55,102 bases of DNA from Blautia sp. Its GTDB lineage: Bacteria; Bacillota; Clostridia; Lachnospirales; Lachnospiraceae. A program made the position numbers and the translations under genes. The first letter of the stretch is position 1. The number at the start of each line of letters is the position of its first letter. The notes beneath the pieces were generated by a model. That model was not told where the DNA came from. It searched no databases and was given only the letters and a program-made list of their open reading frames with translations. Shown piece after piece: positions 1 to 55,102 of this stretch. The stretch lies in the NCBI GenBank assembly GCA_017515325.1, contig JAFWGA010000027.1, forward strand, positions 1 through 55,102, given 5' to 3'.

Positions 1-47
1 ATATTTTATCATGATTGCGACTATCAAAACAGAGTTATGGCATGTAA

Positions 48-96
48 AAACGGCATCGCCCTACATTAGGCCAATGCCGTTTATTGTTTAATCTTT
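48..96 (+). terminator. Terminator-like hairpin near window start
   Basis: Arms AAACGGCATcGCC (48-60) and GGCcAATGCCGTTT (69-82) pair around a short loop and are followed by a T-rich tract. It would end a gene lying before the window. It lies inside or just before the winged-helix remnant, which supports the view that this stretch is rearranged. Confidence 0.5.
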
Positions 97-248
97 TGTA
101 TAATTTGATGGTAGATGGTCGTACTTGCTATCAGATACTTTCATTGAGAACTATTAAGAGAAACATGACTGCTCTACAGGAAAGGGGTGCCATAGTACGA
201 ATCGGTTCAAATAAGGCTGGGTACTGGAAAGTGATCAGTGAGAGTTAA
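93..248 (+). pseudogene. Remnant of a winged-helix C-terminus (AlbA_2/Fic-associated type)
   Basis: The open frame ending at the TAA at 246-248 encodes a short stretch with LSLRTIKRNMTALQERG followed by AIVRIGSNKAGYWKVI. This is the typical last helix-turn-helix and wing of the DNA-binding tail found at the end of AlbA_2-type ATP-binding proteins and some Fic proteins (helix-turn-helix, then a RxGSxKxGYW wing). No start codon with a ribosome binding site and no body of the protein is present; an in-frame stop lies at 45-47. The assignment is from family memory, so it may be the end of a gene that begins outside the window and has been disrupted here. Confidence 0.45.
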
Positions 249-438
249 GCTATGGCTGAATTTATGTTTTGATCCTGCATCTTCCTGAGTACCATGCCTC
301 CGCGTATCCCTCGTGGTGACAGATTCAGGATTCCCATTTCATTGCGGACGAAGGTATGGCAGAACCGCCTCTTTCGTCAATTTGTATAAGCTCTCCCTGC
401 AGGCAATCGGGATAATTGACAAAATTCACATAAAACAG
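249..438. other. Non-coding stretch before hpf, nothing recognised
   Basis: Short open frames occur on both strands but none has a ribosome binding site or a recognisable domain. No repeat or hairpin stands out. It may be further gene debris continuous with the remnant upstream. Confidence 0.3.
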
Positions 439-467
439 GTGACAAACCCCACCCACTATGCTATAAT
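439..467 (+). promoter_or_regulatory. Sigma-A promoter of hpf
   Basis: GTGACA (439-444), a 17-base spacer and a perfect TATAAT (462-467) lie 36 bases before the hpf start codon. Confidence 0.7.
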
Positions 468-502
468 AAAGTCCTCAAATCTATTGCAAAGGGGATGAAC
501 GT

Positions 503-1030
503 ATGAAGTTTATTATCAGCGGTAAAAATCTCTCAGTCAGCGATGAGCTGCGTGCGGCGATTGAGGGAAAGCTCGGCAAGCTGGAAAGATATTTCAGGCC
601 TGAGACAGAAGTGATCGTCACTCTGAGCGTGGAGAAAGAGAGGCAGAAGATCGAAGTCACCATTCCTGTAAAGGGCGGCATCATCCGCTCCGAGCAGGAG
701 AGCAATGATATGTACGTTTCCATTGACCTGGTTGAGGAGGTCATTGAGCGTCAGCTGCGCCGCTACAAGACCAAGATCGTTGACAGGAAACAGTCTCCCG
801 GTTCCTTCCAGCCGGAGTATCTTGAGAAATCCTACGACGAAGAAGAAGAGATCCGGATCATCCGTTCCAAAAAGTTTGACATCAAGCCTATGTATGCGGA
901 GGATGCCTGCCTGGAGATGGAGCTTCTTGGACACAGCTTCTATGTCTTTATCAATGCAGAGACAGACCAGGTAAATGTTGTCTACAAGAGAAAAGGGAAT
1001 ACCTACGGTTTGATCGAGCCGGATGTGTGA
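503..1030 (+). CDS. hpf: Ribosome hibernation promoting factor, long form
   Basis: 175 residues, the length expected of long HPF of Bacillota. Residues 1-100 form the RaiA/YfiA ribosome-binding domain (opening MKFIISGKNLSVSDELRAAI), followed by an acidic linker with EEEE near residue 115. The C-terminal dimerisation domain runs from about residue 120 (RSKKFDIKPMYAEDACLEME) and ends LLGHSFYVFINAETDQVNVV plus a short tail. Long HPF dimerises 70S ribosomes into inactive 100S particles in slow growth. Start chosen at 503 with an AAGGGGA site upstream. It has its own promoter and is followed after 51 bases by the AIM24 gene, which may be co-transcribed. Confidence 0.95.
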   Translation: MKFIISGKNLSVSDELRAAIEGKLGKLERYFRPETEVIVTLSVEKERQKIEVTIPVKGGIIRSEQESNDMYVSIDLVEEVIERQLRRYKTKIVDRKQSPGSFQPEYLEKSYDEEEEIRIIRSKKFDIKPMYAEDACLEMELLGHSFYVFINAETDQVNVVYKRKGNTYGLIEPDV

Positions 1031-1081
1031 TGATTGAGACAGGTCAGGAACTCAGACTGATAGGACAGAGGAGGAGAATAC

Positions 1082-1759
1082 ATGCAATATGAGATCAAAG
1101 GCACCACATATCCCGTTGCCATTTTGAGGCTGTCCAGGGGAGAAAGCATCATTACAGAGGGCGGTTCCATGGTATGGATGTCCCCCAATATGAAGATGGA
1201 GACCTCCGGAGGCGGATTGGGAAAGATGTTTGGGAGGGTTCTCTCCGGGGAAAGCCTTTTTCAGAATATTTATACCGCGGAAGGCGGCGACGGATTGATC
1301 GCCTGTGCCTCCAGCTTTCCCGGAGAACTCAGAGTGTTCCAGATCAGTCCGGGCAACTCCATGGTTCTGCAGAAAACAGCCTTTCTTTGCGCGGAAAGAG
1401 GAGTGGAGCTTTCCACCTTCTTTCAGAAGAAGCTGGGATCGGCCTTTTTCGGAGGGGAAGGCTTTATCATGCAGAAGGTCTCCGGCAGCGGATTGTGCTT
1501 TGCGGAATTTGACGGAGACATTGTAGAATACACCCTGGGGCCAGGAGAGCGGATCGTGGTAGATACAGGAAATCTCGCTGCTATGACAGAATCATGCTCT
1601 CTGGACATTCAGAAGGTTCCGGGAGTAAAGAATGCGCTCTTCGGCGGAGAAGGGCTGTTCAATACGATCGTGACAGGACCGGGCAGAGTATGGCTTCAGA
1701 CCATGTCCATCTCTTCCTTCGCTGGATTACTGTCAGGATATCTTCCCCAGAAAAACTGA
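1082..1759 (+). CDS. AIM24 / TIGR00266 family protein
   Basis: 225 residues with the beta-rich pattern of the AIM24 family: GGSMVWMSPNMKMET near residue 28, repeated Gly-rich turns such as FFGGEGFIMQKVSG and ALFGGEGLFNTIVTGPG, and the closing LQTMSISSFAGLL. The family adopts a TRAP-like beta fold and is widespread in bacteria, with no settled function; the eukaryotic relative is mitochondrial. No signal peptide or membrane segment is visible. A strong AGGAGGAG site precedes the ATG. Probably in one transcript with hpf, ended by the terminator at 1857-1904. Confidence 0.85.
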   Translation: MQYEIKGTTYPVAILRLSRGESIITEGGSMVWMSPNMKMETSGGGLGKMFGRVLSGESLFQNIYTAEGGDGLIACASSFPGELRVFQISPGNSMVLQKTAFLCAERGVELSTFFQKKLGSAFFGGEGFIMQKVSGSGLCFAEFDGDIVEYTLGPGERIVVDTGNLAAMTESCSLDIQKVPGVKNALFGGEGLFNTIVTGPGRVWLQTMSISSFAGLLSGYLPQKN

Positions 1760-1856
1760 ATAAGGTAGAGGGAAGCGCAGCCGACTCTCTACCCCTTCCC
1801 CGAGCCTCGTTCCGACGATAGTCGGAAAAATTCACTACGCGGCTCTGGGATAGTAG

Positions 1857-1904
1857 AAAAGCGGCACAGCAGCCTGAAAATACAGGCGGCTGTGCCGCTT
1901 TTTA
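1857..1904. terminator. Intrinsic terminator between convergent genes
   Basis: AAAAGCGGCACAGC pairs with GCTGTGCCGCTTTTT around a short loop. It ends the hpf-AIM24 transcript; the A tract on the left arm lets it also serve the minus-strand transporter gene. Between 1760 and 1830 there are two further small hairpins (TTCCGACgataGTCGGAA is the clearest) that I cannot assign. Confidence 0.8.
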
Positions 1905-1913
1905 TGCCAATTT

Positions 1914-2423
1914 TTATCTTTTTTTCTCGCCCTCTACATGAACCCGCCTGGACACCTCCTGGGTAAGATAGCCGATCAGAAGGCCGGTGATGATTCCTGT
2001 CACGATGAGGATGGGAAAAAGCCGCAGAATATGGGGGTTCTGGACAATGAGGGCATCTGCGATAAGCTGGCCGATGTTGTGGGCAACGCCGCCGGCTACA
2101 CTGATCCCGATGAGGGAGAGATCGGTGTACCTCAGGAGGGCAGCCATGACCAGAAGACTCAGGGCAGCGCCGGCAAAGGCCCAGATCATGGCAGAAAAGG
2201 TCCCGAAAATTGTGTTTACCACGATGATACGGACACAGGACACCAGGGCGGCGTCCTTCAGAGAATATTTATTGAGGATAAAAAGGACGGCGAGATTGGC
2301 AAGCCCCAGCTTGATAAAAGGATTGCTGGGCACGATGGGAAAGAGGTGCTCCACATAACCGAAAATAATAGCCACCGAGGTAAACATAGCCAGGAAGGCA
2401 AGATGCTGCGTAGAAGATTTCAT
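1914..2423 (-). CDS. Gx transporter / Hpre_diP_synt_I family membrane protein
   Basis: 169 residues from the ATG at 2423, chosen over an upstream ATG at 2459 because AAAGGAG lies at the right distance before it. The protein is almost entirely hydrophobic with five or six membrane segments. It opens with FLAMFTSVAIIFGYVEHLFP and carries the conserved PSNPFIKLGLANLAVL and GVAHNIGQLIADALI stretches of the family historically annotated as heptaprenyl diphosphate synthase component I and now called Gx transporter, an ECF-S-like integral membrane family. Substrate unknown. In Bacillota it is often near an ApbE/FMN-binding or RnfG-type gene; none is adjacent here. It is divergent from secA with its own promoter. 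Confidence 0.85.
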   Translation of the reverse strand: MKSSTQHLAFLAMFTSVAIIFGYVEHLFPIVPSNPFIKLGLANLAVLFILNKYSLKDAALVSCVRIIVVNTIFGTFSAMIWAFAGAALSLLVMAALLRYTDLSLIGISVAGGVAHNIGQLIADALIVQNPHILRLFPILIVTGIITGLLIGYLTQEVSRRVHVEGEKKR

Positions 2424-2477
2424 AAAGCGGTACTCCTTTTTCCAGCAGGTGATGAGCACAAAGAGGACATTTTGTTT

Positions 2478-2506
2478 ACTTTAATATATTCAGGAGGGTT
2501 TGTCAA
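2478..2506 (-). promoter_or_regulatory. Sigma-A promoter of the Gx transporter
   Basis: On the minus strand TTGACA (complement of 2501-2506), 17 bases, TAAAGT (complement of 2478-2483). Confidence 0.65.
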
Positions 2507-2515
2507 ATGCTCCCC

Positions 2516-2544
2516 TTGCACCTTGTCAGGGAAAGTGCTACAAT
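2516..2544 (+). promoter_or_regulatory. Sigma-A promoter of secA
   Basis: TTGCAC (2516-2521), 17 bases, TACAAT (2539-2544). It is divergent from the transporter promoter just to its left. Confidence 0.65.
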
Positions 2545-2581
2545 AAATTTCATATCATGAACACAGGAGTTAAATTAACGT

Positions 2582-5167
2582 ATGAGCATTTTTACGAAAA
2601 TATTTGGAACCCATTCAGAAAGAGAGGTCAAACGCCTGTGGCCTACAGTTGAGAAAATCCTGGCGCTGGACACCGAGATGCAGAAGCTCTCAGATGAAGA
2701 GCTCAGAGACAGGACCCGCCAGTTCAAAAAAAGGCTGGAAGAGGGAGAAACTCTCGACGATCTGTTGGTGGATGCCTTTGCCACTGTCAGGGAAGCAGCG
2801 GTACGAGTCCTGGGGCTCAAGCATTACCCGGTTCAGCTGGTCGGCGGCATCATTCTCCATCAAGGCCGTATTGCCGAGATGAAAACCGGTGAAGGCAAGA
2901 CCCTGGTGGCAACCCTTCCGTCTTATCTGAATGCCCTTGAGGGGCGGGGAGTGCATATCGTCACTGTCAACGATTACCTGGCCAAGCGTGACGCCGAGTG
3001 GATGGGGAAGGTCCATGAGTTTCTGGGCCTGACCGTTGGCTGCGTCCTCAACGAGATGAAGGCGGATGAACGCCGTGCGGCTTATAACTGTGATATTACC
3101 TATGTCACCAATAACGAAGACGGCTTTGACTACCTCCGCGACAACATGGTCATCTACAAGGAACAGCTGGTTCAGAGAGAACTTCATTACTGCATCATAG
3201 ATGAGGTAGACTCTGTCCTGATTGATGAAGCCAGAACCCCTCTGATCATTTCCGGACAGAGCGGGAAATCGACGAAGCTCTATGAGGTCTGCGATATCCT
3301 GGCTCAACAGCTGCAAAGAGGCGAGGCCAGCCATGAGATGACGAAGATGGCCGCTATTATGGGCGAGGAGGTTGTCGAAACCGGTGACTTCATTGTCAAC
3401 GAGAAGGACAAGATCGTTAACCTGACAGAGCAGGGTGTAAAGAAGGTTGAGAAATTCTTCAGCATCCAGAATCTTTCCGATCCGGAAAATCTGGAGATTC
3501 AGCACAATATCATCCTGGCTCTCAGAGCCCACAATCTCATGCACCGGGATCAGGATTATGTCGTAAAGGACGATGAGGTCCTGATCGTAGATGAGTTTAC
3601 CGGACGTATCATGCCGGGCCGCCGCTATTCCGATGGCCTGCATCAGGCCATCGAGGCCAAGGAGCATGTCAAGGTAAAGAGGGAAAGCAAGACCCTGGCC
3701 ACCATCACCTTCCAGAACTTCTTCAATAAGTACCACAAAAAGGGCGGTATGACCGGTACTGCACTGACAGAAGAAAAGGAGTTCCGGGATATCTATTCCA
3801 TGGATGTTGTGGAGATCCCGACCAATGTCCCGGTACAGCGCCGGGATCTGGACGATGCCGTCTACATGACCAAGAAGGAAAAGTTTGCGGCTGTGGTGCG
3901 GGCCGTCAAGGAAGCCCACGAAAAACACCAGCCCGTACTTGTCGGTACCATCACCATAGAGACCTCTGAGCTGATCAGCCGGATGCTCAAGCGGGAGGGG
4001 ATTCCCCATAACGTATTGAACGCCAAGTTCCATGAACTGGAGGCGGAGATCGTCGCCCAGGCCGGTCAGGCGGACGCGGTTACGATCGCGACAAACATGG
4101 CAGGTCGTGGTACGGACATTCAGCTGGACGAGGTGGCCAGAAACGCAGGCGGACTGAAGATTGTCGGAACAGAGCGCCATGAATCCCGCCGTATAGACAA
4201 TCAGCTCCGCGGCCGTTCCGGCCGTCAGGGTGACCCGGGTGAGTCCCGGTTCTACATCTCCCTGGAGGATGATCTGATGCGTCTGTTCGGGTCGGAACGT
4301 CTGATGAAGGTCTTTACTTCCCTCGGCGTCGAAGAGAACGAACAGATCGAGCATAAGATGCTGTCCAAGGCAATCCAGCGGGCCCAGGAAAAAATCGAGT
4401 TCAACAACTTCAGCATCCGTAAAAATCTTCTGGATTATGACGCTGTCAACAACGAACAGCGTGAGATCATCTACAAGGAGCGCCGGCAGGTTCTGGATGG
4501 GGAAAACATGCGTGACGCTATTATGCGTATGATCCAGGATACCATCGACGGTACCGTTGATATGGTGCTCTCGGACGATGTGGATTATGAGGACTGGGAT
4601 CTGGATGAGCTGAATTCCGTTCTGCGCCCCATCATCCCCATTGCTCCCCTGACCCAGGAAGAGGTCAAGGGAAAGAGGAAGAACGACGTCAAGCAGTATC
4701 TGAAGGACGAGGCCGTCCGTCTGTATGAGCAGAAGGAAGCTGAATTCCCCGAAATCGAGCAGATGCGGGAGCTGGAAAGAGTTGCCCTGCTCAGATCCAT
4801 CGACATGAAGTGGATGGATCATATTGACGATATGGAAATACTGCGTCAGGGCATTGGCCTGGCGGCATACGGCCAGAGAGATCCGGTCGTAGAATATAAG
4901 ATGAGTGCTTTCGACATGTTCAACGCCATGACCACTTCGATCCAGGAGGATACCCTGAGGATGCTGTATCATGTCCGGATCGAGCAGAAGGCGGAACGTG
5001 AGCAGGTCGCAAAAGTCACCGGAACCAATAAGGACAATACCCTGGCCAAAAAACCGGTTCAGAAGAAACAGGCCAAGATTTATCCCAACGATCCTTGCCC
5101 CTGCGGCAGTGGAAAGAAGTATAAGCAGTGCCATGGCCGCCCCGGCGCCCCGGCTCTGGATAAATAA
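2582..5167 (+). CDS. secA: Preprotein translocase ATPase SecA
   Basis: 861 residues, full length. Walker A MKTGEGKT is near residue 100, the DEVDS Walker B near 207, the preprotein cross-linking domain in the 220-370 region, NBD2 motifs [11 protein letters not shown] and [17 protein letters not shown] near 500-560, and a C-terminal SEC-C zinc finger [15 protein letters not shown]. SecA drives post-translational export through SecYEG. The prfB gene that often follows secA in Bacillota is absent; a DUF308 gene follows after 14 bases. A long open frame on the opposite strand through this gene is a codon-bias shadow. Confidence 0.98.
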
Positions 5168-5181
5168 TCGGAGGAAAAAAG

Positions 5182-6165
5182 ATGAAGGCAAAATTAGAAA
5201 AGCTTTTCAAAGGTCAACTGCCGGTCGCACTGGTATTTATCTTATTAGGCCTGTGTCTGATCAGTATGCCGGCCGGTACACTGAACATTTTGTATAAGAT
5301 CGTATTTGGCCTTGCTCTTGTTCTGGCAGGAGGAAGCCACATGTACGCCTATCTTGCGGGAAAGAGCCAGTATAGCCTGCTGGATCTCTTCTCGGGAGTA
5401 ACCACCATTATCATGGGGCTCTTTCTCTTTACCAATCCTCAGATCGTGATCATGATGCTGCCCTGGATGCTGGCAGGCTTTGTCATCGGTGACTGTGTCT
5501 GGATTGTCCGGGACGCTCTGAAAAAGAGAAAAGCCAAAGCCGGCAGCTTCTGGCAGGTCATGCTGGCTGTTGTTGCCATAAGTGTTGTTCTTTCCATTAT
5601 TCTTGCGGTCAATCCCTTCCGCACCGTCCGTTCCATGCTGTCCTATGCCGGCTGGGTTCTCTTCCTGAAGGGGATGGCAGATGTCGCGATCCATTTTCTC
5701 AAGGATAAGGGCAAGGGAAGGGTTAAGGACGCAGGCATTCACACGTCCCAGAGCTATTCCGTGGTTCCCAGCCGCCCAGGCAAACCGGTAGTATCCTCTC
5801 GTGGCCGAGCGGCCAGGGCAGCACAGACGGCTCAGCCCCGTCCTGCTCAGCCTCAGGCCTCCGCGGGACCGGTGCCCTCCATGGAGGATATCCCGGCAGA
5901 GGAAATGCCGGTGGTAGAGCCCTATGATCAGGACAACATCGATGAGGCATCCTACCAGGAAGCTGCATACACGCAGGATGCGGAGACAGAGCCTCAGGAG
6001 GCTGTCGCATATGAAGACGACGGATTCTCGCAGGAAGAAGAATATGTCGGCGGGGAGGACACGCCGGATGAAATCGTGATCGAGGATATTCCGGCAGATG
6101 ACTTCCAGGAAGATGATTTCCAGGAAGACGACCAGAACGACCAGACCTCGGACTGGGAAGAATAA
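5182..6165 (+). CDS. DUF308 (HdeD-like) membrane protein with acidic tail
   Basis: 327 residues. Residues 1-170 hold six predicted membrane segments in three pairs, the pattern of DUF308/HdeD proteins (LPVALVFILLGLCLISMPAG, then VTTIIMGLFLFTNPQIVIMM). From about residue 190 the chain is a soluble tail, first Ala/Pro/Gln-rich and then strongly acidic, with a tandem DDFQEDDFQEDD near the end. Function unknown; related proteins are linked to acid or envelope stress. It sits 14 bases after secA behind CGGAGGAAA and is probably co-transcribed. A second, tail-less DUF308 protein is encoded at 39136-39693. Confidence 0.85.
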   Translation: MKAKLEKLFKGQLPVALVFILLGLCLISMPAGTLNILYKIVFGLALVLAGGSHMYAYLAGKSQYSLLDLFSGVTTIIMGLFLFTNPQIVIMMLPWMLAGFVIGDCVWIVRDALKKRKAKAGSFWQVMLAVVAISVVLSIILAVNPFRTVRSMLSYAGWVLFLKGMADVAIHFLKDKGKGRVKDAGIHTSQSYSVVPSRPGKPVVSSRGRAARAAQTAQPRPAQPQASAGPVPSMEDIPAEEMPVVEPYDQDNIDEASYQEAAYTQDAETEPQEAVAYEDDGFSQEEEYVGGEDTPDEIVIEDIPADDFQEDDFQEDDQNDQTSDWEE

Positions 6166-6167
6166 CT

Positions 6168-6944
6168 ATGGCCAATCCCATGCTATGTCTATTTACGAAG
6201 ACCTATCAGGAACAAAGCTTCTGTGCCGGGCGGCACTTCACAAGACTGGATCTGACAGGCCTTTCCGGAACAAACTGTTACTGTGACGATGAGGCGGCGC
6301 TCGAGATCGGGCGCCGTCTTTGCCGTTTTCCACTTGCCTCGGTTCATTTTCTCGATTCCGGTAATTACCATTATATGACAGACCTTTGGCTCCGCCGCGT
6401 GGAATGCCCTTTCCGCCTGTTGGTGTTTGACAACCATACGGATATGCAGCCTCCGGCGTTTGGGGATATCCTATCCTGTGGGAGCTGGCTGTATCATACC
6501 CTCAGAAACAATCCTTGCCTAAAGGAGGTTTACCTTGTGGGACCGGATGAAGAGTCCTATGCCCAGACAGACCAAAAACTGCGGGATAAAGTGGCCTTTC
6601 TGAGCCGGGAACGGCTAAAAGTACGGCAGGAAGAAGCACAGGAATGGGTCTCAGGGATTCCTGCCGATCTTCCCTTGTACATTTCCATCGATAAGGATAT
6701 CCTCTGCCCGGAAGAAGCCTGCACCGGATGGAGCCAGGGCGACATGACACTGGACAGATTGTGCCGCCTGCTTGACAGGCTGGTGGAAAGCATCAAAAGA
6801 CACAAAGGAAGTCTTTTGGGTGTTGATATCTGTGGAGAAGCACCCATCGACACACCGGATGTCCATGGAGTCAATGACAGGGCAAATTCCCGTCTGCTGG
6901 CACTGTTTACCCCCTGTTTCCAGGAGAAAGAAAATGAAAAGTGA
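6168..6944 (+). CDS. Arginase-fold (ureohydrolase-like) protein
   Basis: 258 residues. Binuclear manganese-site motifs are recognisable in order: His in DSGNYHYMTD near residue 68, DNHTDMQ near 90 (the DxHxD motif), SIDKDIL near 168 (SxDxD) and GVDICGEAP near 220. All ligand positions appear present, but the wording differs from arginase, agmatinase and formiminoglutamase, so the substrate is unknown. It starts two bases after the DUF308 stop with GGGAAG as ribosome binding site, and its own end overlaps the next gene by 11 bases, so translation is probably coupled. Confidence 0.75.
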   Translation: MANPMLCLFTKTYQEQSFCAGRHFTRLDLTGLSGTNCYCDDEAALEIGRRLCRFPLASVHFLDSGNYHYMTDLWLRRVECPFRLLVFDNHTDMQPPAFGDILSCGSWLYHTLRNNPCLKEVYLVGPDEESYAQTDQKLRDKVAFLSRERLKVRQEEAQEWVSGIPADLPLYISIDKDILCPEEACTGWSQGDMTLDRLCRLLDRLVESIKRHKGSLLGVDICGEAPIDTPDVHGVNDRANSRLLALFTPCFQEKENEK

Positions 6945-7707
6945 ATTATGGCATATCGGTCCGCTGACAATCTACGGATATGGTTTTATGATCGGCCTGG
7001 GAATCCTTTCGGCCTGGGTGCTTACCAGTCTGCGCGCAAGGAAAAGGCAATTGGACCCTGACAGGGTTTTCTCCATGGTAGCCTGGGCAGCGATAGGAGG
7101 TCTTGGAGGCGCGAAGCTTTTGTTTCTGGTTCTGGAATTCAGAGAACTCCTGACAGATCCTGTCTACTTTATCCACAGCCTGGGCGATGGTTTTGTCGTG
7201 TATGGCGGTATTATCGGCGGAATCCTGGCAATCTGGCTATACTGTCGGAAAAAAAGGGAATCCTTTCTGTACTGGTTTGATTTTCTCATTCCCCAGGTGG
7301 CTTTGGGACAGGCATTTGGCAGGCTGGGGTGTCTGCTCTCCGGTTGCTGTTACGGCAGAGTGACTTCCCATTTTCCTTATCTGGTCTTCTCGGAATCGGT
7401 TTATGCACCGAATCATGTCATGCTTATCCCGACACAGGTCTATTCCAGCATCCTGAATTTTGCCAACTGTCTGTTTCTGCTTGCCCTGTCCCGGCACACG
7501 AAGAAAGACGGACAGGTGGGGGCGGCTTATCTGATCTGCTACAGTGGAGGCCGCTTTATCCTTGAATTTTTTCGTGGGGATACAGAACGTGGATATATCG
7601 GCCTTTTGAGTACCTCTCAGTTTATTGCTGTTTTCACCTTTCTGGCTGGAATTCTTCTCCTGGTGTGGACCTGTGCCTTCGTCACTGTCCGGTCACATAG
7701 TCGGTAG
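6934..7707 (+). CDS. lgt: Prolipoprotein diacylglyceryl transferase family, divergent subgroup
   Basis: 257 residues from the ATG at 6934 (AGGAGAAAG upstream). The Lgt fold is clear: opening HIGPLTIYGYGFMIGLGIL, seven membrane segments, YGGIIGG at 90-96, GRLGCLLSGCCYGR at 129-142 and GGRFILEFFRGD near the end. Against E. coli Lgt numbering recalled from the literature, His103 is Tyr90 here, Asn146 is Cys133 and Glu151 is Cys138, while Arg143, Arg239 and Glu243 counterparts are kept. This GCxxxGCCYG subgroup occurs in many Clostridia and may be a paralogue with different chemistry beside a canonical Lgt elsewhere. The assignment to the fold is firm, to the lipoprotein reaction less so. Confidence 0.8.
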   Translation: MKSELWHIGPLTIYGYGFMIGLGILSAWVLTSLRARKRQLDPDRVFSMVAWAAIGGLGGAKLLFLVLEFRELLTDPVYFIHSLGDGFVVYGGIIGGILAIWLYCRKKRESFLYWFDFLIPQVALGQAFGRLGCLLSGCCYGRVTSHFPYLVFSESVYAPNHVMLIPTQVYSSILNFANCLFLLALSRHTKKDGQVGAAYLICYSGGRFILEFFRGDTERGYIGLLSTSQFIAVFTFLAGILLLVWTCAFVTVRSHSR

Positions 7708-7774
7708 AAAAAAACTATTTCTTATGTCACCTTTTGGCGTTCTCATGTGTGTTATAAGTAAGGAGAATACGCCA

Positions 7775-8257
7775 ATGGATGAAAAAAGAGATCATGATCT
7801 GGAGCAGGCATTCTCCAGATATTATCAAATGCTATATAAAATATCCGTTATCATGCTGTGTAATGAGCATGATGCCTACGACGCTGTGCAGGAAACATTT
7901 GTACGGTTTTTGGAATTCAAAGGGGAATTCCAGGATGACGAGCATGAAAAGGCATGGTTGATCCGAGTGAATATCAATGTCTGTAAGAATTTTCTTCGCT
8001 TTCATAAACTGCATCCCATGGAGAATTATGAAGACCTCACTCTGAAGTACCATACTGAAGAAGAAGTCGGCCTCATGGACGAGCTCTTTCAACTTTCCGA
8101 GAAGTATAAGGAAGTGTTGATTCTTCATTATATTGAAGGATATACCAATGCCGAGATCGCAGATATCCTGCAGATTTCGGAAAGCGCTGTCAAGAAAAGG
8201 CTTGAGAGAGCCAGGATAGAACTACGCAATCGGTATAATGGAAAGAAAAAGGAATGA
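7775..8257 (+). CDS. ECF-type RNA polymerase sigma factor
   Basis: 160 residues from the ATG at 7775 behind TAAGGAGA. Region 2 is at residues 10-75 (core-binding helix with YDAVQETFVRFLEF, then KAWLIRVNINVCKNFLR). Region 4 is at 105-155 (YKEVLILHYIEGYTNAEIA, then a recognition helix around SESAVKKRLERARIEL). It starts 67 bases after the Lgt-like gene with no clear terminator between. The gene immediately downstream is in the place of an anti-sigma factor but is very short. Confidence 0.9.
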   Translation: MDEKRDHDLEQAFSRYYQMLYKISVIMLCNEHDAYDAVQETFVRFLEFKGEFQDDEHEKAWLIRVNINVCKNFLRFHKLHPMENYEDLTLKYHTEEEVGLMDELFQLSEKYKEVLILHYIEGYTNAEIADILQISESAVKKRLERARIELRNRYNGKKKE

Positions 8258-8262
8258 AAAAA

Positions 8263-8463
8263 ATGAATTTTCATAAAATAGCAGAATTGGCAGGTGATAT
8301 GACAATTTCCGAAGAGGACAGGAATCGGGTGATGGAGAACTGCCGCAGGTATTTCGGCAGTGTGACGGCAGCGTCGGCCGGAGCAGGCTGTACCGTGCCG
8401 GCACCCGGGATAGCGGAGGCCTCTGAATATGAAAAGAAGACAGATGTGATGCATGCGTACTGA
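8263..8463 (+). pseudogene. Truncated anti-sigma-like protein
   Basis: 66 residues from the ATG at 8263, which lies nine bases after AAAGGA; an in-frame ATG at 8254 overlaps the sigma stop and would give 69. The N-terminal helix (FHKIAELAGDMTISEEDRNR) resembles the cytoplasmic sigma-binding start of anti-sigma factors that follow ECF genes, but there is no transmembrane segment and the frame stops 34 bases before a terminator hairpin. Either the gene has lost its membrane and sensor parts by deletion, or it is a small soluble regulator. Identification rests mainly on position. Confidence 0.45.
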
Positions 8464-8497
8464 CGGCAATTTATCCGTGAAAGTTATAAGCAGAGGG

Positions 8498-8550
8498 AAA
8501 GCCATTGCGCTAAGAGGGATGTTCCCTTTTTGTGCAATGGTTTTCTCTTT
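8498..8550 (+). terminator. Intrinsic terminator after the sigma factor unit
   Basis: AAAGCCATTGCGC pairs with GTGCAATGGTTTT and is followed by a T-rich tract. Confidence 0.75.
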
Positions 8551-8560
8551 TAAAAAACAC

Positions 8561-8589
8561 TTGCAAAGAAAAAAACAATATGGTATTAT
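8561..8589 (+). promoter_or_regulatory. Sigma-A promoter of rpsF-ssb-rpsR
   Basis: TTGCAA (8561-8566), 17 bases, TATTAT (8584-8589). A leader of about 90 bases follows. In Bacillota the S6:S18 complex commonly regulates this operon through a leader hairpin; a possible stem is CTCTGACAGGCAGAG at about 8636-8650, but I cannot confirm the binding motif. Confidence 0.65.
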
Positions 8590-8682
8590 ACTTCCTCGTG
8601 ATATATTTTTTTCGTTGATTTAATATATCCTTGCTCTCTGACAGGCAGAGGGCCATCAGACCATAAGGAGGAAACAAAGACC

Positions 8683-8970
8683 ATGAACAAGTACGAGCTG
8701 GCACTGGTTGTAAATGCCAAAATCGACGATGAAGCCCGTGACGCTGTTGTCGAAAAAGCCAAGGGCTACATCACCCGCTATGAAGGTGTCATTTCCGAGG
8801 TCGAGGAGTGGGGCAAGAAGCGTCTCGCTTACGAGATTCAGAAAATGGACGAAGGCTACTTCTATTTTATTCAGTTCGAGGCGGATCCGAGTGTCCCCGG
8901 AGAGCTTGAAAGCCATATGCGCATTATGGACAATGTCCTGAGATATCTGATCGTCCGCAAGGATGCATAG
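8683..8970 (+). CDS. rpsF: 30S ribosomal protein S6
   Basis: 95 residues, normal length. Opens MNKYELALVVNAKIDDEARD and contains EEWGKKRLAYEIQKMDEGYF and the closing RIMDNVLRYLIVRKDA, all typical of bacterial S6. It binds S18 in the platform of the small subunit. AAGGAGG lies nine bases before the ATG. First gene of the rpsF-ssb-rpsR operon. Confidence 0.97.
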   Translation: MNKYELALVVNAKIDDEARDAVVEKAKGYITRYEGVISEVEEWGKKRLAYEIQKMDEGYFYFIQFEADPSVPGELESHMRIMDNVLRYLIVRKDA

Positions 8971-9117
8971 AACGATTCCTGAACTCCCGTTAAGATGGTT
9001 TATTTGTAGTCAGACGCTTACCGGCAGACTGCACTCAGTGAGTGGGGCAGCTTCTTTTCCCGAAGGAGATGCCAGTCTCTACCATAATGACCAGGTTCAG
9101 CATGAAAGGCAGAAAAT

Positions 9118-9591
9118 ATGAATAAAGTGATTTTAATGGGACGTTTGACCAGAGATCCTGAGGTGAGATATTCCGCAGGTGACAATTCTCAGGCTGTGGC
9201 CAATTTTACGTTAGCAGTTGACCGCAGATTCAAGCGTGACGGTGAGCAGACCGCGGATTTTCTGCGTTGTGTCTCTTTTGGCCGTCAGGCTGAGTTTGTG
9301 GAGAGATATCTGCATCAGGGGAGTAAAGTCGTCGTTGAAGGTCGGATCCAGACCGGCAGTTATACCAACCGTGAGGGTCAAAAGGTTTATACGACAGATA
9401 TCATAGTCGAAAATATAGAGTTTGCGGAGAGCAAGGCTGCCAGCGACAGCTACCAGGCATCCCGTTCCCAGCAGACGCAGCGCGGCCCGGCGCCTGCAGC
9501 ATCTTCCTTTGATGATGCCGGCGGCGCAGACGGATTAGATGGCTTTATGAATATTCCTGATGGCATAGAAGAAGAACTTCCGTTTAATTGA
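9118..9591 (+). CDS. ssb: Single-stranded DNA-binding protein
   Basis: 157 residues. An OB fold is at 1-105 (MNKVILMGRLTRDPEVRYSA, DFLRCVSFGRQAEFVERYL, GSKVVVEGRIQTGSYTNREG), followed by a low-complexity Gln/Ala/Gly linker and the acidic tip ending EEELPFN, which is close to the conserved DDDLPF docking tail. Coats single-stranded DNA during replication and repair. A 147-base spacer separates it from rpsF and the ribosome binding site (GAAAGGCAG) is moderate. Confidence 0.96.
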   Translation: MNKVILMGRLTRDPEVRYSAGDNSQAVANFTLAVDRRFKRDGEQTADFLRCVSFGRQAEFVERYLHQGSKVVVEGRIQTGSYTNREGQKVYTTDIIVENIEFAESKAASDSYQASRSQQTQRGPAPAASSFDDAGGADGLDGFMNIPDGIEEELPFN

Positions 9592-9602
9592 TGAAGGAGA
9601 CT

Positions 9603-9695
9603 GATTTTGTCTTCGGCAGCCTCATCTGCCGATAGGGCAAAATCGTCATCCGAAAACAGATGTCAGTGTAGAGCTGAGTTCTAAGAGGAGGAAAG
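9603..9695 (+). promoter_or_regulatory. Structured rpsR leader (copy R1 of a repeated leader motif)
   Basis: A hairpin of GATTTTGT/GCAAAATC enclosing TCGGCAG/CTGCCGA spans 9603-9644. From TCTGCCGA at 9625 to CTAAGAGGAGGAAAG at 9681-9695 the sequence resembles 27126-27193 upstream of the DegV gene: both have TCTGCCGA, CAAAA, TCATCCGAA, ACAG, TAGAGC and the 13-base GTTCTAAGAGGAG. The last part supplies the rpsR Shine-Dalgarno site. Confidence 0.5.
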
Positions 9696-9701
9696 ACCAT
9701 C

Positions 9702-9968
9702 ATGGCATATACAAACAGAGGCGAGAGACCAGATTCTCCGATGAAAAGACGTGGCGGGCGCAGAAGGAAAAAGGTTTGCGTTTTCTGCGGCAAAGAGAAT
9801 AATGAGATCGATTACAAGGATGCAGCAAAGCTGAGAAAATATGTTTCCGAACACGGCAAGATCCTTCCCAGGAGGATTACTGGAAACTGTGCTAAGCATC
9901 AGAGAGCTCTTACTCTTGCAGTGAAGCGTGCGCGCCATATGGCGATCATGCCCTATATCCAGGACTGA
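9702..9968 (+). CDS. rpsR: 30S ribosomal protein S18
   Basis: 88 residues. Contains the zinc-type start [20 protein letters not shown], then the S18 core [40 protein letters not shown] and a basic C-terminus. Cys residues at CVFC and in NCAKHQ suggest a metal-binding S18. It binds S6 in the 30S platform. Last gene of the operon. Confidence 0.97.
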
Positions 9969-9989
9969 TCTGTCTTTTGAGGAGATGGA

Positions 9990-10024
9990 TTGTCATACGG
10001 GAAGATGCGTTCTAAGAGGAGAAG
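9990..10024 (+). repeat. Copy R3 of the GTTCTAAGAGGAG leader motif
   Basis: GTTCTAAGAGGAGAAG is preceded by TGTCATaCGGgAAgA, recalling TCATCCGAAgACA of the other copies. Unlike R1, R2 and R4 it is not followed by a start codon; it lies between rpsR and its terminator. Confidence 0.4.
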
Positions 10025-10054
10025 CATCATTTGAATTCTGATTTTTGTGAATCC

Positions 10055-10090
10055 GGCTGCAGCATGATGTTTGCTGCAGCCTTTTCTTTT
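10055..10090 (+). terminator. Terminator of rpsF-ssb-rpsR
   Basis: GGCTGCAGCA and TGCTGCAGCC form a perfect 10-bp stem with a 7-base loop, followed by a T-rich tail. Confidence 0.88.
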
Positions 10091-10099
10091 TCGGAAAAG

Positions 10100-10128
10100 T
10101 TGAAAGAAAGCTATGATTCTGGTATAAT
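10100..10128 (+). promoter_or_regulatory. Sigma-A promoter of gdpP-rplI-dnaB
   Basis: TTGAAA (10100-10105), 17 bases, TATAAT (10123-10128). The resulting leader of about 130 bases contains palindromic repeat copy C. Confidence 0.7.
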
Positions 10129-10130
10129 TA

Positions 10131-10208
10131 TTGTACGCGCATGAATTAGGTGTGGAATCATGCGCAGTAAACGAATCAGAATGCAGGCATTTTTGTCCGT
10201 TTACGATA
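10131..10208 (-). repeat. Bipartite palindromic repeat, copy C
   Basis: Reading the minus strand gives GTAAACGgAC, then AATGCCTGCATTC, GATTCGTTTACTGCGC and a shortened second half ending GAATTCATGCGC-like. It is the same family as 25187-25280 and 51735-51837. It lies in the gdpP leader. Confidence 0.7.
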
Positions 10209-10268
10209 TAATGGCAGGGCTGCCGTAACTACAAAAAGCAAAGTGCCGGTTTTTGAAAAGGAAAAGCG

Positions 10269-12407
10269 ATGGAAAATAAGATGAAAAAGAAAGGGCCGAT
10301 TGTACGCTATCTCATGGGTTCCGTTTATCTGACCCTTCTTCTTGTTTTTATTAATCTGCTGGTTTATGTGGTCAGCTATAAGGGCGGTGTGATTCTATCC
10401 CTGGGGATTTTGATTTATGTCGGCAGCTCTTTTGCGATCTATCTGAAACAAAAGCCATTGATCCTGAATGAAATGGCTGCCTTCTCTTCCCAATATGAGA
10501 CTTTTGAAAATCAGCTGCTGACGGAGATGGAGCTTCCCTTTGCCATAGCGGATCCTACAGGGCAGGTGATCTGGGGAAACGATGCATTTTGCGCTGTGAC
10601 AGAGCATGAGAGGCTGGACCGCTTTTCCCTGGATGAGGTCTTTGTCAAGCTATCGGCTGAAAGTGCCCCTCCTGTTATGGGTGACAAGAAGAAAAGGGCA
10701 GAAGAGACGACGGCTGCTTCAGCCAAGGAAGAGACAAAACAAAAACAGATTAGAGACATCGCGGAAAAAAAGCAGGATAATTACCTGGTTCAGGTTAAGG
10801 ACAGATTGTTTCGGCTTCAGATCCGGAGGATATCCATAAACAGCCTGGAGCTGCCGGCAGAGATTTTTGAAGACATTGGACAGTACCCTTTCCTTCAGGG
10901 CATCTGCCTGTATGACGAGACCCAGTTCCGTAAGATACAGGATAAATACGAGGATGAAAAACTTGTTGTAGGCCTGGCCTATCTGGACAATTATGAAGAG
11001 GCACTGGAAAGCGTGGAGGAGGTCAGGCGTTCCCTGCTGATCGCTTTGATTGACCGTCGCGTGGGAAAATACTTTTCTGATTTTGACGGGATCGTGCGAA
11101 AGCTGGAAAAGGACAAATACTTCCTGGTGTTGAAGAATTCCTCCCTGGAACGGCTGAAAGAGGATCGGTTTCAGATTCTGGAGGATGTCAAAAGCGTCAA
11201 TATCGGGAACAGTATGGCATTGACTATCAGTATCGGGATCGGACTGAACGGCATTTCTTTCCGCCAGAATAATGAATATGCCAGAATAGCCATGGAGATG
11301 GCTCTTGGCCGGGGAGGAGACCAGGCTGCCGTAAAGGACGGCCAGACCATTACCTATTGGGGCGGAAAGTCGCTTCAGCCGGAGAAAAATACCCGGGTCA
11401 AGGCGAGGATGAAGGCACAGGCACTGAAGGAATTTCTTTCTGCCAAGGACAGAGTCCTCTGTATGGGACACAAGATTACAGATGTCGATGCCCTGGGGGC
11501 GTCCATTGGTGTGTATCGGGCCTGCAAGACGCTTGGCAAGCAGGCACAGATTGTCATCAACGATCCTTCTACCTCGATCCGTCCTCTGATTGCAGGCTAT
11601 ATGGAGGATCCGGAGTATGAGCAGGACATGTTTATAGACAGTGCCAGAGCCATGGAGCTGGCAGACGAGGATACTGTCGTAGTTGTGGTAGACACCAACA
11701 AGCCGAGCTATACGGAATGTCCTGAGCTTCTGAGCAGGACAAAGACCATAGTAGTCCTGGATCATCATCGCAGAGGCAACGAGGGAATTGATAATGCGGT
11801 TCTTTCTTACGTGGAGCCCTATGCTTCTTCAGCCTGTGAGATGGTGGCGGAGATCCTGCAGTACTTCTCTGAGGATCTGAAGCTGCGAAGCCTGGAGGCA
11901 GACTGTCTTTATGCCGGTATTGTCATTGATACGAACAATTTTACGACACGGGCCGGGGTACGTACCTTTGAAGCGGCAGCCTATCTGCGCCGCAATGGAG
12001 CGGATACAACCCGGGTCAGGAAAATGCTGCGGGATAACATAGATTCCTACAAGGCAAAGGCAGAGGCAGTACGCACCGCTGAGATATACCGGGATTATTA
12101 TGCTATCGCAGTCTGCCCTGGCGAAGGTCTGGAAAGCCCTACCGTTGTCGGAGCCCAGGCAGCAAACGAGCTTTTGAATATTGCAGGAGTGAAGGCTTCC
12201 TTTGTCCTGACCAGATTCAAACAGGAGGTTTACATCAGCGCCAGAGCCATCGACGAGGTGAATGTGCAGCTGATGATGGAGAAGCTGGGCGGCGGCGGCC
12301 ATCTGAATGTAGCCGGAGCACAGATGAAGGGATCCGAGGAGGAAGTCAAGAAGAGCCTGGAGAAAATCATAGATGAATTTATCGAAGAAGGAGGAAGCAG
12401 ACAATGA
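10269..12407 (+). CDS. gdpP: Cyclic-di-AMP phosphodiesterase GdpP
   Basis: 712 residues. Two membrane segments are within residues 1-60, a PAS-like domain follows, then a degenerate GGDEF domain around 220-370 (no GGDEF signature). The DHH phosphodiesterase has GHKITDVDALGAS near 400, VVVVDTN near 478 and DHHRRGN near 498, and the DHHA1 domain has GGGGHLNVAGAQ near 675. Degrades c-di-AMP and so affects cell wall and potassium homeostasis. The extra stretch rich in Lys/Glu near 140-165 interrupts the PAS region. Its stop overlaps rplI by four bases. Confidence 0.95.
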   Translation: MENKMKKKGPIVRYLMGSVYLTLLLVFINLLVYVVSYKGGVILSLGILIYVGSSFAIYLKQKPLILNEMAAFSSQYETFENQLLTEMELPFAIADPTGQVIWGNDAFCAVTEHERLDRFSLDEVFVKLSAESAPPVMGDKKKRAEETTAASAKEETKQKQIRDIAEKKQDNYLVQVKDRLFRLQIRRISINSLELPAEIFEDIGQYPFLQGICLYDETQFRKIQDKYEDEKLVVGLAYLDNYEEALESVEEVRRSLLIALIDRRVGKYFSDFDGIVRKLEKDKYFLVLKNSSLERLKEDRFQILEDVKSVNIGNSMALTISIGIGLNGISFRQNNEYARIAMEMALGRGGDQAAVKDGQTITYWGGKSLQPEKNTRVKARMKAQALKEFLSAKDRVLCMGHKITDVDALGASIGVYRACKTLGKQAQIVINDPSTSIRPLIAGYMEDPEYEQDMFIDSARAMELADEDTVVVVVDTNKPSYTECPELLSRTKTIVVLDHHRRGNEGIDNAVLSYVEPYASSACEMVAEILQYFSEDLKLRSLEADCLYAGIVIDTNNFTTRAGVRTFEAAAYLRRNGADTTRVRKMLRDNIDSYKAKAEAVRTAEIYRDYYAIAVCPGEGLESPTVVGAQAANELLNIAGVKASFVLTRFKQEVYISARAIDEVNVQLMMEKLGGGGHLNVAGAQMKGSEEEVKKSLEKIIDEFIEEGGSRQ

Positions 12408-12850
12408 AGGTGATTCTTTTAGAAGACGTAAAGGCACTGGGAAAGAAAGGTGAGATCGTAACAGTCAGCGACGGCTATGCCAGAAACCTGTTGCTTCCCA
12501 AAAAAATGGCAGCAGAGGTTACAGCCAAAAATCTCAACGACCTGAAGCTGCAGAAGGCCAATGATGAGAAAGTTGCCCAGGAAAACCTGGATGCAGCCCG
12601 TCGGCTGGCAGGCGAAATCGAGGGGAAGGAGATCATTCTGACCCTGAAGTGTGGAGAGGGGGGGAAAGCCTTTGGCTCTATCTCTACCAAGGAAATCAGT
12701 GAGGGCATCAAAGACCAGCTTCACAAGGAGATAGACAAGAAGAAAATTCAGCTTTCCAGCCCGATCAAGGAGCTGGGGACATCAGAGGTTTCCATCCGTC
12801 TTCATCCTAAGGTGGCGGCGTCTGTAAAGATCACCGTCAAGGCACAGTAA
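12404..12850 (+). CDS. rplI: 50S ribosomal protein L9
   Basis: 148 residues. N-terminal rRNA-binding domain with VILLEDVKALGKKGEIVTVS and DGYARNLLLPKKMA, then the long connecting helix and the C-terminal domain with GEGGKAFGSIST (the conserved GKLFGSVT motif). Start overlaps the gdpP stop (ATGA), so the genes are translationally coupled. Confidence 0.97.
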   Translation: MKVILLEDVKALGKKGEIVTVSDGYARNLLLPKKMAAEVTAKNLNDLKLQKANDEKVAQENLDAARRLAGEIEGKEIILTLKCGEGGKAFGSISTKEISEGIKDQLHKEIDKKKIQLSSPIKELGTSEVSIRLHPKVAASVKITVKAQ

Positions 12851-12870
12851 GAAACACAGGAAAAGAAAAA

Positions 12871-14199
12871 ATGGAAGAAGCTCTGATTCGACGTGTCATG
12901 CCAAACAGCCTGCAGGCAGAACAGGCTGTTCTGGGAGCAATGCTGCTGAATCGTGATGCCATTCTGATAGCCTCGGAAATTCTCACTGGCGAGGATTTCT
13001 ATCAACAGCAGTATGGCATTATTTTTGAAGCCATGGTTGAGCTGTGCAATGAAGGGAAAACGGTAGATCTGGTGACACTTCAAAACCGTCTGAAGGAAAA
13101 GGACCTTCCGCCCTCCATCAGCAGCATGGAATATGTAAGAGACCTTCTCGAGGCAGTTCCCAGTTCGGAGAGGGCTGGGGATTATGCCAGGATTGTCCGG
13201 GATAAGGCGGTTCTTCGCCGCCTGATCAAGGTCAATGAGGAGGTGGAGAATGAATGCTATCTTCAGAAGGAGGGAACAGAGGCTATCCTGGAGGCAGCAG
13301 AAAAAAAGCTTTTCCGGGTTCTGCAGGGAAGGATGGTGGACGACTTTGTCCCCATCCAGCAGATAGTTCTGAACGCGGTAAGCAATATCGAAAAGGCTTC
13401 CCGTCAGAAGGGCAGTGTGACCGGTATTCCAACCGGCTTCCTTGACCTGGATTACAAAACCTCCGGGATGCACAATTCTGATCTGGTTCTGGTCGCAGCT
13501 CGGCCTTCCATGGGAAAGACTGCCTTCGTCCTGAATATTGCTCAGTATATGGCCTTTCGGAAAAACGTTACTGTGGTGATTTTCAGCCTGGAAATGTCCA
13601 AGGAACAGTTGGTCAATCGTTTGCTGGCGATGGAGTCACATGTGGATTCCCAGAACCTCAGAACGGGAAACCTGAAGGACGAGGACTGGTCCAGACTGGT
13701 GGAAGGGGCGGATATCATAGGCCGGTCCAACCTGATTATCGATGATACACCTGGGATAACGATGGCCCAACTGCGTTCCAAGTGCCGGAAGTTCAAGTTG
13801 GAACACGACCTCGGCATCATCATGATTGATTATATGCAGTTGATGAGCGGAAGCGGGCGCAGTGATTCGAGACAACAGGAGATATCTGATATTTCCCGCT
13901 CGCTCAAAGCCCTGGCCAGAGAATTAAATGTTCCGGTTATTGTACTGTCACAGCTGAACCGGGCTGTGGAGCAAAGACCGGACCATCGTCCCATGCTCTC
14001 TGATCTGAGAGAATCCGGCGCCATAGAGCAGGATGCGGACGTTGTGATGTTCATCTACAGAGACGATTATTATCACAAGGATACCGAGAAAAAGGATATA
14101 GCAGAGATCATTATTGCGAAGCAGAGAAACGGTCCCATCGGCACAGTGGAGCTGGTCTGGCTTCCCAAATATACGCAGTTCGCAAATCTGAAAAAATAA
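12871..14199 (+). CDS. dnaB: Replicative DNA helicase DnaB
   Basis: 442 residues. N-terminal collar domain with PNSLQAEQAVLGAMLL at 10-26, then the RecA-like motor with Walker A ARPSMGKTAFVLN near 210-222, Walker B IIMIDYMQLM near 315, and the arginine/polarity motifs ALARELNVPVIVLSQLNR and DLRESGAIEQDADVVMFIYR. Unwinds DNA ahead of the replisome. Order gdpP-rplI-dnaB is conserved in Clostridia. No intein. Confidence 0.97.
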   Translation: MEEALIRRVMPNSLQAEQAVLGAMLLNRDAILIASEILTGEDFYQQQYGIIFEAMVELCNEGKTVDLVTLQNRLKEKDLPPSISSMEYVRDLLEAVPSSERAGDYARIVRDKAVLRRLIKVNEEVENECYLQKEGTEAILEAAEKKLFRVLQGRMVDDFVPIQQIVLNAVSNIEKASRQKGSVTGIPTGFLDLDYKTSGMHNSDLVLVAARPSMGKTAFVLNIAQYMAFRKNVTVVIFSLEMSKEQLVNRLLAMESHVDSQNLRTGNLKDEDWSRLVEGADIIGRSNLIIDDTPGITMAQLRSKCRKFKLEHDLGIIMIDYMQLMSGSGRSDSRQQEISDISRSLKALARELNVPVIVLSQLNRAVEQRPDHRPMLSDLRESGAIEQDADVVMFIYRDDYYHKDTEKKDIAEIIIAKQRNGPIGTVELVWLPKYTQFANLKK

Positions 14200-14211
14200 T
14201 AAGGAGAATAC

Positions 14212-15774
14212 ATGAGAAAAGGAAGATATGCTTTGGCCCTGCTTGCGGTGGCTGCTTTTCTGGGATTATCCCCTTCCCCGGTTATGGCTATGAGAGCCGG
14301 AAGGGCACCGGCAGAGCTGTTAAAAGAGACCGAGACCACATTGCCGGCTTCTAAGACCCCTCGGGTGGGAGCTGTGAGCAGCAAAGCCTGGGCAAAGATC
14401 GGCAATGTCTGCTACAATGCCCAGGGTCAGGTGATACCGGGAGCCATTACCCGGGGGATCGATGTCTCCGAGTGGGACGGCGTGATAAACTGGAGCAATG
14501 TGGCGAACTCAGCCGTAGATTTTGTTTTTATCCGCATTATGGATGGTCTGTCTTATCAGGATGTCTATTATGACAGGAACATGAAAGGGGCAAATGAAGC
14601 CGGCATTCCTGTCGGGACTTATGTATACGCAGAAGCGAAGACAGATAAGGAAGCCCTCCAGGAGGCGCAAAAAGCCATCAGCAAAATGAAAGGCTATAAG
14701 GTGTCATATCCTGTGGTCTATGATATGGAATCACCAAAAATGAGCGGGTCTTTGTCCCGTACAGCCATTTCCCGTATTGTCATGACCTTCTGCACAGAGA
14801 TCCGCAAAGCAGGTTATACCCCCATGGTCTATTGTAATCAGACCTGGTACAACCGTTATCTGGATTGGTCTATCATTAACGGAATGGATGTCTGGCTGGC
14901 AAGCTACAGCGACAGGTTTCTGACTCCAGACAGATCTCTCTACGATTTTACCATCTGGCAGGCAACCGCTGGGGACGAGGTCGAAGGACATATCACCACA
15001 AGAAGAATGATTTCGGGGATTCCTGCAGACAGAAACGTGGATATTGATTTTGGTTTTGTGGATTATCTGAAGAGGGTGATACCCAGGACACAGCCGGTGT
15101 CCGGTTATACTCCCTCCGCCAATGCAGACCAGACAGGCCAGGATGACGACCTTTTGAGCCCGCTGCTCATCGCTACCGGGTGGAAAACGATCAACGGAAA
15201 GACATATTATTATAAGAACGGCAAACCGGTGACCGGAGTACAGAGCATCAATGGAAACATCTATTGCTTCACCTCAGAAGGCGTGCTCTATACCAACCGT
15301 CTGATCCGGAATTCTTCCGGTATCTATTACGTAGATGCGAAAGGGTTGCGCGTGCGGAATACCTTTATCACCGTAGGGAAAAACACCTTTTACTTTGGTT
15401 CTGACTATAAAGCTGTCCGGGGTTTGAAACGGATTAACGGAAAGCTCTGGTATTTCCGGAGCAGCAACGGCATTCTCTATAAAGACCAGAAGCTGGCAGG
15501 CCAAAAAACCATATACTACGCAAGTGCCTCAGGAGCATTGGCCACCTCTCGTTTCGTCATCCTGACCGAAAACGGTCGAAAAAATATCTATTATTTCGGG
15601 GAAGACGGAAAGGCTGTGACCGGGTTTCAAAAGATCAACGACAAGACCTATTGCTTTTATCCATCCGGTGCCAGGCTTGGCGTTATGTTGAGAAATATCA
15701 CGATATCCATCGGAGGATATCAGTGCAGCTTCAATAGCGTCGGCGAACTGATCAGCCGAAAAAAAACAGCATAG
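14212..15774 (+). CDS. Secreted GH25 lysozyme with cell-wall-binding repeats
   Basis: 520 residues. Signal peptide at 1-27 ends SPVMAMRA. The glycoside hydrolase family 25 domain spans about 80-285: TRGIDVSEWDGVINW, the catalytic region VVYDMESPKM, and DVWLASYSDRF then FTIWQATA. After a short linker, residues 325-515 carry about eight aromatic repeats of the CW_binding_1 type (for example GWKTINGKTYYYKNGKPVTG). Such proteins cut peptidoglycan between MurNAc and GlcNAc and bind the wall. It starts 12 bases after dnaB behind AAGGAG and ends the operon at the next terminator. Confidence 0.93.
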   Translation: MRKGRYALALLAVAAFLGLSPSPVMAMRAGRAPAELLKETETTLPASKTPRVGAVSSKAWAKIGNVCYNAQGQVIPGAITRGIDVSEWDGVINWSNVANSAVDFVFIRIMDGLSYQDVYYDRNMKGANEAGIPVGTYVYAEAKTDKEALQEAQKAISKMKGYKVSYPVVYDMESPKMSGSLSRTAISRIVMTFCTEIRKAGYTPMVYCNQTWYNRYLDWSIINGMDVWLASYSDRFLTPDRSLYDFTIWQATAGDEVEGHITTRRMISGIPADRNVDIDFGFVDYLKRVIPRTQPVSGYTPSANADQTGQDDDLLSPLLIATGWKTINGKTYYYKNGKPVTGVQSINGNIYCFTSEGVLYTNRLIRNSSGIYYVDAKGLRVRNTFITVGKNTFYFGSDYKAVRGLKRINGKLWYFRSSNGILYKDQKLAGQKTIYYASASGALATSRFVILTENGRKNIYYFGEDGKAVTGFQKINDKTYCFYPSGARLGVMLRNITISIGGYQCSFNSVGELISRKKTA

Positions 15775-15793
15775 CGCCAGACATCAGGATGAC

Positions 15794-15828
15794 AAGGGAG
15801 GGCACACATGGTGCTCTCCTTCTTTTTA
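15794..15828 (+). terminator. Terminator after the GH25 gene
   Basis: AAGGGAGGGCAC pairs with GTGCTCTCCTT around ACATG, followed by CTTTTT. Confidence 0.75.
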
Positions 15829-15894
15829 TGGCATGATATGTTTAACCAGTATTTCCTCTAAAATCGGAACGCAGTTCGGAAGAAAGGTGACTGT

Positions 15895-16617
15895 ATGGGC
15901 AGAGACCAGATTAAGCTGATCGCAATATTGACGATGACAGGAAACCATTTTGCCCATATTTTTCTTGAACCAGCCACAATACTCTATGAGCTCCTGATCG
16001 GGCTGGGTTATCTGACAGCACCGGTGATGTGCTTTTTTCTTGTAGAGGGATATGAGAAAAGTTCCTCCAGGAAGAACTATGCCCTGAGGATTTTTATCAC
16101 CGCCTGCCTGGCCCAGCTGCCCTATCAGAAAGCCCTTGGGATCAGGATGCCCAATATCCTCTTTACCCTGTGTATCTGTATGGCTGTGATTTATATCGAG
16201 AAGAGCGGGAGGAGAGAGAGCTTTGTCCTGAATGGGTTTCTTATCCTTGCCTCAGCCTGGTGCGACTGGGGGGCTGTTCTTCCGTTGGCAGCACTATGGT
16301 TTGTCAGGGCAGGGGAGGATAAAGAGGAACAGAAAAAAACTTTCGGAAGGATAGCCCTTATCATTCTGATCGTGAGTGTACTGGACTACATCCCAAAAAC
16401 CGCCGAGGGGATCAACGGTTTTTGGGCCATACTGATCCATGGAGCTTTCGGAGGCGCAGGCGTTCTTCTGGGCGGTCTGCTGATCTGCTGTTTTTATCAG
16501 CCTCATGCAGTCAGGCGGCAGGGAATCCGTAAGAAAGCGTCACAATGGTTTTTTTATCTTTATTATCCGCTTCATCTGGCGGGCCTGGCCGTTCTGTCCA
16601 ATCTGTGGGGGTTCTGA
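15895..16617 (+). CDS. TraX-like membrane protein
   Basis: 240 residues with about eight membrane segments. Opens GRDQIKLIAILTMTGNHFAH and has LTAPVMCFFLVEGYEKS and the C-terminal FFYLYYPLHLAGLAVL, the pattern of the TraX family (first known from pilin acetylation on F plasmids). In Clostridia TraX proteins are chromosomal and their acceptor is unknown. AAAGGTGA precedes the ATG. Start motif is truncated compared with the second TraX at 40880, which has an extra 18 residues before SLKLLAVLIMVTDH. Confidence 0.85.
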   Translation: MGRDQIKLIAILTMTGNHFAHIFLEPATILYELLIGLGYLTAPVMCFFLVEGYEKSSSRKNYALRIFITACLAQLPYQKALGIRMPNILFTLCICMAVIYIEKSGRRESFVLNGFLILASAWCDWGAVLPLAALWFVRAGEDKEEQKKTFGRIALIILIVSVLDYIPKTAEGINGFWAILIHGAFGGAGVLLGGLLICCFYQPHAVRRQGIRKKASQWFFYLYYPLHLAGLAVLSNLWGF

Positions 16618-16627
16618 GGGGTTCTGG

Positions 16628-16728
16628 TTGACAGCTTTCAGAGAACATGATATCGTATGAGAGAGGATAAACAAACATTAAACAGATAAACAAATGCTTA
16701 AAGGAGACGGTTTGTCTAAGAGGAGAAG
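16628..16728 (+). promoter_or_regulatory. Promoter, direct repeats and leader motif before the HTH-PfkB gene
   Basis: TTGACA (16628-16633), 17 bases, TATCGT (16651-16656). Downstream, GATAAACAAA occurs at 16666-16675 and again at 16685-16694, start to start 19 bases, which is a possible operator for the helix-turn-helix of the encoded kinase. GTCTAAGAGGAGAAG at 16714-16728 is copy R4 of the repeated leader motif and holds the Shine-Dalgarno site. Confidence 0.55.
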
Positions 16729-16734
16729 TATCCC

Positions 16735-17853
16735 ATGACATCACGAGAAAAGCAGATCCTTCATTGGATCAAAGAAAACCCCATGATCTCTCAGGAGGAG
16801 TTGGCTCAGAAAGCGAATATTGCCAGGTCCTCGGTTGCTGTTCATATTTCCAATCTCATGAAAAAAGGACAGATCGCCGGCAAAGGGTATATCGTAAAGG
16901 ACGATCTCTATGCAGTGGTTGTCGGGGGCGTTAACATCGATATCTGCGGTCAGTCCTTTTCCCCTCTTATCGCCCGGGATTCAAATCCCGGATTTACCAG
17001 AATGAGTCTGGGGGGAGTGGGAAGGAACATTGCCCACAATCTGGCCCTGCTGGAGGTGGAGGTCAGTCTTCTCACGGCCCTGGGGGACGATTCCAACGCC
17101 AGGCTGGTGGAAGACAGCTGCTCCGCCCTTGGCATCGATATCCGGCGGGCTCTGAGAGTCCCGGGGGGGCGAACCTCCACCTATCTTTTTCTGAATGGGC
17201 CGGATGGAGACATGGCTCTGGCGGTATCGGATATGAAGATCTGCGAGAGTATCACACCGGCCTATCTGGAAAAGAACACGGTAACGCTGAATCATGCAAA
17301 GGCGGTTGTGATTGATACGAACATCCCAGAGGAGTCCATTCGCTGGCTGACAGAAAAATGTGAAAGTCCTGTTTTCGCAGATCCGGTTTCCGTTGCCAAG
17401 GCAGAAAAGCTGAAACCCTATCTGGGAAGGATCCATACTTTGAAGCCGAACCGGCTGGAAGCGGAATATCTGTCCGGAGTGAAGATCCAGAATGAATCCG
17501 ATTTGAGAAGAGCCGCCCGGATTCTGCTGGATACAGGCCTGGAGAGAGTCTTCATTTCTATGGGCTCTGATGGCGTGTTTTTTGCGGATCATAACCGGAT
17601 GGATCAGGTGCCGGTCTATGAGGCTCAGATGAGAAACGCGACAGGCGCTGGCGATGCTTTTATGGCGGGATTGGTGTGGTCATATTTGCAGGGAGCCGGA
17701 TTGGAGGACGCCGCCTGGCTTTCATCTGCGGCTTCCGCGATAGCCATCGAAGGGAAGGAAACCATCAATCCGGAAATGTCTGTCAAGGCTCTGTTGGAGA
17801 AAGCAAAGGAGAGGGTTTCCGGGGAATTTCTGGCAGACTGTGATATCTGGTAA
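16735..17853 (+). CDS. PfkB-family (pseudouridine-kinase-like) kinase with N-terminal HTH
   Basis: 372 residues. Residues 1-57 form a winged helix-turn-helix (SREKQILHWIKENPMISQEE, then AQKANIARSSVAVHISNLMK). Residues 60-365 are a ribokinase/PfkB fold: VVVGGVNIDICGQ, SLGGVGRNIAHNLALL near 92, and the anion-hole and catalytic base motif NATGAGDAFMAGL near 301-313. This fused arrangement matches the pseudouridine kinase PsuK/YeiC group. The expected partner PsuG (pseudouridine-5'-phosphate glycosidase) is not next to it; a TrpF-like enzyme follows after 22 bases. The HTH suggests the protein also regulates its own operon. Confidence 0.85.
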   Translation: MTSREKQILHWIKENPMISQEELAQKANIARSSVAVHISNLMKKGQIAGKGYIVKDDLYAVVVGGVNIDICGQSFSPLIARDSNPGFTRMSLGGVGRNIAHNLALLEVEVSLLTALGDDSNARLVEDSCSALGIDIRRALRVPGGRTSTYLFLNGPDGDMALAVSDMKICESITPAYLEKNTVTLNHAKAVVIDTNIPEESIRWLTEKCESPVFADPVSVAKAEKLKPYLGRIHTLKPNRLEAEYLSGVKIQNESDLRRAARILLDTGLERVFISMGSDGVFFADHNRMDQVPVYEAQMRNATGAGDAFMAGLVWSYLQGAGLEDAAWLSSAASAIAIEGKETINPEMSVKALLEKAKERVSGEFLADCDIW

Positions 17854-17875
17854 CGTAAATAAGGAGGAAAGAAAA

Positions 17876-18550
17876 ATGACATACACTCAGATTTATTCTC
17901 TTCAGTATCCTGATGAAGCATTAGCCTGTGTAGAAGCCGGGGCGGACAGAATAGGAGTCCTGGTCGGCTTTGCCGGCGGAAAATATCCTTGTGCCGTTAC
18001 GGAGGAGAGGGCAGCTGAAATATTCCAGGCGATCCGGGGAAAAGCGGTTACGATCCTGATCTCCGTACTGCCGGATCCTGACGCTATTATTCAGCAGACC
18101 AAGCGCCTGATGCCGGATGTCCTTCATCTGTGCGCTGAGTATGACGGGGATCCGGCCTTTAAAGAACGGCTGAACAAGGAGGTTCCGGGTGTTCTCTTGA
18201 TGGAGGCGGTCGGAGTCGGCACCGATCCCAGGGCGATCGACGAGGCCGTCTACAAGGCATCCTTTGCCGATATTCTGATTCTGGACAGTGTCTCTGATGT
18301 AGTACCTGGGGTCGGCGCGGCAGGTGTTACCCATGACTGGGATATTGACGCAGAGATCGTTAGGAGAGTAAATGTTCCTGTCGTTGAGGCAGGTGGCCTT
18401 GGACCGGATAATGTGGCGCAGGCTATCGAAAAAATCCATCCCTGGGCAGTTGACTCGCTGACCAAGACCAGTATTAAGGAGAATGGAATCCTGGTTCGTA
18501 AGGACATCGATAAAGTACGCGAATTTTGCCGCATTTCCCATCAGTATTAA
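17876..18550 (+). CDS. TrpF-like (phosphoribosylanthranilate isomerase fold) protein lacking the catalytic Cys
   Basis: 224 residues from the ATG at 17876, which follows AAGGAGG. A TIM barrel resembling TrpF throughout: CVEAGADRIGVLVG near 18-31, LILDSVSD near 134-141, GVGAAGVTHDWDI near 145-157 (TrpF GGTGxxFDW), VVEAGGLGPDNVAQAI near 169-183, and DSLTKTS near 193 (TrpF DVSSGVE). In true TrpF the first strand is KICG with the catalytic Cys; here it is QIYS with Tyr7. The catalytic Asp is kept as Asp137. No other trp genes lie nearby. It is probably a barrel that handles a ribose-phosphate substrate made by the kinase upstream; the reaction is unknown. Confidence 0.75.
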   Translation: MTYTQIYSLQYPDEALACVEAGADRIGVLVGFAGGKYPCAVTEERAAEIFQAIRGKAVTILISVLPDPDAIIQQTKRLMPDVLHLCAEYDGDPAFKERLNKEVPGVLLMEAVGVGTDPRAIDEAVYKASFADILILDSVSDVVPGVGAAGVTHDWDIDAEIVRRVNVPVVEAGGLGPDNVAQAIEKIHPWAVDSLTKTSIKENGILVRKDIDKVREFCRISHQY

Positions 18551-18607
18551 TAGCGGGAGCACAGGACATAGCAGCAACAAGCAAAATAGAAAAAAGGCGG
18601 AAGAGAC

Positions 18608-19147
18608 ATGCGGTATGGCTATAAGATTATTCGTTCAGACCGAAAAACCATGTCCCTGCAGGTTAAAACGGACGGCACTATCCTGGTCAGGGCTCCTCTG
18701 GCCTGCAGCAGGGAAGAGATTGAACGCATGCTGGCCTCCCATCAGGATTGGCTGAAAAAGCAGTTGGCCAGGATAAAAATGGCTGAGGACAGTCAGGTCA
18801 GGATAACGGAGGAGACGCGCCAAGACGGCATAGAAAGAGCAAAAAAGCTGCTTCCCATGAAGGTGGCTTATTATGCCGGGCGGATGGGGGTTACCTGGAA
18901 CCGCATTACGATCCGGGAGCAGAAAACCCGCTGGGGCAGCTGCAGTTCGAAAGGAAACCTGAATTTCAACTGGAAGCTCATGCTGATGCCGGAGAATATT
19001 ATAGACTACGTAGTAGTCCATGAACTGGCTCATCGGAGAGAAATGAATCATTCCTCTCGCTTCTGGGAGATTGTAGCAAGTCAGATCCCGGATTATGAGA
19101 GGAGAAGGAAACAGCTGAACGAACTGGGCATGAGACTGCAGGGATAA
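18608..19147 (+). CDS. YgjP/SprT-like zinc metallopeptidase (DUF45)
   Basis: 179 residues. Zinc motif HELAHRREMNH: His138, Glu139, His142, with His148 as likely third ligand. The preceding REQKTRWGSCSSKGNLNFNW at 104-123 is the hallmark of the M48-like YgjP family. Function in cells is unsettled. No signal peptide, so it is cytoplasmic. It follows the TrpF-like gene after 57 bases and may be in the same transcript. Confidence 0.9.
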   Translation: MRYGYKIIRSDRKTMSLQVKTDGTILVRAPLACSREEIERMLASHQDWLKKQLARIKMAEDSQVRITEETRQDGIERAKKLLPMKVAYYAGRMGVTWNRITIREQKTRWGSCSSKGNLNFNWKLMLMPENIIDYVVVHELAHRREMNHSSRFWEIVASQIPDYERRRKQLNELGMRLQG

Positions 19148-19180
19148 TGATAGAAGGGGTACTTTTTAGGGTGATATTGT

Positions 19181-21022
19181 ATGCTTGAATACAAAAACCT
19201 GAGTCGGAGACTGACAAAAAATATGATGACGCTTCTTGGCTTTGAAGGGGTGTTTAAGCTTTTGACGGTAGTTCTGGCAGTTCCCATTTTTTCGGGCTTT
19301 CTGAAGCTGACAATGTGGCTGACAGGATACCATTATCTCACAGCGGAAAATATCCCTCGCTTTCTGACGCATCCCCTGTTTTTGATCTGCGCCTTTTTTC
19401 TTCTCATGCTGATGGTTTTCTATCTTTCTGTCGACATGGGGGCAGTGATCTACAATCTTCACCGGTCTTATGCGGATGAGAAAACAGACATTTTTCATAC
19501 CTTTGTTTTTGGCCTGCACTGGGCCTTGAAACTGTTTTGCGGGAGAAATCATTTTCTCATGATCCTTTGCCTGTGCCTTATGATGCCGGTATTTGGGATA
19601 GGCTTTGCTCCTGCCCTTCTGGGAAATCTGCTTGTCAGGGACATACTGGTAAAACGGTTGGCTTACGGTTGGCATTACCTTGTGTTTTTCGGATTGGCGG
19701 CACTCCTTCTGCTGGTTCTTTTTTTCCGCAACATGTATGCCTATGTATTTATGACCCTGGAGGATTGCGGAAGCAGGGAAGCTCTCGAAAAGAGTGCCGG
19801 TCTTTCAAAGGGGGACAGAAAATGGGATATTCTGGTCTTTCTTCTTGCCTGGATTACCTTTTATCTGGTCTATGCCGGTTTGATGGGAGTCGCCATGCTC
19901 ATTGCAGTTGTCTGTGAGAAGGCTCTTCGGCCGACCATACTGGTCAATTCCCTCTCTACCTCTTTGATGCTTACGGTCACAACCGTCTGCATGATCTTTG
20001 TGGCGGCATGGACAGCTCCGGCCAGCTGCAGCTGCATCGGGACGCTTTATTATTATCATAAGCAGAGAAAAGGAGAAGCTGTGCCGGAGACGGAGACAGG
20101 AGGACCTAAGCTGGGTGCTCCTTTCCGGAAAGAACACCGACCCCTTGTCGTTGCCCTTGAAGCGTTGATTCTGGCCTTGTCTGTCGCTATCTGCGGAATC
20201 TATATTTTTCGGACCTATCGGGGCCGTTTTAATCCGAATATAGAAGGTCTGCATCAGCTGGAGGTGACAGCTCACAGAGGAGCATCTCGTCACTATCCGG
20301 AAAATACGATGGCTGCTTTTCGGGGAGCTCTGGAGCTGGGGGCTGATTGGATCGAGCTTGACATTCATCAGAGCAAGGACGGGCAGCTGGTGGTTATGCA
20401 TGACAGCAGCCTCTACCGAACCTGCAGAGTGCGCAAAAAGGTATGGGAGCTGACATGGGAAGAGCTGTCCCAGCTGGATGCGGGAAGCTTTTTTTCCCGC
20501 GAATTCAGGGGAGAAAAGATCCCCTTGCTTTCTGACGTGATCGATTTTGCCAAGGAGAATCATATCCGTCTGAATATTGAGCTCAAGCCGTCCAAGGAAG
20601 AAAAGGGAATGGAAAAAAGGCTGGTTGAGCTGATTCAGGAAAAGGACTTTATGGCGGACTGCGTCGTCACATCGCAGAAATACACGGCTATCACCAAGGT
20701 CAAAGCCTTTGACGAGGCGATCCAGACAGTGTATGTGATGGGCTATGCCTATGGAAATGTCGCCTCCCTTTCTGCTGCGGATGCCTACAGCATCAATATG
20801 AGCAGTGTGAGCCGGAGGCTGGTTTCCCAGGTGCACAATGAAGGAAAGCAGATTTATGCCTGGACGGTAAACCGTCGCTTTAACATTGAAGACATGATGG
20901 AACGAAACGTGGACAATGTCATTACTGACGATGTCAGCCTGGCCAAGACCATCGTGGGAGAGAAGCGCGCGGGAAATGCTCTTCATGAATACATCAGATG
21001 GCTGAATAAGTGGTTTAGATGA
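19181..21022 (+). CDS. Membrane-anchored glycerophosphodiester phosphodiesterase
   Basis: 613 residues. Residues 1-350 carry about eight membrane segments (GPDPase_memb type domain), residues 360-590 the GDPD barrel with TAHRGASRHYPENT near 363, ADWIELDIHQSKDGQLVVMH near 387-406 and LNIELKPSK near 464. The two catalytic His and the Glu/Asp metal ligands are present. Cleaves glycerophosphodiesters, possibly from lipids or teichoic-acid-type polymers, outside the membrane. The ribosome binding site is weak (AGGGTGATATTGTATG). Confidence 0.93.
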   Translation: MLEYKNLSRRLTKNMMTLLGFEGVFKLLTVVLAVPIFSGFLKLTMWLTGYHYLTAENIPRFLTHPLFLICAFFLLMLMVFYLSVDMGAVIYNLHRSYADEKTDIFHTFVFGLHWALKLFCGRNHFLMILCLCLMMPVFGIGFAPALLGNLLVRDILVKRLAYGWHYLVFFGLAALLLLVLFFRNMYAYVFMTLEDCGSREALEKSAGLSKGDRKWDILVFLLAWITFYLVYAGLMGVAMLIAVVCEKALRPTILVNSLSTSLMLTVTTVCMIFVAAWTAPASCSCIGTLYYYHKQRKGEAVPETETGGPKLGAPFRKEHRPLVVALEALILALSVAICGIYIFRTYRGRFNPNIEGLHQLEVTAHRGASRHYPENTMAAFRGALELGADWIELDIHQSKDGQLVVMHDSSLYRTCRVRKKVWELTWEELSQLDAGSFFSREFRGEKIPLLSDVIDFAKENHIRLNIELKPSKEEKGMEKRLVELIQEKDFMADCVVTSQKYTAITKVKAFDEAIQTVYVMGYAYGNVASLSAADAYSINMSSVSRRLVSQVHNEGKQIYAWTVNRRFNIEDMMERNVDNVITDDVSLAKTIVGEKRAGNALHEYIRWLNKWFR

Positions 21023-21067
21023 AAAAAGCTCCCTTGACTCTGAATAAGAGCATAGGGAGTTTTTTGC
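21022..21067. terminator. Bidirectional terminator between convergent genes
   Basis: AAAAAGCTCCCT pairs with AGGGAGTTTTTT, with A and T tracts on the two sides, between the glycerophosphodiesterase gene and the CarD-family gene. Confidence 0.8.
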
Positions 21068-21070
21068 TTT

Positions 21071-21589
21071 TCATGCCGTAGCAGCAGCTGTACCGCTGAC
21101 ACAATACTCGATATAGGATTCCATCTTGTCCTTAGGGATGCCCAGCGGAATGGAAAGCTCGGAGTACAGACAGTCCTGTGCCTGCTTCAGATAGCGTTCA
21201 TCCGTTGCAGTCATTCGTTTGCCCTGCCTCTGTCGCTCGACCTTGCGGGCGTGCAGCGTCTTGATAATGCGGATCCATTCCCTGCAATCCGCGCTGCGGA
21301 TGCATTCTTTATACTGAACTTCCCGCGTTTTATCATTTTCGACCATGAGCAGATCGATCTGGGGCATATCCTTGATCAGTTGACGGGCCTCAGATTCCGT
21401 GATAATTTTGCGCATGGGGACCTTCTGGTTTTCGACGGGAGTCATGATCCTGCCGTCCTTCTGGAAGTAGGGCTGCAGTTCATAGTAAAGCTGTCCCTCA
21501 GATAAACCGGAAACCTGCGGGGAGGAAACCCCGATTACCTTACACACACCATTGTTTCCATAGATAATCAAATCACCGATTTCAAACAT
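21071..21589 (-). CDS. CarD-family transcriptional regulator
   Basis: 172 residues. The N-terminal RNA-polymerase-interacting Tudor-like domain is at 1-65 (MFEIGDLIIYGNNGVCKVIG, then YYELQPYFQKDGRIMTPVEN), followed by a helical domain with REWIRIIKTLHARKVERQRQ and KMTATDERYLKQAQDCLYSE-like helices (the sequence begins GKRMTATDE). CarD/CdnL proteins stabilise open complexes at promoters in Actinobacteria and Myxococcus; Clostridia have short solo versions like this one. AAAGGGG lies eight bases before the ATG. Monocistronic. Confidence 0.93.
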   Translation of the reverse strand: MFEIGDLIIYGNNGVCKVIGVSSPQVSGLSEGQLYYELQPYFQKDGRIMTPVENQKVPMRKIITESEARQLIKDMPQIDLLMVENDKTREVQYKECIRSADCREWIRIIKTLHARKVERQRQGKRMTATDERYLKQAQDCLYSELSIPLGIPKDKMESYIEYCVSGTAAATA

Positions 21590-21994
21590 ACAACAAGCCC
21601 CTTTCTACCACAGACAATAACCTCACCAGAGTTACCTACGGATTTCCCCTTCCCTTTTTCCAAGAATACAATGCCTTATGCAATCATTCTACATTGTGAT
21701 GCGGTGGGTTTGGAAAACCACAAGAACATGAGATATAGAGTAAACGAAAAAGCTGATGCTTCGCTCTGTTTACTGCGCTGAAATTAAACCGATTATGCAA
21801 GGCTTTTCGATGTCAATTCAAGCGCCTATATATGTGATAAGATAAGGACATGCTTTTTTATTCTTTTTCTTTTTTCTCTTTCGTGATTAATTTTATCACA
21901 GTTTTTGCGCTTTTATAAGCACAATTTAAAAATTCGTCGAAATGGCAAGATGCCTTTAGATTATTTTGGGGACATTGGTAAAAATGCTGATTAA
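21590..21994. other. Intergenic region between the CarD and copA genes
   Basis: About 450 bases without a gene. It holds a degenerate member (copy D, 21734-21785: TATAGAGTAAACGAA ... TGTTTACTGCGCTGAAATT) of the bipartite palindromic repeat, a pyrimidine-rich run at 21852-21880, an inverted pair GTGAT/ATCAC at 21883-21899, and the copA terminator at its right end. No coding frame or known RNA was recognised. Confidence 0.45.
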
Positions 21995-22026
21995 AAAACA
22001 GCATTTCGCAGAGGAAATGCTGTTTT
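21995..22026 (-). terminator. Terminator of copA
   Basis: AAAACAGCATTTC and GAAATGCTGTTTT form a near-perfect hairpin; on the minus strand it runs into a T6 tail. Confidence 0.85.
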
Positions 22027-22046
22027 CTATGGCAGGGGCGACGGCT

Positions 22047-22256
22047 TCAATCAATACCTGTTACCTTGTAGTCCTTATCCTCAACGGCTTTTGTCAGAAC
22101 CGCAGGATCCACATCATGGCTAAGGGTAAGAACGGCGGTGCCGCTTTCATGGCTGACGACAGCTTCCGTAACGCCATCAAGAGCTTCAAGAGCATTCCTG
22201 ACGGTTTTTTCACAATGACCGCACATCATTCCTTCAATTTTGAGAGTTTTGTTCAT
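22047..22256 (-). CDS. copZ: Possible internally initiated copper chaperone CopZ
   Basis: Within copA, the ATG at 22256 opens a 69-residue HMA protein (MNKTLKIEGMMCGHCEKTVR) of exactly CopZ length with its CxxC metal site. AAAGGAAAA lies about seven bases before this ATG, inside the coding sequence of the linker. The arrangement allows both a fused ATPase and a free chaperone from one frame. Whether initiation here occurs is inference. Confidence 0.5.
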   Translation of the reverse strand: MNKTLKIEGMMCGHCEKTVRNALEALDGVTEAVVSHESGTAVLTLSHDVDPAVLTKAVEDKDYKVTGID

Positions 22257-24617
22257 GGCTTGTTTTCCTTTCATGTTTTTATTCATTTTTATCAGCTTTT
22301 CTCCGCTTCTGATGGATGGGTTTTTGCGCTTTTTATCCTTTGACGCGTCATGAATGGAGAAGAGATTCAGCCTCAGCGCATTCATGACGACACAGAAGCT
22401 GGACAGACTCATGGCTGCAGCTCCCAGCATGGGATTCATCGTGATCCCAAAGGTGTGGACATAGGCACCGGCTGCGGTAGGAATCAACAGCGTATTGTAA
22501 ATCAGCGCCCAGAAGAGGTTTTCAAGGATATTCCGGTAGGTCTGGCGGCTGAGTCGGATGGCTGCCGTGACGTCTGTCAGACGGCTTTTCATCAGTACGA
22601 CATCGGCAGCGTCGATGGCGACATCTGTTCCCGCTCCGATCGCGATACCGATATTGGCTCTGGTAAGGGCAGGAGCATCGTTGATGCCGTCCCCTACCAT
22701 GGCTGTCTTTCCGTATTCCTGCAGACGGCGGATGACATCTTCTTTCCCGTTGGGAAGAAGCCCCGCGACAACTTCATCTACTCCGGCCTGACGTCCGATT
22801 GCCTCAGCGGTGGCTTCGTTGTCTCCTGTGAGCATAACCACATAGACCCCCATATTCTGCAGCTCGCGGATGGCCTGGGCACTGTCGTCCTTAATGGTGT
22901 CCGCCACAGCGATCATACCCAGAAAACGCTTTCCTTCGGCGAAAAAGAGAGGGGTTTTCCCATCCTGGGCCAGTTGGGCAGCCTTTTTTTTCATGGCCGG
23001 GCTAATGGAGGATTTTCCGCTGATAAAAGCATAATTTCCGCCCATAAGCTTCTGCCCGCCGCACACAGCAGTGAGACCGTTTCCCGGAAGAACTTCAAAA
23101 GAGGAAACCTCAGATGCGTTCAGGCCGGCTTCCCTGGCGTAGTCCACAATAGCCCTGGCCAGGGGATGTTCGCTGCGGTATTCCAAAGTGACAGCCTTTA
23201 CCATGAGCTCTGTGCGGGTGATCCCCTCCTCCGGGATGATATCCGTGACCTTTGGCTCGCCGTTCGTGATCGTGCCCGTCTTATCCAGGGCGACGATCTG
23301 GACATTTCCTGTCTCCTGAAGGGATTCGGCATTCTTGAAGAGGATGCCGTTTTTGGCACCGACGCCATTGCCCACCATGATGGCGACAGGAGTGGCAAGA
23401 CCCAGGGCACAGGGGCAGCTGACAACCAGGACAGAGATGGCGCGGGCGAGACTGAAGCCGATGGGGCGCCCCACAATCATCCAGACAATGAAGGTGAGAA
23501 CCGCGACAAGGATAACGCAGGGGACGAAAACGCCGGAAATGGTATCCGCCAGACGGGCAACCGGCGCCTTGGTGGCAGCAGCATCGCTGACCATCTGGAT
23601 GATCTGGGCCAGGGTGGTGTCCTCGCCTACCCGGGTCGCCCGGCAGGTCAGAAAACCGGACTGGTTTAATGTGGCGGAGGAAACCGTATCCCCGACGTTT
23701 TTATCGACAGGAATACTTTCTCCGGTCAAAGCAGCTTCATTGACTGCGGAAAAACCCTCGACAACCTCGGCATCTACCGGGATGGTTTCTCCGGGACGCA
23801 CGACAAAGAGATCTCCGGCATGGACATTGTCAATCGGAACCGTCACTTCCCGGCCGTCCCTGAGCAGGTTGGCTGTCTTGGGGGCAAGCTTCATCAGGCT
23901 TTTCAGTGCGTCTGTGGTCCTGCCCTTGGAAAGAGATTCCAGCATTTTTCCCACGGTGATCAGTGTCAGGATCATGGCAGCGGACTCAAAATAGAATTCC
24001 ATCATATATTCCATGACCTTGTCGGAGCTGCCATCAACCTGAGCCCGGGTCATGGCAAAGAGCATGACAGTGCTGTAGGCAAAAGCGGCAGTGGACCCCA
24101 ATGCGATCAGAGTATCCATATTGGGGGCACCGTGAAAAAGGCTCTTAAAGCCGCTGATAAAAAAGCTTTGGTTGATAACCATGATGATAACGGCCAGCAG
24201 CAGCTGGACCAGACCCATGGCGACATGGTTATCATCAAAAAAGCGAGGAAGGGGCCAGCCCCACATCATATGTCCCATGGAGAAATACATGAGAACGAGA
24301 AGAAAGACAATGGAGGCGAAAAGCCTTTTTTTCAGCAGCGGCGTGCTTTTGTCCTTTAGGGCTTCTTCCTCGGCAGCAAGCTTTGCCGTCAGGCTGCCGG
24401 AAGCCTTTTTAGATTCGAAGGTTTTCGGGGAGGCACCGTATCCGGCGTTTTCCACCGCCTGGATAATGGCCTGGCTGGATGCGGTTCCTTCGACTCCCAT
24501 GCTGTTGGTCAGCAAACTGACACTGCAGGAGGTCACACCGGGAACCTTTGCCACTGCTTTTTCCACGCGGGCCTGACATGCAGCACAACTCATTCCGGTT
24601 ACCGTATATTGATCCAT
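22047..24617 (-). CDS. copA: Copper-exporting P1B-type ATPase with C-terminal CopZ fusion
   Basis: 856 residues. An N-terminal HMA domain has GMSCAACQ (Cys11, Cys14). About eight membrane segments follow, with CPC (VVSCPCALGLATPV) near residue 400, the phosphorylation site DKTGTITNGEP near 442, SEHPLARAI near 480 and GDGINDAPALT near 645. The ATPase ends near residue 770; after a charged linker a second HMA domain (GMMCGHCEKTV) closes the protein. Such a C-terminal HMA is unusual and looks like a fused copZ. It is transcribed behind a TetR gene 22 bases upstream. Role: copper or silver efflux. Confidence 0.95.
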   Translation of the reverse strand: MDQYTVTGMSCAACQARVEKAVAKVPGVTSCSVSLLTNSMGVEGTASSQAIIQAVENAGYGASPKTFESKKASGSLTAKLAAEEEALKDKSTPLLKKRLFASIVFLLVLMYFSMGHMMWGWPLPRFFDDNHVAMGLVQLLLAVIIMVINQSFFISGFKSLFHGAPNMDTLIALGSTAAFAYSTVMLFAMTRAQVDGSSDKVMEYMMEFYFESAAMILTLITVGKMLESLSKGRTTDALKSLMKLAPKTANLLRDGREVTVPIDNVHAGDLFVVRPGETIPVDAEVVEGFSAVNEAALTGESIPVDKNVGDTVSSATLNQSGFLTCRATRVGEDTTLAQIIQMVSDAAATKAPVARLADTISGVFVPCVILVAVLTFIVWMIVGRPIGFSLARAISVLVVSCPCALGLATPVAIMVGNGVGAKNGILFKNAESLQETGNVQIVALDKTGTITNGEPKVTDIIPEEGITRTELMVKAVTLEYRSEHPLARAIVDYAREAGLNASEVSSFEVLPGNGLTAVCGGQKLMGGNYAFISGKSSISPAMKKKAAQLAQDGKTPLFFAEGKRFLGMIAVADTIKDDSAQAIRELQNMGVYVVMLTGDNEATAEAIGRQAGVDEVVAGLLPNGKEDVIRRLQEYGKTAMVGDGINDAPALTRANIGIAIGAGTDVAIDAADVVLMKSRLTDVTAAIRLSRQTYRNILENLFWALIYNTLLIPTAAGAYVHTFGITMNPMLGAAAMSLSSFCVVMNALRLNLFSIHDASKDKKRKNPSIRSGEKLIKMNKNMKGKQAMNKTLKIEGMMCGHCEKTVRNALEALDGVTEAVVSHESGTAVLTLSHDVDPAVLTKAVEDKDYKVTGID

Positions 24618-24639
24618 AAGACTATTGACACTCCTTTCG

Positions 24640-25167
24640 TCAGGTTGTTATGCCGAACTGTCTGCAGAACATATGGGCCATATCCTCGACGGATTCCTTG
24701 GGCTCTTCCCAAAGCCAGACGATAGCAGTATTGATCAGAGCACCCATGTACATATAAAGCTGATAGCGGTCAATGCTGTTGGCAGGCATTACACCAGCGA
24801 TGCTTTCATGAAACTGGTTGAGAGAAGCCAAAAGAAGGGAAGCGAAATCAGCGCGGCACATGTCGACGAAATATTGCCGGTATTCATAGAAATACCGGAA
24901 GCTGCGCAGGACATTCTCATAACAATAAAAATCATCGGGTTCCGTCAGGGTCTCGCTGCGGAATTTCTCTAATACCTCGTCCACCAGAGTCTGGAGAACG
25001 TCCTCCTTGGAGGAATAATTCCGGTAAAAAGAAGCACGTGCTACGCCGGCTAACCTTGAAATCTCTGTTATGGTAATTTTGTAGAAGGACTTCTTCCGCA
25101 TCAGGGAAAACAGCGCATCCGTAATGGCTTCCTTGACGATCCTGTTTGCTTCCTTTCGCTTATCCAT
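24640..25167 (-). CDS. TetR/AcrR-family regulator of copA
   Basis: 175 residues. The N-terminal TetR DNA-binding domain has KITITEISRLAGVARASFYR then NYSSKEDVLQTL at 30-62; the C-terminal ligand domain is diverged. It has a GGAG site nine bases before the ATG. The copA start lies 22 bases downstream, so this is a tetR-copA operon. Copper ATPases in Bacillota are usually under CopY or CsoR, which makes a TetR partner noteworthy; it may sense something other than copper. Confidence 0.88.
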   Translation of the reverse strand: MDKRKEANRIVKEAITDALFSLMRKKSFYKITITEISRLAGVARASFYRNYSSKEDVLQTLVDEVLEKFRSETLTEPDDFYCYENVLRSFRYFYEYRQYFVDMCRADFASLLLASLNQFHESIAGVMPANSIDRYQLYMYMGALINTAIVWLWEEPKESVEDMAHMFCRQFGITT

Positions 25168-25186
25168 AAGCCTGTACTCCTTTATC

Positions 25187-25280
25187 AGTAAACGAACAAA
25201 ATGCCTGCATTCCGATTCGTTTACTGCGCCGAATTTACGCCGCTGTAAGCGGTATGATTTCGCAGTAAGTTCGTGCGCAT
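25187..25280 (+). repeat. Bipartite palindromic repeat, copy A
   Basis: First half: AGTAAACGAAC ... GATTCGTTTACT, a hairpin enclosing AATGCCTGCATT. Second half: GCGCCGAATTTaCGCCGCTG ... AAgTTCGTGCGCA, a second hairpin. It occupies the leader between the tetR-copA promoter and the tetR start. Same family as 10131-10208 and 51735-51837. Confidence 0.8.
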
Positions 25281-25297
25281 AGTATATATCTCTCCAA

Positions 25298-25326
25298 AGA
25301 TTACCTTTCTTACCCTAATTTGTCAA
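25298..25326 (-). promoter_or_regulatory. Promoter of tetR-copA
   Basis: On the minus strand TTGACA (complement of 25321-25326), 17 bases, TAATCT. The -35 is perfect, the -10 weak, as expected for a regulated promoter. Divergent from the AGCS promoter 12 bases away. Confidence 0.55.
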
Positions 25327-25337
25327 CGAAAAAAAAC

Positions 25338-25366
25338 TTGCATTTCGATACTATATAAATTATAAT
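25338..25366 (+). promoter_or_regulatory. Sigma-A promoter of the AGCS symporter
   Basis: TTGCAT (25338-25343), 17 bases, perfect TATAAT (25361-25366). Predicted transcription start near 25373. Confidence 0.75.
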
Positions 25367-25373
25367 AGCCTCC

Positions 25374-25423
25374 GAGACACGAGGAAGTGGCCGGAATGAA
25401 TCCTCTTTGTGTCTCTTTTTTTT
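25374..25423 (+). terminator. Promoter-proximal terminator (attenuator) in the AGCS leader
   Basis: GAGACACGAGGA (25374-25385) pairs with TCCTCttTGTGTCTC (25401-25415) and is followed by eight T residues. It begins at about +1 of the transcript, so most RNA would end within 50 bases unless read-through is controlled. There is no room for a glycine riboswitch aptamer before it. Confidence 0.7.
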
Positions 25424-25458
25424 GTTATCTCCATATTGGTTTTGGAAAGGAGTCATGT

Positions 25459-26955
25459 ATGGTTGAAGTGATAACCAATGTAAACAGCACGATCAATGGG
25501 ATCGTCTGGGGCTGGCCGGCACTGATCCTTCTGGGCTTTGTCGGGGTTCTGATGACCCTGATGACAAAGTTTTTCCAGGTTTCTCATTTCAGATACTGGA
25601 TGAAGCATACGATCGGCGCTATCTTTGGGGAAAGGCATGTAACTGCCCACACAGAGGATAAAACCATCTCCCAGTTTCAGTCCTTATGTACTGCTCTGGC
25701 AGCAACGGTAGGTACCGGTAATATCGTCGGCGTGGCAGGGGCTATTGCCATAGGCGGCCCGGGAGCTGTTTTCTGGATGTGGCTGATCGCGTTTTTCGGT
25801 ATGATGACAAACTATTCAGAGAATGTTCTGGGTATTCTTTACCGTAAGAAAAACTCTGAAGGAGAATGGTGCGGCGGTGCCATGTATTACCTTCGCGACG
25901 GTCTGGGAAGCAAAAAGGGGTGTAAGGAGATCGGTATAGTGCTGGCTGTCCTTTTCTCCACCTTCTGCCTTCTGGCCTCCTTTGGGATCGGAAATATGAG
26001 CCAGGTCAACAGTATGGTAAACAATGTCAACCATGCCTTTGGCGTTCCCATGATCTGGACCGGTCTTTTTCTTTTCTTTGCGGTCGCTCTGGTTATCATA
26101 GGTGGCCTGAAGCGAATTGCGGCCTTTACAGAGAAGCTGGTGCCTTTCATGGTTATCCTCTATCTGATCGGTACCATTATCATTATCATTCTTCATATCG
26201 GTCAGGTTCCGGCAGTTTTTGTTGCCATCTTTAAGGGTGCTTTTGCTCTTAAATCCGCTGCAGGCGGTGTGGTAGGCTCCGGTATTGCCCTTGCGATGCA
26301 GATGGGCATGAAGCGTGGTGTGTTTTCCAATGAGGCCGGCCTTGGCTCCTCTGTTATGGTGCACTCCAGTTCAAACGTCAAAGAGCCTGTCCGTCAGGGC
26401 ATGTGGGGGATCTTTGAGGTCTTTGCGGATACCATCATTGTCTGTACCCTGACATCCCTGACGCTGTTAAGCTGCGGTACGGTAGATCTTACCACCGGAC
26501 AGCTTACGGAAGCAGCGCAGGAGGTTGGCTCCAGTGCCCTGATGGGCTTCGCCTTTGAGCAGACCTTCGGCAAGCTCGGAGCAGCCTTTGTGGCGATCGC
26601 GATCCTGCTTTTCGCCTATTCAACCGTCCTTGGCTGGAGCCATTATGGTTCTAAGGCCTGTGAATACCTGTTCGGAACCCGATCCATCATTTTCTATCGG
26701 ATTATTTTTTCCGGAATCGTTTTGGCGGGTGCCCTTGTGGAAGCTCAGCTGGCATGGGATATTTCCGATACCTTTAACGGTCTGATGATGATCCCCAACC
26801 TGATCGGTGTGTTGGTGCTTTCCCCGCAGGTTATGAAATGTACGAAAAATTATGTGGACAGAAAAATCCGCAATCTGGATGTCGAGCCAATGCTTTCCAT
26901 GTTCCCTGAGATTCAGAAAATCCAGGAGGAAGCGGTCATGAACGGAGAGGATTAA
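25459..26955 (+). CDS. Sodium:amino acid symporter, AGCS (alanine/glycine) family
   Basis: 498 residues from the ATG at 25459, six bases after GGAG; the frame is open upstream, so a longer form is possible but has no ribosome binding site. About ten to twelve membrane segments. Signatures: ALAATVGTGNIVGVAGAIAI near 87, GPGAVFWMWLIAFFGM, GGAMYYLRDGLGSK and RGVFSNEAGLGSS near 295. AGCS carriers import alanine or glycine with sodium. No other transport genes adjoin. Transcription is governed by the promoter and attenuator-like hairpin just upstream. Confidence 0.95.
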   Translation: MVEVITNVNSTINGIVWGWPALILLGFVGVLMTLMTKFFQVSHFRYWMKHTIGAIFGERHVTAHTEDKTISQFQSLCTALAATVGTGNIVGVAGAIAIGGPGAVFWMWLIAFFGMMTNYSENVLGILYRKKNSEGEWCGGAMYYLRDGLGSKKGCKEIGIVLAVLFSTFCLLASFGIGNMSQVNSMVNNVNHAFGVPMIWTGLFLFFAVALVIIGGLKRIAAFTEKLVPFMVILYLIGTIIIIILHIGQVPAVFVAIFKGAFALKSAAGGVVGSGIALAMQMGMKRGVFSNEAGLGSSVMVHSSSNVKEPVRQGMWGIFEVFADTIIVCTLTSLTLLSCGTVDLTTGQLTEAAQEVGSSALMGFAFEQTFGKLGAAFVAIAILLFAYSTVLGWSHYGSKACEYLFGTRSIIFYRIIFSGIVLAGALVEAQLAWDISDTFNGLMMIPNLIGVLVLSPQVMKCTKNYVDRKIRNLDVEPMLSMFPEIQKIQEEAVMNGED

Positions 26956-27010
26956 CTGTAAAAGAAACAATTTTCTACTGTTTGTTTCATGTTATGAATT
27001 GAGATATAGT

Positions 27011-27042
27011 AAAAAAAGTGATACACTTGTATCACTTTTTTT
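27011..27042 (+). terminator. Terminator of the AGCS gene
   Basis: AAAAAAAGTGATACA and TGTATCACTTTTTTT are perfectly complementary around a two-base centre. Confidence 0.88.
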
Positions 27043-27125
27043 ACGACATGGCTGCCTCTATCAGATGTCACCTGACGGTGACCGACAGCCTGCCGCCGTG
27101 GGGCAGAAAGCAGGCCGCGCCTCCC

Positions 27126-27193
27126 TCTGCCGAAGCCAAAACATCATCCGAAGACAGTTTGCCGGACTAGAGCATATGTTCTAAGAGGAGAAG
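27126..27193 (+). promoter_or_regulatory. DegV leader (copy R2 of a repeated leader motif)
   Basis: TCTGCCGA ... CAAAA ... TCATCCGAAGACAG ... TAGAGC ... GTTCTAAGAGGAGAAG, matching the rpsR leader at 9625-9695 in order and spacing. The final part contains the Shine-Dalgarno site eight bases before the DegV start. Confidence 0.55.
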
Positions 27194-27200
27194 ATAAAAA

Positions 27201-28067
27201 ATGCAGACAGCAGTCATGACAGATACAAACAGTGGTATTACCGTAGAAGAAGGACGAGCCTTGGGAATTTTTGTTCTTCCGATGCCTGTAATCATAGATA
27301 AGAAGGATCACCTGGAAGGGGTTGATGTGACCCACACTCAGCTTTTTGAGGCCATAGAGGCTGGCATAGAGGTTTCCTCTTCCCAGCCTTCCCCGGGGAG
27401 TCTGACAGATCTGTGGGAGCGCATACTGGAAGGCGGCTTTGATGAAGTCATCTATATCCCCATGTCGAGTGGCCTGAGCGGATCCTGCAGTGCTGCCTCT
27501 GCGTTGGCGGAGGAGTACGAAGGACGGGTTCAGGTAGCGGACAACCACAGGATTTCGGTTACTCTTCATGATTCTGTTCTGGATGCACAGAAAATGGCTC
27601 AGGCCGGGGCATCGGCCCTGGAGATCAAGAGCTACCTGGAAGAGCACGCTTATGAATCAAGTATTTATATTGCGGTGAACTCGCTTGACCTGCTCCGGAA
27701 AAGCGGCAGGGTTACCCCTGCTGCTGCTGCCATTGCTACTGTGATGAACCTGAAGCCTATCCTGACGATCCAGGGAGGAAAGCTTGACAGCTTTGCGAAG
27801 GCGCGTGGCGTGAAGCACTGCATGAAAAAGATATTGGAGGCGGCAGGGGAAGACATCCGGACAAGGTTTTCCCAGTTCCCTGCCGAGCGGATCAGCATAG
27901 GAGCCGCAGGCAGCTTTTCCCATATGGAGGATGAGCTGGCCTGGCTGGCCGCTGTCCAGGAGGCTTTTCCGGATCATCCCACCTTCTACGGCAGATTATC
28001 CTGCAGTATTGCCTGCCATGTCAGCGTAGATGCGATCGGGCTTGGGATTTCTGTTCTCCATGAGTAG
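27201..28067 (+). CDS. DegV family fatty-acid-binding protein
   Basis: 288 residues. N-terminal domain: VMTDTNSGITVEEGRALGIF, PMPVIIDKKDH, and SSSQPSPGSLTDLW with the Thr/Ser lipid-binding motif region; IYIPMSSGLSGSCSAA near 88; C-terminal domain with LRKSGRVTPAAAAIATVMNL and KPILTIQGGK. DegV/FakB proteins bind a fatty acid and present it to the FakA kinase. No fakA is in the window. Preceded by a strong AAGAGGAGAAG site. Confidence 0.93.
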   Translation: MQTAVMTDTNSGITVEEGRALGIFVLPMPVIIDKKDHLEGVDVTHTQLFEAIEAGIEVSSSQPSPGSLTDLWERILEGGFDEVIYIPMSSGLSGSCSAASALAEEYEGRVQVADNHRISVTLHDSVLDAQKMAQAGASALEIKSYLEEHAYESSIYIAVNSLDLLRKSGRVTPAAAAIATVMNLKPILTIQGGKLDSFAKARGVKHCMKKILEAAGEDIRTRFSQFPAERISIGAAGSFSHMEDELAWLAAVQEAFPDHPTFYGRLSCSIACHVSVDAIGLGISVLHE

Positions 28068-28084
28068 TCAACAATAAGACAAGG

Positions 28085-28108
28085 GCCTGTCAGTCAGAGA
28101 TGACAGGC
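28085..28108 (+). terminator. Hairpin after the DegV gene
   Basis: GCCTGTCA pairs with TGACAGGC, followed by an A-rich rather than T-rich stretch, so termination is uncertain. Confidence 0.45.
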
Positions 28109-28138
28109 TCAAAAATGCCTTTCATAGAGGAAGAATAA

Positions 28139-28202
28139 AGGGCTGTCACAAGGAATGTGCTATCTGTCGATGACACATTCCTTGTGACAGCCCTCTGTTT
28201 TT
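28139..28202. terminator. Strong 21-bp stem terminator between convergent genes
   Basis: AGGGCTGTCACAAGGAATGTG (split: AGGGCTGTCAC then AAGGAATGTG) is perfectly repeated in inverted form at 28174-28194 and is followed by CTGTTTTTTG. It is unusually long for a terminator. It separates the DegV gene from the minus-strand 3D-domain gene. Confidence 0.8.
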
Positions 28203-28246
28203 TGCCTTATGGAACAGGCCAACTACACCGATGGGCAATTGGCAGT

Positions 28247-28966
28247 TTACCAGGTTACAGCGATGTCAAGCTGATAAGGATTGTAATCCGCAAATCCGCC
28301 GGTATCGCAGACAATGCAGGTACCCAGGCTTGATTCGACCAGGCTGCCTCTGGGATGTACGCCAAGATTGGCAGCACACATGATATAATCACCCAGCATC
28401 TTGCAGCCGTTTTCGTTGACCCAATAAGGATCATTGTTCCCCATACCACGCATGATACTGATCACGCCGGACATATCAAGGTTATAGTAGGTTTCCTTGC
28501 CGCTGGGTCCCATGACGGTGCCGGACATGGGAGAAAGCTGCGGGCCATCCCAGGTTGATGTGGATACGGCACCAGACGAGGCGGTAGAGGTGAACCCTGG
28601 CTCCTCAATGCCATCCTCAGAAGTGATGATGGTAATGGACTGGGCTTTTGAAATATTGGAAACGACAGGCTGGTTGGGAGTACTCTTGGAAGTAAAAGCG
28701 CTGGCATCCGGGTCCTCTTCGGCTTCTTTCTCTTTGTCTGCGGATGTGTCCGAAACAAAAACACTGCCAAAAACGGGGATGAGCAATTCTTCCTCTTCCT
28801 CGTCCTCGTTATCCTTTGCTTTATCCTGTGATGTAAAGATATCTCTGTTATCTTCCCCTGAAACAAAAAGCTCCTGGGACTTTTCCGTAGCGAAGACGGG
28901 AGATGCTGCGAAAACGGATAAAGATGCGACACAGCATGTCAATAGGATACACGTTGTTTTTTTCAT
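28247..28966 (-). CDS. Secreted protein with C-terminal 3D (double-psi barrel) domain
   Basis: 239 residues from the ATG at 28966 (AAAGG upstream). Signal peptide at 1-27 ends PVFA. Residues 28-150 are acidic and low in complexity (an EEEEEL run near 58), a likely wall-spanning linker. The C-terminal 75 residues contain YWVNENGCKMLGDYIMCAAN, GVHPRGSLVESSLGTCIVCD and a closing DTGGFADYNP then LDIAVTW, which fits the 3D/RlpA-like barrel (PRGT ... VxDTGG ... DIA). Related domains occur in resuscitation and lytic transglycosylase-like proteins. Its long leader contains palindromic element 1. Confidence 0.75.
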   Translation of the reverse strand: MKKTTCILLTCCVASLSVFAASPVFATEKSQELFVSGEDNRDIFTSQDKAKDNEDEEEEELLIPVFGSVFVSDTSADKEKEAEEDPDASAFTSKSTPNQPVVSNISKAQSITIITSEDGIEEPGFTSTASSGAVSTSTWDGPQLSPMSGTVMGPSGKETYYNLDMSGVISIMRGMGNNDPYWVNENGCKMLGDYIMCAANLGVHPRGSLVESSLGTCIVCDTGGFADYNPYQLDIAVTW

Positions 28967-28984
28967 ATAAAACCTTTGATGAGC

Positions 28985-29196
28985 TAAGGCCCTGTAATTA
29001 AATTCCTCCGCCCTCTGACTTGTCTTCGCAAGCATCTGCCGCGTTGGTCTCGTCTTCCGACTCGGTCGGCGCTAAACGAGTGCCGCCGGCACTCAGCGCC
29101 GTCAGTTGGCGATGCCCGCATCGCCGCCTTCCTCCGCCTTGCATATGCTTACGAATACTGCGTCATATGGCTAAGTTATTTAATTACAGTGCCTAA
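28985..29196 (-). mobile_element. Non-autonomous palindromic element 1 (MITE-like)
   Basis: About 212 bp bounded by inverted ends TAAGGCCCTGTAATTAAAT (28985-29003) and ATTTAATTACAGTGCCTAA (29178-29196), 17 of 19 matching. A central hairpin at 29068-29100 pairs GGCGCT with AGCGCC and GAGTGCCG with CGGCACTC. The right 70 bp (29127-29196) recur exactly at 32142-32211. On the minus strand a 45-codon frame with GGAGGAAGG before its ATG (near 29121) crosses it; I do not call it a gene. TTACAGTGCCTAA is repeated again at 29202-29214. Confidence 0.65.
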
Positions 29197-29261
29197 GGCG
29201 CTTACAGTGCCTAAACGCTCTGTTATTTCCTTTCTTGCTTCAACTGGTTGTTACAGCTGTT

Positions 29262-29290
29262 ATTGTAGCCTTTTGCCTTATGATTGTCAA
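29262..29290 (-). promoter_or_regulatory. Sigma-A promoter of the 3D-domain gene
   Basis: On the minus strand TTGACA (complement of 29285-29290), 17 bases, TACAAT (complement of 29262-29267). The transcript would carry a leader of about 290 bases that includes palindromic element 1. The stretch 29291-29503 beyond it is AT-rich and holds nothing I recognise. Confidence 0.7.
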
Positions 29291-29503
29291 ATTCCAAAGC
29301 AGAAGAGAAATTCGAAAAATATAATGAAAATGATAGCAATCAATTTTTTTTTGCCGCAATTATCGAAAAAGGAACAATAATCCTTAGACGGGTTTTCGAA
29401 TGACAAGAAGGCAAAAGGATAAAATGAATAAAACAGGAGATGGAAATTTATATAAAATGGACAAAAAACAACATGCGTCTGTCCCCGGCTGTTTGACGAT
29501 AGC

Positions 29504-29561
29504 TGCACGCATTTCGCAGCGGAGTGCTGACGGAACGGTTGCCAATGCGTTCAGTAAACAG
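29504..29561 (-). repeat. Degenerate copy E of the bipartite palindromic repeat
   Basis: On the minus strand it reads TGTTTACTGaaCGCATT ... CCGCtGCGAAATGCGTGC, resembling the second half of copies A and B. It lies just after the C39-like gene. Weak match. Confidence 0.3.
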
Positions 29562-30474
29562 CAAGGGAAAATCTGCCGATCTCGTCATAGATCTCCTCCA
29601 GATCTTCCATGCTCATGATGACGGAGCCTTGCAGCGGATCCTGAAGGTATACCTCACCTTCGGTCAGGTCATAGCCGGTCAGGACAGCGCAGTGTTCATT
29701 CCAGTACCAATAGTATTCCCGGCCCCGATAATCAATTTCATCACCGGAAAAATCCGGCATATCATATTCCATGGTTACCCAGAGCAGCACCGGATAACCG
29801 GCGGCGACGTAGGGGAGAAGGCCATACAGACTGGTTTCTGTGAGATCGTGGGCTCTTTGCGTAGCTTTCACAGATATCAGATAGAGATTGGCACTGTTGG
29901 TCAGACCAGGCGGAAAGACACCACCGCCGTCGTACTCCCTGGGATCACCGATATATCCCGCGGCGATATTATCCTCGCTATAGACAAGATAACGGTCTGC
30001 AATCGTGGTTTTTTCAAGAGAGTAACCAAGAAATCTTAAGGCCATAGTAAGAGCTATGCTTTCACAGCCGGTAGGAAGCTCCGGCATCTGGTTAAGATAG
30101 GGAACGGGAAGACTGACCCTCTGTGGGAGATTATCGCTGGCTTCGGCAATTTTTATCTCTGCTTCGGAGGGAGAAGACGTAGCAAGGATAAATTGTTCAT
30201 CTGTCAGAGCATGAGTTATGTTACCGGGCTCCTCACCTGCTGCGTTTTCTATATTTCCGGCAGATGCTGAGGCAGGCTGATGAAAAGAGTACTTAGACCG
30301 GGCCAGGATCCAGATTGCAGCAAAACCTGCGGCCAGGAGCAATATCATCCTTATACCAACTTTTCTTCTGCTGAAAGGAGTGGGACTGTTCTGAAGGCTG
30401 ATGTCTGGTTCGGGCTTATCCTTAGTGTGGGATTCATCTTCATGGGAGATCTGACTTTTTTTCCTGGAGTTCAT
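29551..30474 (-). CDS. Membrane-anchored C39-like peptidase
   Basis: 307 residues from the second of two adjacent ATGs (30474), seven bases after AAGGGAG. Cytoplasmic basic start, one membrane segment at about 42-58, a linker, then a papain-like C39_2 domain from 117. The nucleophile region is VPYLNQMPELPTGCESIALT (Cys137) and the catalytic His is in WNEHCAVLTGYD (His261). The FPPGLTNSANLYLISV-type insert is typical of this Bacillota family, which is annotated as peptidase C39 family without a known substrate. It probably acts outside the membrane. Follows cinA after 100 bases on the same strand. Confidence 0.88.
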   Translation of the reverse strand: MNSRKKSQISHEDESHTKDKPEPDISLQNSPTPFSRRKVGIRMILLLAAGFAAIWILARSKYSFHQPASASAGNIENAAGEEPGNITHALTDEQFILATSSPSEAEIKIAEASDNLPQRVSLPVPYLNQMPELPTGCESIALTMALRFLGYSLEKTTIADRYLVYSEDNIAAGYIGDPREYDGGGVFPPGLTNSANLYLISVKATQRAHDLTETSLYGLLPYVAAGYPVLLWVTMEYDMPDFSGDEIDYRGREYYWYWNEHCAVLTGYDLTEGEVYLQDPLQGSVIMSMEDLEEIYDEIGRFSLAVY

Positions 30475-30574
30475 CATTCAACTCCCTTTCTGCCGGAGGT
30501 AATTGTCTCAGGCGGTTTGTTTTTACACCTGTCTCTCGTTGTTTTCGGTATGGAACGATCTGCTGCCAGAACAA

Positions 30575-31081
30575 TTACCGGTGTGTTACCGGTAACAGGG
30601 GGAGCAGAAAGCGGACCACTGCGTCAGCGGCGGCAAGCTTATAAGCATATCTGGTAGGCAGGGAAGCTATTTCTACGCAATCGGAATACAGGAAACCTTT
30701 TAAATCGACAGCGAAAAAGACTCTTCCCGGTACACTGTCAGCATTATTGGGATCTGGGTTTCCTGTTGTTCCTGTAATCCCCAGTCCGATATCCGAGAGA
30801 TAGGCATGGCGGCAGGCCGTGGCCATGGCACGGGCTGTTTCCGGAGAATAAACGCCGTAACGGGAGATCAGAGCGGCGGGAATCCCCTGACGGATTTTGG
30901 CTTCATTGCTGTAGGTGACAAAGGCACCCTTAAAAATCGCAGAAGCTCCAGGCGTGTCTGTAATCAAAGACGCGATCAATCCGGAGGTGCAGCTTTCCAT
31001 AGTCGTGATGCTGGTATTATGGCTGATCAGATAAAGAGTCAGGGTTTGATAAGCCTGACGAATGCTTTCCTCTTGAATCAT
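30575..31081 (-). CDS. CinA C-terminal domain protein (nicotinamide-nucleotide amidohydrolase, PncC-like)
   Basis: 168 residues, a stand-alone CinA C-terminal domain. Signatures TMESCTSGLIASLITDTPGA, SAIFKGAFVTYSNEAKI, RYGVYSPETARAMA and GITGTTGNPDPNN. The family deamidates NMN to nicotinate mononucleotide in pyridine-nucleotide salvage. The usual GITGiAGP is GITGTTGNP here, a small deviation in the active-site loop. Start overlaps the aldolase stop by four bases (ATGA), so the two are coupled. Confidence 0.85.
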   Translation of the reverse strand: MIQEESIRQAYQTLTLYLISHNTSITTMESCTSGLIASLITDTPGASAIFKGAFVTYSNEAKIRQGIPAALISRYGVYSPETARAMATACRHAYLSDIGLGITGTTGNPDPNNADSVPGRVFFAVDLKGFLYSDCVEIASLPTRYAYKLAAADAVVRFLLPLLPVTHR

Positions 31082-32133
31082 TTTTTAACCTTTTTTAATA
31101 CGGAACAAAGAGCATCTGTATCCTCCTGGGTGGTAGCCCAACTGGTGGCAATCCGCATTACTGCAAGGTCATCCGGAAGCTTTGCCCAGAAGTCCAGTGT
31201 CACCAGGCGGCAAAGGGCATCTGATTCCTGTTTCGTAAGGAGAATAAAGATCTGGTTTGTAGGGGTTTCTAGATAGAAAGAATATCCTGCTTCATGCAGA
31301 CAGCGACGGATCTGGTCTGCCTTTTGGATCGCGTTCTGACCGATTCTTTCATACAGGCCATCTGTGAAGAGGGTATCAAACATGAGTCCTGTCAGTCTTC
31401 CCTTGGCAAGCAAGGCGCCATGCTGCTTGACCTGAGTGAAGAAATGAGGTACCGTATTGTGCCGGGGAAAGACAACAGCTTCGCCGAAGAGGGCGCCGCA
31501 TTTGGTTCCGCCGATATAGAAGACCTCGCACAGGCGGGCGATATCTGCCAGGCTGGCATCGTTTTCAGGGCAGGCCAGAGCATAGGCCAGGCGGGCTCCG
31601 TCAAGATAGAGAGGGATTCCGGCTTGCCGGCAGACACTGCTGATGGCTTCAAGCTCAGAAAGAGAATAAAGGGTTCCGCTCTCAGTGGGCTGGGAGAGAT
31701 AGACCATACCGGGCATGACCATATGCTCGTGGTTTTCATCCTCCCAGTAGCTTTGGATCAGGTGAGAGATATCCTTCGCCTGCAGCTTGCCCTCATGCTG
31801 GGGAAGCAATAGGACTTTATGCCCTCCTGCTTCGATAGCCCCGGCTTCATGGATGCTGATGTGGCCGGTATCAGCCGCTATGACGCCCTGGTAGCTGGCG
31901 AGCATGGCATCTATGACGGTAGCGTTGGTCTGAGTTCCTCCTACCAGGAAAAAGATGTCTGCTTCCGGAGCGCGGCAGGCCTGGCGGATCCTCTGCCGGG
32001 CAGCCTCAGAGAATTGGTCTGTGCCGTAGCCGGAGGTTTTCATCATGTTGGTGGACAGGAGGCGGTCCATAATGGCCGGATGGGCTCCTTCCATATAGTC
32101 GGATGCAAAAGAGAGTTTCTGATTTGATGTCAT
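31078..32133 (-). CDS. Low-specificity threonine aldolase (PLP enzyme)
   Basis: 351 residues. PLP fold type I: FFLVGGTQTNATVIDAML near 60, ADTGHISIHEAGAIEAGGHK near 86-105, LYLDGARLAYAL near 175 and the lysine motif YIGGTKCGALFGEA near 206. Cleaves threonine or allo-threonine to glycine and acetaldehyde, though the beta-eliminating lyase family also contains other specificities. The Shine-Dalgarno site (GGAGGAAGG) comes from the end of the 70-bp repeat that lies directly upstream. Operon aldolase-cinA-C39 peptidase. Confidence 0.9.
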   Translation of the reverse strand: MTSNQKLSFASDYMEGAHPAIMDRLLSTNMMKTSGYGTDQFSEAARQRIRQACRAPEADIFFLVGGTQTNATVIDAMLASYQGVIAADTGHISIHEAGAIEAGGHKVLLLPQHEGKLQAKDISHLIQSYWEDENHEHMVMPGMVYLSQPTESGTLYSLSELEAISSVCRQAGIPLYLDGARLAYALACPENDASLADIARLCEVFYIGGTKCGALFGEAVVFPRHNTVPHFFTQVKQHGALLAKGRLTGLMFDTLFTDGLYERIGQNAIQKADQIRRCLHEAGYSFYLETPTNQIFILLTKQESDALCRLVTLDFWAKLPDDLAVMRIATSWATTQEDTDALCSVLKKVKK

Positions 32134-32141
32134 ATTTCTTC

Positions 32142-32211
32142 CCTTCCTCCGCCTTGCATATGCTTACGAATACTGCGTCATATGGCTAAGTTATTTAATT
32201 ACAGTGCCTAA
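32142..32211 (-). repeat. 70-bp exact repeat forming the aldolase leader
   Basis: Identical over 70 bp to 29127-29196, including the ATTTAATTACAGTGCCTAA terminus. Its other end, on the minus strand GGCGGAGGAAGG, sits about eight bases before the aldolase start codon and provides its ribosome binding site. Confidence 0.8.
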
Positions 32212-32226
32212 TCCAATATAACGTCG

Positions 32227-32256
32227 CCCACACCGGCAGGCAAGTCTGCCGTGGGG
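32227..32256 (-). repeat. Hairpin in the aldolase leader
   Basis: CCCA/TGGGG and CGGCAG/CTGCCG pair around GCAAGT. A close relative, CACCGGCAAGcaagCTTGCCGTG, occurs at 32561-32583 inside palindromic element 2. Confidence 0.5.
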
Positions 32257-32300
32257 TCAGGCGCAGGACGAGACTAATGCACCACCGTTTGGTTACAAGT

Positions 32301-32329
32301 AGTATAGGTAGTGAAAGGAGGCTTGTCAA
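32301..32329 (-). promoter_or_regulatory. Sigma-A promoter of aldolase-cinA-C39
   Basis: On the minus strand TTGACA (complement of 32324-32329), 17 bases, TATACT (complement of 32301-32306). Confidence 0.7.
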
Positions 32330-32369
32330 GATCCGTTGTTTGGGAGGAATCAACGGTTCAGCGGCGCCA

Positions 32370-32614
32370 ATATATGATTTTCCAGTCAAAAGTGATTCTA
32401 CGGATTGTTCCGCGCTTCGCGCTTCCACAATCCTCCCCGATATTCGCAATCCGTGGGACCCCGTTCTCGCCTCCCGGCTCGGTCGTTGCTGAACGCGTGC
32501 CACTGGCACGCAGCAACCCACTTCATGCTCATATCGGGGGCAGTCATAAAGTCATTCCTCCACCGGCAAGCAAGCTTGCCGTGTCGGATGACTTTTGACT
32601 GCTGAATCATATAT
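32370..32614. mobile_element. Non-autonomous palindromic element 2 (MITE-like)
   Basis: About 245 bp with long inverted ends: ATATATGATT nnn CAGTCAAAAGTgAT on the left and ATGACTTTTGACTG nnn AATCATATAT on the right. A central hairpin at 32485-32517 pairs GTTGCTG with CAGCAAC and GCGTGCCA with TGGCACGC. The central 55 bp share about 43 positions with element 1, while the arms differ. It sits between the divergent aldolase and liv promoters, its right end five bases before the liv -35 box. The 32134-32733 gap holds only these repeats and promoters. Confidence 0.65.
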
Positions 32615-32618
32615 ATTC

Positions 32619-32647
32619 TTGCCTACTCAAAAAAAGAGTGTTATAAT
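32619..32647 (+). promoter_or_regulatory. Sigma-A promoter of the liv operon
   Basis: TTGCCT (32619-32624), 17 bases, perfect TATAAT (32642-32647). The short leader holds two adjacent hairpins at 32653-32696 (GTGGCTG/CAGCCAC and GGCAG/CTGCC), possibly regulatory. Confidence 0.75.
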
Positions 32648-32733
32648 TCCTTGTGGCTGTCAGATTGAAGGGGCAGCCACGGCAGAAAAGCTGCCGGATA
32701 TTCCGTTTTGTTATCCGAAAAGGAGGATGTACT

Positions 32734-33924
32734 ATGAAAAAGAGACTTGCCTGCATACTTCTCTCAATGGGAATGGTAGTTTCTGCTATGGCAGGACTTG
32801 CTGTGAATGCATCGGCGGAAGAGAACCCCACCATCAAGATCGGTGTTTTTGAGCCTCTGACAGGCGAAAACGGTGGCGGTGGCGTACAGGAAGCTCAGGG
32901 AGCCACCTATGCCAACGAGATTCGTCCTACTGTCACGATTGACGGTGTCGAATACAATGTCGAGCTGGATGTTGTGGACAACAAGTCAGACAAGACAGAG
33001 GCTGTTACGGCTGCTCAGAAGCTGGTCGCTGACGATGTTGTCGCTGTGATCGGTTCCTACGGCTCCGGTGTATCCATCGCTGCAGGCCCCATCTTCGCAG
33101 ACGCTCAGATCCCGGCAGTTGGCTGCTCCTGCACCAATCCCCAGGTGACTGCAGGCTGTGAATATTACTTCCGTGTATGCTTCCTGGATCCCTTCCAGGG
33201 CAGTGTTATGGCTCAGTATGCCTTTGATGAAGGCTTCACAAAGGTGGCAACCTTAGAGCAGCTGGGTGATGACTACTCCGCAGGTCTGGCAAACTTCTTC
33301 AAGAAACAGTTCATCGCTCTCGGCGGAGAGATCGTTGACGAAGAAACCTTCCAGACCAACCAGTCAGATTTCAAGGCCGCTCTGACCCAGATCAAGGCTG
33401 CCGGAGCAGAGGCTATCTTTGCTCCCACCTCCATCGCCACCGCTCCGCTTGTCATCAAGCAGGCCCGTGAGAACGGCGTGGACGCAGCCATCATGGCTGG
33501 AGATACCTGGTACAACACCACCATCATCGATAATGCCGGTGCAGAGAACAGCGAAGGCATGGTGGTATCCACCTTCTTTGACGAAGCCGATACCGATCCT
33601 GCCGTTGCAGAGTTCGTAGAAGGATACAAGGCATGGCTGAACGAGGATGAGGAGCGCATCACCAAGAATGGCGGCAATGACGCCGTTGTCGGAAACACCG
33701 CTCTTTGCTTCGATACCTACAATGTCATCCTGGATGCTCTGGAAGCAGCCGGAACAACAGACGGCGAAGCCCTCAAAACTGCCCTTGCCGGAATCGAGTC
33801 CGCAGGCGTGACCGGAACCATCACCTTCAATGAGATCGGCGATGCCAACAAAGACACAGCCTATATCGACGTTGTAAAGGATGGCAAGTTCGAATTCCTT
33901 AAGACAGTTACGGTGAAAGAGTAA
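32734..33924 (+). CDS. livJ: Branched-chain amino acid ABC transporter, substrate-binding protein
   Basis: 396 residues from the ATG at 32734 behind AAAGGAGG. Signal sequence 1-28 ends NASA with a signal-peptidase-I-type site; there is no lipobox Cys, unlike most binding proteins of Gram-positive cells. The mature part is a type I periplasmic-binding fold: IKIGVFEPLTGENGGGGVQE, VAVIGSYGSGVSIAAGPIFA, ALTQIKAAGAEAIFAPTS and AIMAGDTWYNTTII. It captures leucine, isoleucine or valine, possibly other amino acids, for LivHMGF. Followed by an intercistronic hairpin. Confidence 0.92.
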   Translation: MKKRLACILLSMGMVVSAMAGLAVNASAEENPTIKIGVFEPLTGENGGGGVQEAQGATYANEIRPTVTIDGVEYNVELDVVDNKSDKTEAVTAAQKLVADDVVAVIGSYGSGVSIAAGPIFADAQIPAVGCSCTNPQVTAGCEYYFRVCFLDPFQGSVMAQYAFDEGFTKVATLEQLGDDYSAGLANFFKKQFIALGGEIVDEETFQTNQSDFKAALTQIKAAGAEAIFAPTSIATAPLVIKQARENGVDAAIMAGDTWYNTTIIDNAGAENSEGMVVSTFFDEADTDPAVAEFVEGYKAWLNEDEERITKNGGNDAVVGNTALCFDTYNVILDALEAAGTTDGEALKTALAGIESAGVTGTITFNEIGDANKDTAYIDVVKDGKFEFLKTVTVKE

Positions 33925-33955
33925 GCCACAAGGGCTGTAGATACCGGTATGATTG

Positions 33956-33987
33956 GGGCGGGGACCTTTTCGTCTCCGCCCTTTTTT
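33956..33987 (+). terminator. Intercistronic terminator between livJ and livH
   Basis: GGGCGGGGAC pairs with GTCTCCGCCC (one G-T pair) and is followed by six T residues. Partial termination here would give more binding protein than permease, a common design. Confidence 0.75.
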
Positions 33988-34039
33988 ATGGCAGGGTCCG
34001 GAATCACATCCTCCTGCCCTGCCAAGGAGGATTATTTTA

Positions 34040-34921
34040 ATGACTGCTTCCGTGCTTATCCAGCATTTCCTGACGGGGATTTCTCTGGGCGGCGCCTATG
34101 CGCTGATTGCCGTAGGCTATACCATGGTTTATGGTATCCTGCGACTCATCAACTTCGCCCATGGAGACATCTTTATGATGTCAGGATACTTTATGATCTT
34201 TATCATGGCTACCTTCCCTTGGTTTCTTTCTATCCCTGTGGTGCTTGCCTTTACCGTGCTGCTGGGGGTGGGGATTGAGAAGGTGGCCTATGCGCCGCTT
34301 CGCAGCGCCCCGCGTATGTCTGTTATGATATCCGCCATCGGTGTCAGCTATCTGCTGCAGAATCTGGCCACCTATCTTTTTACCGCCATTCCCAGGGCTT
34401 ATCCAGAGATTCCCATCCTGAAAAAAATATTTCACTTCGGAGAAATTACTACCTCTCTGGTGACCATCCTGACACCGGTTCTGACCATTGTGCTGGTGAT
34501 CCTGCTGATGCAGCTGATCAACCACACCAAGATCGGTATGGCCATGAGAGCCGTTTCCAAGGATACTGAAGCTTCCCGTCTGATGGGAATCAAAGTGAAT
34601 ACCACCATTTCCATGACCTTTGTTCTGGGCAGTCTGCTGGCCGGCGTAGGCTCTATCCTGTATTTTACCGACCGTATGACGGTATACCCCTATTCCGGCT
34701 CTCTGCCTGGGCTGAAATGTTTTGTCGCCGCGGTATTGGGCGGCATCGGTTCCATCCCCGGAGCCGTGATCGGAGGCTTTATCATCGGCATCTGCGAGAC
34801 CTTCCTGGTAGCCATGGGTTATTCCATGTTTTCGGATGCTTTTACGTTCCTTCTGTTGATTGTTATCCTGCTGGTACGCCCCACCGGACTGTTCGGGGAA
34901 GCTGCCACAGACAAGGTTTGA
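34040..34921 (+). CDS. livH: Branched-chain amino acid ABC transporter permease LivH
   Basis: 293 residues from the ATG at 34040 (AAGGAGG nine bases upstream). About eight membrane segments. Signatures: GISLGGAYALIAVGYTMVYG, LINFAHGDIFMMSG near 41, RAVSKDTEASRLMGIKVN (coupling region) near 175 and CFVAAVLGGIGSIPGAVIGG near 230. Forms the translocation channel with LivM. Its stop is separated from livM by 12 bases. Confidence 0.95.
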   Translation: MTASVLIQHFLTGISLGGAYALIAVGYTMVYGILRLINFAHGDIFMMSGYFMIFIMATFPWFLSIPVVLAFTVLLGVGIEKVAYAPLRSAPRMSVMISAIGVSYLLQNLATYLFTAIPRAYPEIPILKKIFHFGEITTSLVTILTPVLTIVLVILLMQLINHTKIGMAMRAVSKDTEASRLMGIKVNTTISMTFVLGSLLAGVGSILYFTDRMTVYPYSGSLPGLKCFVAAVLGGIGSIPGAVIGGFIIGICETFLVAMGYSMFSDAFTFLLLIVILLVRPTGLFGEAATDKV

Positions 34922-34935
34922 TGGAGGTGAGAGAT

Positions 34936-36009
34936 ATGAAAAAGCATACAGGCCGGGATCTGGTTCTCTCCCTTTTGCTGGCGGCTGCATTTGCTGCCCT
35001 TCTGTATTATTTCCAATATGATAAGGCGGCCTCCCACAATTACGCGGTATCCATCCTGGAAAGGAGCGCGATCTACGCTGTCGTGGCGGTTTCCATGAAC
35101 CTTCTGAACGGCTTTACGGGACTGTTTTCCCTGGGACAGGCTGGTTTTATGGCGCTGGGGGCCTATACCACCGCTATCCTGACGATTCCGACTCATGTAC
35201 GCCAGAGTGTATATTATATGAACGGGATCGAGCCCTGGCTGGAAAAAATCCATCTCCCCATGGTTCCGGCCATGATCGTAGGCGGATTGATTGCCGCCGG
35301 ATTTGCCGCTTTGATCGGCATTCCTGTACTCAGGCTCAAAAGCGATTACCTTGCCATAGCCACCCTGGGCTTTGCGGAGATTATCCGTGCCCTTCTGGCA
35401 TCGCGGCCTATGGACCGGATTACCAATGGCTCCTATGGCCTGAACAATATCCCGGGCTTCAAAAGCATATACCAGGTATTTGGCATCGCAGCAGTCTGTA
35501 TTGCCCTGATGGTCCTTCTGATCAATTCCTCCTATGGCCGGGCCTTCAAAGCCATCCGCGAGGACGATGTCGCCGCTGAAGCCATGGGGATCAATCTTTT
35601 CCGGCATAAGGAGCTGTCCTTTGTCATTTCCTCCTTCTTTACAGGAGTAGGCGGCGGCATGCTTGCTGTCTATATGAGATCCATCGATACCAAGACCTTC
35701 CAGGTTGCCTTGACCTACAATATTCTCTTGATTGTTGTCCTGGGGGGGATCGGAAGTGTGACCGGTTCCATTATCGGATCCCTTCTGATCAATGGCGGAC
35801 AGGAATGGCTTCGTTTTCTGGATGAACCGACCACAGTTCCCGTGCTTTCCTCCCTCTTTAAGCCTGGTTTTAGAATGGTCGTCTATTCCCTGCTGCTGAT
35901 GATCGTTGTATTGTTCTGGCGCAGTGGAATCATGGGAACCAAGGAATTCACCTGGGACGGGTTGTTTGGGCTGTTTAGCCGGAAAAAGAAAAAGACGGGA
36001 GGTGCGTGA
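34936..36009 (+). CDS. livM: Branched-chain amino acid ABC transporter permease LivM
   Basis: 357 residues from the ATG at 34936, preceded by GGAGGTGAGAG; an in-frame ATG at 34921 is too close to that site. About nine membrane segments with NLLNGFTGLFSLGQAGFMAL near 59, RLKSDYLAIATLGFAEIIR near 130, KAIREDDVAAEAMGIN near 210 and VLGGIGSVTGSIIGS near 270. Basic C-terminus SRKKKKTGG. Its TGA overlaps the livG start. Confidence 0.95.
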   Translation: MKKHTGRDLVLSLLLAAAFAALLYYFQYDKAASHNYAVSILERSAIYAVVAVSMNLLNGFTGLFSLGQAGFMALGAYTTAILTIPTHVRQSVYYMNGIEPWLEKIHLPMVPAMIVGGLIAAGFAALIGIPVLRLKSDYLAIATLGFAEIIRALLASRPMDRITNGSYGLNNIPGFKSIYQVFGIAAVCIALMVLLINSSYGRAFKAIREDDVAAEAMGINLFRHKELSFVISSFFTGVGGGMLAVYMRSIDTKTFQVALTYNILLIVVLGGIGSVTGSIIGSLLINGGQEWLRFLDEPTTVPVLSSLFKPGFRMVVYSLLLMIVVLFWRSGIMGTKEFTWDGLFGLFSRKKKKTGGA

Positions 36010-36851
36010 TGAGTCAGAATGTGCTGAAGGTAGAAGACGTCACCATGCAGTTCGGCGGTGTCGTTGCTGTCAACAACCTCTCCATGGAAGTCAATGAAGG
36101 TGAGATTGTAGCCCTGATCGGACCGAACGGAGCCGGAAAGACCACGGCCTTTAATGTCATTTCCGGTGTATATGCGCCGACCAACGGACGGGTATCCTTT
36201 ATGGATAAGCCTATGGTTGAAAACCATCCCAAGGGAAAAATGCGTCGTATTTATCATGGAGAAAAGGACGGGGTATACAAACAGTCTATTTCAAAGACAC
36301 CTGATCAGATCACAAAGCTGGGCATTGCCAGAACATTCCAGAATATTCGTCTTTTCAAAAGCCTTACTGTGTTTGACAATGTGCTGATTGCTACCCATAT
36401 GCGTTCCAAGGCAAATGTTTTCTCAGCCGCGTTTCGTACCAATGCGGCCGAGGAGAAAGCCAACCGGCAAAAAACCAGCCGGCTTCTTGAAATGGTCGGC
36501 CTGTCTGATGAGCAGGGTGAGATTTCCACCTCTCTTCCCTATGGTAAGCAGAGAAGGCTGGAGATAGCCAGAGCTTTGGCGACAGAGCCCAAGCTGCTTT
36601 TGTTGGACGAACCGGCAGCCGGCATGAATCCACAGGAGACCCTGGAGCTTGCCCAGTTTATCTGCCAGATTAAAAAGGATTTTCAGCTTACCATACTGGT
36701 CATTGAACATCATATGGACTTCGTTATGGAGATTTCGGACCGGATCTATGTCCTGGATTTTGGCAAACTGATCGCCCAGGGAACGCCCGATGAGATTCAG
36801 AGTAATCCGCATGTAATCAGCGCATATCTGGGGGTGCAGGACGATGAGTAA
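36009..36851 (+). CDS. livG: Branched-chain amino acid ABC transporter ATPase LivG
   Basis: 280 residues. Walker A GPNGAGKTTAFNVISG near 38-53, Q-loop after the family-specific insert, signature LPYGKQRRLEIARAL (degenerate LSGGQ as usual in LivG) near 176, Walker B KLLLLDEPAAGMNP near 197 and the H-loop VIEHHMDFV. An insert of about 30 residues (MVENHPKGKMRRIYHGEKDG and following) between Walker A and the Q-loop is longer than in E. coli LivG. ATG overlaps the livM stop (TGATG). Confidence 0.95.
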   Translation: MSQNVLKVEDVTMQFGGVVAVNNLSMEVNEGEIVALIGPNGAGKTTAFNVISGVYAPTNGRVSFMDKPMVENHPKGKMRRIYHGEKDGVYKQSISKTPDQITKLGIARTFQNIRLFKSLTVFDNVLIATHMRSKANVFSAAFRTNAAEEKANRQKTSRLLEMVGLSDEQGEISTSLPYGKQRRLEIARALATEPKLLLLDEPAAGMNPQETLELAQFICQIKKDFQLTILVIEHHMDFVMEISDRIYVLDFGKLIAQGTPDEIQSNPHVISAYLGVQDDE

Positions 36852-37557
36852 TATTCTGGAAGTGAGGGACCTAAAGGTCAGCTATGGCGGTATTGAAGCG
36901 GTAAGAGGCATTAGCTTCGATGTGCCGGAGGGAGAAGTGGTCACCCTGATCGGGGCCAACGGTGCGGGCAAGAGTTCGACTCTTCGTTCCATAGTGGGGC
37001 TGGAGAAGGCCAGCGGCGGCAGCATCAGATTCAAGGGGGATGAGATCTCTGGTCTGGGGACTGAAACGATCGTAGGCAAGGGAATCACCCTTGTGCCGGA
37101 GGGACGCCGTGTATTTGTAAATCTGAGCGTCCTGGAGAATCTGAGGATGGGAGCTTATCTGAGAAATGATTCCATCGAAGAGGATCTGAAGTGGGTTTAC
37201 GATCTCTTTCCCAGACTGAAGGAAAGAAGCTGGCAGGCAGCCGGTACACTTTCCGGAGGTGAGCAGCAGATGCTTGCCATCGGAAGGGCACTGATGAGTA
37301 AGCCCGATCTGGTCATGATGGATGAGCCTTCCCTGGGACTGGCGCCTATCATTGTGCAGGCCGTTTTTGACATCATCAAGGAAATCAACCGTCAGGGAAA
37401 GACAATCCTTCTGATTGAGCAGAATGCGAATATGGCTCTGAATGCCGCCCATCACGGCTATGTGATGGAAACCGGCCGGATCACCATGACCGGCACCGGG
37501 GCGGAGCTGGCCGATGATGAGTCTGTCAGGGCTGCATATCTGGGAAAGAAAAAATGA
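36844..37557 (+). CDS. livF: Branched-chain amino acid ABC transporter ATPase LivF
   Basis: 237 residues. Walker A GANGAGKSSTLRSI near 36-49, Q-loop TLVPEGRRVFVNLSVLENL, signature LSGGEQQMLAIGRALM near 136, Walker B LVMMDEPSLGLAP and H-loop LLIEQNANMAL. Start overlaps the livG end by eight bases. Last gene of livJHMGF. Confidence 0.95.
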   Translation: MSNILEVRDLKVSYGGIEAVRGISFDVPEGEVVTLIGANGAGKSSTLRSIVGLEKASGGSIRFKGDEISGLGTETIVGKGITLVPEGRRVFVNLSVLENLRMGAYLRNDSIEEDLKWVYDLFPRLKERSWQAAGTLSGGEQQMLAIGRALMSKPDLVMMDEPSLGLAPIIVQAVFDIIKEINRQGKTILLIEQNANMALNAAHHGYVMETGRITMTGTGAELADDESVRAAYLGKKK

Positions 37558-37565
37558 CAAAGAAA

Positions 37566-37622
37566 AAACCCGCCGGACGATTCAGGCTTTATAAAGAATA
37601 GCCTGATCGTCCGGCGGGGTTT
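37566..37622. terminator. Bidirectional terminator after livF
   Basis: AAACCCGCCGGACGAT ... AGGCT and AGCCT ... ATCGTCCGGCGGGGTTT form a long GC-rich stem between convergent genes. Confidence 0.88.
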
Positions 37623-37629
37623 ATCCCCT

Positions 37630-39069
37630 TCAGGAAACTTTAGTCTTCTTTGAGGGAAGTGGATCGCTCTTCTTTCCCCAGCTCATGTCCGGGACTACCC
37701 CGCCATTGGCTGCTGCTTTGCGCTCCAATGTCTTCTCCCAGAGGACATCCGCTGCCTCCTTCCAGTTCCTGGAATATTCGTCGCACTTAGCGCACAGATG
37801 CTCGGCAGACTCCGGTGCCTGCAGGTCTGTCGGCTTCGCTCCGGTTTCCTCCACCATCTGGCGCAGCCTGGTTGGGTTTTCCAGCATGGGGCAGGGCAGG
37901 AGCATGTTGTCGTTGAAGGGCTGATTGTCATGGTAAGCCAGGAACAGCGGGCTCTTCAGGGCATCAAGGAGAGAGGTTTCCCGGATATTGCAGTTGGAGT
38001 AATGGATAAAGACACAGGGCTCCACATCCCCATTGGCGTTGATATGCAGGTATTGTCTTCCGCCGGCTATGCAGCCGCCGCAATATTCAGCATCGTTCTG
38101 GAAGTCGATGGTAAAGATCGGCTTTGTGGAACGGAAGCCACGCAGAGTCTTGATCATCAGCTGACGCTGGGCGGGAGACGGAAGGAGCTCGGTGGAGGAG
38201 TTAAAGCCTGTGGGCATAAAATGGAAGAACCAGGCGAAAAGGACGCCGTGATCAACCAGATTATCAAAGAATTCGTCTGTGCAGATGCTTTCCACATTTG
38301 CGGAGGTATAGCAGGTGGAAACACCAAAGGGAAGACCACGTTCCTTTAAAAGATCCATGGAATGAAGAACCTTCTGATATACGCCATTCCCACGGCGGCC
38401 GTCGTTTGCCTCCTCGGATCCTTCCAGAGAGAAGGCAGGAATGAAATTCTTTACCCTTTTGATCTCATCGCAGAATTCCTCATCAAAAAGGGTGCCGTTG
38501 GTGAAGGAGAGAAATTCACAGTCGGGGTGCATTTCGCAAAGCCTGATCAGATCTTTTTTGCGGACTGTGGGCTCGCCGCCGGTATAGATATAGAAATGAA
38601 CGCCGAGCTCCAGGCCTTGGTTTATGATGGAATCGATCTCCTCCAGGGTCAGATTAAGCTTGTGGCCGTACTCTGCCGCCCAGCAGCCGGTGCACTTCAG
38701 ATTACATGCACTGGTCGGATCAAGAAGGATGGCCCAGGGAATATTGCACTGATTCTCCCTGGCTGCTTCGTACTGGATGCTGCTGCCCTTCAGGCTGGCC
38801 TCTATGATGAAATTGCGGAAGAAGGTTTCGCGGACAGCGGGATCAAGGGAGTAAATGTTGAGCAGAAGCTTGTACCAGTTGCTATCAGGATCCTTGATGG
38901 CGTTGCGGATGGTATTCCTTTGATGCACGTACCAGTCTGCCGGAACCACCTTATCGACAAGCTCCATCAGCCGGGGAATATTCTTCTCCGGATCCTTTTC
39001 CAGATAGCTGAGGGCGGTATTGACAGCGGTGGCGATAGCAGCCTGTTTTGCTTTGTCAAATAAATTCAT
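37630..39069 (-). CDS. Radical SAM protein with C-terminal cysteine-rich region
   Basis: 479 residues from the ATG at 39069 (AAGGAGAG upstream). Residues 1-105 are helical with no recognised domain. The radical SAM cluster motif is CNLKCTGC (Cys122, Cys126, Cys129), followed by FYIYTGGEPTVRKKDLIRLC, the SAM-binding GGEP. Further cysteines in YCGGCIAGG, VEPCVFIHY-CNI, LLPCPML and LCAKCDEYSRN suggest one or more auxiliary iron-sulfur sites of SPASM type. The family is common in Lachnospiraceae without an assigned product; no peptide precursor gene is visible beside it. Confidence 0.85.
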   Translation of the reverse strand: MNLFDKAKQAAIATAVNTALSYLEKDPEKNIPRLMELVDKVVPADWYVHQRNTIRNAIKDPDSNWYKLLLNIYSLDPAVRETFFRNFIIEASLKGSSIQYEAARENQCNIPWAILLDPTSACNLKCTGCWAAEYGHKLNLTLEEIDSIINQGLELGVHFYIYTGGEPTVRKKDLIRLCEMHPDCEFLSFTNGTLFDEEFCDEIKRVKNFIPAFSLEGSEEANDGRRGNGVYQKVLHSMDLLKERGLPFGVSTCYTSANVESICTDEFFDNLVDHGVLFAWFFHFMPTGFNSSTELLPSPAQRQLMIKTLRGFRSTKPIFTIDFQNDAEYCGGCIAGGRQYLHINANGDVEPCVFIHYSNCNIRETSLLDALKSPLFLAYHDNQPFNDNMLLPCPMLENPTRLRQMVEETGAKPTDLQAPESAEHLCAKCDEYSRNWKEAADVLWEKTLERKAAANGGVVPDMSWGKKSDPLPSKKTKVS

Positions 39070-39135
39070 CTTAATAACTCTCCTTCTAAATAATGAGCGC
39101 ATGAAAGTGGCGCCGACCGGAAATCAGTGGCATGG

Positions 39136-39693
39136 TTAAGGATGGAAATCCAGAATACGGACAGTAAACACGGCGACAAGCAGATTCAGAATTCCTTCAG
39201 CCAGAAAAGCCGAACCCAGCCAGATGGATAAGGCAGGCAGGCCGATAACGGGTTGGATCAGGAGAATCGTACCTATCGTACCGGTTGCTATGGCAACCAG
39301 TAGGAGGCGCCACCACAATGTATCCAGTCCAAATTTCTTTGCGTCCATACAGGTCTGTACTTTAAAAAGCGCGTCTGTAAGGATCATCAGGCCAAAGATA
39401 ACATAGACCAAAGCCTCCATATAGGCAACTCGGGCAAGCAGAATGATACCTACTGCCGTCATCAGGATTCCAAAGGCAAAATCAAACTGAAAAGCAAGAT
39501 CGTAAAAATCTCTGGAGAAATAACTTACCATTTTCAAAATACCGTCAACGATAAATAAGATACCGATGATCTGGCATAGCACCAACGGGGTGATATATGG
39601 ATTGAGAACAATCCATACGCCAAGTGCGCAGAAAACAAGGGAGATGATAATATATCCGTTCCTGACCAGCTTTAACGTCCTGAGTGTACCCAA
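39136..39693 (-). CDS. DUF308 membrane protein under TetR control
   Basis: 185 residues if translation begins at the TTG at 39693, which lies nine bases after AAGGAGG; an ATG at 39741 in the same frame has no such site. Six membrane segments in three pairs (NGYIIISLVFCALGVWIVLN, IIGILFIVDGILKMVSYFSR, FGILMTAVGIILLARVAYME), the HdeD-like DUF308 fold. Unlike the copy after secA it lacks an acidic tail. It follows a tetR gene on the same strand, with a perfect palindrome in the gap between them. Confidence 0.78.
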   Translation of the reverse strand: MGTLRTLKLVRNGYIIISLVFCALGVWIVLNPYITPLVLCQIIGILFIVDGILKMVSYFSRDFYDLAFQFDFAFGILMTAVGIILLARVAYMEALVYVIFGLMILTDALFKVQTCMDAKKFGLDTLWWRLLLVAIATGTIGTILLIQPVIGLPALSIWLGSAFLAEGILNLLVAVFTVRILDFHP

Positions 39694-39720
39694 AATGTCA
39701 CACCTCCTTTCTGTATTGTA

Positions 39721-39738
39721 ATCGTAGGCGCACGAATT
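39721..39738 (+). repeat. Solo end (G) of the bipartite palindromic repeat
   Basis: ATCGTAGGCGCACGAATT; 17 of 18 bases match 50653-50670, and the core GCGCACGAA matches the outer end of copies A and B. Confidence 0.45.
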
Positions 39739-39763
39739 CATTTATTCTGTTTTCTGCTATGGA

Positions 39764-39785
39764 TTTTATAATACGTATTATAAAA
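39764..39785. promoter_or_regulatory. 22-bp perfect palindrome, likely TetR operator
   Basis: TTTTATAATAC followed directly by its exact inverse GTATTATAAAA. It lies between the tetR stop and the DUF308 start on the same strand, where the DUF308 promoter should be. The usual reading is an operator for the neighbouring TetR protein. Confidence 0.6.
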
Positions 39786-39847
39786 CAATGTAGTAGACAA
39801 AAAAATGGACAGATAAGAAAAACTGTCTGTTTTTTAGGCAGATTTGC

Positions 39848-40477
39848 TTATTTGTCCAATGAAATGTGATCAAAAAGATTTTTGGGATCAGGAAGCGGAA
39901 GGGATGAGACCAGTTCTTCTGTTCCTGCCAGACTGCCATAGCCGGTCAGAATCTCGGACAGAGCAGGAAGCTGAGACAGGAAAGCGAAACGAGCCAATAT
40001 ATCATAGTTCATGCCGCAGTCCATCCAGTCTATGAGGAAGCCCTGGAAAAGACAGTGACAGCAGTAATATAAGGCATCCAGGGTGGGAGAGAGCGAGGAC
40101 TCTGTTTTTTCCTGATTGCGAAAGAATTGGTCAAGGGCTGAGGAGATCAGGATACGGAGATAGTGTATAAAGATCTCGCTGCGGGAGGAATGATACAAAT
40201 GCAGCATAGCTTTCTGGTGCTTATTGATACAGCCGATGATACTGGCCAGGGTATCCATCAGGCTGAAGCAGGAGTGAGCCTGTGCCATAAACTGCTCCAG
40301 CTCTTGGCGCAAGGCTTCATCTACAGCCCGGGGAATATCCTGAAAATGATAATAAAAGGTGTTGCGGTTGACGCCGCAATGTTCCACGATGTCCTTTACG
40401 GTAATCTTCTCTAGGGGTTTTTCATCCAAAAGAGACAGCACCGTGGAAAGGATCACTTCTTTTGTATAAGTAGCCAT
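39848..40477 (-). CDS. TetR/AcrR-family regulator
   Basis: 209 residues. DNA-binding domain at 8-55: VILSTVLSLLDEKPLEKITV, KDIVEHCGVNRNTFYYHFQD. The C-terminal half has the ligand-domain shape of the YbiH/TetR_C group with no recognisable ligand motif. AAAGG lies only one base before the ATG, so translation is probably weak. The gene downstream encodes a DUF308 membrane protein with a palindrome before it. Confidence 0.88.
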   Translation of the reverse strand: MATYTKEVILSTVLSLLDEKPLEKITVKDIVEHCGVNRNTFYYHFQDIPRAVDEALRQELEQFMAQAHSCFSLMDTLASIIGCINKHQKAMLHLYHSSRSEIFIHYLRILISSALDQFFRNQEKTESSLSPTLDALYYCCHCLFQGFLIDWMDCGMNYDILARFAFLSQLPALSEILTGYGSLAGTEELVSSLPLPDPKNLFDHISLDK

Positions 40478-40562
40478 GCCTTTCTCACACTCTCATTTCG
40501 TAACTGTTCTGTCACGAGTTCCGTCACAGCTCATTTCTGAAAATGGTTGATGCTCCTGCCAT

Positions 40563-40597
40563 AAAAAAAACGGAGATACCAAAAATAGGTACCTCCG
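40563..40597 (-). terminator. Terminator of the tRNA operon
   Basis: On the minus strand CGGAGGTACC pairs with GGTATCTCCG and runs into a T8 tail. Confidence 0.85.
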
Positions 40598-40614
40598 TTG
40601 CCCCTGCCAAGGAG

Positions 40615-40688
40615 TCGAAGCGACAGGATTTGAACCTGCGGCCTCTGCGTCCCGAACGCAGCGCTCTACCAAACTGAGCCACGCTTCG
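40615..40688 (-). tRNA. tRNA-Pro (anticodon CGG)
   Basis: 74 bases, no encoded CCA. Acceptor CGAAGCG/CGCTTCG, D arm GCTC/GAGC, anticodon stem CTGCG/CGCAG with loop TTCGGGA, T arm GCAGG/CCTGT with TTCAAAT. Reads CCG codons. Confidence 0.95.
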
Positions 40689-40716
40689 CCATCAACAAGT
40701 AATGTTTGATGTTAAA

Positions 40717-40790
40717 TAGCGAGAGGGGGACTTGAACCCTCGACACCGCGGGTATGAACCGCGTGCTCTAGCCAGCTGAGCTATCTCGCC
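40717..40790 (-). tRNA. tRNA-Met (anticodon CAT), elongator type
   Basis: 74 bases, no encoded CCA. Acceptor GGCGAGA/TCTCGCT, anticodon stem CGCGG/CCGCG with loop TTCATAC, T arm GAGGG/CCCCC with TTCAAGT. It lacks the three G-C pairs of the initiator. A tRNA-Ile with lysidine (also CAT) cannot be fully excluded but the body resembles elongator tRNA-Met of Clostridia. Confidence 0.92.
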
Positions 40791-40826
40791 ATGTATCTCT
40801 TGCTGCCGCTTCGCGACTGCTTGTTT

Positions 40827-40855
40827 AATATACTACTGATACTGGCGATTGTCAA
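40827..40855 (-). promoter_or_regulatory. Promoter of tRNA-Met/tRNA-Pro
   Basis: On the minus strand TTGACA (complement of 40850-40855), 17 bases, TATATT. A consensus-strength promoter. Confidence 0.8.
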
Positions 40856-40879
40856 TCATTTTTTTAAAAATTTTTTCCG

Positions 40880-41614
40880 CTACCAAATATAATCCCTGAT
40901 AAAGGCAAGCACAAGGATATGCACCGGATAGATGGCGTAGAAGAGGTATTTCATGCCATTGGATCTGATAAAGCCGCGTTGGCCGTTGTACATATTGATA
41001 AAGATAAAGGCAAAACCGGCACACCATTCATATTTGAGCCAGGCAGTGCCGATCACTGCCTGGCCGGGACGATTTTTTCGCAGCCAGTACATGATCAGAA
41101 GAAATACATAGCCACGGTAGCTGTAATCGGCCCGCAGCAGGATGGAGACGATGAGCAGCAGTCCCACACAGATCGTCTGCATCAGCCGGTTTTCTTCGAA
41201 ATATTCGATCAGACATATAGCCAGGAAACCGAGCAGAAGAGTGAAATATACATTCTGCGTACTGTGGTGAAGGCTTTTTCCCATCCCGAGGTTCCAGGGG
41301 ATTTCTGAAATCAGGGCAAAGAGGAAGAGGTTCAGGCCATATCTGAACCTGTTGTGGGTATGCTCCAGACCCTCAACAATCAGGAAGCAGTAGAGGGGAA
41401 AGGCCAGCCTGCCTATATTTCTCATAATCCGGTAGACAGAGTAGCTCCTGCCAAATACAGTAAGCAAGGGCATCAGGGCAGGAGGATAATTCTTGAACAG
41501 AATAGAGGCTGTGTGATCCGTCACCATGATCAAGACCGCCAGCAGCTTCAGGCTGCTGCCACTGAGCAGCAGCATCTGCCGGGGAAAAATGGAAAGATCT
41601 TTCTGATTATTCAT
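40880..41614 (-). CDS. TraX-like membrane protein
   Basis: 244 residues with about eight membrane segments. GSSLKLLAVLIMVTDHTASI near 18-37, IGRLAFPLYCFLIVEGLEHT, and the C-terminal MKYLFYAIYPVHILVLAFIR are the TraX family blocks. The first Asp-His (TDH) and the YPxH pair are conserved as in the paralogue at 15895-16617. Probable membrane acyltransferase, acceptor unknown. It follows ahcY after five bases, so it may belong to that operon. Confidence 0.88.
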   Translation of the reverse strand: MNNQKDLSIFPRQMLLLSGSSLKLLAVLIMVTDHTASILFKNYPPALMPLLTVFGRSYSVYRIMRNIGRLAFPLYCFLIVEGLEHTHNRFRYGLNLFLFALISEIPWNLGMGKSLHHSTQNVYFTLLLGFLAICLIEYFEENRLMQTICVGLLLIVSILLRADYSYRGYVFLLIMYWLRKNRPGQAVIGTAWLKYEWCAGFAFIFINMYNGQRGFIRSNGMKYLFYAIYPVHILVLAFIRDYIW

Positions 41615-41619
41615 TATTT

Positions 41620-42873
41620 TTACTCCCCATCAACATTCCATCCGGAAAGGTAGGCCTCCTGCTCGGGCGTGAGACGATCTATCGTTAATCCCATGGCACG
41701 AAGCTTATAACGACCGATTTCGTCATCGATGGTGTCCGGAACACGGTAAACCCTGGTTTCCAATTCATGGCGATGTTCAGCCAACCAGGCCAGGCTGAGA
41801 GCCTGCACGGCAAAGGACATATCCATAATCTCTGCCGGATGGCCCATGCCACAGGCCAGGTTTACCAGCCGACCTTCACCCAGAACATTCAGGGTTCGCC
41901 CGTCGGCCAATTCATATCCTACGATATTTTTCCGTCTTTCCTGCGAATGGACAGCCATCTTCCTCAGAGAAGCCACAGCCACCTCGCAGTCAAAATGGCC
42001 GGCATTACATAAAACAGCCTGATCCTTCATCACAGCAAAATGCCTGTCGACGATCACGTCCTTGCAGCCGGTCAGAGTAACAAAAATATCGCCGATCCTT
42101 GCCGCCTCGTCCATGGTCATGATGCGGAAGCCATCCATATTGGCCTCAAGGGCTTTAAAGGGATCGACCTCCGTGACGATCACATTGGCTCCCATGCCCT
42201 TTGCCCGCATGGCGGCTCCCTTTCCGCACCAGCCATAGCCGGCAATCACGACATTTTTCCCCGCTACGATCAGATTTGTGGTATCCATGATGGCAGTCCA
42301 GACCGACTGGCCGGTTCCATACCGATTATCATAGTAATGCTTGGCCTTGGCATCATTAACCGCTACCATAGGACAGGGCAGGATACCCTCCCGTTCCCTT
42401 GCCACAAGGCGATGAATGCCTGTGGTGGTTTCCTCGCAGCCCCCGATCAGACGGTCACCGTATTCTTTACAGCGCCCGCCCAGCAACTGGATGAAATCAC
42501 CGCCATCATCCACGATCAGGTGTGGATGGCAGGAAAGAGTCTCCGCCAGAAGCTCTTCATACTCCTGGGGGGAAACGCCGTAGATTCCATAGGTATCGAC
42601 GCCCATTTCAGCTACCGCCGCTGCCACATCATCCTGCGTAGACAAGGGATTACAGCCAGTCAGGGAAACCTTGGCTCCACCCTTGGCCAGAACCAGTCCC
42701 AGGTTGGCGGTTTTGGCTTCAAGATGGACGGAGATGGCGATATTCAGTCCGGCAAAGGGCTTCGTCTCCTCAAAACGGTGTTCAATCTCCGTCAAAGCCG
42801 GCATAAAGGAACGAACCCATTCAATCTTTTTCCGGCCGGAAGGGGCCAGGGATGCGTCTTTGATTCTGCTCAT
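41620..42873 (-). CDS. ahcY: Adenosylhomocysteinase family (possibly S-inosylhomocysteine hydrolase)
   Basis: 417 residues, of the short archaeal/Thermotoga-like type. NAD-binding motif VVIAGYGWCGKGAAM near 216; substrate residues in NPLSTQDDVAAA, NDAKAKHYYDNRYGTGQS and the closing LSGWNVDGE. The substrate loop reads HLEAKTAN where classical AhcY has HMTxETA/HMTxQTA, so the residues that contact adenine differ. AAAGGA precedes the ATG. Encoded just after a SAH/MTA deaminase, which suggests a path SAH to S-inosylhomocysteine to inosine plus homocysteine. Confidence 0.9.
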   Translation of the reverse strand: MSRIKDASLAPSGRKKIEWVRSFMPALTEIEHRFEETKPFAGLNIAISVHLEAKTANLGLVLAKGGAKVSLTGCNPLSTQDDVAAAVAEMGVDTYGIYGVSPQEYEELLAETLSCHPHLIVDDGGDFIQLLGGRCKEYGDRLIGGCEETTTGIHRLVAREREGILPCPMVAVNDAKAKHYYDNRYGTGQSVWTAIMDTTNLIVAGKNVVIAGYGWCGKGAAMRAKGMGANVIVTEVDPFKALEANMDGFRIMTMDEAARIGDIFVTLTGCKDVIVDRHFAVMKDQAVLCNAGHFDCEVAVASLRKMAVHSQERRKNIVGYELADGRTLNVLGEGRLVNLACGMGHPAEIMDMSFAVQALSLAWLAEHRHELETRVYRVPDTIDDEIGRYKLRAMGLTIDRLTPEQEAYLSGWNVDGE

Positions 42874-42954
42874 ACTAAATCCTTTCTTTTCACTGTTCCG
42901 TTATGTTACCTGAATGAGTGACAGCATACTGTCGTTGACTATAGCTGTGACAGC

Positions 42955-44262
42955 CTACAGCTGACTGTCTATGATCTTACCGACTTCATAATACACTCTT
43001 TCCGTATCGATGGTCAGCATTTCCCGTTTTCTCATCAGGAAACGTCCGTTTACCATCAAACTGTCCACCTCCGACCCGTTGGCAGAGTAACAGAGGGCGG
43101 AAAGCGGATTATTGGCAGGGAATAAAGAGACACTGTTCATATCCAGAAAAACAAGATCAGCCAGGGCATTTTCTGCAATCACCCCCAGCTCCCCCTCCCG
43201 CCCCAGGGCGGCGGCAGCATTCCTGGTGACGGAATCGATTATGAAGGGAGCAGGAGCCATAGTCGGATCCTCGCTGATCCCTTTGTGAATCATGGTCAGA
43301 AGTCCCATTTCCCGGAAAAGATTCAGGGAATTGTTACTGGCTGCCCCGTCTGTCCCCAGACAGATATTGATCCCGGCCTGCCGGATCTGACCTATCGGGG
43401 CAAATCCATTTCCAAGCTTGCAGTTGCTGGCAGGATTCGTGACGACGCTGGCTCCCGTTCGGGCAAGAATCCCGATATCATCCCCCCGAAGATGGACACA
43501 GTGAGCCAGAATGGTCTCTTGATCCAGGAAACCAATCTGCTGCAGCAGCTCCACCGGAGTGATTCCGTTCTCCTTCAGGCAGTTTTCCACCTCATTTTTG
43601 CTTTCAGAGAGATGAATCTGCTTCAGCATCCCATGCTTTTGCGCCTCGACCGTAACCTGCGAGAGAAGCTTCCTGGAGCAGGTATAGACGGCGTGGGGAG
43701 AAAGCACAAAAGAAAGAAGATCATTTGCATACTTCTCCTTCTCCTCGATCGCCTCCCGGAAGCGTCTGCCGTCATCATAAAGGTCTTCTCCCACAAGTCC
43801 ACGGCCGATATAGGCACGCAGACCGGCCGTAGAGGCAGCTTTGGGAGACTGCTCATGGTACATGTGCATATCCACAAAACAGCTGGTGCCGGTCTGGATC
43901 ATCTCAATCAGACCCAAAAGAGAGCCCCAGTAGGCACATTCCCTGGGCAGATGATCCTCCACCGGCATGACCTTCTGAAACAGCCACTTGTCGAAGGGAA
44001 GATCATCCGCGTAATTGCGCATAATGGTCATATAGACATGAGTATGCATATTGATCAGACCGGGTATGATCAGCTTGCCTGAGGCATCAATGGTTTCGAA
44101 GCTCTTCTCTTTTGAAGGGGCATCGACAGAGAATGAAGCATCTTCCATCGGATCTGTGATCCGGGAAATCCGGTTTCCTTCTATATATATTGTTTTCTTT
44201 TCTGTCGTATACCCATCAGGGGAGGGCAGAAGCAAGACACCGTGAATGATCTTATAATTCAT
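42955..44262 (-). CDS. 5-methylthioadenosine / S-adenosylhomocysteine deaminase
   Basis: 435 residues, amidohydrolase superfamily. Metal motif GLINMHTHVYM (HxH) near 72, QIHLSESKNEVENC near 218, TILAHCVHLRG near 247 and LGTDGAASNNSLNLFREM near 305: all ligands of the MtaD/SsnA-type deaminases are present. It removes the adenine amino group from SAH or MTA. N- and C-terminal strands form the composite beta domain. Preceded by a TetR gene (87 bases) and followed by ahcY (82 bases). Confidence 0.9.
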   Translation of the reverse strand: MNYKIIHGVLLLPSPDGYTTEKKTIYIEGNRISRITDPMEDASFSVDAPSKEKSFETIDASGKLIIPGLINMHTHVYMTIMRNYADDLPFDKWLFQKVMPVEDHLPRECAYWGSLLGLIEMIQTGTSCFVDMHMYHEQSPKAASTAGLRAYIGRGLVGEDLYDDGRRFREAIEEKEKYANDLLSFVLSPHAVYTCSRKLLSQVTVEAQKHGMLKQIHLSESKNEVENCLKENGITPVELLQQIGFLDQETILAHCVHLRGDDIGILARTGASVVTNPASNCKLGNGFAPIGQIRQAGINICLGTDGAASNNSLNLFREMGLLTMIHKGISEDPTMAPAPFIIDSVTRNAAAALGREGELGVIAENALADLVFLDMNSVSLFPANNPLSALCYSANGSEVDSLMVNGRFLMRKREMLTIDTERVYYEVGKIIDSQL

Positions 44263-44348
44263 AGTTTCGTCTGGTTCCTTTCTACTTGTACCGTAACAAT
44301 TCTGTCGTGAGTTTCTGCAAAAGATGCATAGAAGTCGGCACGGGATAT

Positions 44349-44882
44349 CTACAGGATCTTTCCTTCGAAAAGGGTGACACAGATATCATAAAGCTGCTGA
44401 ATGTTCAGAGAGCAGTTCTCCTGGATGTAGCTCTTGGCAATACTGGTAAAGCCGCCGGCCAGAAAATGGGCCGTAAAGCCTCGGCGGGGGGGATCAATGT
44501 CCTGAAAAAAGGCAGTACATCCGGCCAGGCTGTCATAAATACTGGAGTAAAGAAGATAATCAATATGATTGTCCACCAGAATGCGGATAAAAGGGCTATG
44601 GTTCACGATGTAGCGGCAATATTCCAGACACAGCTGATGAAAACAATCCGAGCTTCTGTCAGGCAAGGTCGGTTCTTCATAATACTGTTTCCTGAGCAGA
44701 AAGGTAACCACATTCTCCTTTGAAGAAAAAAGGCTGTAAAAGGTTTGTCTGGAAATACCGGCATCCCGGCAAAGCTCACTGACACTGATCTGATCGTAGG
44801 CCTTTTGCTGCATCAGCGCCAGAAGCGTCTGTGCAATCATAGCCTGTGAAGAACAAGCCGTTTTATTCTTTCCGCAGTACAT
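44349..44882 (-). CDS. TetR/AcrR-family regulator of the deaminase-ahcY operon
   Basis: 177 residues from the ATG at 44882 (GAGGTGA upstream; an in-frame ATG at 44918 lacks a site). DNA-binding domain: AQTLLALMQQKAYDQISVSE, then LCRDAGISRQTFYSLFSSKE. The ligand domain is unassigned. The intergenic region to lon holds two TTGACAAATGTCAA palindromes that are its likely operators, plus an imperfect palindrome at 44902-44928 (CCAATGACAAAT / ATTTATCGTTGG). Confidence 0.88.
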   Translation of the reverse strand: MYCGKNKTACSSQAMIAQTLLALMQQKAYDQISVSELCRDAGISRQTFYSLFSSKENVVTFLLRKQYYEEPTLPDRSSDCFHQLCLEYCRYIVNHSPFIRILVDNHIDYLLYSSIYDSLAGCTAFFQDIDPPRRGFTAHFLAGGFTSIAKSYIQENCSLNIQQLYDICVTLFEGKIL

Positions 44883-44963
44883 AATCACCTCGCAAAAAAC
44901 ACCAATGACAAATACCATTTATCGTTGGTTGCCTACAGCTACCAGAGAAGTTTAAAAAAAACA

Positions 44964-45017
44964 TTGACAAATGTCAAGCACAGTGCTATGATTCCCTCAA
45001 ACCTTGACAAATGTCAA
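44964..45017. promoter_or_regulatory. Divergent promoters with two TetR-type palindromes
   Basis: TTGACAAATGTCAA occurs at 44964-44977 and 45004-45017, centres 40 bases apart (about four helical turns). The first contains the -35 of a rightward promoter (TTGACA, 17 bases, TATGAT at 44987-44992) and, on the other strand, the -35 of a leftward promoter (TTGACA, 17 bases, TAAACT at 44949-44954). The second lies at the expected start of the rightward RNA. Binding would control both the tetR operon and transcription toward lon. Confidence 0.7.
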
Positions 45018-45083
45018 GGATTTTTAGACTTGTGCAGTGCAGTTCACTTTAGAGACGCACAGGTCAAATTTTTTATCAATGGT

Positions 45084-45110
45084 TTGGCACTCATCAAATA
45101 CGAGTGCTGA
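45084..45110. promoter_or_regulatory. CIRCE-like element (HrcA operator) before lon
   Basis: TTGGCACTC, nine bases, GAGTGCTGA. The CIRCE consensus is TTAGCACTC-N9-GAGTGCTAA; 16 of 18 arm positions match and spacing is exact, and the two differences keep the arms nearly symmetric. HrcA normally controls groESL and dnaK. It lies about 150 bases before the lon start codon; a clear -10 near it was not found. Confidence 0.75.
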
Positions 45111-45260
45111 TAAAGTGGAGGAGCCTGTTTCGCCTTTCAGCCGGCAGCTCCAACAGTTACCAAAGACGAATTTACTCCGTGTCAGCGGCTTGTTGCCGCA
45201 GTAAGGCCGTGGGTATCCGAATGGCAGACGATGCTTGAATAGAGAAAAAGAGGAAAGATT

Positions 45261-47693
45261 ATGTCAGTATTACCAACCTATAATATGCTTTTGACACCGG
45301 AATCCTTCGCCTATTTCAGGACAGATTATTACCGGACCATGACAGGAAAGAATCCTGTTACCGAAGAGAGAGTCATCCTGGTCGTAATGAAGACGGATGC
45401 CTCTCGTGAGGAACTGATGAATGACAGCTTTTATCCGATTGGCCTGAATGGGACGATCACAGAGGTAAACCCTAACGGCTATCTGGTTGTGCGCACCAGA
45501 AACAGGGTGAATATTGAAGAGGCGGTCGTTTTTCACGACAAAAGTATTGACCTCTCCATATCAAGGAGAAGGGATATCGAAGACCTCAATGAAGAAGATG
45601 CCTCCGAACGGATCAACGCACTGAAGGCAAGAATGGCCAAATATGTGGATCAGTACCAGTGGGGAATGATGATGCGTACCAATCTCTCTCGCTGGACAAA
45701 GATCGGAGAAATCGCCTCCGCTTTGTCCCCCTGGCTGATCAATACCAACCAGGAGAGATATGAAATCCTTGCCGAGGACAGCCAACAGGCCAGATTCGAC
45801 ATGCTGGAGAAGCTGCTTTACGAGAATCTGGAGATGTCCCAGATCCACAAAGATGCCCAGAGTGCCCAGGAAGCGGACCATCAGAAGCTCTACCGGGAAT
45901 CCGCCATCAAAAAGCAGATGGAATACCTGCAGAAGGAACTGGATGAGCTGCACCCGGAGAATGTCTCAGATTTAAGAAAGCTTGAACTCAGACTTGAGGA
46001 GGCAGAGCTGAATGAGAATGCCCGCAAGGAGGCAGACAAGGTGTTAAGCCGATTAAAGCAGGAGGGGGCGAACGGCCCCGAATCGGGCCTGTTGTACGAC
46101 TACCTGGATTATCTGGCGTCTCTGCCCTGGAAGAAGGAAAAAATCAGGGATATTTCCCTGACGGAGGCGGAAGAGGCACTATCGGAGGATCATTATGGCC
46201 TGGATAAAGTAAAAAAGAGGGTGATCCAGCAGATCGCCGTCATGAACCTGAAAAGACAGCAGGCCGGTTCGATTCTTCTGTTTGTGGGAGCCCCCGGCAC
46301 CGGAAAGACCAGTATCGGCCAGAGCATCGCCAGGGCTTTGGGCAGGGAATATGTCAGAGTCAGTCTTGGCGGTGTCAGGGATGAGGCAGATATCCGAGGC
46401 CATCGCAGAACCTATATCGGAGCCATGCCAGGGAGGATTCTGGATGGCATTGCCAAGAGCGGAGTTTCCAATCCGGTCATGGTTCTGGACGAGGTAGACA
46501 AGCTTTCCCTGTCCTATCAAGGGGATCCGGCCAGCGCTCTGCTGGAGGTATTGGATCCGGAGCAGAATGCAAGCTTCACCGATCATTACCTGAATGTGCC
46601 CTTTGATCTTTCCGATGTCTTTTTTATCTGCACGGCCAATTCTGTGGATACCATACCGGAGCCTCTGCTGAACCGTATGGAAGTGATCTCCTTCCAGGGA
46701 TATACCCCTACAGAAAAGTATGAGATCGCCCGCCGCCACCTGCTGCCTAAGGCTATGCATGCAGTGGGGTTGAAAGAGACGGATCTCCATATTACGGACG
46801 AGGCCATCCGCCGTACCATCGAGGATTACACGAGGGAGGCAGGAGTCAGAGGACTGAAAAAACGCATGGATATGATCTGCCGAAGTGCTGCCGTGACCTT
46901 TGTGAGACAGGAGGAAGAGCGTAGAGATTCGGACACAGGAGAGCCTTATGCCGTCCAGGATGCCCATGTCGGTAAATCGGATTCAAATTTAGAATCCGTG
47001 GAAGAAAAGCTGGAACCCGTCGCCAGGATACAGTCGGAAGTTCAGCATCCCAGGGTAGAGGTGAACGAAGAAAACCTTCGTGATTTTATCGACAGCCGTC
47101 CCATCCTGCACCGCCAGGTTGGCGAGAAGGCCAATGCCGGCATTGTCACGGGACTCGCCTGGACCCAGGCAGGCGGCGACATCCTTTATATTGAGACCAT
47201 GTTCACAAAGGGTGAGGGGAAGCTTTTGATCACGGGACAACTGGGAGACGTGATGAAGGAATCCGCACAGATCGCTGTCAGTCTTGTCAAGTACATCTTT
47301 CCCGATCAGGCGGAGATTTTTGAAAAGAACACACTCCACATCCACGTGCCGGACGGGGCAACGCCCAAGGACGGTCCCAGTGCCGGTATTACGCTGACAA
47401 CAGCCCTGGCTTCACTGGTTTCAGGGACACCTGTCACACCCCAGGTTGCCATGACAGGAGAGGTGTCTTTGCAGGGCGGCGTAAAACCCATCGGAGGCCT
47501 GCCGGAAAAACTGATGGCTGCCCAGAGAGCCGGCGTCAGGAAGGTATTCATTCCCCAGGACAATGTCGAAGACTTGAGGGACGTGGCCGAGGAAGTAAGG
47601 GAAGCACTGGAAATCATCCCCGTGACCGAGGTCGAAGAGGTGCTTGACCATCTTGGAATCAGAACCACAGCCCCTGTGCTCAGAGCAGTATGA
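45261..47693 (+). CDS. lon: ATP-dependent protease LonA
   Basis: 810 residues. N-terminal substrate domain at 5-200, coiled coil around 205-260, AAA+ module with Walker A GAPGTGKTS near 342, Walker B MVLDEVDK near 408, arginine finger region NRMEVI, and the protease domain with Ser in KDGPSAGITLT (near 705) and Lys in GGVKPIGGLPEKLMAAQRAG (near 747). Between the AAA+ lid and the protease there is a charged linker of about 55 residues (EEERRDSDTGEPYAV and following) longer than in Bacillus LonA. A 250-base leader with TetR-type and CIRCE-like sites indicates stress control. Confidence 0.97.
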   Translation: MSVLPTYNMLLTPESFAYFRTDYYRTMTGKNPVTEERVILVVMKTDASREELMNDSFYPIGLNGTITEVNPNGYLVVRTRNRVNIEEAVVFHDKSIDLSISRRRDIEDLNEEDASERINALKARMAKYVDQYQWGMMMRTNLSRWTKIGEIASALSPWLINTNQERYEILAEDSQQARFDMLEKLLYENLEMSQIHKDAQSAQEADHQKLYRESAIKKQMEYLQKELDELHPENVSDLRKLELRLEEAELNENARKEADKVLSRLKQEGANGPESGLLYDYLDYLASLPWKKEKIRDISLTEAEEALSEDHYGLDKVKKRVIQQIAVMNLKRQQAGSILLFVGAPGTGKTSIGQSIARALGREYVRVSLGGVRDEADIRGHRRTYIGAMPGRILDGIAKSGVSNPVMVLDEVDKLSLSYQGDPASALLEVLDPEQNASFTDHYLNVPFDLSDVFFICTANSVDTIPEPLLNRMEVISFQGYTPTEKYEIARRHLLPKAMHAVGLKETDLHITDEAIRRTIEDYTREAGVRGLKKRMDMICRSAAVTFVRQEEERRDSDTGEPYAVQDAHVGKSDSNLESVEEKLEPVARIQSEVQHPRVEVNEENLRDFIDSRPILHRQVGEKANAGIVTGLAWTQAGGDILYIETMFTKGEGKLLITGQLGDVMKESAQIAVSLVKYIFPDQAEIFEKNTLHIHVPDGATPKDGPSAGITLTTALASLVSGTPVTPQVAMTGEVSLQGGVKPIGGLPEKLMAAQRAGVRKVFIPQDNVEDLRDVAEEVREALEIIPVTEVEEVLDHLGIRTTAPVLRAV

Positions 47694-47750
47694 GCAAAAA
47701 ATACGACCTGTGCCTCGTAAGGTCGAAAAACATCTTTTTTGCTTTACCAG

Positions 47751-47779
47751 TGGAAAAACAAAATAAATGATGGTACAAT
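47751..47779 (+). promoter_or_regulatory. Promoter of the aminotransferase operon
   Basis: TGGAAA (47751-47756), 17 bases, TACAAT (47774-47779). A small hairpin CGACCT/AGGTCG at 47704-47724 after lon may be its weak terminator. Confidence 0.5.
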
Positions 47780-47821
47780 ACTTCTCGTTATTGTGAAAAG
47801 AAACTGACGAGGAGAAAAAAG

Positions 47822-49105
47822 ATGAAAAAATACACGCAGATGAGCAGAGAAGAGCTCCTTACCCTTCAGCAGGAGCTCTCCGGAGAATACGAAAAAATCA
47901 AAGCCCAGAGCCTGTCTCTCGATATGTCCCGGGGGAAGCCAGGCACGGACCAGCTCGATCTTTCCATGGGAATGATGGACGTATTGCACTCTGGTGTGGA
48001 CCTGCGCTGCGAAACAGGTGTTGACTGCCGCAATTACGGGGTCATAGACGGCATACCGGAAGCAAAACGTCTCTTAGGGCAGATGTCAGAGGTTCCTCCT
48101 GACAATATTATCATTTACGGTAATTCGAGCCTGAATGTTATGTTTGACAGCATTGCCCGTTCTATGACCCATGGTGTCATGGGGAATACCCCCTGGTGCA
48201 AGCTGGACAAGGTGAAGTTTCTCTGTCCCGTTCCAGGCTATGACAGGCATTTCAAGATTACAGAGTTCTTCGGGATTGAGATGATAAATATTCCTATGTC
48301 GGAAAACGGCCCGGACATGGACATGGTGGAGGAACTGGTTTCCTCCGACCCTGCCGTCAAAGGGATCTGGTGCGTACCCAAGTATTCCAATCCTCAGGGC
48401 TACACCTATTCTGAGGAGACCGTAGCCCGCTTTGCCAGGCTTAAGCCCGCTGCACCGGATTTTCGTATTTACTGGGACAATGCCTACAGCATCCATCATC
48501 TTTATGACGACAATCAGGATTTCCTGGTAGAGATCCTGGGGGAGTGCGCCAAAGCAGGCAATCCCGACATTGTATATAAGTTTACCTCCACATCCAAGGT
48601 CAGCTTTCCCGGCTCCGGCATTGCCGCGGTAGCCGCCTCGAAGGCAAACCTGGAGGACTTCCGGAAATATATGAGAATCCAGACCATCGGCCACGATAAA
48701 GTGAATCAGCTTCGTCATGTCCTCTTTTTCAAGGATCTGGATGGTCTGCACGCCCATATGAGAAAGCACGCCGATTTGATCCGTCCCAAGTTTGAGCTGG
48801 TATTGCATGCCCTGGATACAGAGCTTGGTGAGCTGGGGATCTGTGACTGGACCCGTCCCCACGGCGGCTATTTCATTTCTTTTGACGCTATGGAGGGCTG
48901 TGCCAAGGCCATTGTGGCCAGGGCAAAGGAGGCAGGCGTGATACTGACCGGGGCAGGAGCTACCTATCCATATGGGAAGGATCCTCTTGATTCCAATATC
49001 CGTATCGCTCCGACCTATCCCTCAATCGAAGAGCTGGCCCAGGCCGTGAAGGTGTTTGTCTTATGCGTTAAGCTGTGCAGTGTGGAGAAGCTGTTGGAAG
49101 TATGA
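47822..49105 (+). CDS. Aspartate aminotransferase, class Ic (AspT-like)
   Basis: 427 residues. PLP aminotransferase of the Asp_aminotransf group known from Corynebacterium AspT: opens with a helical stretch then SLDMSRGKPGTDQLDLSMGM, YGVIDGIPEAKRLLG, VPKYSNPQGYTYSEETV near 185, YWDNAYSIHHL near 218, lysine in FTSTSKVSFPGSG near 260 and NIRIAPTYPSIEEL near the end. Transfers amino groups between aspartate and 2-oxoglutarate. Its stop overlaps the next start (ATGA), linking it to the cell-wall genes, for which it could supply amino-acid precursors. Confidence 0.92.
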   Translation: MKKYTQMSREELLTLQQELSGEYEKIKAQSLSLDMSRGKPGTDQLDLSMGMMDVLHSGVDLRCETGVDCRNYGVIDGIPEAKRLLGQMSEVPPDNIIIYGNSSLNVMFDSIARSMTHGVMGNTPWCKLDKVKFLCPVPGYDRHFKITEFFGIEMINIPMSENGPDMDMVEELVSSDPAVKGIWCVPKYSNPQGYTYSEETVARFARLKPAAPDFRIYWDNAYSIHHLYDDNQDFLVEILGECAKAGNPDIVYKFTSTSKVSFPGSGIAAVAASKANLEDFRKYMRIQTIGHDKVNQLRHVLFFKDLDGLHAHMRKHADLIRPKFELVLHALDTELGELGICDWTRPHGGYFISFDAMEGCAKAIVARAKEAGVILTGAGATYPYGKDPLDSNIRIAPTYPSIEELAQAVKVFVLCVKLCSVEKLLEV

Positions 49106-50598
49106 AAAAGAAAGTGATGATTACGATCATCCTCCTTCTGCTCATTTCTACCGGAGGAGGATACGCTTACGGGGTATGGTATTTTTCCCGGCATTTCATG
49201 CCCGGTTCGACAGTGAACGGGTACAACTGTTCCTACATGACAGCTGATGAAGCAGAGAGACTCATGAACCGGGAGGCGGAGGCCTTTGCCCTGGCCATCG
49301 AGACAAAGGGGAAGGGCAGGGAGGCAATCACAGCCCATGACGTAGGCCTAAGGTACGCTTCGGACGGGAGTATAGAAAAGATGATCCGGGATCAGAATCT
49401 CCTGTCCTGGTTTCTGGAATTCAATCAGGAGCATGCCTATGACCTGTCTCGCTCGATCACCTTTAACGACAGCCTGATGAATCTGGCGGTCAGCTCCTTA
49501 AAATGCATGAATCCCAGCCAGACGATAAGGCCAAAGGATGCCGCCATCACAGAGTACCAGGATCGTTTTGTGATTACTCCAGAGGTGGAGGGCAACGCAC
49601 TTGACTCCAACAAGGTAAAGCAGTGCATCATCCAGGCCATGAGCACCGGGAAGGTTCTTCTGAAGCTGGAGGAGGAAAACTGCTATCTGCATCCCTCGGT
49701 ATATGCCGATGACCCTCAGCTGGTCGAAAACTGCGATAACATGAACCGTATGGCGGATACGATCATCACCTATGATTTCGGTGATTCCACAGCCCAAATT
49801 GACCGGGAATATATCAAGAGCTGGTTTATTCAGGATGCGGAGGGATATGTGAAGATCGATGCCTCCCTGGCGCAGGCTTATCTGCAGAGTCTGGCTCAGA
49901 GTACCGATACGGTGGGAACCACCAGGAATTTTAACAATTATAAGGGTGAGACGATTCAGGTCTACGGGGGGGATTTTGGTTATATTCTGGATGTGGAAGA
50001 GGAGACGAAGACCCTTGTGGCTCTGATTCAGTCGGGCAGCACTCAGGTAAGGGAGCCAGCCTACAAGCAGATGGGAATGAGACGCAGCGGGATGAATGAC
50101 ATCGGGTATACCTATGTCGAGATCTCCATAGCCGACCAGAAGCTGGTCTATTACCAGGACGGTGTGCCCCTCATCGAGACAGACTGTGCCAGCGGAAATC
50201 TGTCTTATGCTGGCTGGGGTACCCCCTCCGGTGTCTATAAAGCCGGGGTCAGAGAATCCCCCAAGCTTCTGATGCAGGGCTTTTTGAATCTCATAAACAC
50301 CCCTGTACCCCAGCTTTTGACGGAGGATCTCTTTACCAGCTCTGCAGATGCCATAGCCCCACCGGCAGTTTCCCTTCCGGATAATCTTGTTGTGGAGAAC
50401 GGTTTTATCAAATATGCTACCGTTTTCTGCTGGATGCCTTTCGCCACGGTGGGAATCAGCGAGGGGGTTAATCGCAGTTCCTATGGGGGAAGCCCCTACA
50501 GCGAGGATCGCACAGCAGGAAATGTGGAGATTCCCTACGAGGCAGCCACGGCTTTATACGGCGTTTTTACCGAAGGCCTGCCTGTGGTGGTATATTGA
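49102..50598 (+). CDS. L,D-transpeptidase-like protein (YkuD fold) without catalytic Cys/His
   Basis: 498 residues. One N-terminal membrane segment (residues 5-26), two PG_binding_4-type domains at about 30-330, then a YkuD domain beginning TYVEISIADQKLVYYQDG. The active-site block should read GSHGCxNxP but here is RTAGNVEIP: Ala472 replaces His and Asn474 replaces the nucleophile Cys. The upstream GxHDA motif before RSSYGG is also lost (GISEGVNRSS). Fold residues WMPF, RSSYGG, Y and LP-V are kept, so this looks like a maintained pseudoenzyme, perhaps a wall-binding or scaffolding protein. Confidence 0.85.
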   Translation: MKKKVMITIILLLLISTGGGYAYGVWYFSRHFMPGSTVNGYNCSYMTADEAERLMNREAEAFALAIETKGKGREAITAHDVGLRYASDGSIEKMIRDQNLLSWFLEFNQEHAYDLSRSITFNDSLMNLAVSSLKCMNPSQTIRPKDAAITEYQDRFVITPEVEGNALDSNKVKQCIIQAMSTGKVLLKLEEENCYLHPSVYADDPQLVENCDNMNRMADTIITYDFGDSTAQIDREYIKSWFIQDAEGYVKIDASLAQAYLQSLAQSTDTVGTTRNFNNYKGETIQVYGGDFGYILDVEEETKTLVALIQSGSTQVREPAYKQMGMRRSGMNDIGYTYVEISIADQKLVYYQDGVPLIETDCASGNLSYAGWGTPSGVYKAGVRESPKLLMQGFLNLINTPVPQLLTEDLFTSSADAIAPPAVSLPDNLVVENGFIKYATVFCWMPFATVGISEGVNRSSYGGSPYSEDRTAGNVEIPYEAATALYGVFTEGLPVVVY

Positions 50599-50652
50599 CA
50601 AGGCCTGACGGTTCCATCAGCACCTGGCACCAGACTGCAAGGCTGGGCAGTT

Positions 50653-50670
50653 ATCGTATGCGCACGAATT
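50653..50670 (+). repeat. Solo end (F) of the bipartite palindromic repeat
   Basis: ATCGTATGCGCACGAATT, directly before the ddl ribosome binding site; 17 of 18 bases match 39721-39738. Confidence 0.45.
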
Positions 50671-50689
50671 GTTACAAGGAGGACTAGAA

Positions 50690-51733
50690 ATGAAGATCGT
50701 TGTGCTTGCAGGGGGCACCAGTACAGAGCGGGATATCTCCATCGTTTCCGGGACAGGAATTTGCCGGGCACTCCGCAGCAGGGGGCATCAGGCCATCCTG
50801 ATCGACGTATTCTGCGGAGCCGCCCAAACAGACGTAGACCAGGCCTTTTCCGAGGACTATGACGTGGATGAGGCTGTATCCTATATCAAGAGCTTTAATC
50901 CCTCTCTTCCGGAGCTGATCAGGGGCAGAAAAAGCTTCTGGGGTCCAAAGGTCCTCTCCCTTTGTGAGGCAGCAGACATCGTCTTTCTGGCCCTTCACGG
51001 CAAGAACGGGGAGGACGGGAGAGTGCAGGCTACCTTTGATCTGATGGGGATTCCCTATACCGGTGCCGGTTATCTCAGCAGTGGGATGGCTATGGACAAG
51101 GCTATCACCAAGAAGCTCTTCTGGCAGCAGGGAGTGCCTACACCCAGGGGATTCTCCTTTTCCCGCCAGGATCCCTTCCAATACCCGGATCAGCATGACA
51201 TGGACTTCCCCGTGGTCGTGAAGACCTGCTGCGGGGGATCAAGCGTAGGTGTCTATATCGTCCATCAGAGGCAAGAGTACGAAAACGCTCTGAAATTGGC
51301 CTTCGGCTATGAAGAATTTGTCGTGGTGGAGGAGTATATCAAAGGCAGGGAGTACACAATGGCGGTGGTGAATGGCAAGGCCTACCCGATTGTGGAGATT
51401 GCTCCCAAAGAGGGCTTTTACGATTACAAAAATAAATATCAGCCTGGGTCAACGGTGGAAATCTGCCCGGCCCCCCTTGAGGAGGAGACGGCAGACACAA
51501 TGACAAGGATCGCCCTGGATGCCTATAGAGCCCTGGATCTGGAGGCTTACGCCCGATTTGACTTTATCCTGAATGATAAAGGCAAAATCTATTGCCTGGA
51601 GGCGAATACCCTTCCGGGAATGACTCCCACGAGCCTGATTCCTCAGGAAGCCGAGGCTTTGGGAATGGATTATGCCGATCTGTGCGAGGAGCTGATGAGG
51701 GTTTCCTCCAGGCGTTGTGTCTGGAAGGACTGA
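50690..51733 (+). CDS. ddl: D-alanine--D-alanine ligase
   Basis: 347 residues from the ATG at 50690 behind AAGGAGG. ATP-grasp fold: VVLAGGTSTERDISIVSG at the N-terminus (the HxxE-like position reads TERDIS), ALHGKNGEDGRVQATFDLMG near 100, PYTGAGYLSSGMAMDKAITK near 120, PVVVKTCCGGSSVGV near 176, and EANTLPGMTPTSLIPQEA near 302. Joins two D-alanines for the peptidoglycan stem. Placed between the pseudo-L,D-transpeptidase and murF. Confidence 0.95.
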   Translation: MKIVVLAGGTSTERDISIVSGTGICRALRSRGHQAILIDVFCGAAQTDVDQAFSEDYDVDEAVSYIKSFNPSLPELIRGRKSFWGPKVLSLCEAADIVFLALHGKNGEDGRVQATFDLMGIPYTGAGYLSSGMAMDKAITKKLFWQQGVPTPRGFSFSRQDPFQYPDQHDMDFPVVVKTCCGGSSVGVYIVHQRQEYENALKLAFGYEEFVVVEEYIKGREYTMAVVNGKAYPIVEIAPKEGFYDYKNKYQPGSTVEICPAPLEEETADTMTRIALDAYRALDLEAYARFDFILNDKGKIYCLEANTLPGMTPTSLIPQEAEALGMDYADLCEELMRVSSRRCVWKD

Positions 51734-51734
51734 G

Positions 51735-51837
51735 TATAGTAAACGAACATAATGCCTGCATTTTGATTCGTTTACTGCGCCGAATTTCCGCCGCTGCAGG
51801 CGGCATGATTCCGCAGGAAATTCGTGCGCAAACTATA
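51735..51837 (+). repeat. Bipartite palindromic repeat, copy B
   Basis: The most complete copy: TATAGTAAACGAAC ... GATTCGTTTACTGCGCC, then GAATTTcCGCCGCTG ... GGAAATTCGTGCGCA and a closing ACTATA that is the inverse of the opening TATAGT. It fills nearly the whole gap between ddl and murF. Confidence 0.82.
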
Positions 51838-51849
51838 AAAGGACTTAGC

Positions 51850-53259
51850 ATGAAAAATCTTACTTTGGAAAACATCGCTTTGGCTGTAAAGGGAACATAT
51901 CATGGTCCGGAAGACAGCCGGAAATTCGAAATATTGTCTGTGACCACGGACAGCCGTAAGGCTGAAGCGGGCTGTCTTTTTGTGCCTATCGTGGGGGAGA
52001 GGGCAGACGGACATAGTTTTATTCCCCAGGTCATTGCCGCGGGAGCAGCCTGTGTGCTTTCAGAGAGGGAACTGGAGAATCCTTCCTTCCCCTGGATCCA
52101 GGTGGCATCAACCCTTCAGGCCGTGAAAGATCTGGCAGCCTTTTATCTCGATCAGCTGAATATTCCCGTCGTAGGTGTGACAGGGAGCGTAGGAAAGACC
52201 AGCACTAAGGAAATGATTGCCAGTGTGCTGTCCCAGAAGTATGCAACCCTGAAGACCCTGGGTAATTTTAACAATGAGCTGGGTCTGCCGCTGACGGTCT
52301 TCCGCCTCAGAGAGGAAGAGATCGCAGTTCTGGAGATGGGCATCAACCATTTTGGCGAGATGTCTCGCCTGGCTGCTGTGGCAAAGCCGGACACGGCTGT
52401 GATCACCAATATCGGAACCTGCCATCTGGAATTTCTCCAGGATCGGGACGGTGTCCTGAAGGCAAAGACGGAGCTGCTGCCCTTTATCCGCCCTCAGGGT
52501 CATATCGTTTTTAACGGAAATGATGATAAGCTTTGTACGGTTTCCGGCTATGGGGATATCCCGGCACAATACTATGGCCTGCCCGAGGAGAAGAAGGCCT
52601 CTTTTCTCTCGGTCTGGGCGGATCAGATCGAAGACAAGGGTTTTGGGGGAACCGATGCCCTCATCCATCTGGAAAAATCCCGGGAGGTATTTCCCGTCCA
52701 CATCCCGGTACCGGGCAGGCATATGGTCATGAATGCCCTGGCTGCCGCGGCGGTGGGAGAAATATATGGTCTTTCCCCTGCTCAGATTCAGGCAGGTATC
52801 GAGAATGTAAAGGCCCTGGAAGGACGTTTTCACCTGATTCAAACGGATCGTTTCCGGATCGTGGACGACTGTTACAACGCCAGTCCCTTGTCTATGAAGG
52901 GATCCCTGGACATTCTGAGGACCGGGGCAGGCAGGAGAGTAGCCATTCTGGGAGATATGGGTGAGCTGGGCAAGGATGAGGTATCGCTCCATCGCGAGGT
53001 GGGAGCTTATGCCGCCCAAAGCGGTATTGACACGGTCGTGTTTGTGGGAAAACTGGCAATGGAGATGGCAGAAGCTGCCAGGCAGACGAAAGAAGATGGG
53101 AAGCCCCTGGTCTATTGGGAACCCTCGGTAGAAGCATTGACAGAAAAACTGGCCAGCTATGTCCAGGATGATGATACCATCCTGGTGAAGGCTTCCCACT
53201 TCATGCATTTTGAGCGAGTGTTGGAAGCGCTTCGGCAGGCAGGAAGGAGATACATATAA
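51850..53259 (+). CDS. murF: UDP-N-acetylmuramoyl-tripeptide--D-alanyl-D-alanine ligase
   Basis: 469 residues from the ATG at 51850 (AAAGGA upstream). Mur ligase order: N-terminal UDP-binding domain with TTDSRKAEAGCLFVPIVGER, Walker A GVTGSVGKTSTKEMIASVL near 108, KTLGNFNNELGLPLT near 138, LEMGINHFGEMSRL near 160, NIGTCHLEFL, and the C-terminal domain with DCYNASPLSMKGSLD near 339 and LGDMGELG. Adds D-Ala-D-Ala made by the neighbouring Ddl to the muramoyl tripeptide in the cytoplasm. Stop shares one base with the next start. Confidence 0.96.
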   Translation: MKNLTLENIALAVKGTYHGPEDSRKFEILSVTTDSRKAEAGCLFVPIVGERADGHSFIPQVIAAGAACVLSERELENPSFPWIQVASTLQAVKDLAAFYLDQLNIPVVGVTGSVGKTSTKEMIASVLSQKYATLKTLGNFNNELGLPLTVFRLREEEIAVLEMGINHFGEMSRLAAVAKPDTAVITNIGTCHLEFLQDRDGVLKAKTELLPFIRPQGHIVFNGNDDKLCTVSGYGDIPAQYYGLPEEKKASFLSVWADQIEDKGFGGTDALIHLEKSREVFPVHIPVPGRHMVMNALAAAAVGEIYGLSPAQIQAGIENVKALEGRFHLIQTDRFRIVDDCYNASPLSMKGSLDILRTGAGRRVAILGDMGELGKDEVSLHREVGAYAAQSGIDTVVFVGKLAMEMAEAARQTKEDGKPLVYWEPSVEALTEKLASYVQDDDTILVKASHFMHFERVLEALRQAGRRYI

Positions 53260-53492
53260 TGGCGTTAAATCCATTACAACTGATGAAGCTGGTATCAACC
53301 AAGAAACAATTCGAGGAGAGGCATCCGCGTGTGATCTCCTTCTTCAATCATGAAATGAAATCTCCTCTTCCGGAAGGATCTGTTATGGAGATGTCGATAA
53401 CCAGGCCGGGCGAGAAGCCGGTTTCGACCAATCTGAAGTTGACAGCCCAGGATGTGGAATTGCTGAAGGAGCTGATGAAGCTGGAGCTTTGA
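53259..53492 (+). CDS. Small conserved-looking protein of unknown function
   Basis: 77 residues starting on the last base of the murF stop (TAATG), so translation is coupled. Predicted short helix, then a beta region with GSVMEMSITRPGEKPVSTNL and a C-terminal amphipathic helix (AQDVELLKELMKLEL). No signal peptide, membrane segment or cysteine. I do not recognise the family. Its position and good codon use argue that it is real. Confidence 0.75.
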   Translation: MALNPLQLMKLVSTKKQFEERHPRVISFFNHEMKSPLPEGSVMEMSITRPGEKPVSTNLKLTAQDVELLKELMKLEL

Positions 53493-53518
53493 ATCGGATA
53501 GAGAAAGGCTCTGCAGAA

Positions 53519-53558
53519 AAAACCCTGATCCGTTTGCAAAGCGGATCAGGGTTTTTTT
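53519..53558. terminator. Terminator between murF operon and trpB
   Basis: AAACCCTGATCCG pairs with CGGATCAGGGTTTTTTT; A and T tracts on both sides let it serve both convergent units. Confidence 0.9.
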
Positions 53559-53582
53559 GGCAGGGGCGCCACGCATCAATCA

Positions 53583-54956
53583 TCATTTGATTTTGGGAAT
53601 GCTGGCGAAGCCTTTAGCCAGATCCTCATCAGAGGGGATATAATCTGTCATGGTGCCGTTATTGTAGGCTTCATAGGCAGTCATATCAAAATATCCGGTT
53701 CCGGTCAGGCCAAAGATGATGGTCTTTTCTTCTCCCGTCTCCTTACACTTCAGGGCCTCGTCAATGGCTCCCCGGATGGCATGGCTGCTTTCGGGGGCAG
53801 GCAGGATACCTTCAGCGCGGGCAAACAGCTTTGCAGCTTCAAACACAGAGGTCTGTTCGACAGAACGGGCTTCCATCAAGCCATCAGCGTACAGTTGGGA
53901 CAGGATTGTGCTCATGCCATGATAGCGAAGGCCGCCGGCATGATTGGGGGAGGGGATGAAATCGTGGCCTAAGGTATACATCTTTGCCATGGGGCAGACC
54001 ATGCCTGTATCGGCAAAGTCATAGGCGAACACGCCTCTGGTGAAGCTGGGACAGGAGGCCGGCTCCACAGCGATAATACGGTAATCCGCTTCCCCCCGGA
54101 GCTTTTCTCCCATGAAGGGAGAGATCAGGCCGCCCAGATTGGAACCGCCTCCGGCGCAGCCAATGATGATATCGGGCTTGATGCCGTATTTTTTGCATGC
54201 TGCCTGTGTCTCCAGGCCGATAACGGACTGATGGAGCAGAACCTGATTTAAGACACTGCCCAGGACATAACGGTAGCCGGGCGTCTGGGTGGCAACCTCA
54301 ACCGCTTCGGAGATAGCGCAGCCGAGAGATCCCGTGGTACCAGGGTGGGCTGCGTTGATCTTCCGCCCGATCTGCGTATTCATGGAGGGGGAGGGTGTCA
54401 CCTCGGCTCCGTAGGTGCGCATTACCTCACGGCGGAAGGGCTTCTGCTCATAGGAGACCTTTACCATGTATACCTTGCAGTCAATTCCGAAGAAAGCGCA
54501 GGCCATGGAAAGAGCGGTGCCCCACTGACCGGCTCCCGTCTCTGTCGTTACACCCTTCAGCCCCTGCTCTTTGGCATAGTAGGCCTGGGCGATGGCAGAA
54601 TTCAGTTTGTGACTGCCGGAGGTATTGTTTCCTTCGAATTTATAGAAAATGTGAGCCGGTGTATCCAGTGCCTTCTCCAGAAAAACAGCATGGGTGAGCG
54701 GTGAGGGACGATACATCTTGTAAAAATTCAGAATCTCTTCCGGAATCGGGATCAGCTGTGTATCATTATCCAGCTCCTGACGGATCAGTTCGTCACAGAA
54801 AATGGGCTGCATATCCTCGAATTTCAGGGGCTCAAGGGTAGCCGGGTGGAGTAACGGCGCGGGTTTGTTTTTCATATCCGCACGGACATTGTACCAGGAT
54901 GTGGGGATATCCTTTTCATCAAGATAAATCTTGTAAGGAATCTGTGATTGGTTCAT
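53583..54956 (-). CDS. trpB: Tryptophan synthase beta chain, TrpB2 type
   Basis: 457 residues from the ATG at 54956, seven bases after GAGGAG; an ATG two codons earlier is too close. TrpB2-specific N-terminus (YKIYLDEKDIPTSWYNVRAD), then PSPLTHAVFLEKAL, PLP lysine in NNTSGSHKLNSAIAQAY near 116, TETGAGQWGTALSMACAFFG, phosphate loop CAGGGSNLGGL near 267 and the C-terminal GLTGTGYFDM. No trpA or other trp genes adjoin. TrpB2 enzymes may work alone on indole and serine or phosphoserine, as salvage enzymes. Confidence 0.93.
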   Translation of the reverse strand: MNQSQIPYKIYLDEKDIPTSWYNVRADMKNKPAPLLHPATLEPLKFEDMQPIFCDELIRQELDNDTQLIPIPEEILNFYKMYRPSPLTHAVFLEKALDTPAHIFYKFEGNNTSGSHKLNSAIAQAYYAKEQGLKGVTTETGAGQWGTALSMACAFFGIDCKVYMVKVSYEQKPFRREVMRTYGAEVTPSPSMNTQIGRKINAAHPGTTGSLGCAISEAVEVATQTPGYRYVLGSVLNQVLLHQSVIGLETQAACKKYGIKPDIIIGCAGGGSNLGGLISPFMGEKLRGEADYRIIAVEPASCPSFTRGVFAYDFADTGMVCPMAKMYTLGHDFIPSPNHAGGLRYHGMSTILSQLYADGLMEARSVEQTSVFEAAKLFARAEGILPAPESSHAIRGAIDEALKCKETGEEKTIIFGLTGTGYFDMTAYEAYNNGTMTDYIPSDEDLAKGFASIPKIK

Positions 54957-54962
54957 GGGCAT

Positions 54963-55102
54963 TCTCCTCGTATAATATGTTTGTAAGCAAGATAAAGCTT
55001 ACCCACATCTGATTGAATATAGAGGTAAGGACATCTAAGAGGAACTCCCCTCATCCTGATTCCCGCTATATTGGTTAAAATTGTGTATACAAATATAGGT
55101 GA
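54963..55102. other. Upstream region of trpB, end of window
   Basis: On the plus strand TCTAAGAGGA at 55034-55043 matches part of the leader motif R1-R4. A small inverted repeat GTAAGC/GCTTAC lies at 54982-54998. No T-box specifier structure or TRAP repeat was recognised, but the leader may extend beyond the window. Confidence 0.35.

Follow-up and report, generated by a model that had tools for sequence, protein, structure and literature searches.

A terminator-like hairpin between a TetR-flanked promoter and a CIRCE element, recurring in related gut bacteria, suggests that Lon output is gated twice

Which regulators act on a lon gene that is preceded both by a CIRCE element and by twin palindromes next to a divergent tetR-type gene, and how are their sites arranged along the transcript? 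We addressed this question for the lon locus of a Blautia sp. contig; the window, i.e., the whole stretch of DNA analyzed, has 55,102 nucleotides, and the features of interest are collected in Table 1.

Table 1. Features of the lon locus and its upstream region (positions in the window)
Feature	Position	Strand	Remarks
tetR-type regulator gene	44349..44882	-	TetR_N + TetR_C_8 by Pfam/NCBIfam; divergent from lon
Alternative candidate tetR promoter, TTGACA-17-TAAACT	44977-44949	-	promoter scan
Predicted TetR operator, site 1 (TTGACAAATGTCAA)	44964..44977	.	holds the TTGACA that serves as -35 of P1
lon promoter P1, TTGACA-17-TATGAT with TG extension	44964..44992	+	11/12 promoter match
Candidate tetR promoter, TTGACA-18-AATCAT, reads from site 2	44988..45017	-	promoter scan
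Predicted TetR operator, site 2 (TTGACAAATGTCAA)	45004..45017	.	just past the inferred lon transcript start
Intrinsic-terminator-like hairpin, 9-bp outer stem	45027..45065	+	lon leader
U-tract (TTTTTT) after the hairpin	45069..45074	+	ends 9 bp before CIRCE
CIRCE, predicted HrcA operator	45084..45110	.	TTGGCACTC-N9-GAGTGCTGA
lon, second CIRCE-linked Lon lineage, 810 aa	45261..47693	+	TIGR00763 779 bits, cut-off 608

The CIRCE element named in the original prediction was confirmed. It matches TTAGCACTC-N9-GAGTGCTAA at 16 of 18 positions (2 mismatches) and is the sole match in the window at up to 3 mismatches; 100 shuffles gave none. Genome-wide, the same search found 8 places vs. 1 for the reversed pattern. 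Seven credible CIRCEs lie in front of hrcA, groES/groEL, htpG, hsp20/clpB (two sites), a second lon on contig C28 and the window's lon, with gene identities read from translations and checked by profile for hrcA and the window's lon only. The place at C48:60807 (3 mismatches) is doubtful as a CIRCE, since the reversed control likewise gives one place. HrcA itself is encoded in the genome (PF01628, E 7e-64). Comparison of the lon upstream regions of relatives showed that CIRCE is conserved: at up to 4 mismatches it was present in the last 500 bp before lon in 56 and absent in 22 of the 78 named relatives whose upstream sequence exceeds 100 bp (L112 and L117 have just 3 and 15 bp), and the other DNA of the same loci (693 kb) gave three matches. 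Together with the CIRCE before the second lon of the genome and the encoded HrcA, this supports the predicted membership of lon in the HrcA regulon. The htpG CIRCE (L004, G000:C18:115921) is found about 245 bp ahead of the start codon and is itself followed by a promoter-like stretch, a placement unlike that of the remaining CIRCEs of this genome. Ahead of the clpB CIRCE (L007, G000:C5, 15191) there is a hairpin, CGACCTGTGC...GCACAGGTCG, and then A8; the 3′ arm of this hairpin has GCACAGGTC in common with the lon leader hairpin.

The link to CIRCE follows a particular Lon lineage. Seventeen loci of the window's lineage were found in the 61 genomes searched (at least 49% identity; window and C28 copy counted), and 16 of them carry CIRCE at up to 3 mismatches, the exception being L143. 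No CIRCE was found at the 19 more distant Lon loci read, the C3 copy of the same genome among them (best 6-9 mismatches). In the lon tree five housekeeping Lon rows stand beyond a long branch (SH-aLRT 100); the tree was built by a quick method with SH-aLRT support only from the 98 rows kept after short, repeated and far-out ones were omitted, and its class labels were partly set by hand (L031, L070, L086, L109, L111, L135).

Both TTGACAAATGTCAA palindromes were present as originally described, with starts 40 bp apart, and the back-to-back -35 boxes could be verified, as each palindrome holds TTGACA on both strands. The two copies are the sole exact TTGACANNTGTCAA matches in the 3.3-Mb assembly (87.7% complete). 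A wider TetR regulon was rejected: three one-mismatch sites occur elsewhere in the genome vs. five for the reversed control. The best -10 stands at 17-bp spacing from site 1 in 24 of 27 palindrome loci, the window counted, and the lon transcript would start at about 44999. A lon promoter reading from site 2 on the plus strand was discarded (mean best -10 score of 2.2 vs. 4.6 for site 1), and the promoter scan found no plus-strand promoter in the window's 150-bp gap between CIRCE and lon. Site 2 itself, within the stretch 45002-45026, reads as a terminator-like hairpin, CCTTGACAAATGTCAAGG followed by ATTTTTAG.

The divergent gene encodes a member of the TetR family (PF00440, 33.8 bits vs. a cut-off of 24), the start of which, MYCGKNK, is conserved in alignments with relatives. 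Its AlphaFold2 model (pLDDT 92.8) has an all-helical fold matching TetR structures; in Foldseek searches the closest by E-value were Listeria 4mk6 and DhaS 2iu5, and the top TM-score (0.77) was that of Listeria Lin0861 (3o60). DhaS is also among the nearest named sequence relatives; the DhaS-type profile TIGR02366 scored 47.4 bits vs. a cut-off of 129. A Cys-x-Cys or Cys-Cys motif (ECNCCG and similar) occurs in the Butyrivibrio-group homologues (L108, L104, L125, L114, L129) and is absent from the window's protein. A second TetR_C_8 regulator is encoded in the window at 39848-40477 (minus strand), beyond ahcY and a TraX-like gene.

To follow this arrangement through relatives we used two sets of lon loci. 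The named loci, mostly metagenome-assembled, are the best 80 of 133 matches; for the second set 299 genomes of the family were searched, 54 had a match at E 1e-180, and 56 of 58 loci were new, two that repeated earlier leaders being omitted. The palindrome TTGACANNTGTCAA (up to 1 mismatch) was found upstream of lon in 27 of the 80 named loci; 26 of them (exception L100) carry another copy 38-46 bp off, at up to 3 mismatches. A divergent TetR homologue (36-56% identity) was likewise present in 26 of the 27; the remaining locus, L059, ends 293 bp upstream of lon. Conversely, all 26 named loci with tetR beside lon carry palindromes, and tetR was seen in none of the 53 without them, 9 of which have less than 650 bp upstream. 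The second set added two tetR loci, both with palindromes (one in L184, two in L194); its other 54 loci have neither tetR nor palindromes. Across the 61 genomes searched, the TetR protein was matched at E <1e-25 in four, always beside lon. One further genome, G028, has a weak match (26%, E 7e-18), located on a different contig from its Lon match. Twelve relatives with TetR and twin palindromes have no CIRCE (L085, L087, L088, L090, L094, L096, L099, L101, L102, L132, L133, L136). In these leaders lon begins 40-99 bp past the start of site 2, and no terminator-like hairpin follows site 2 in 11 of the 12, L102 having one; TetR alone can therefore suffice.

Between the TetR-flanked promoter and CIRCE, the window's leader holds an element absent from the original prediction. 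A GC-containing stem followed by TTTTTT has the sequence pattern of an intrinsic terminator. The region 45000-45083 folds with a z of -3.48, and none of 200 shuffles was as good, whereas for the whole leader (45000-45261) the advantage over shuffles is slight (z -1.68, matched by 14 of 200); the part before CIRCE alone stands out in folding.

Similar hairpins recur in a fixed place. We scanned 67 distinct CIRCE-lon leaders of the first set, leaving out repeated or near-identical and CIRCE-less ones (more than 4 mismatches; more than 3 in the second-promoter scan), for a hairpin and T-tract 13-21 bp before CIRCE. With a cut-off of -5 kcal/mol and 5 of 9 T, chosen after this set had been inspected, hairpins were called in 37 leaders vs. 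2.55 expected from dinucleotide shuffles; the stem typically ends about 17 bp before CIRCE, and at 15-18 bp in 31 of the 37. A scan of 80 bp (-6 kcal/mol or better, T-tract) also gave 37 of 67 leaders vs. 9.6% of shuffles, with 32 of the 37 stems ending 15-18 bp before CIRCE. Stem sequences and lengths differ, e.g., GACTTGTGC/GCACAGGTC in the window, TCTGCCGCCCG in L074 and TGGCCA in L126, and many of the hairpins are weak (-6 to -9 kcal/mol). On the lon tree the trait needs at least 17 changes. Hairpins were called by script in 14 of 15 distinct leaders with both TetR and CIRCE vs. 23 of 52 other CIRCE leaders. In the fifteenth, L086, a hairpin can be made out by eye, followed by just four T. 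The isolate Butyrivibrio sp. INlla18 (L109) shares the window's layout.

Leaders with the hairpin tend to have a particular promoter layout. A promoter abutting CIRCE (3-24 bp) was found in 25 of 30 hairpin-free leaders vs. 2 of 37 hairpin leaders (Fisher 2e-11); 35 leaders have the hairpin only, 25 the adjacent promoter only, two both and five neither. This exclusion is partly mechanical, because a hairpin and an adjacent promoter would have to be built from the same bases. The link to a distal promoter, with its -10 45-115 bp upstream, is not: such a promoter occurs in 33 of 37 hairpin leaders vs. 4 of 30 others, and the mean distal score is 10.9 vs. 7.8 in mononucleotide shuffles (39 leaders). 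In the second set, scanned with the same hairpin cut-off and an adjacent window widened to 1-24 bp, 38 of 56 loci have CIRCE, and these leaders divide into 11 with the hairpin only, 18 with the adjacent promoter only, one with both and eight with neither (p 0.001). The distal promoter was present in 10 of 12 hairpin leaders of this set vs. 1 of 26 others. By eye, at least one hairpin call of this set (L209) is a promoter palindrome. Among eleven independent pairs on the lon tree that differ in the hairpin, the hairpin is accompanied by absence of an adjacent promoter in 9.0 pairs, with the opposite pattern in 0.1 (averages; median p 0.004); for presence of a distal promoter the figures are 8.4 and 0.0 (averages; median p 0.008). 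The second lon of the Blautia genome (L139, G000:C28:306-332), 52% identical to the window's and with its own CIRCE, has a promoter adjacent to CIRCE and no hairpin at this place, so that one genome seems to use both layouts.

At CIRCEs of other genes the combination of terminator and operator was absent from our sample, three promoter palindromes aside. Out of 29 CIRCE loci of relatives (one per genome; by reading mostly hrcA, groE, htpG and hsp20), three were flagged, and all are hrcA promoters in which, by eye, the -35 region forms a hairpin arm. None was flagged at the hrcA, groES, htpG and clpB/hsp20 CIRCEs of the genome itself.

Candidates for a second promoter at CIRCE in the TetR loci did not hold. 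The best scores in the preceding 90 bp were 6-10, mostly at about the level of mononucleotide shuffles (mean 7.4); the higher-scoring ones (L116, L135), which reuse the T-tract or site 2, fail to convince, and a -10 inside the CIRCE spacer was dropped after inspection by eye, given the GC-rich spacers in L114, L126 and L129. In 27 of 37 hairpin leaders lon begins 9-51 bp past CIRCE, too close for another promoter to fit in once the hairpin has been passed; the transcript therefore crosses both hairpin and CIRCE.

With moderate confidence we read the lon upstream region as a serial two-input switch on one promoter. P1 would start within TetR site 1 and its transcript just before site 2, and a TetR dimer on one of the sites or on both would block initiation of lon, and of tetR, until some signal frees them. 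The transcript would then run for about 70 nt through the hairpin and on to the U-tract before CIRCE. More tentatively, and as a serious possibility rather than the expected outcome, we propose that HrcA is a heat-sensitive roadblock that arms a terminator at a fixed distance before CIRCE, in series behind the TetR-controlled promoter. Bound to CIRCE, HrcA would stall RNA polymerase at the U-tract, where the hairpin would release it (roadblock-assisted termination); such release could stop queues of polymerases from pushing HrcA off CIRCE. HrcA loses activity when GroEL is saturated by unfolded protein, and polymerase would then read through and Lon be made. HrcA would act on elongation because the transcript must cross hairpin and CIRCE, with no later promoter. 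In the TetR loci this gate would sit behind the TetR-flanked promoter. The hairpin could also end the transcript of the upstream gene where that gene is co-directional.

For the first input, other accounts of the same features concern the nature of the TetR protein. DhaS is an activator, and the best sequence and Foldseek matches of the lon-linked protein include it (2iu5); the palindromes, however, contain the -35 of P1 and sit just past the inferred start, the usual place of repressor sites, and we regard a DhaS-like activator as very unlikely. From the position of the operators relative to P1 we infer that the protein acts as a repressor. The original prediction had made it the regulator of an SAH deaminase-AhcY operon, tying proteolysis to the state of the methylation cycle. 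In the window the SAH deaminase gene and ahcY come after tetR in the same direction, neither a promoter nor a terminator was found to separate tetR from the deaminase gene, and read-through from the one into the other is possible. Against this stand the relatives: neither gene adjoins tetR in any of the 22 that have tetR next to lon and a further 1.5 kb or more of sequence on the far side of tetR (another four stop within 400 bp), the gene beyond tetR differs between them, and the genome holds no further exact palindrome. The adjacency is thus local, and coupling of lon to the methylation cycle is highly improbable. L091 has a distant 23% amidohydrolase match and no tetR. As tetR was found beside lon with palindromes and not with SAH genes, the protein is best taken as the partner and probable regulator of lon itself. 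What remains of the predicted TetR control is its direction, backed by the TetR-palindrome pairing and the overlap with the lon promoter; its attribution to an SAH operon falls.

For the second input, a simpler account has TetR repress P1 and HrcA work as an ordinary repressor or roadblock further downstream, with the hairpin as a constitutive attenuator or insulator unlinked to HrcA. Both operators are convincing on their own, many hairpins are merely moderate and 30 of the 67 CIRCE leaders are hairpin-free, all of which would suit two ordinary, independent controls. It leaves unexplained why the distance from stem to CIRCE has stayed mostly at 15-18 bp despite differing stems and loops and at least 17 changes on the tree, why the hairpin accompanies the distal promoter, and why it was not found at the sampled, mostly non-lon CIRCE loci, the three promoter palindromes aside. 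We consider independent controls rather unlikely on this evidence, and quite unlikely a regulation at the RNA level, in which a thermosensitive or antiterminated hairpin would sense something else, or the CIRCE RNA stem would affect mRNA stability or folding. The hairpin does sit in the leader, and CIRCE also folds as an RNA hairpin; yet the arms of CIRCE agree with the consensus of the DNA operator, no antiterminator was noticed on casual inspection, and no Rfam family reached its gathering score in the window leader, the one match being a microRNA family at 18.2 vs. 80.5 bits.

Compared with known systems, the locus resembles the class I heat-shock regulon (groESL, hrcA-grpE-dnaK) in operator sequence and spacing and in the encoded HrcA, and the same genome has CIRCE before hrcA, groES, htpG and clpB/hsp20, as in that regulon. 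It differs in that CIRCE stands before lon and, in many relatives, after a terminator-like hairpin instead of at the promoter. CIRCE upstream of lon is known in Mollicutes, according to the available parts of reports on Mycoplasma pneumoniae (PMC7737663), where the trigger-factor promoter drives lon as well, and on Spiroplasma melliferum (PMC5138195). Those parts mention neither a terminator-CIRCE layout nor a TetR partner; here, moreover, CIRCE serves a second Lon lineage, which coexists with a CIRCE-free housekeeping Lon, and this use is the variation.

The window's TetR protein shares helix-turn-helix and fold with DhaS and other TetR_C_8 regulators and differs in being paired with lon and twin 6-2-6 palindromes. 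The proposed HrcA action is akin to protein roadblocks (LacI, CcpA, CodY), in which a protein bound downstream of the promoter stops elongation. As described in the available part of PMC4132739, LacI roadblocks halt E. coli RNA polymerase near the operator, its maximum travel being 25 or 55 bp in the 30- and 60-bp constructs; strong promoters overcome them through polymerase cooperation, and the sequence before the roadblock may affect termination. Release is mainly by Mfd there (PMC4132739), whereas a built-in hairpin would do so here. Among the literature matches listed, mostly outside subscription journals, we recognized no TetR-lon pair or HrcA roadblock by titles and term counts.

If this reading is true, the classical heat-shock repressor HrcA would control elongation, not initiation, by arming a terminator, an unusual mode for this protein, and the promoter, terminator and operator would form a compact design that can be built and tested. 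Together with TetR it would place a two-key lock on the stress protease Lon. In relatives from the Lachnospiraceae and Erysipelotrichaceae the TetR partner travels with the second Lon lineage, and from its ligand one would learn what, other than heat, creates a need for Lon in gut anaerobes.
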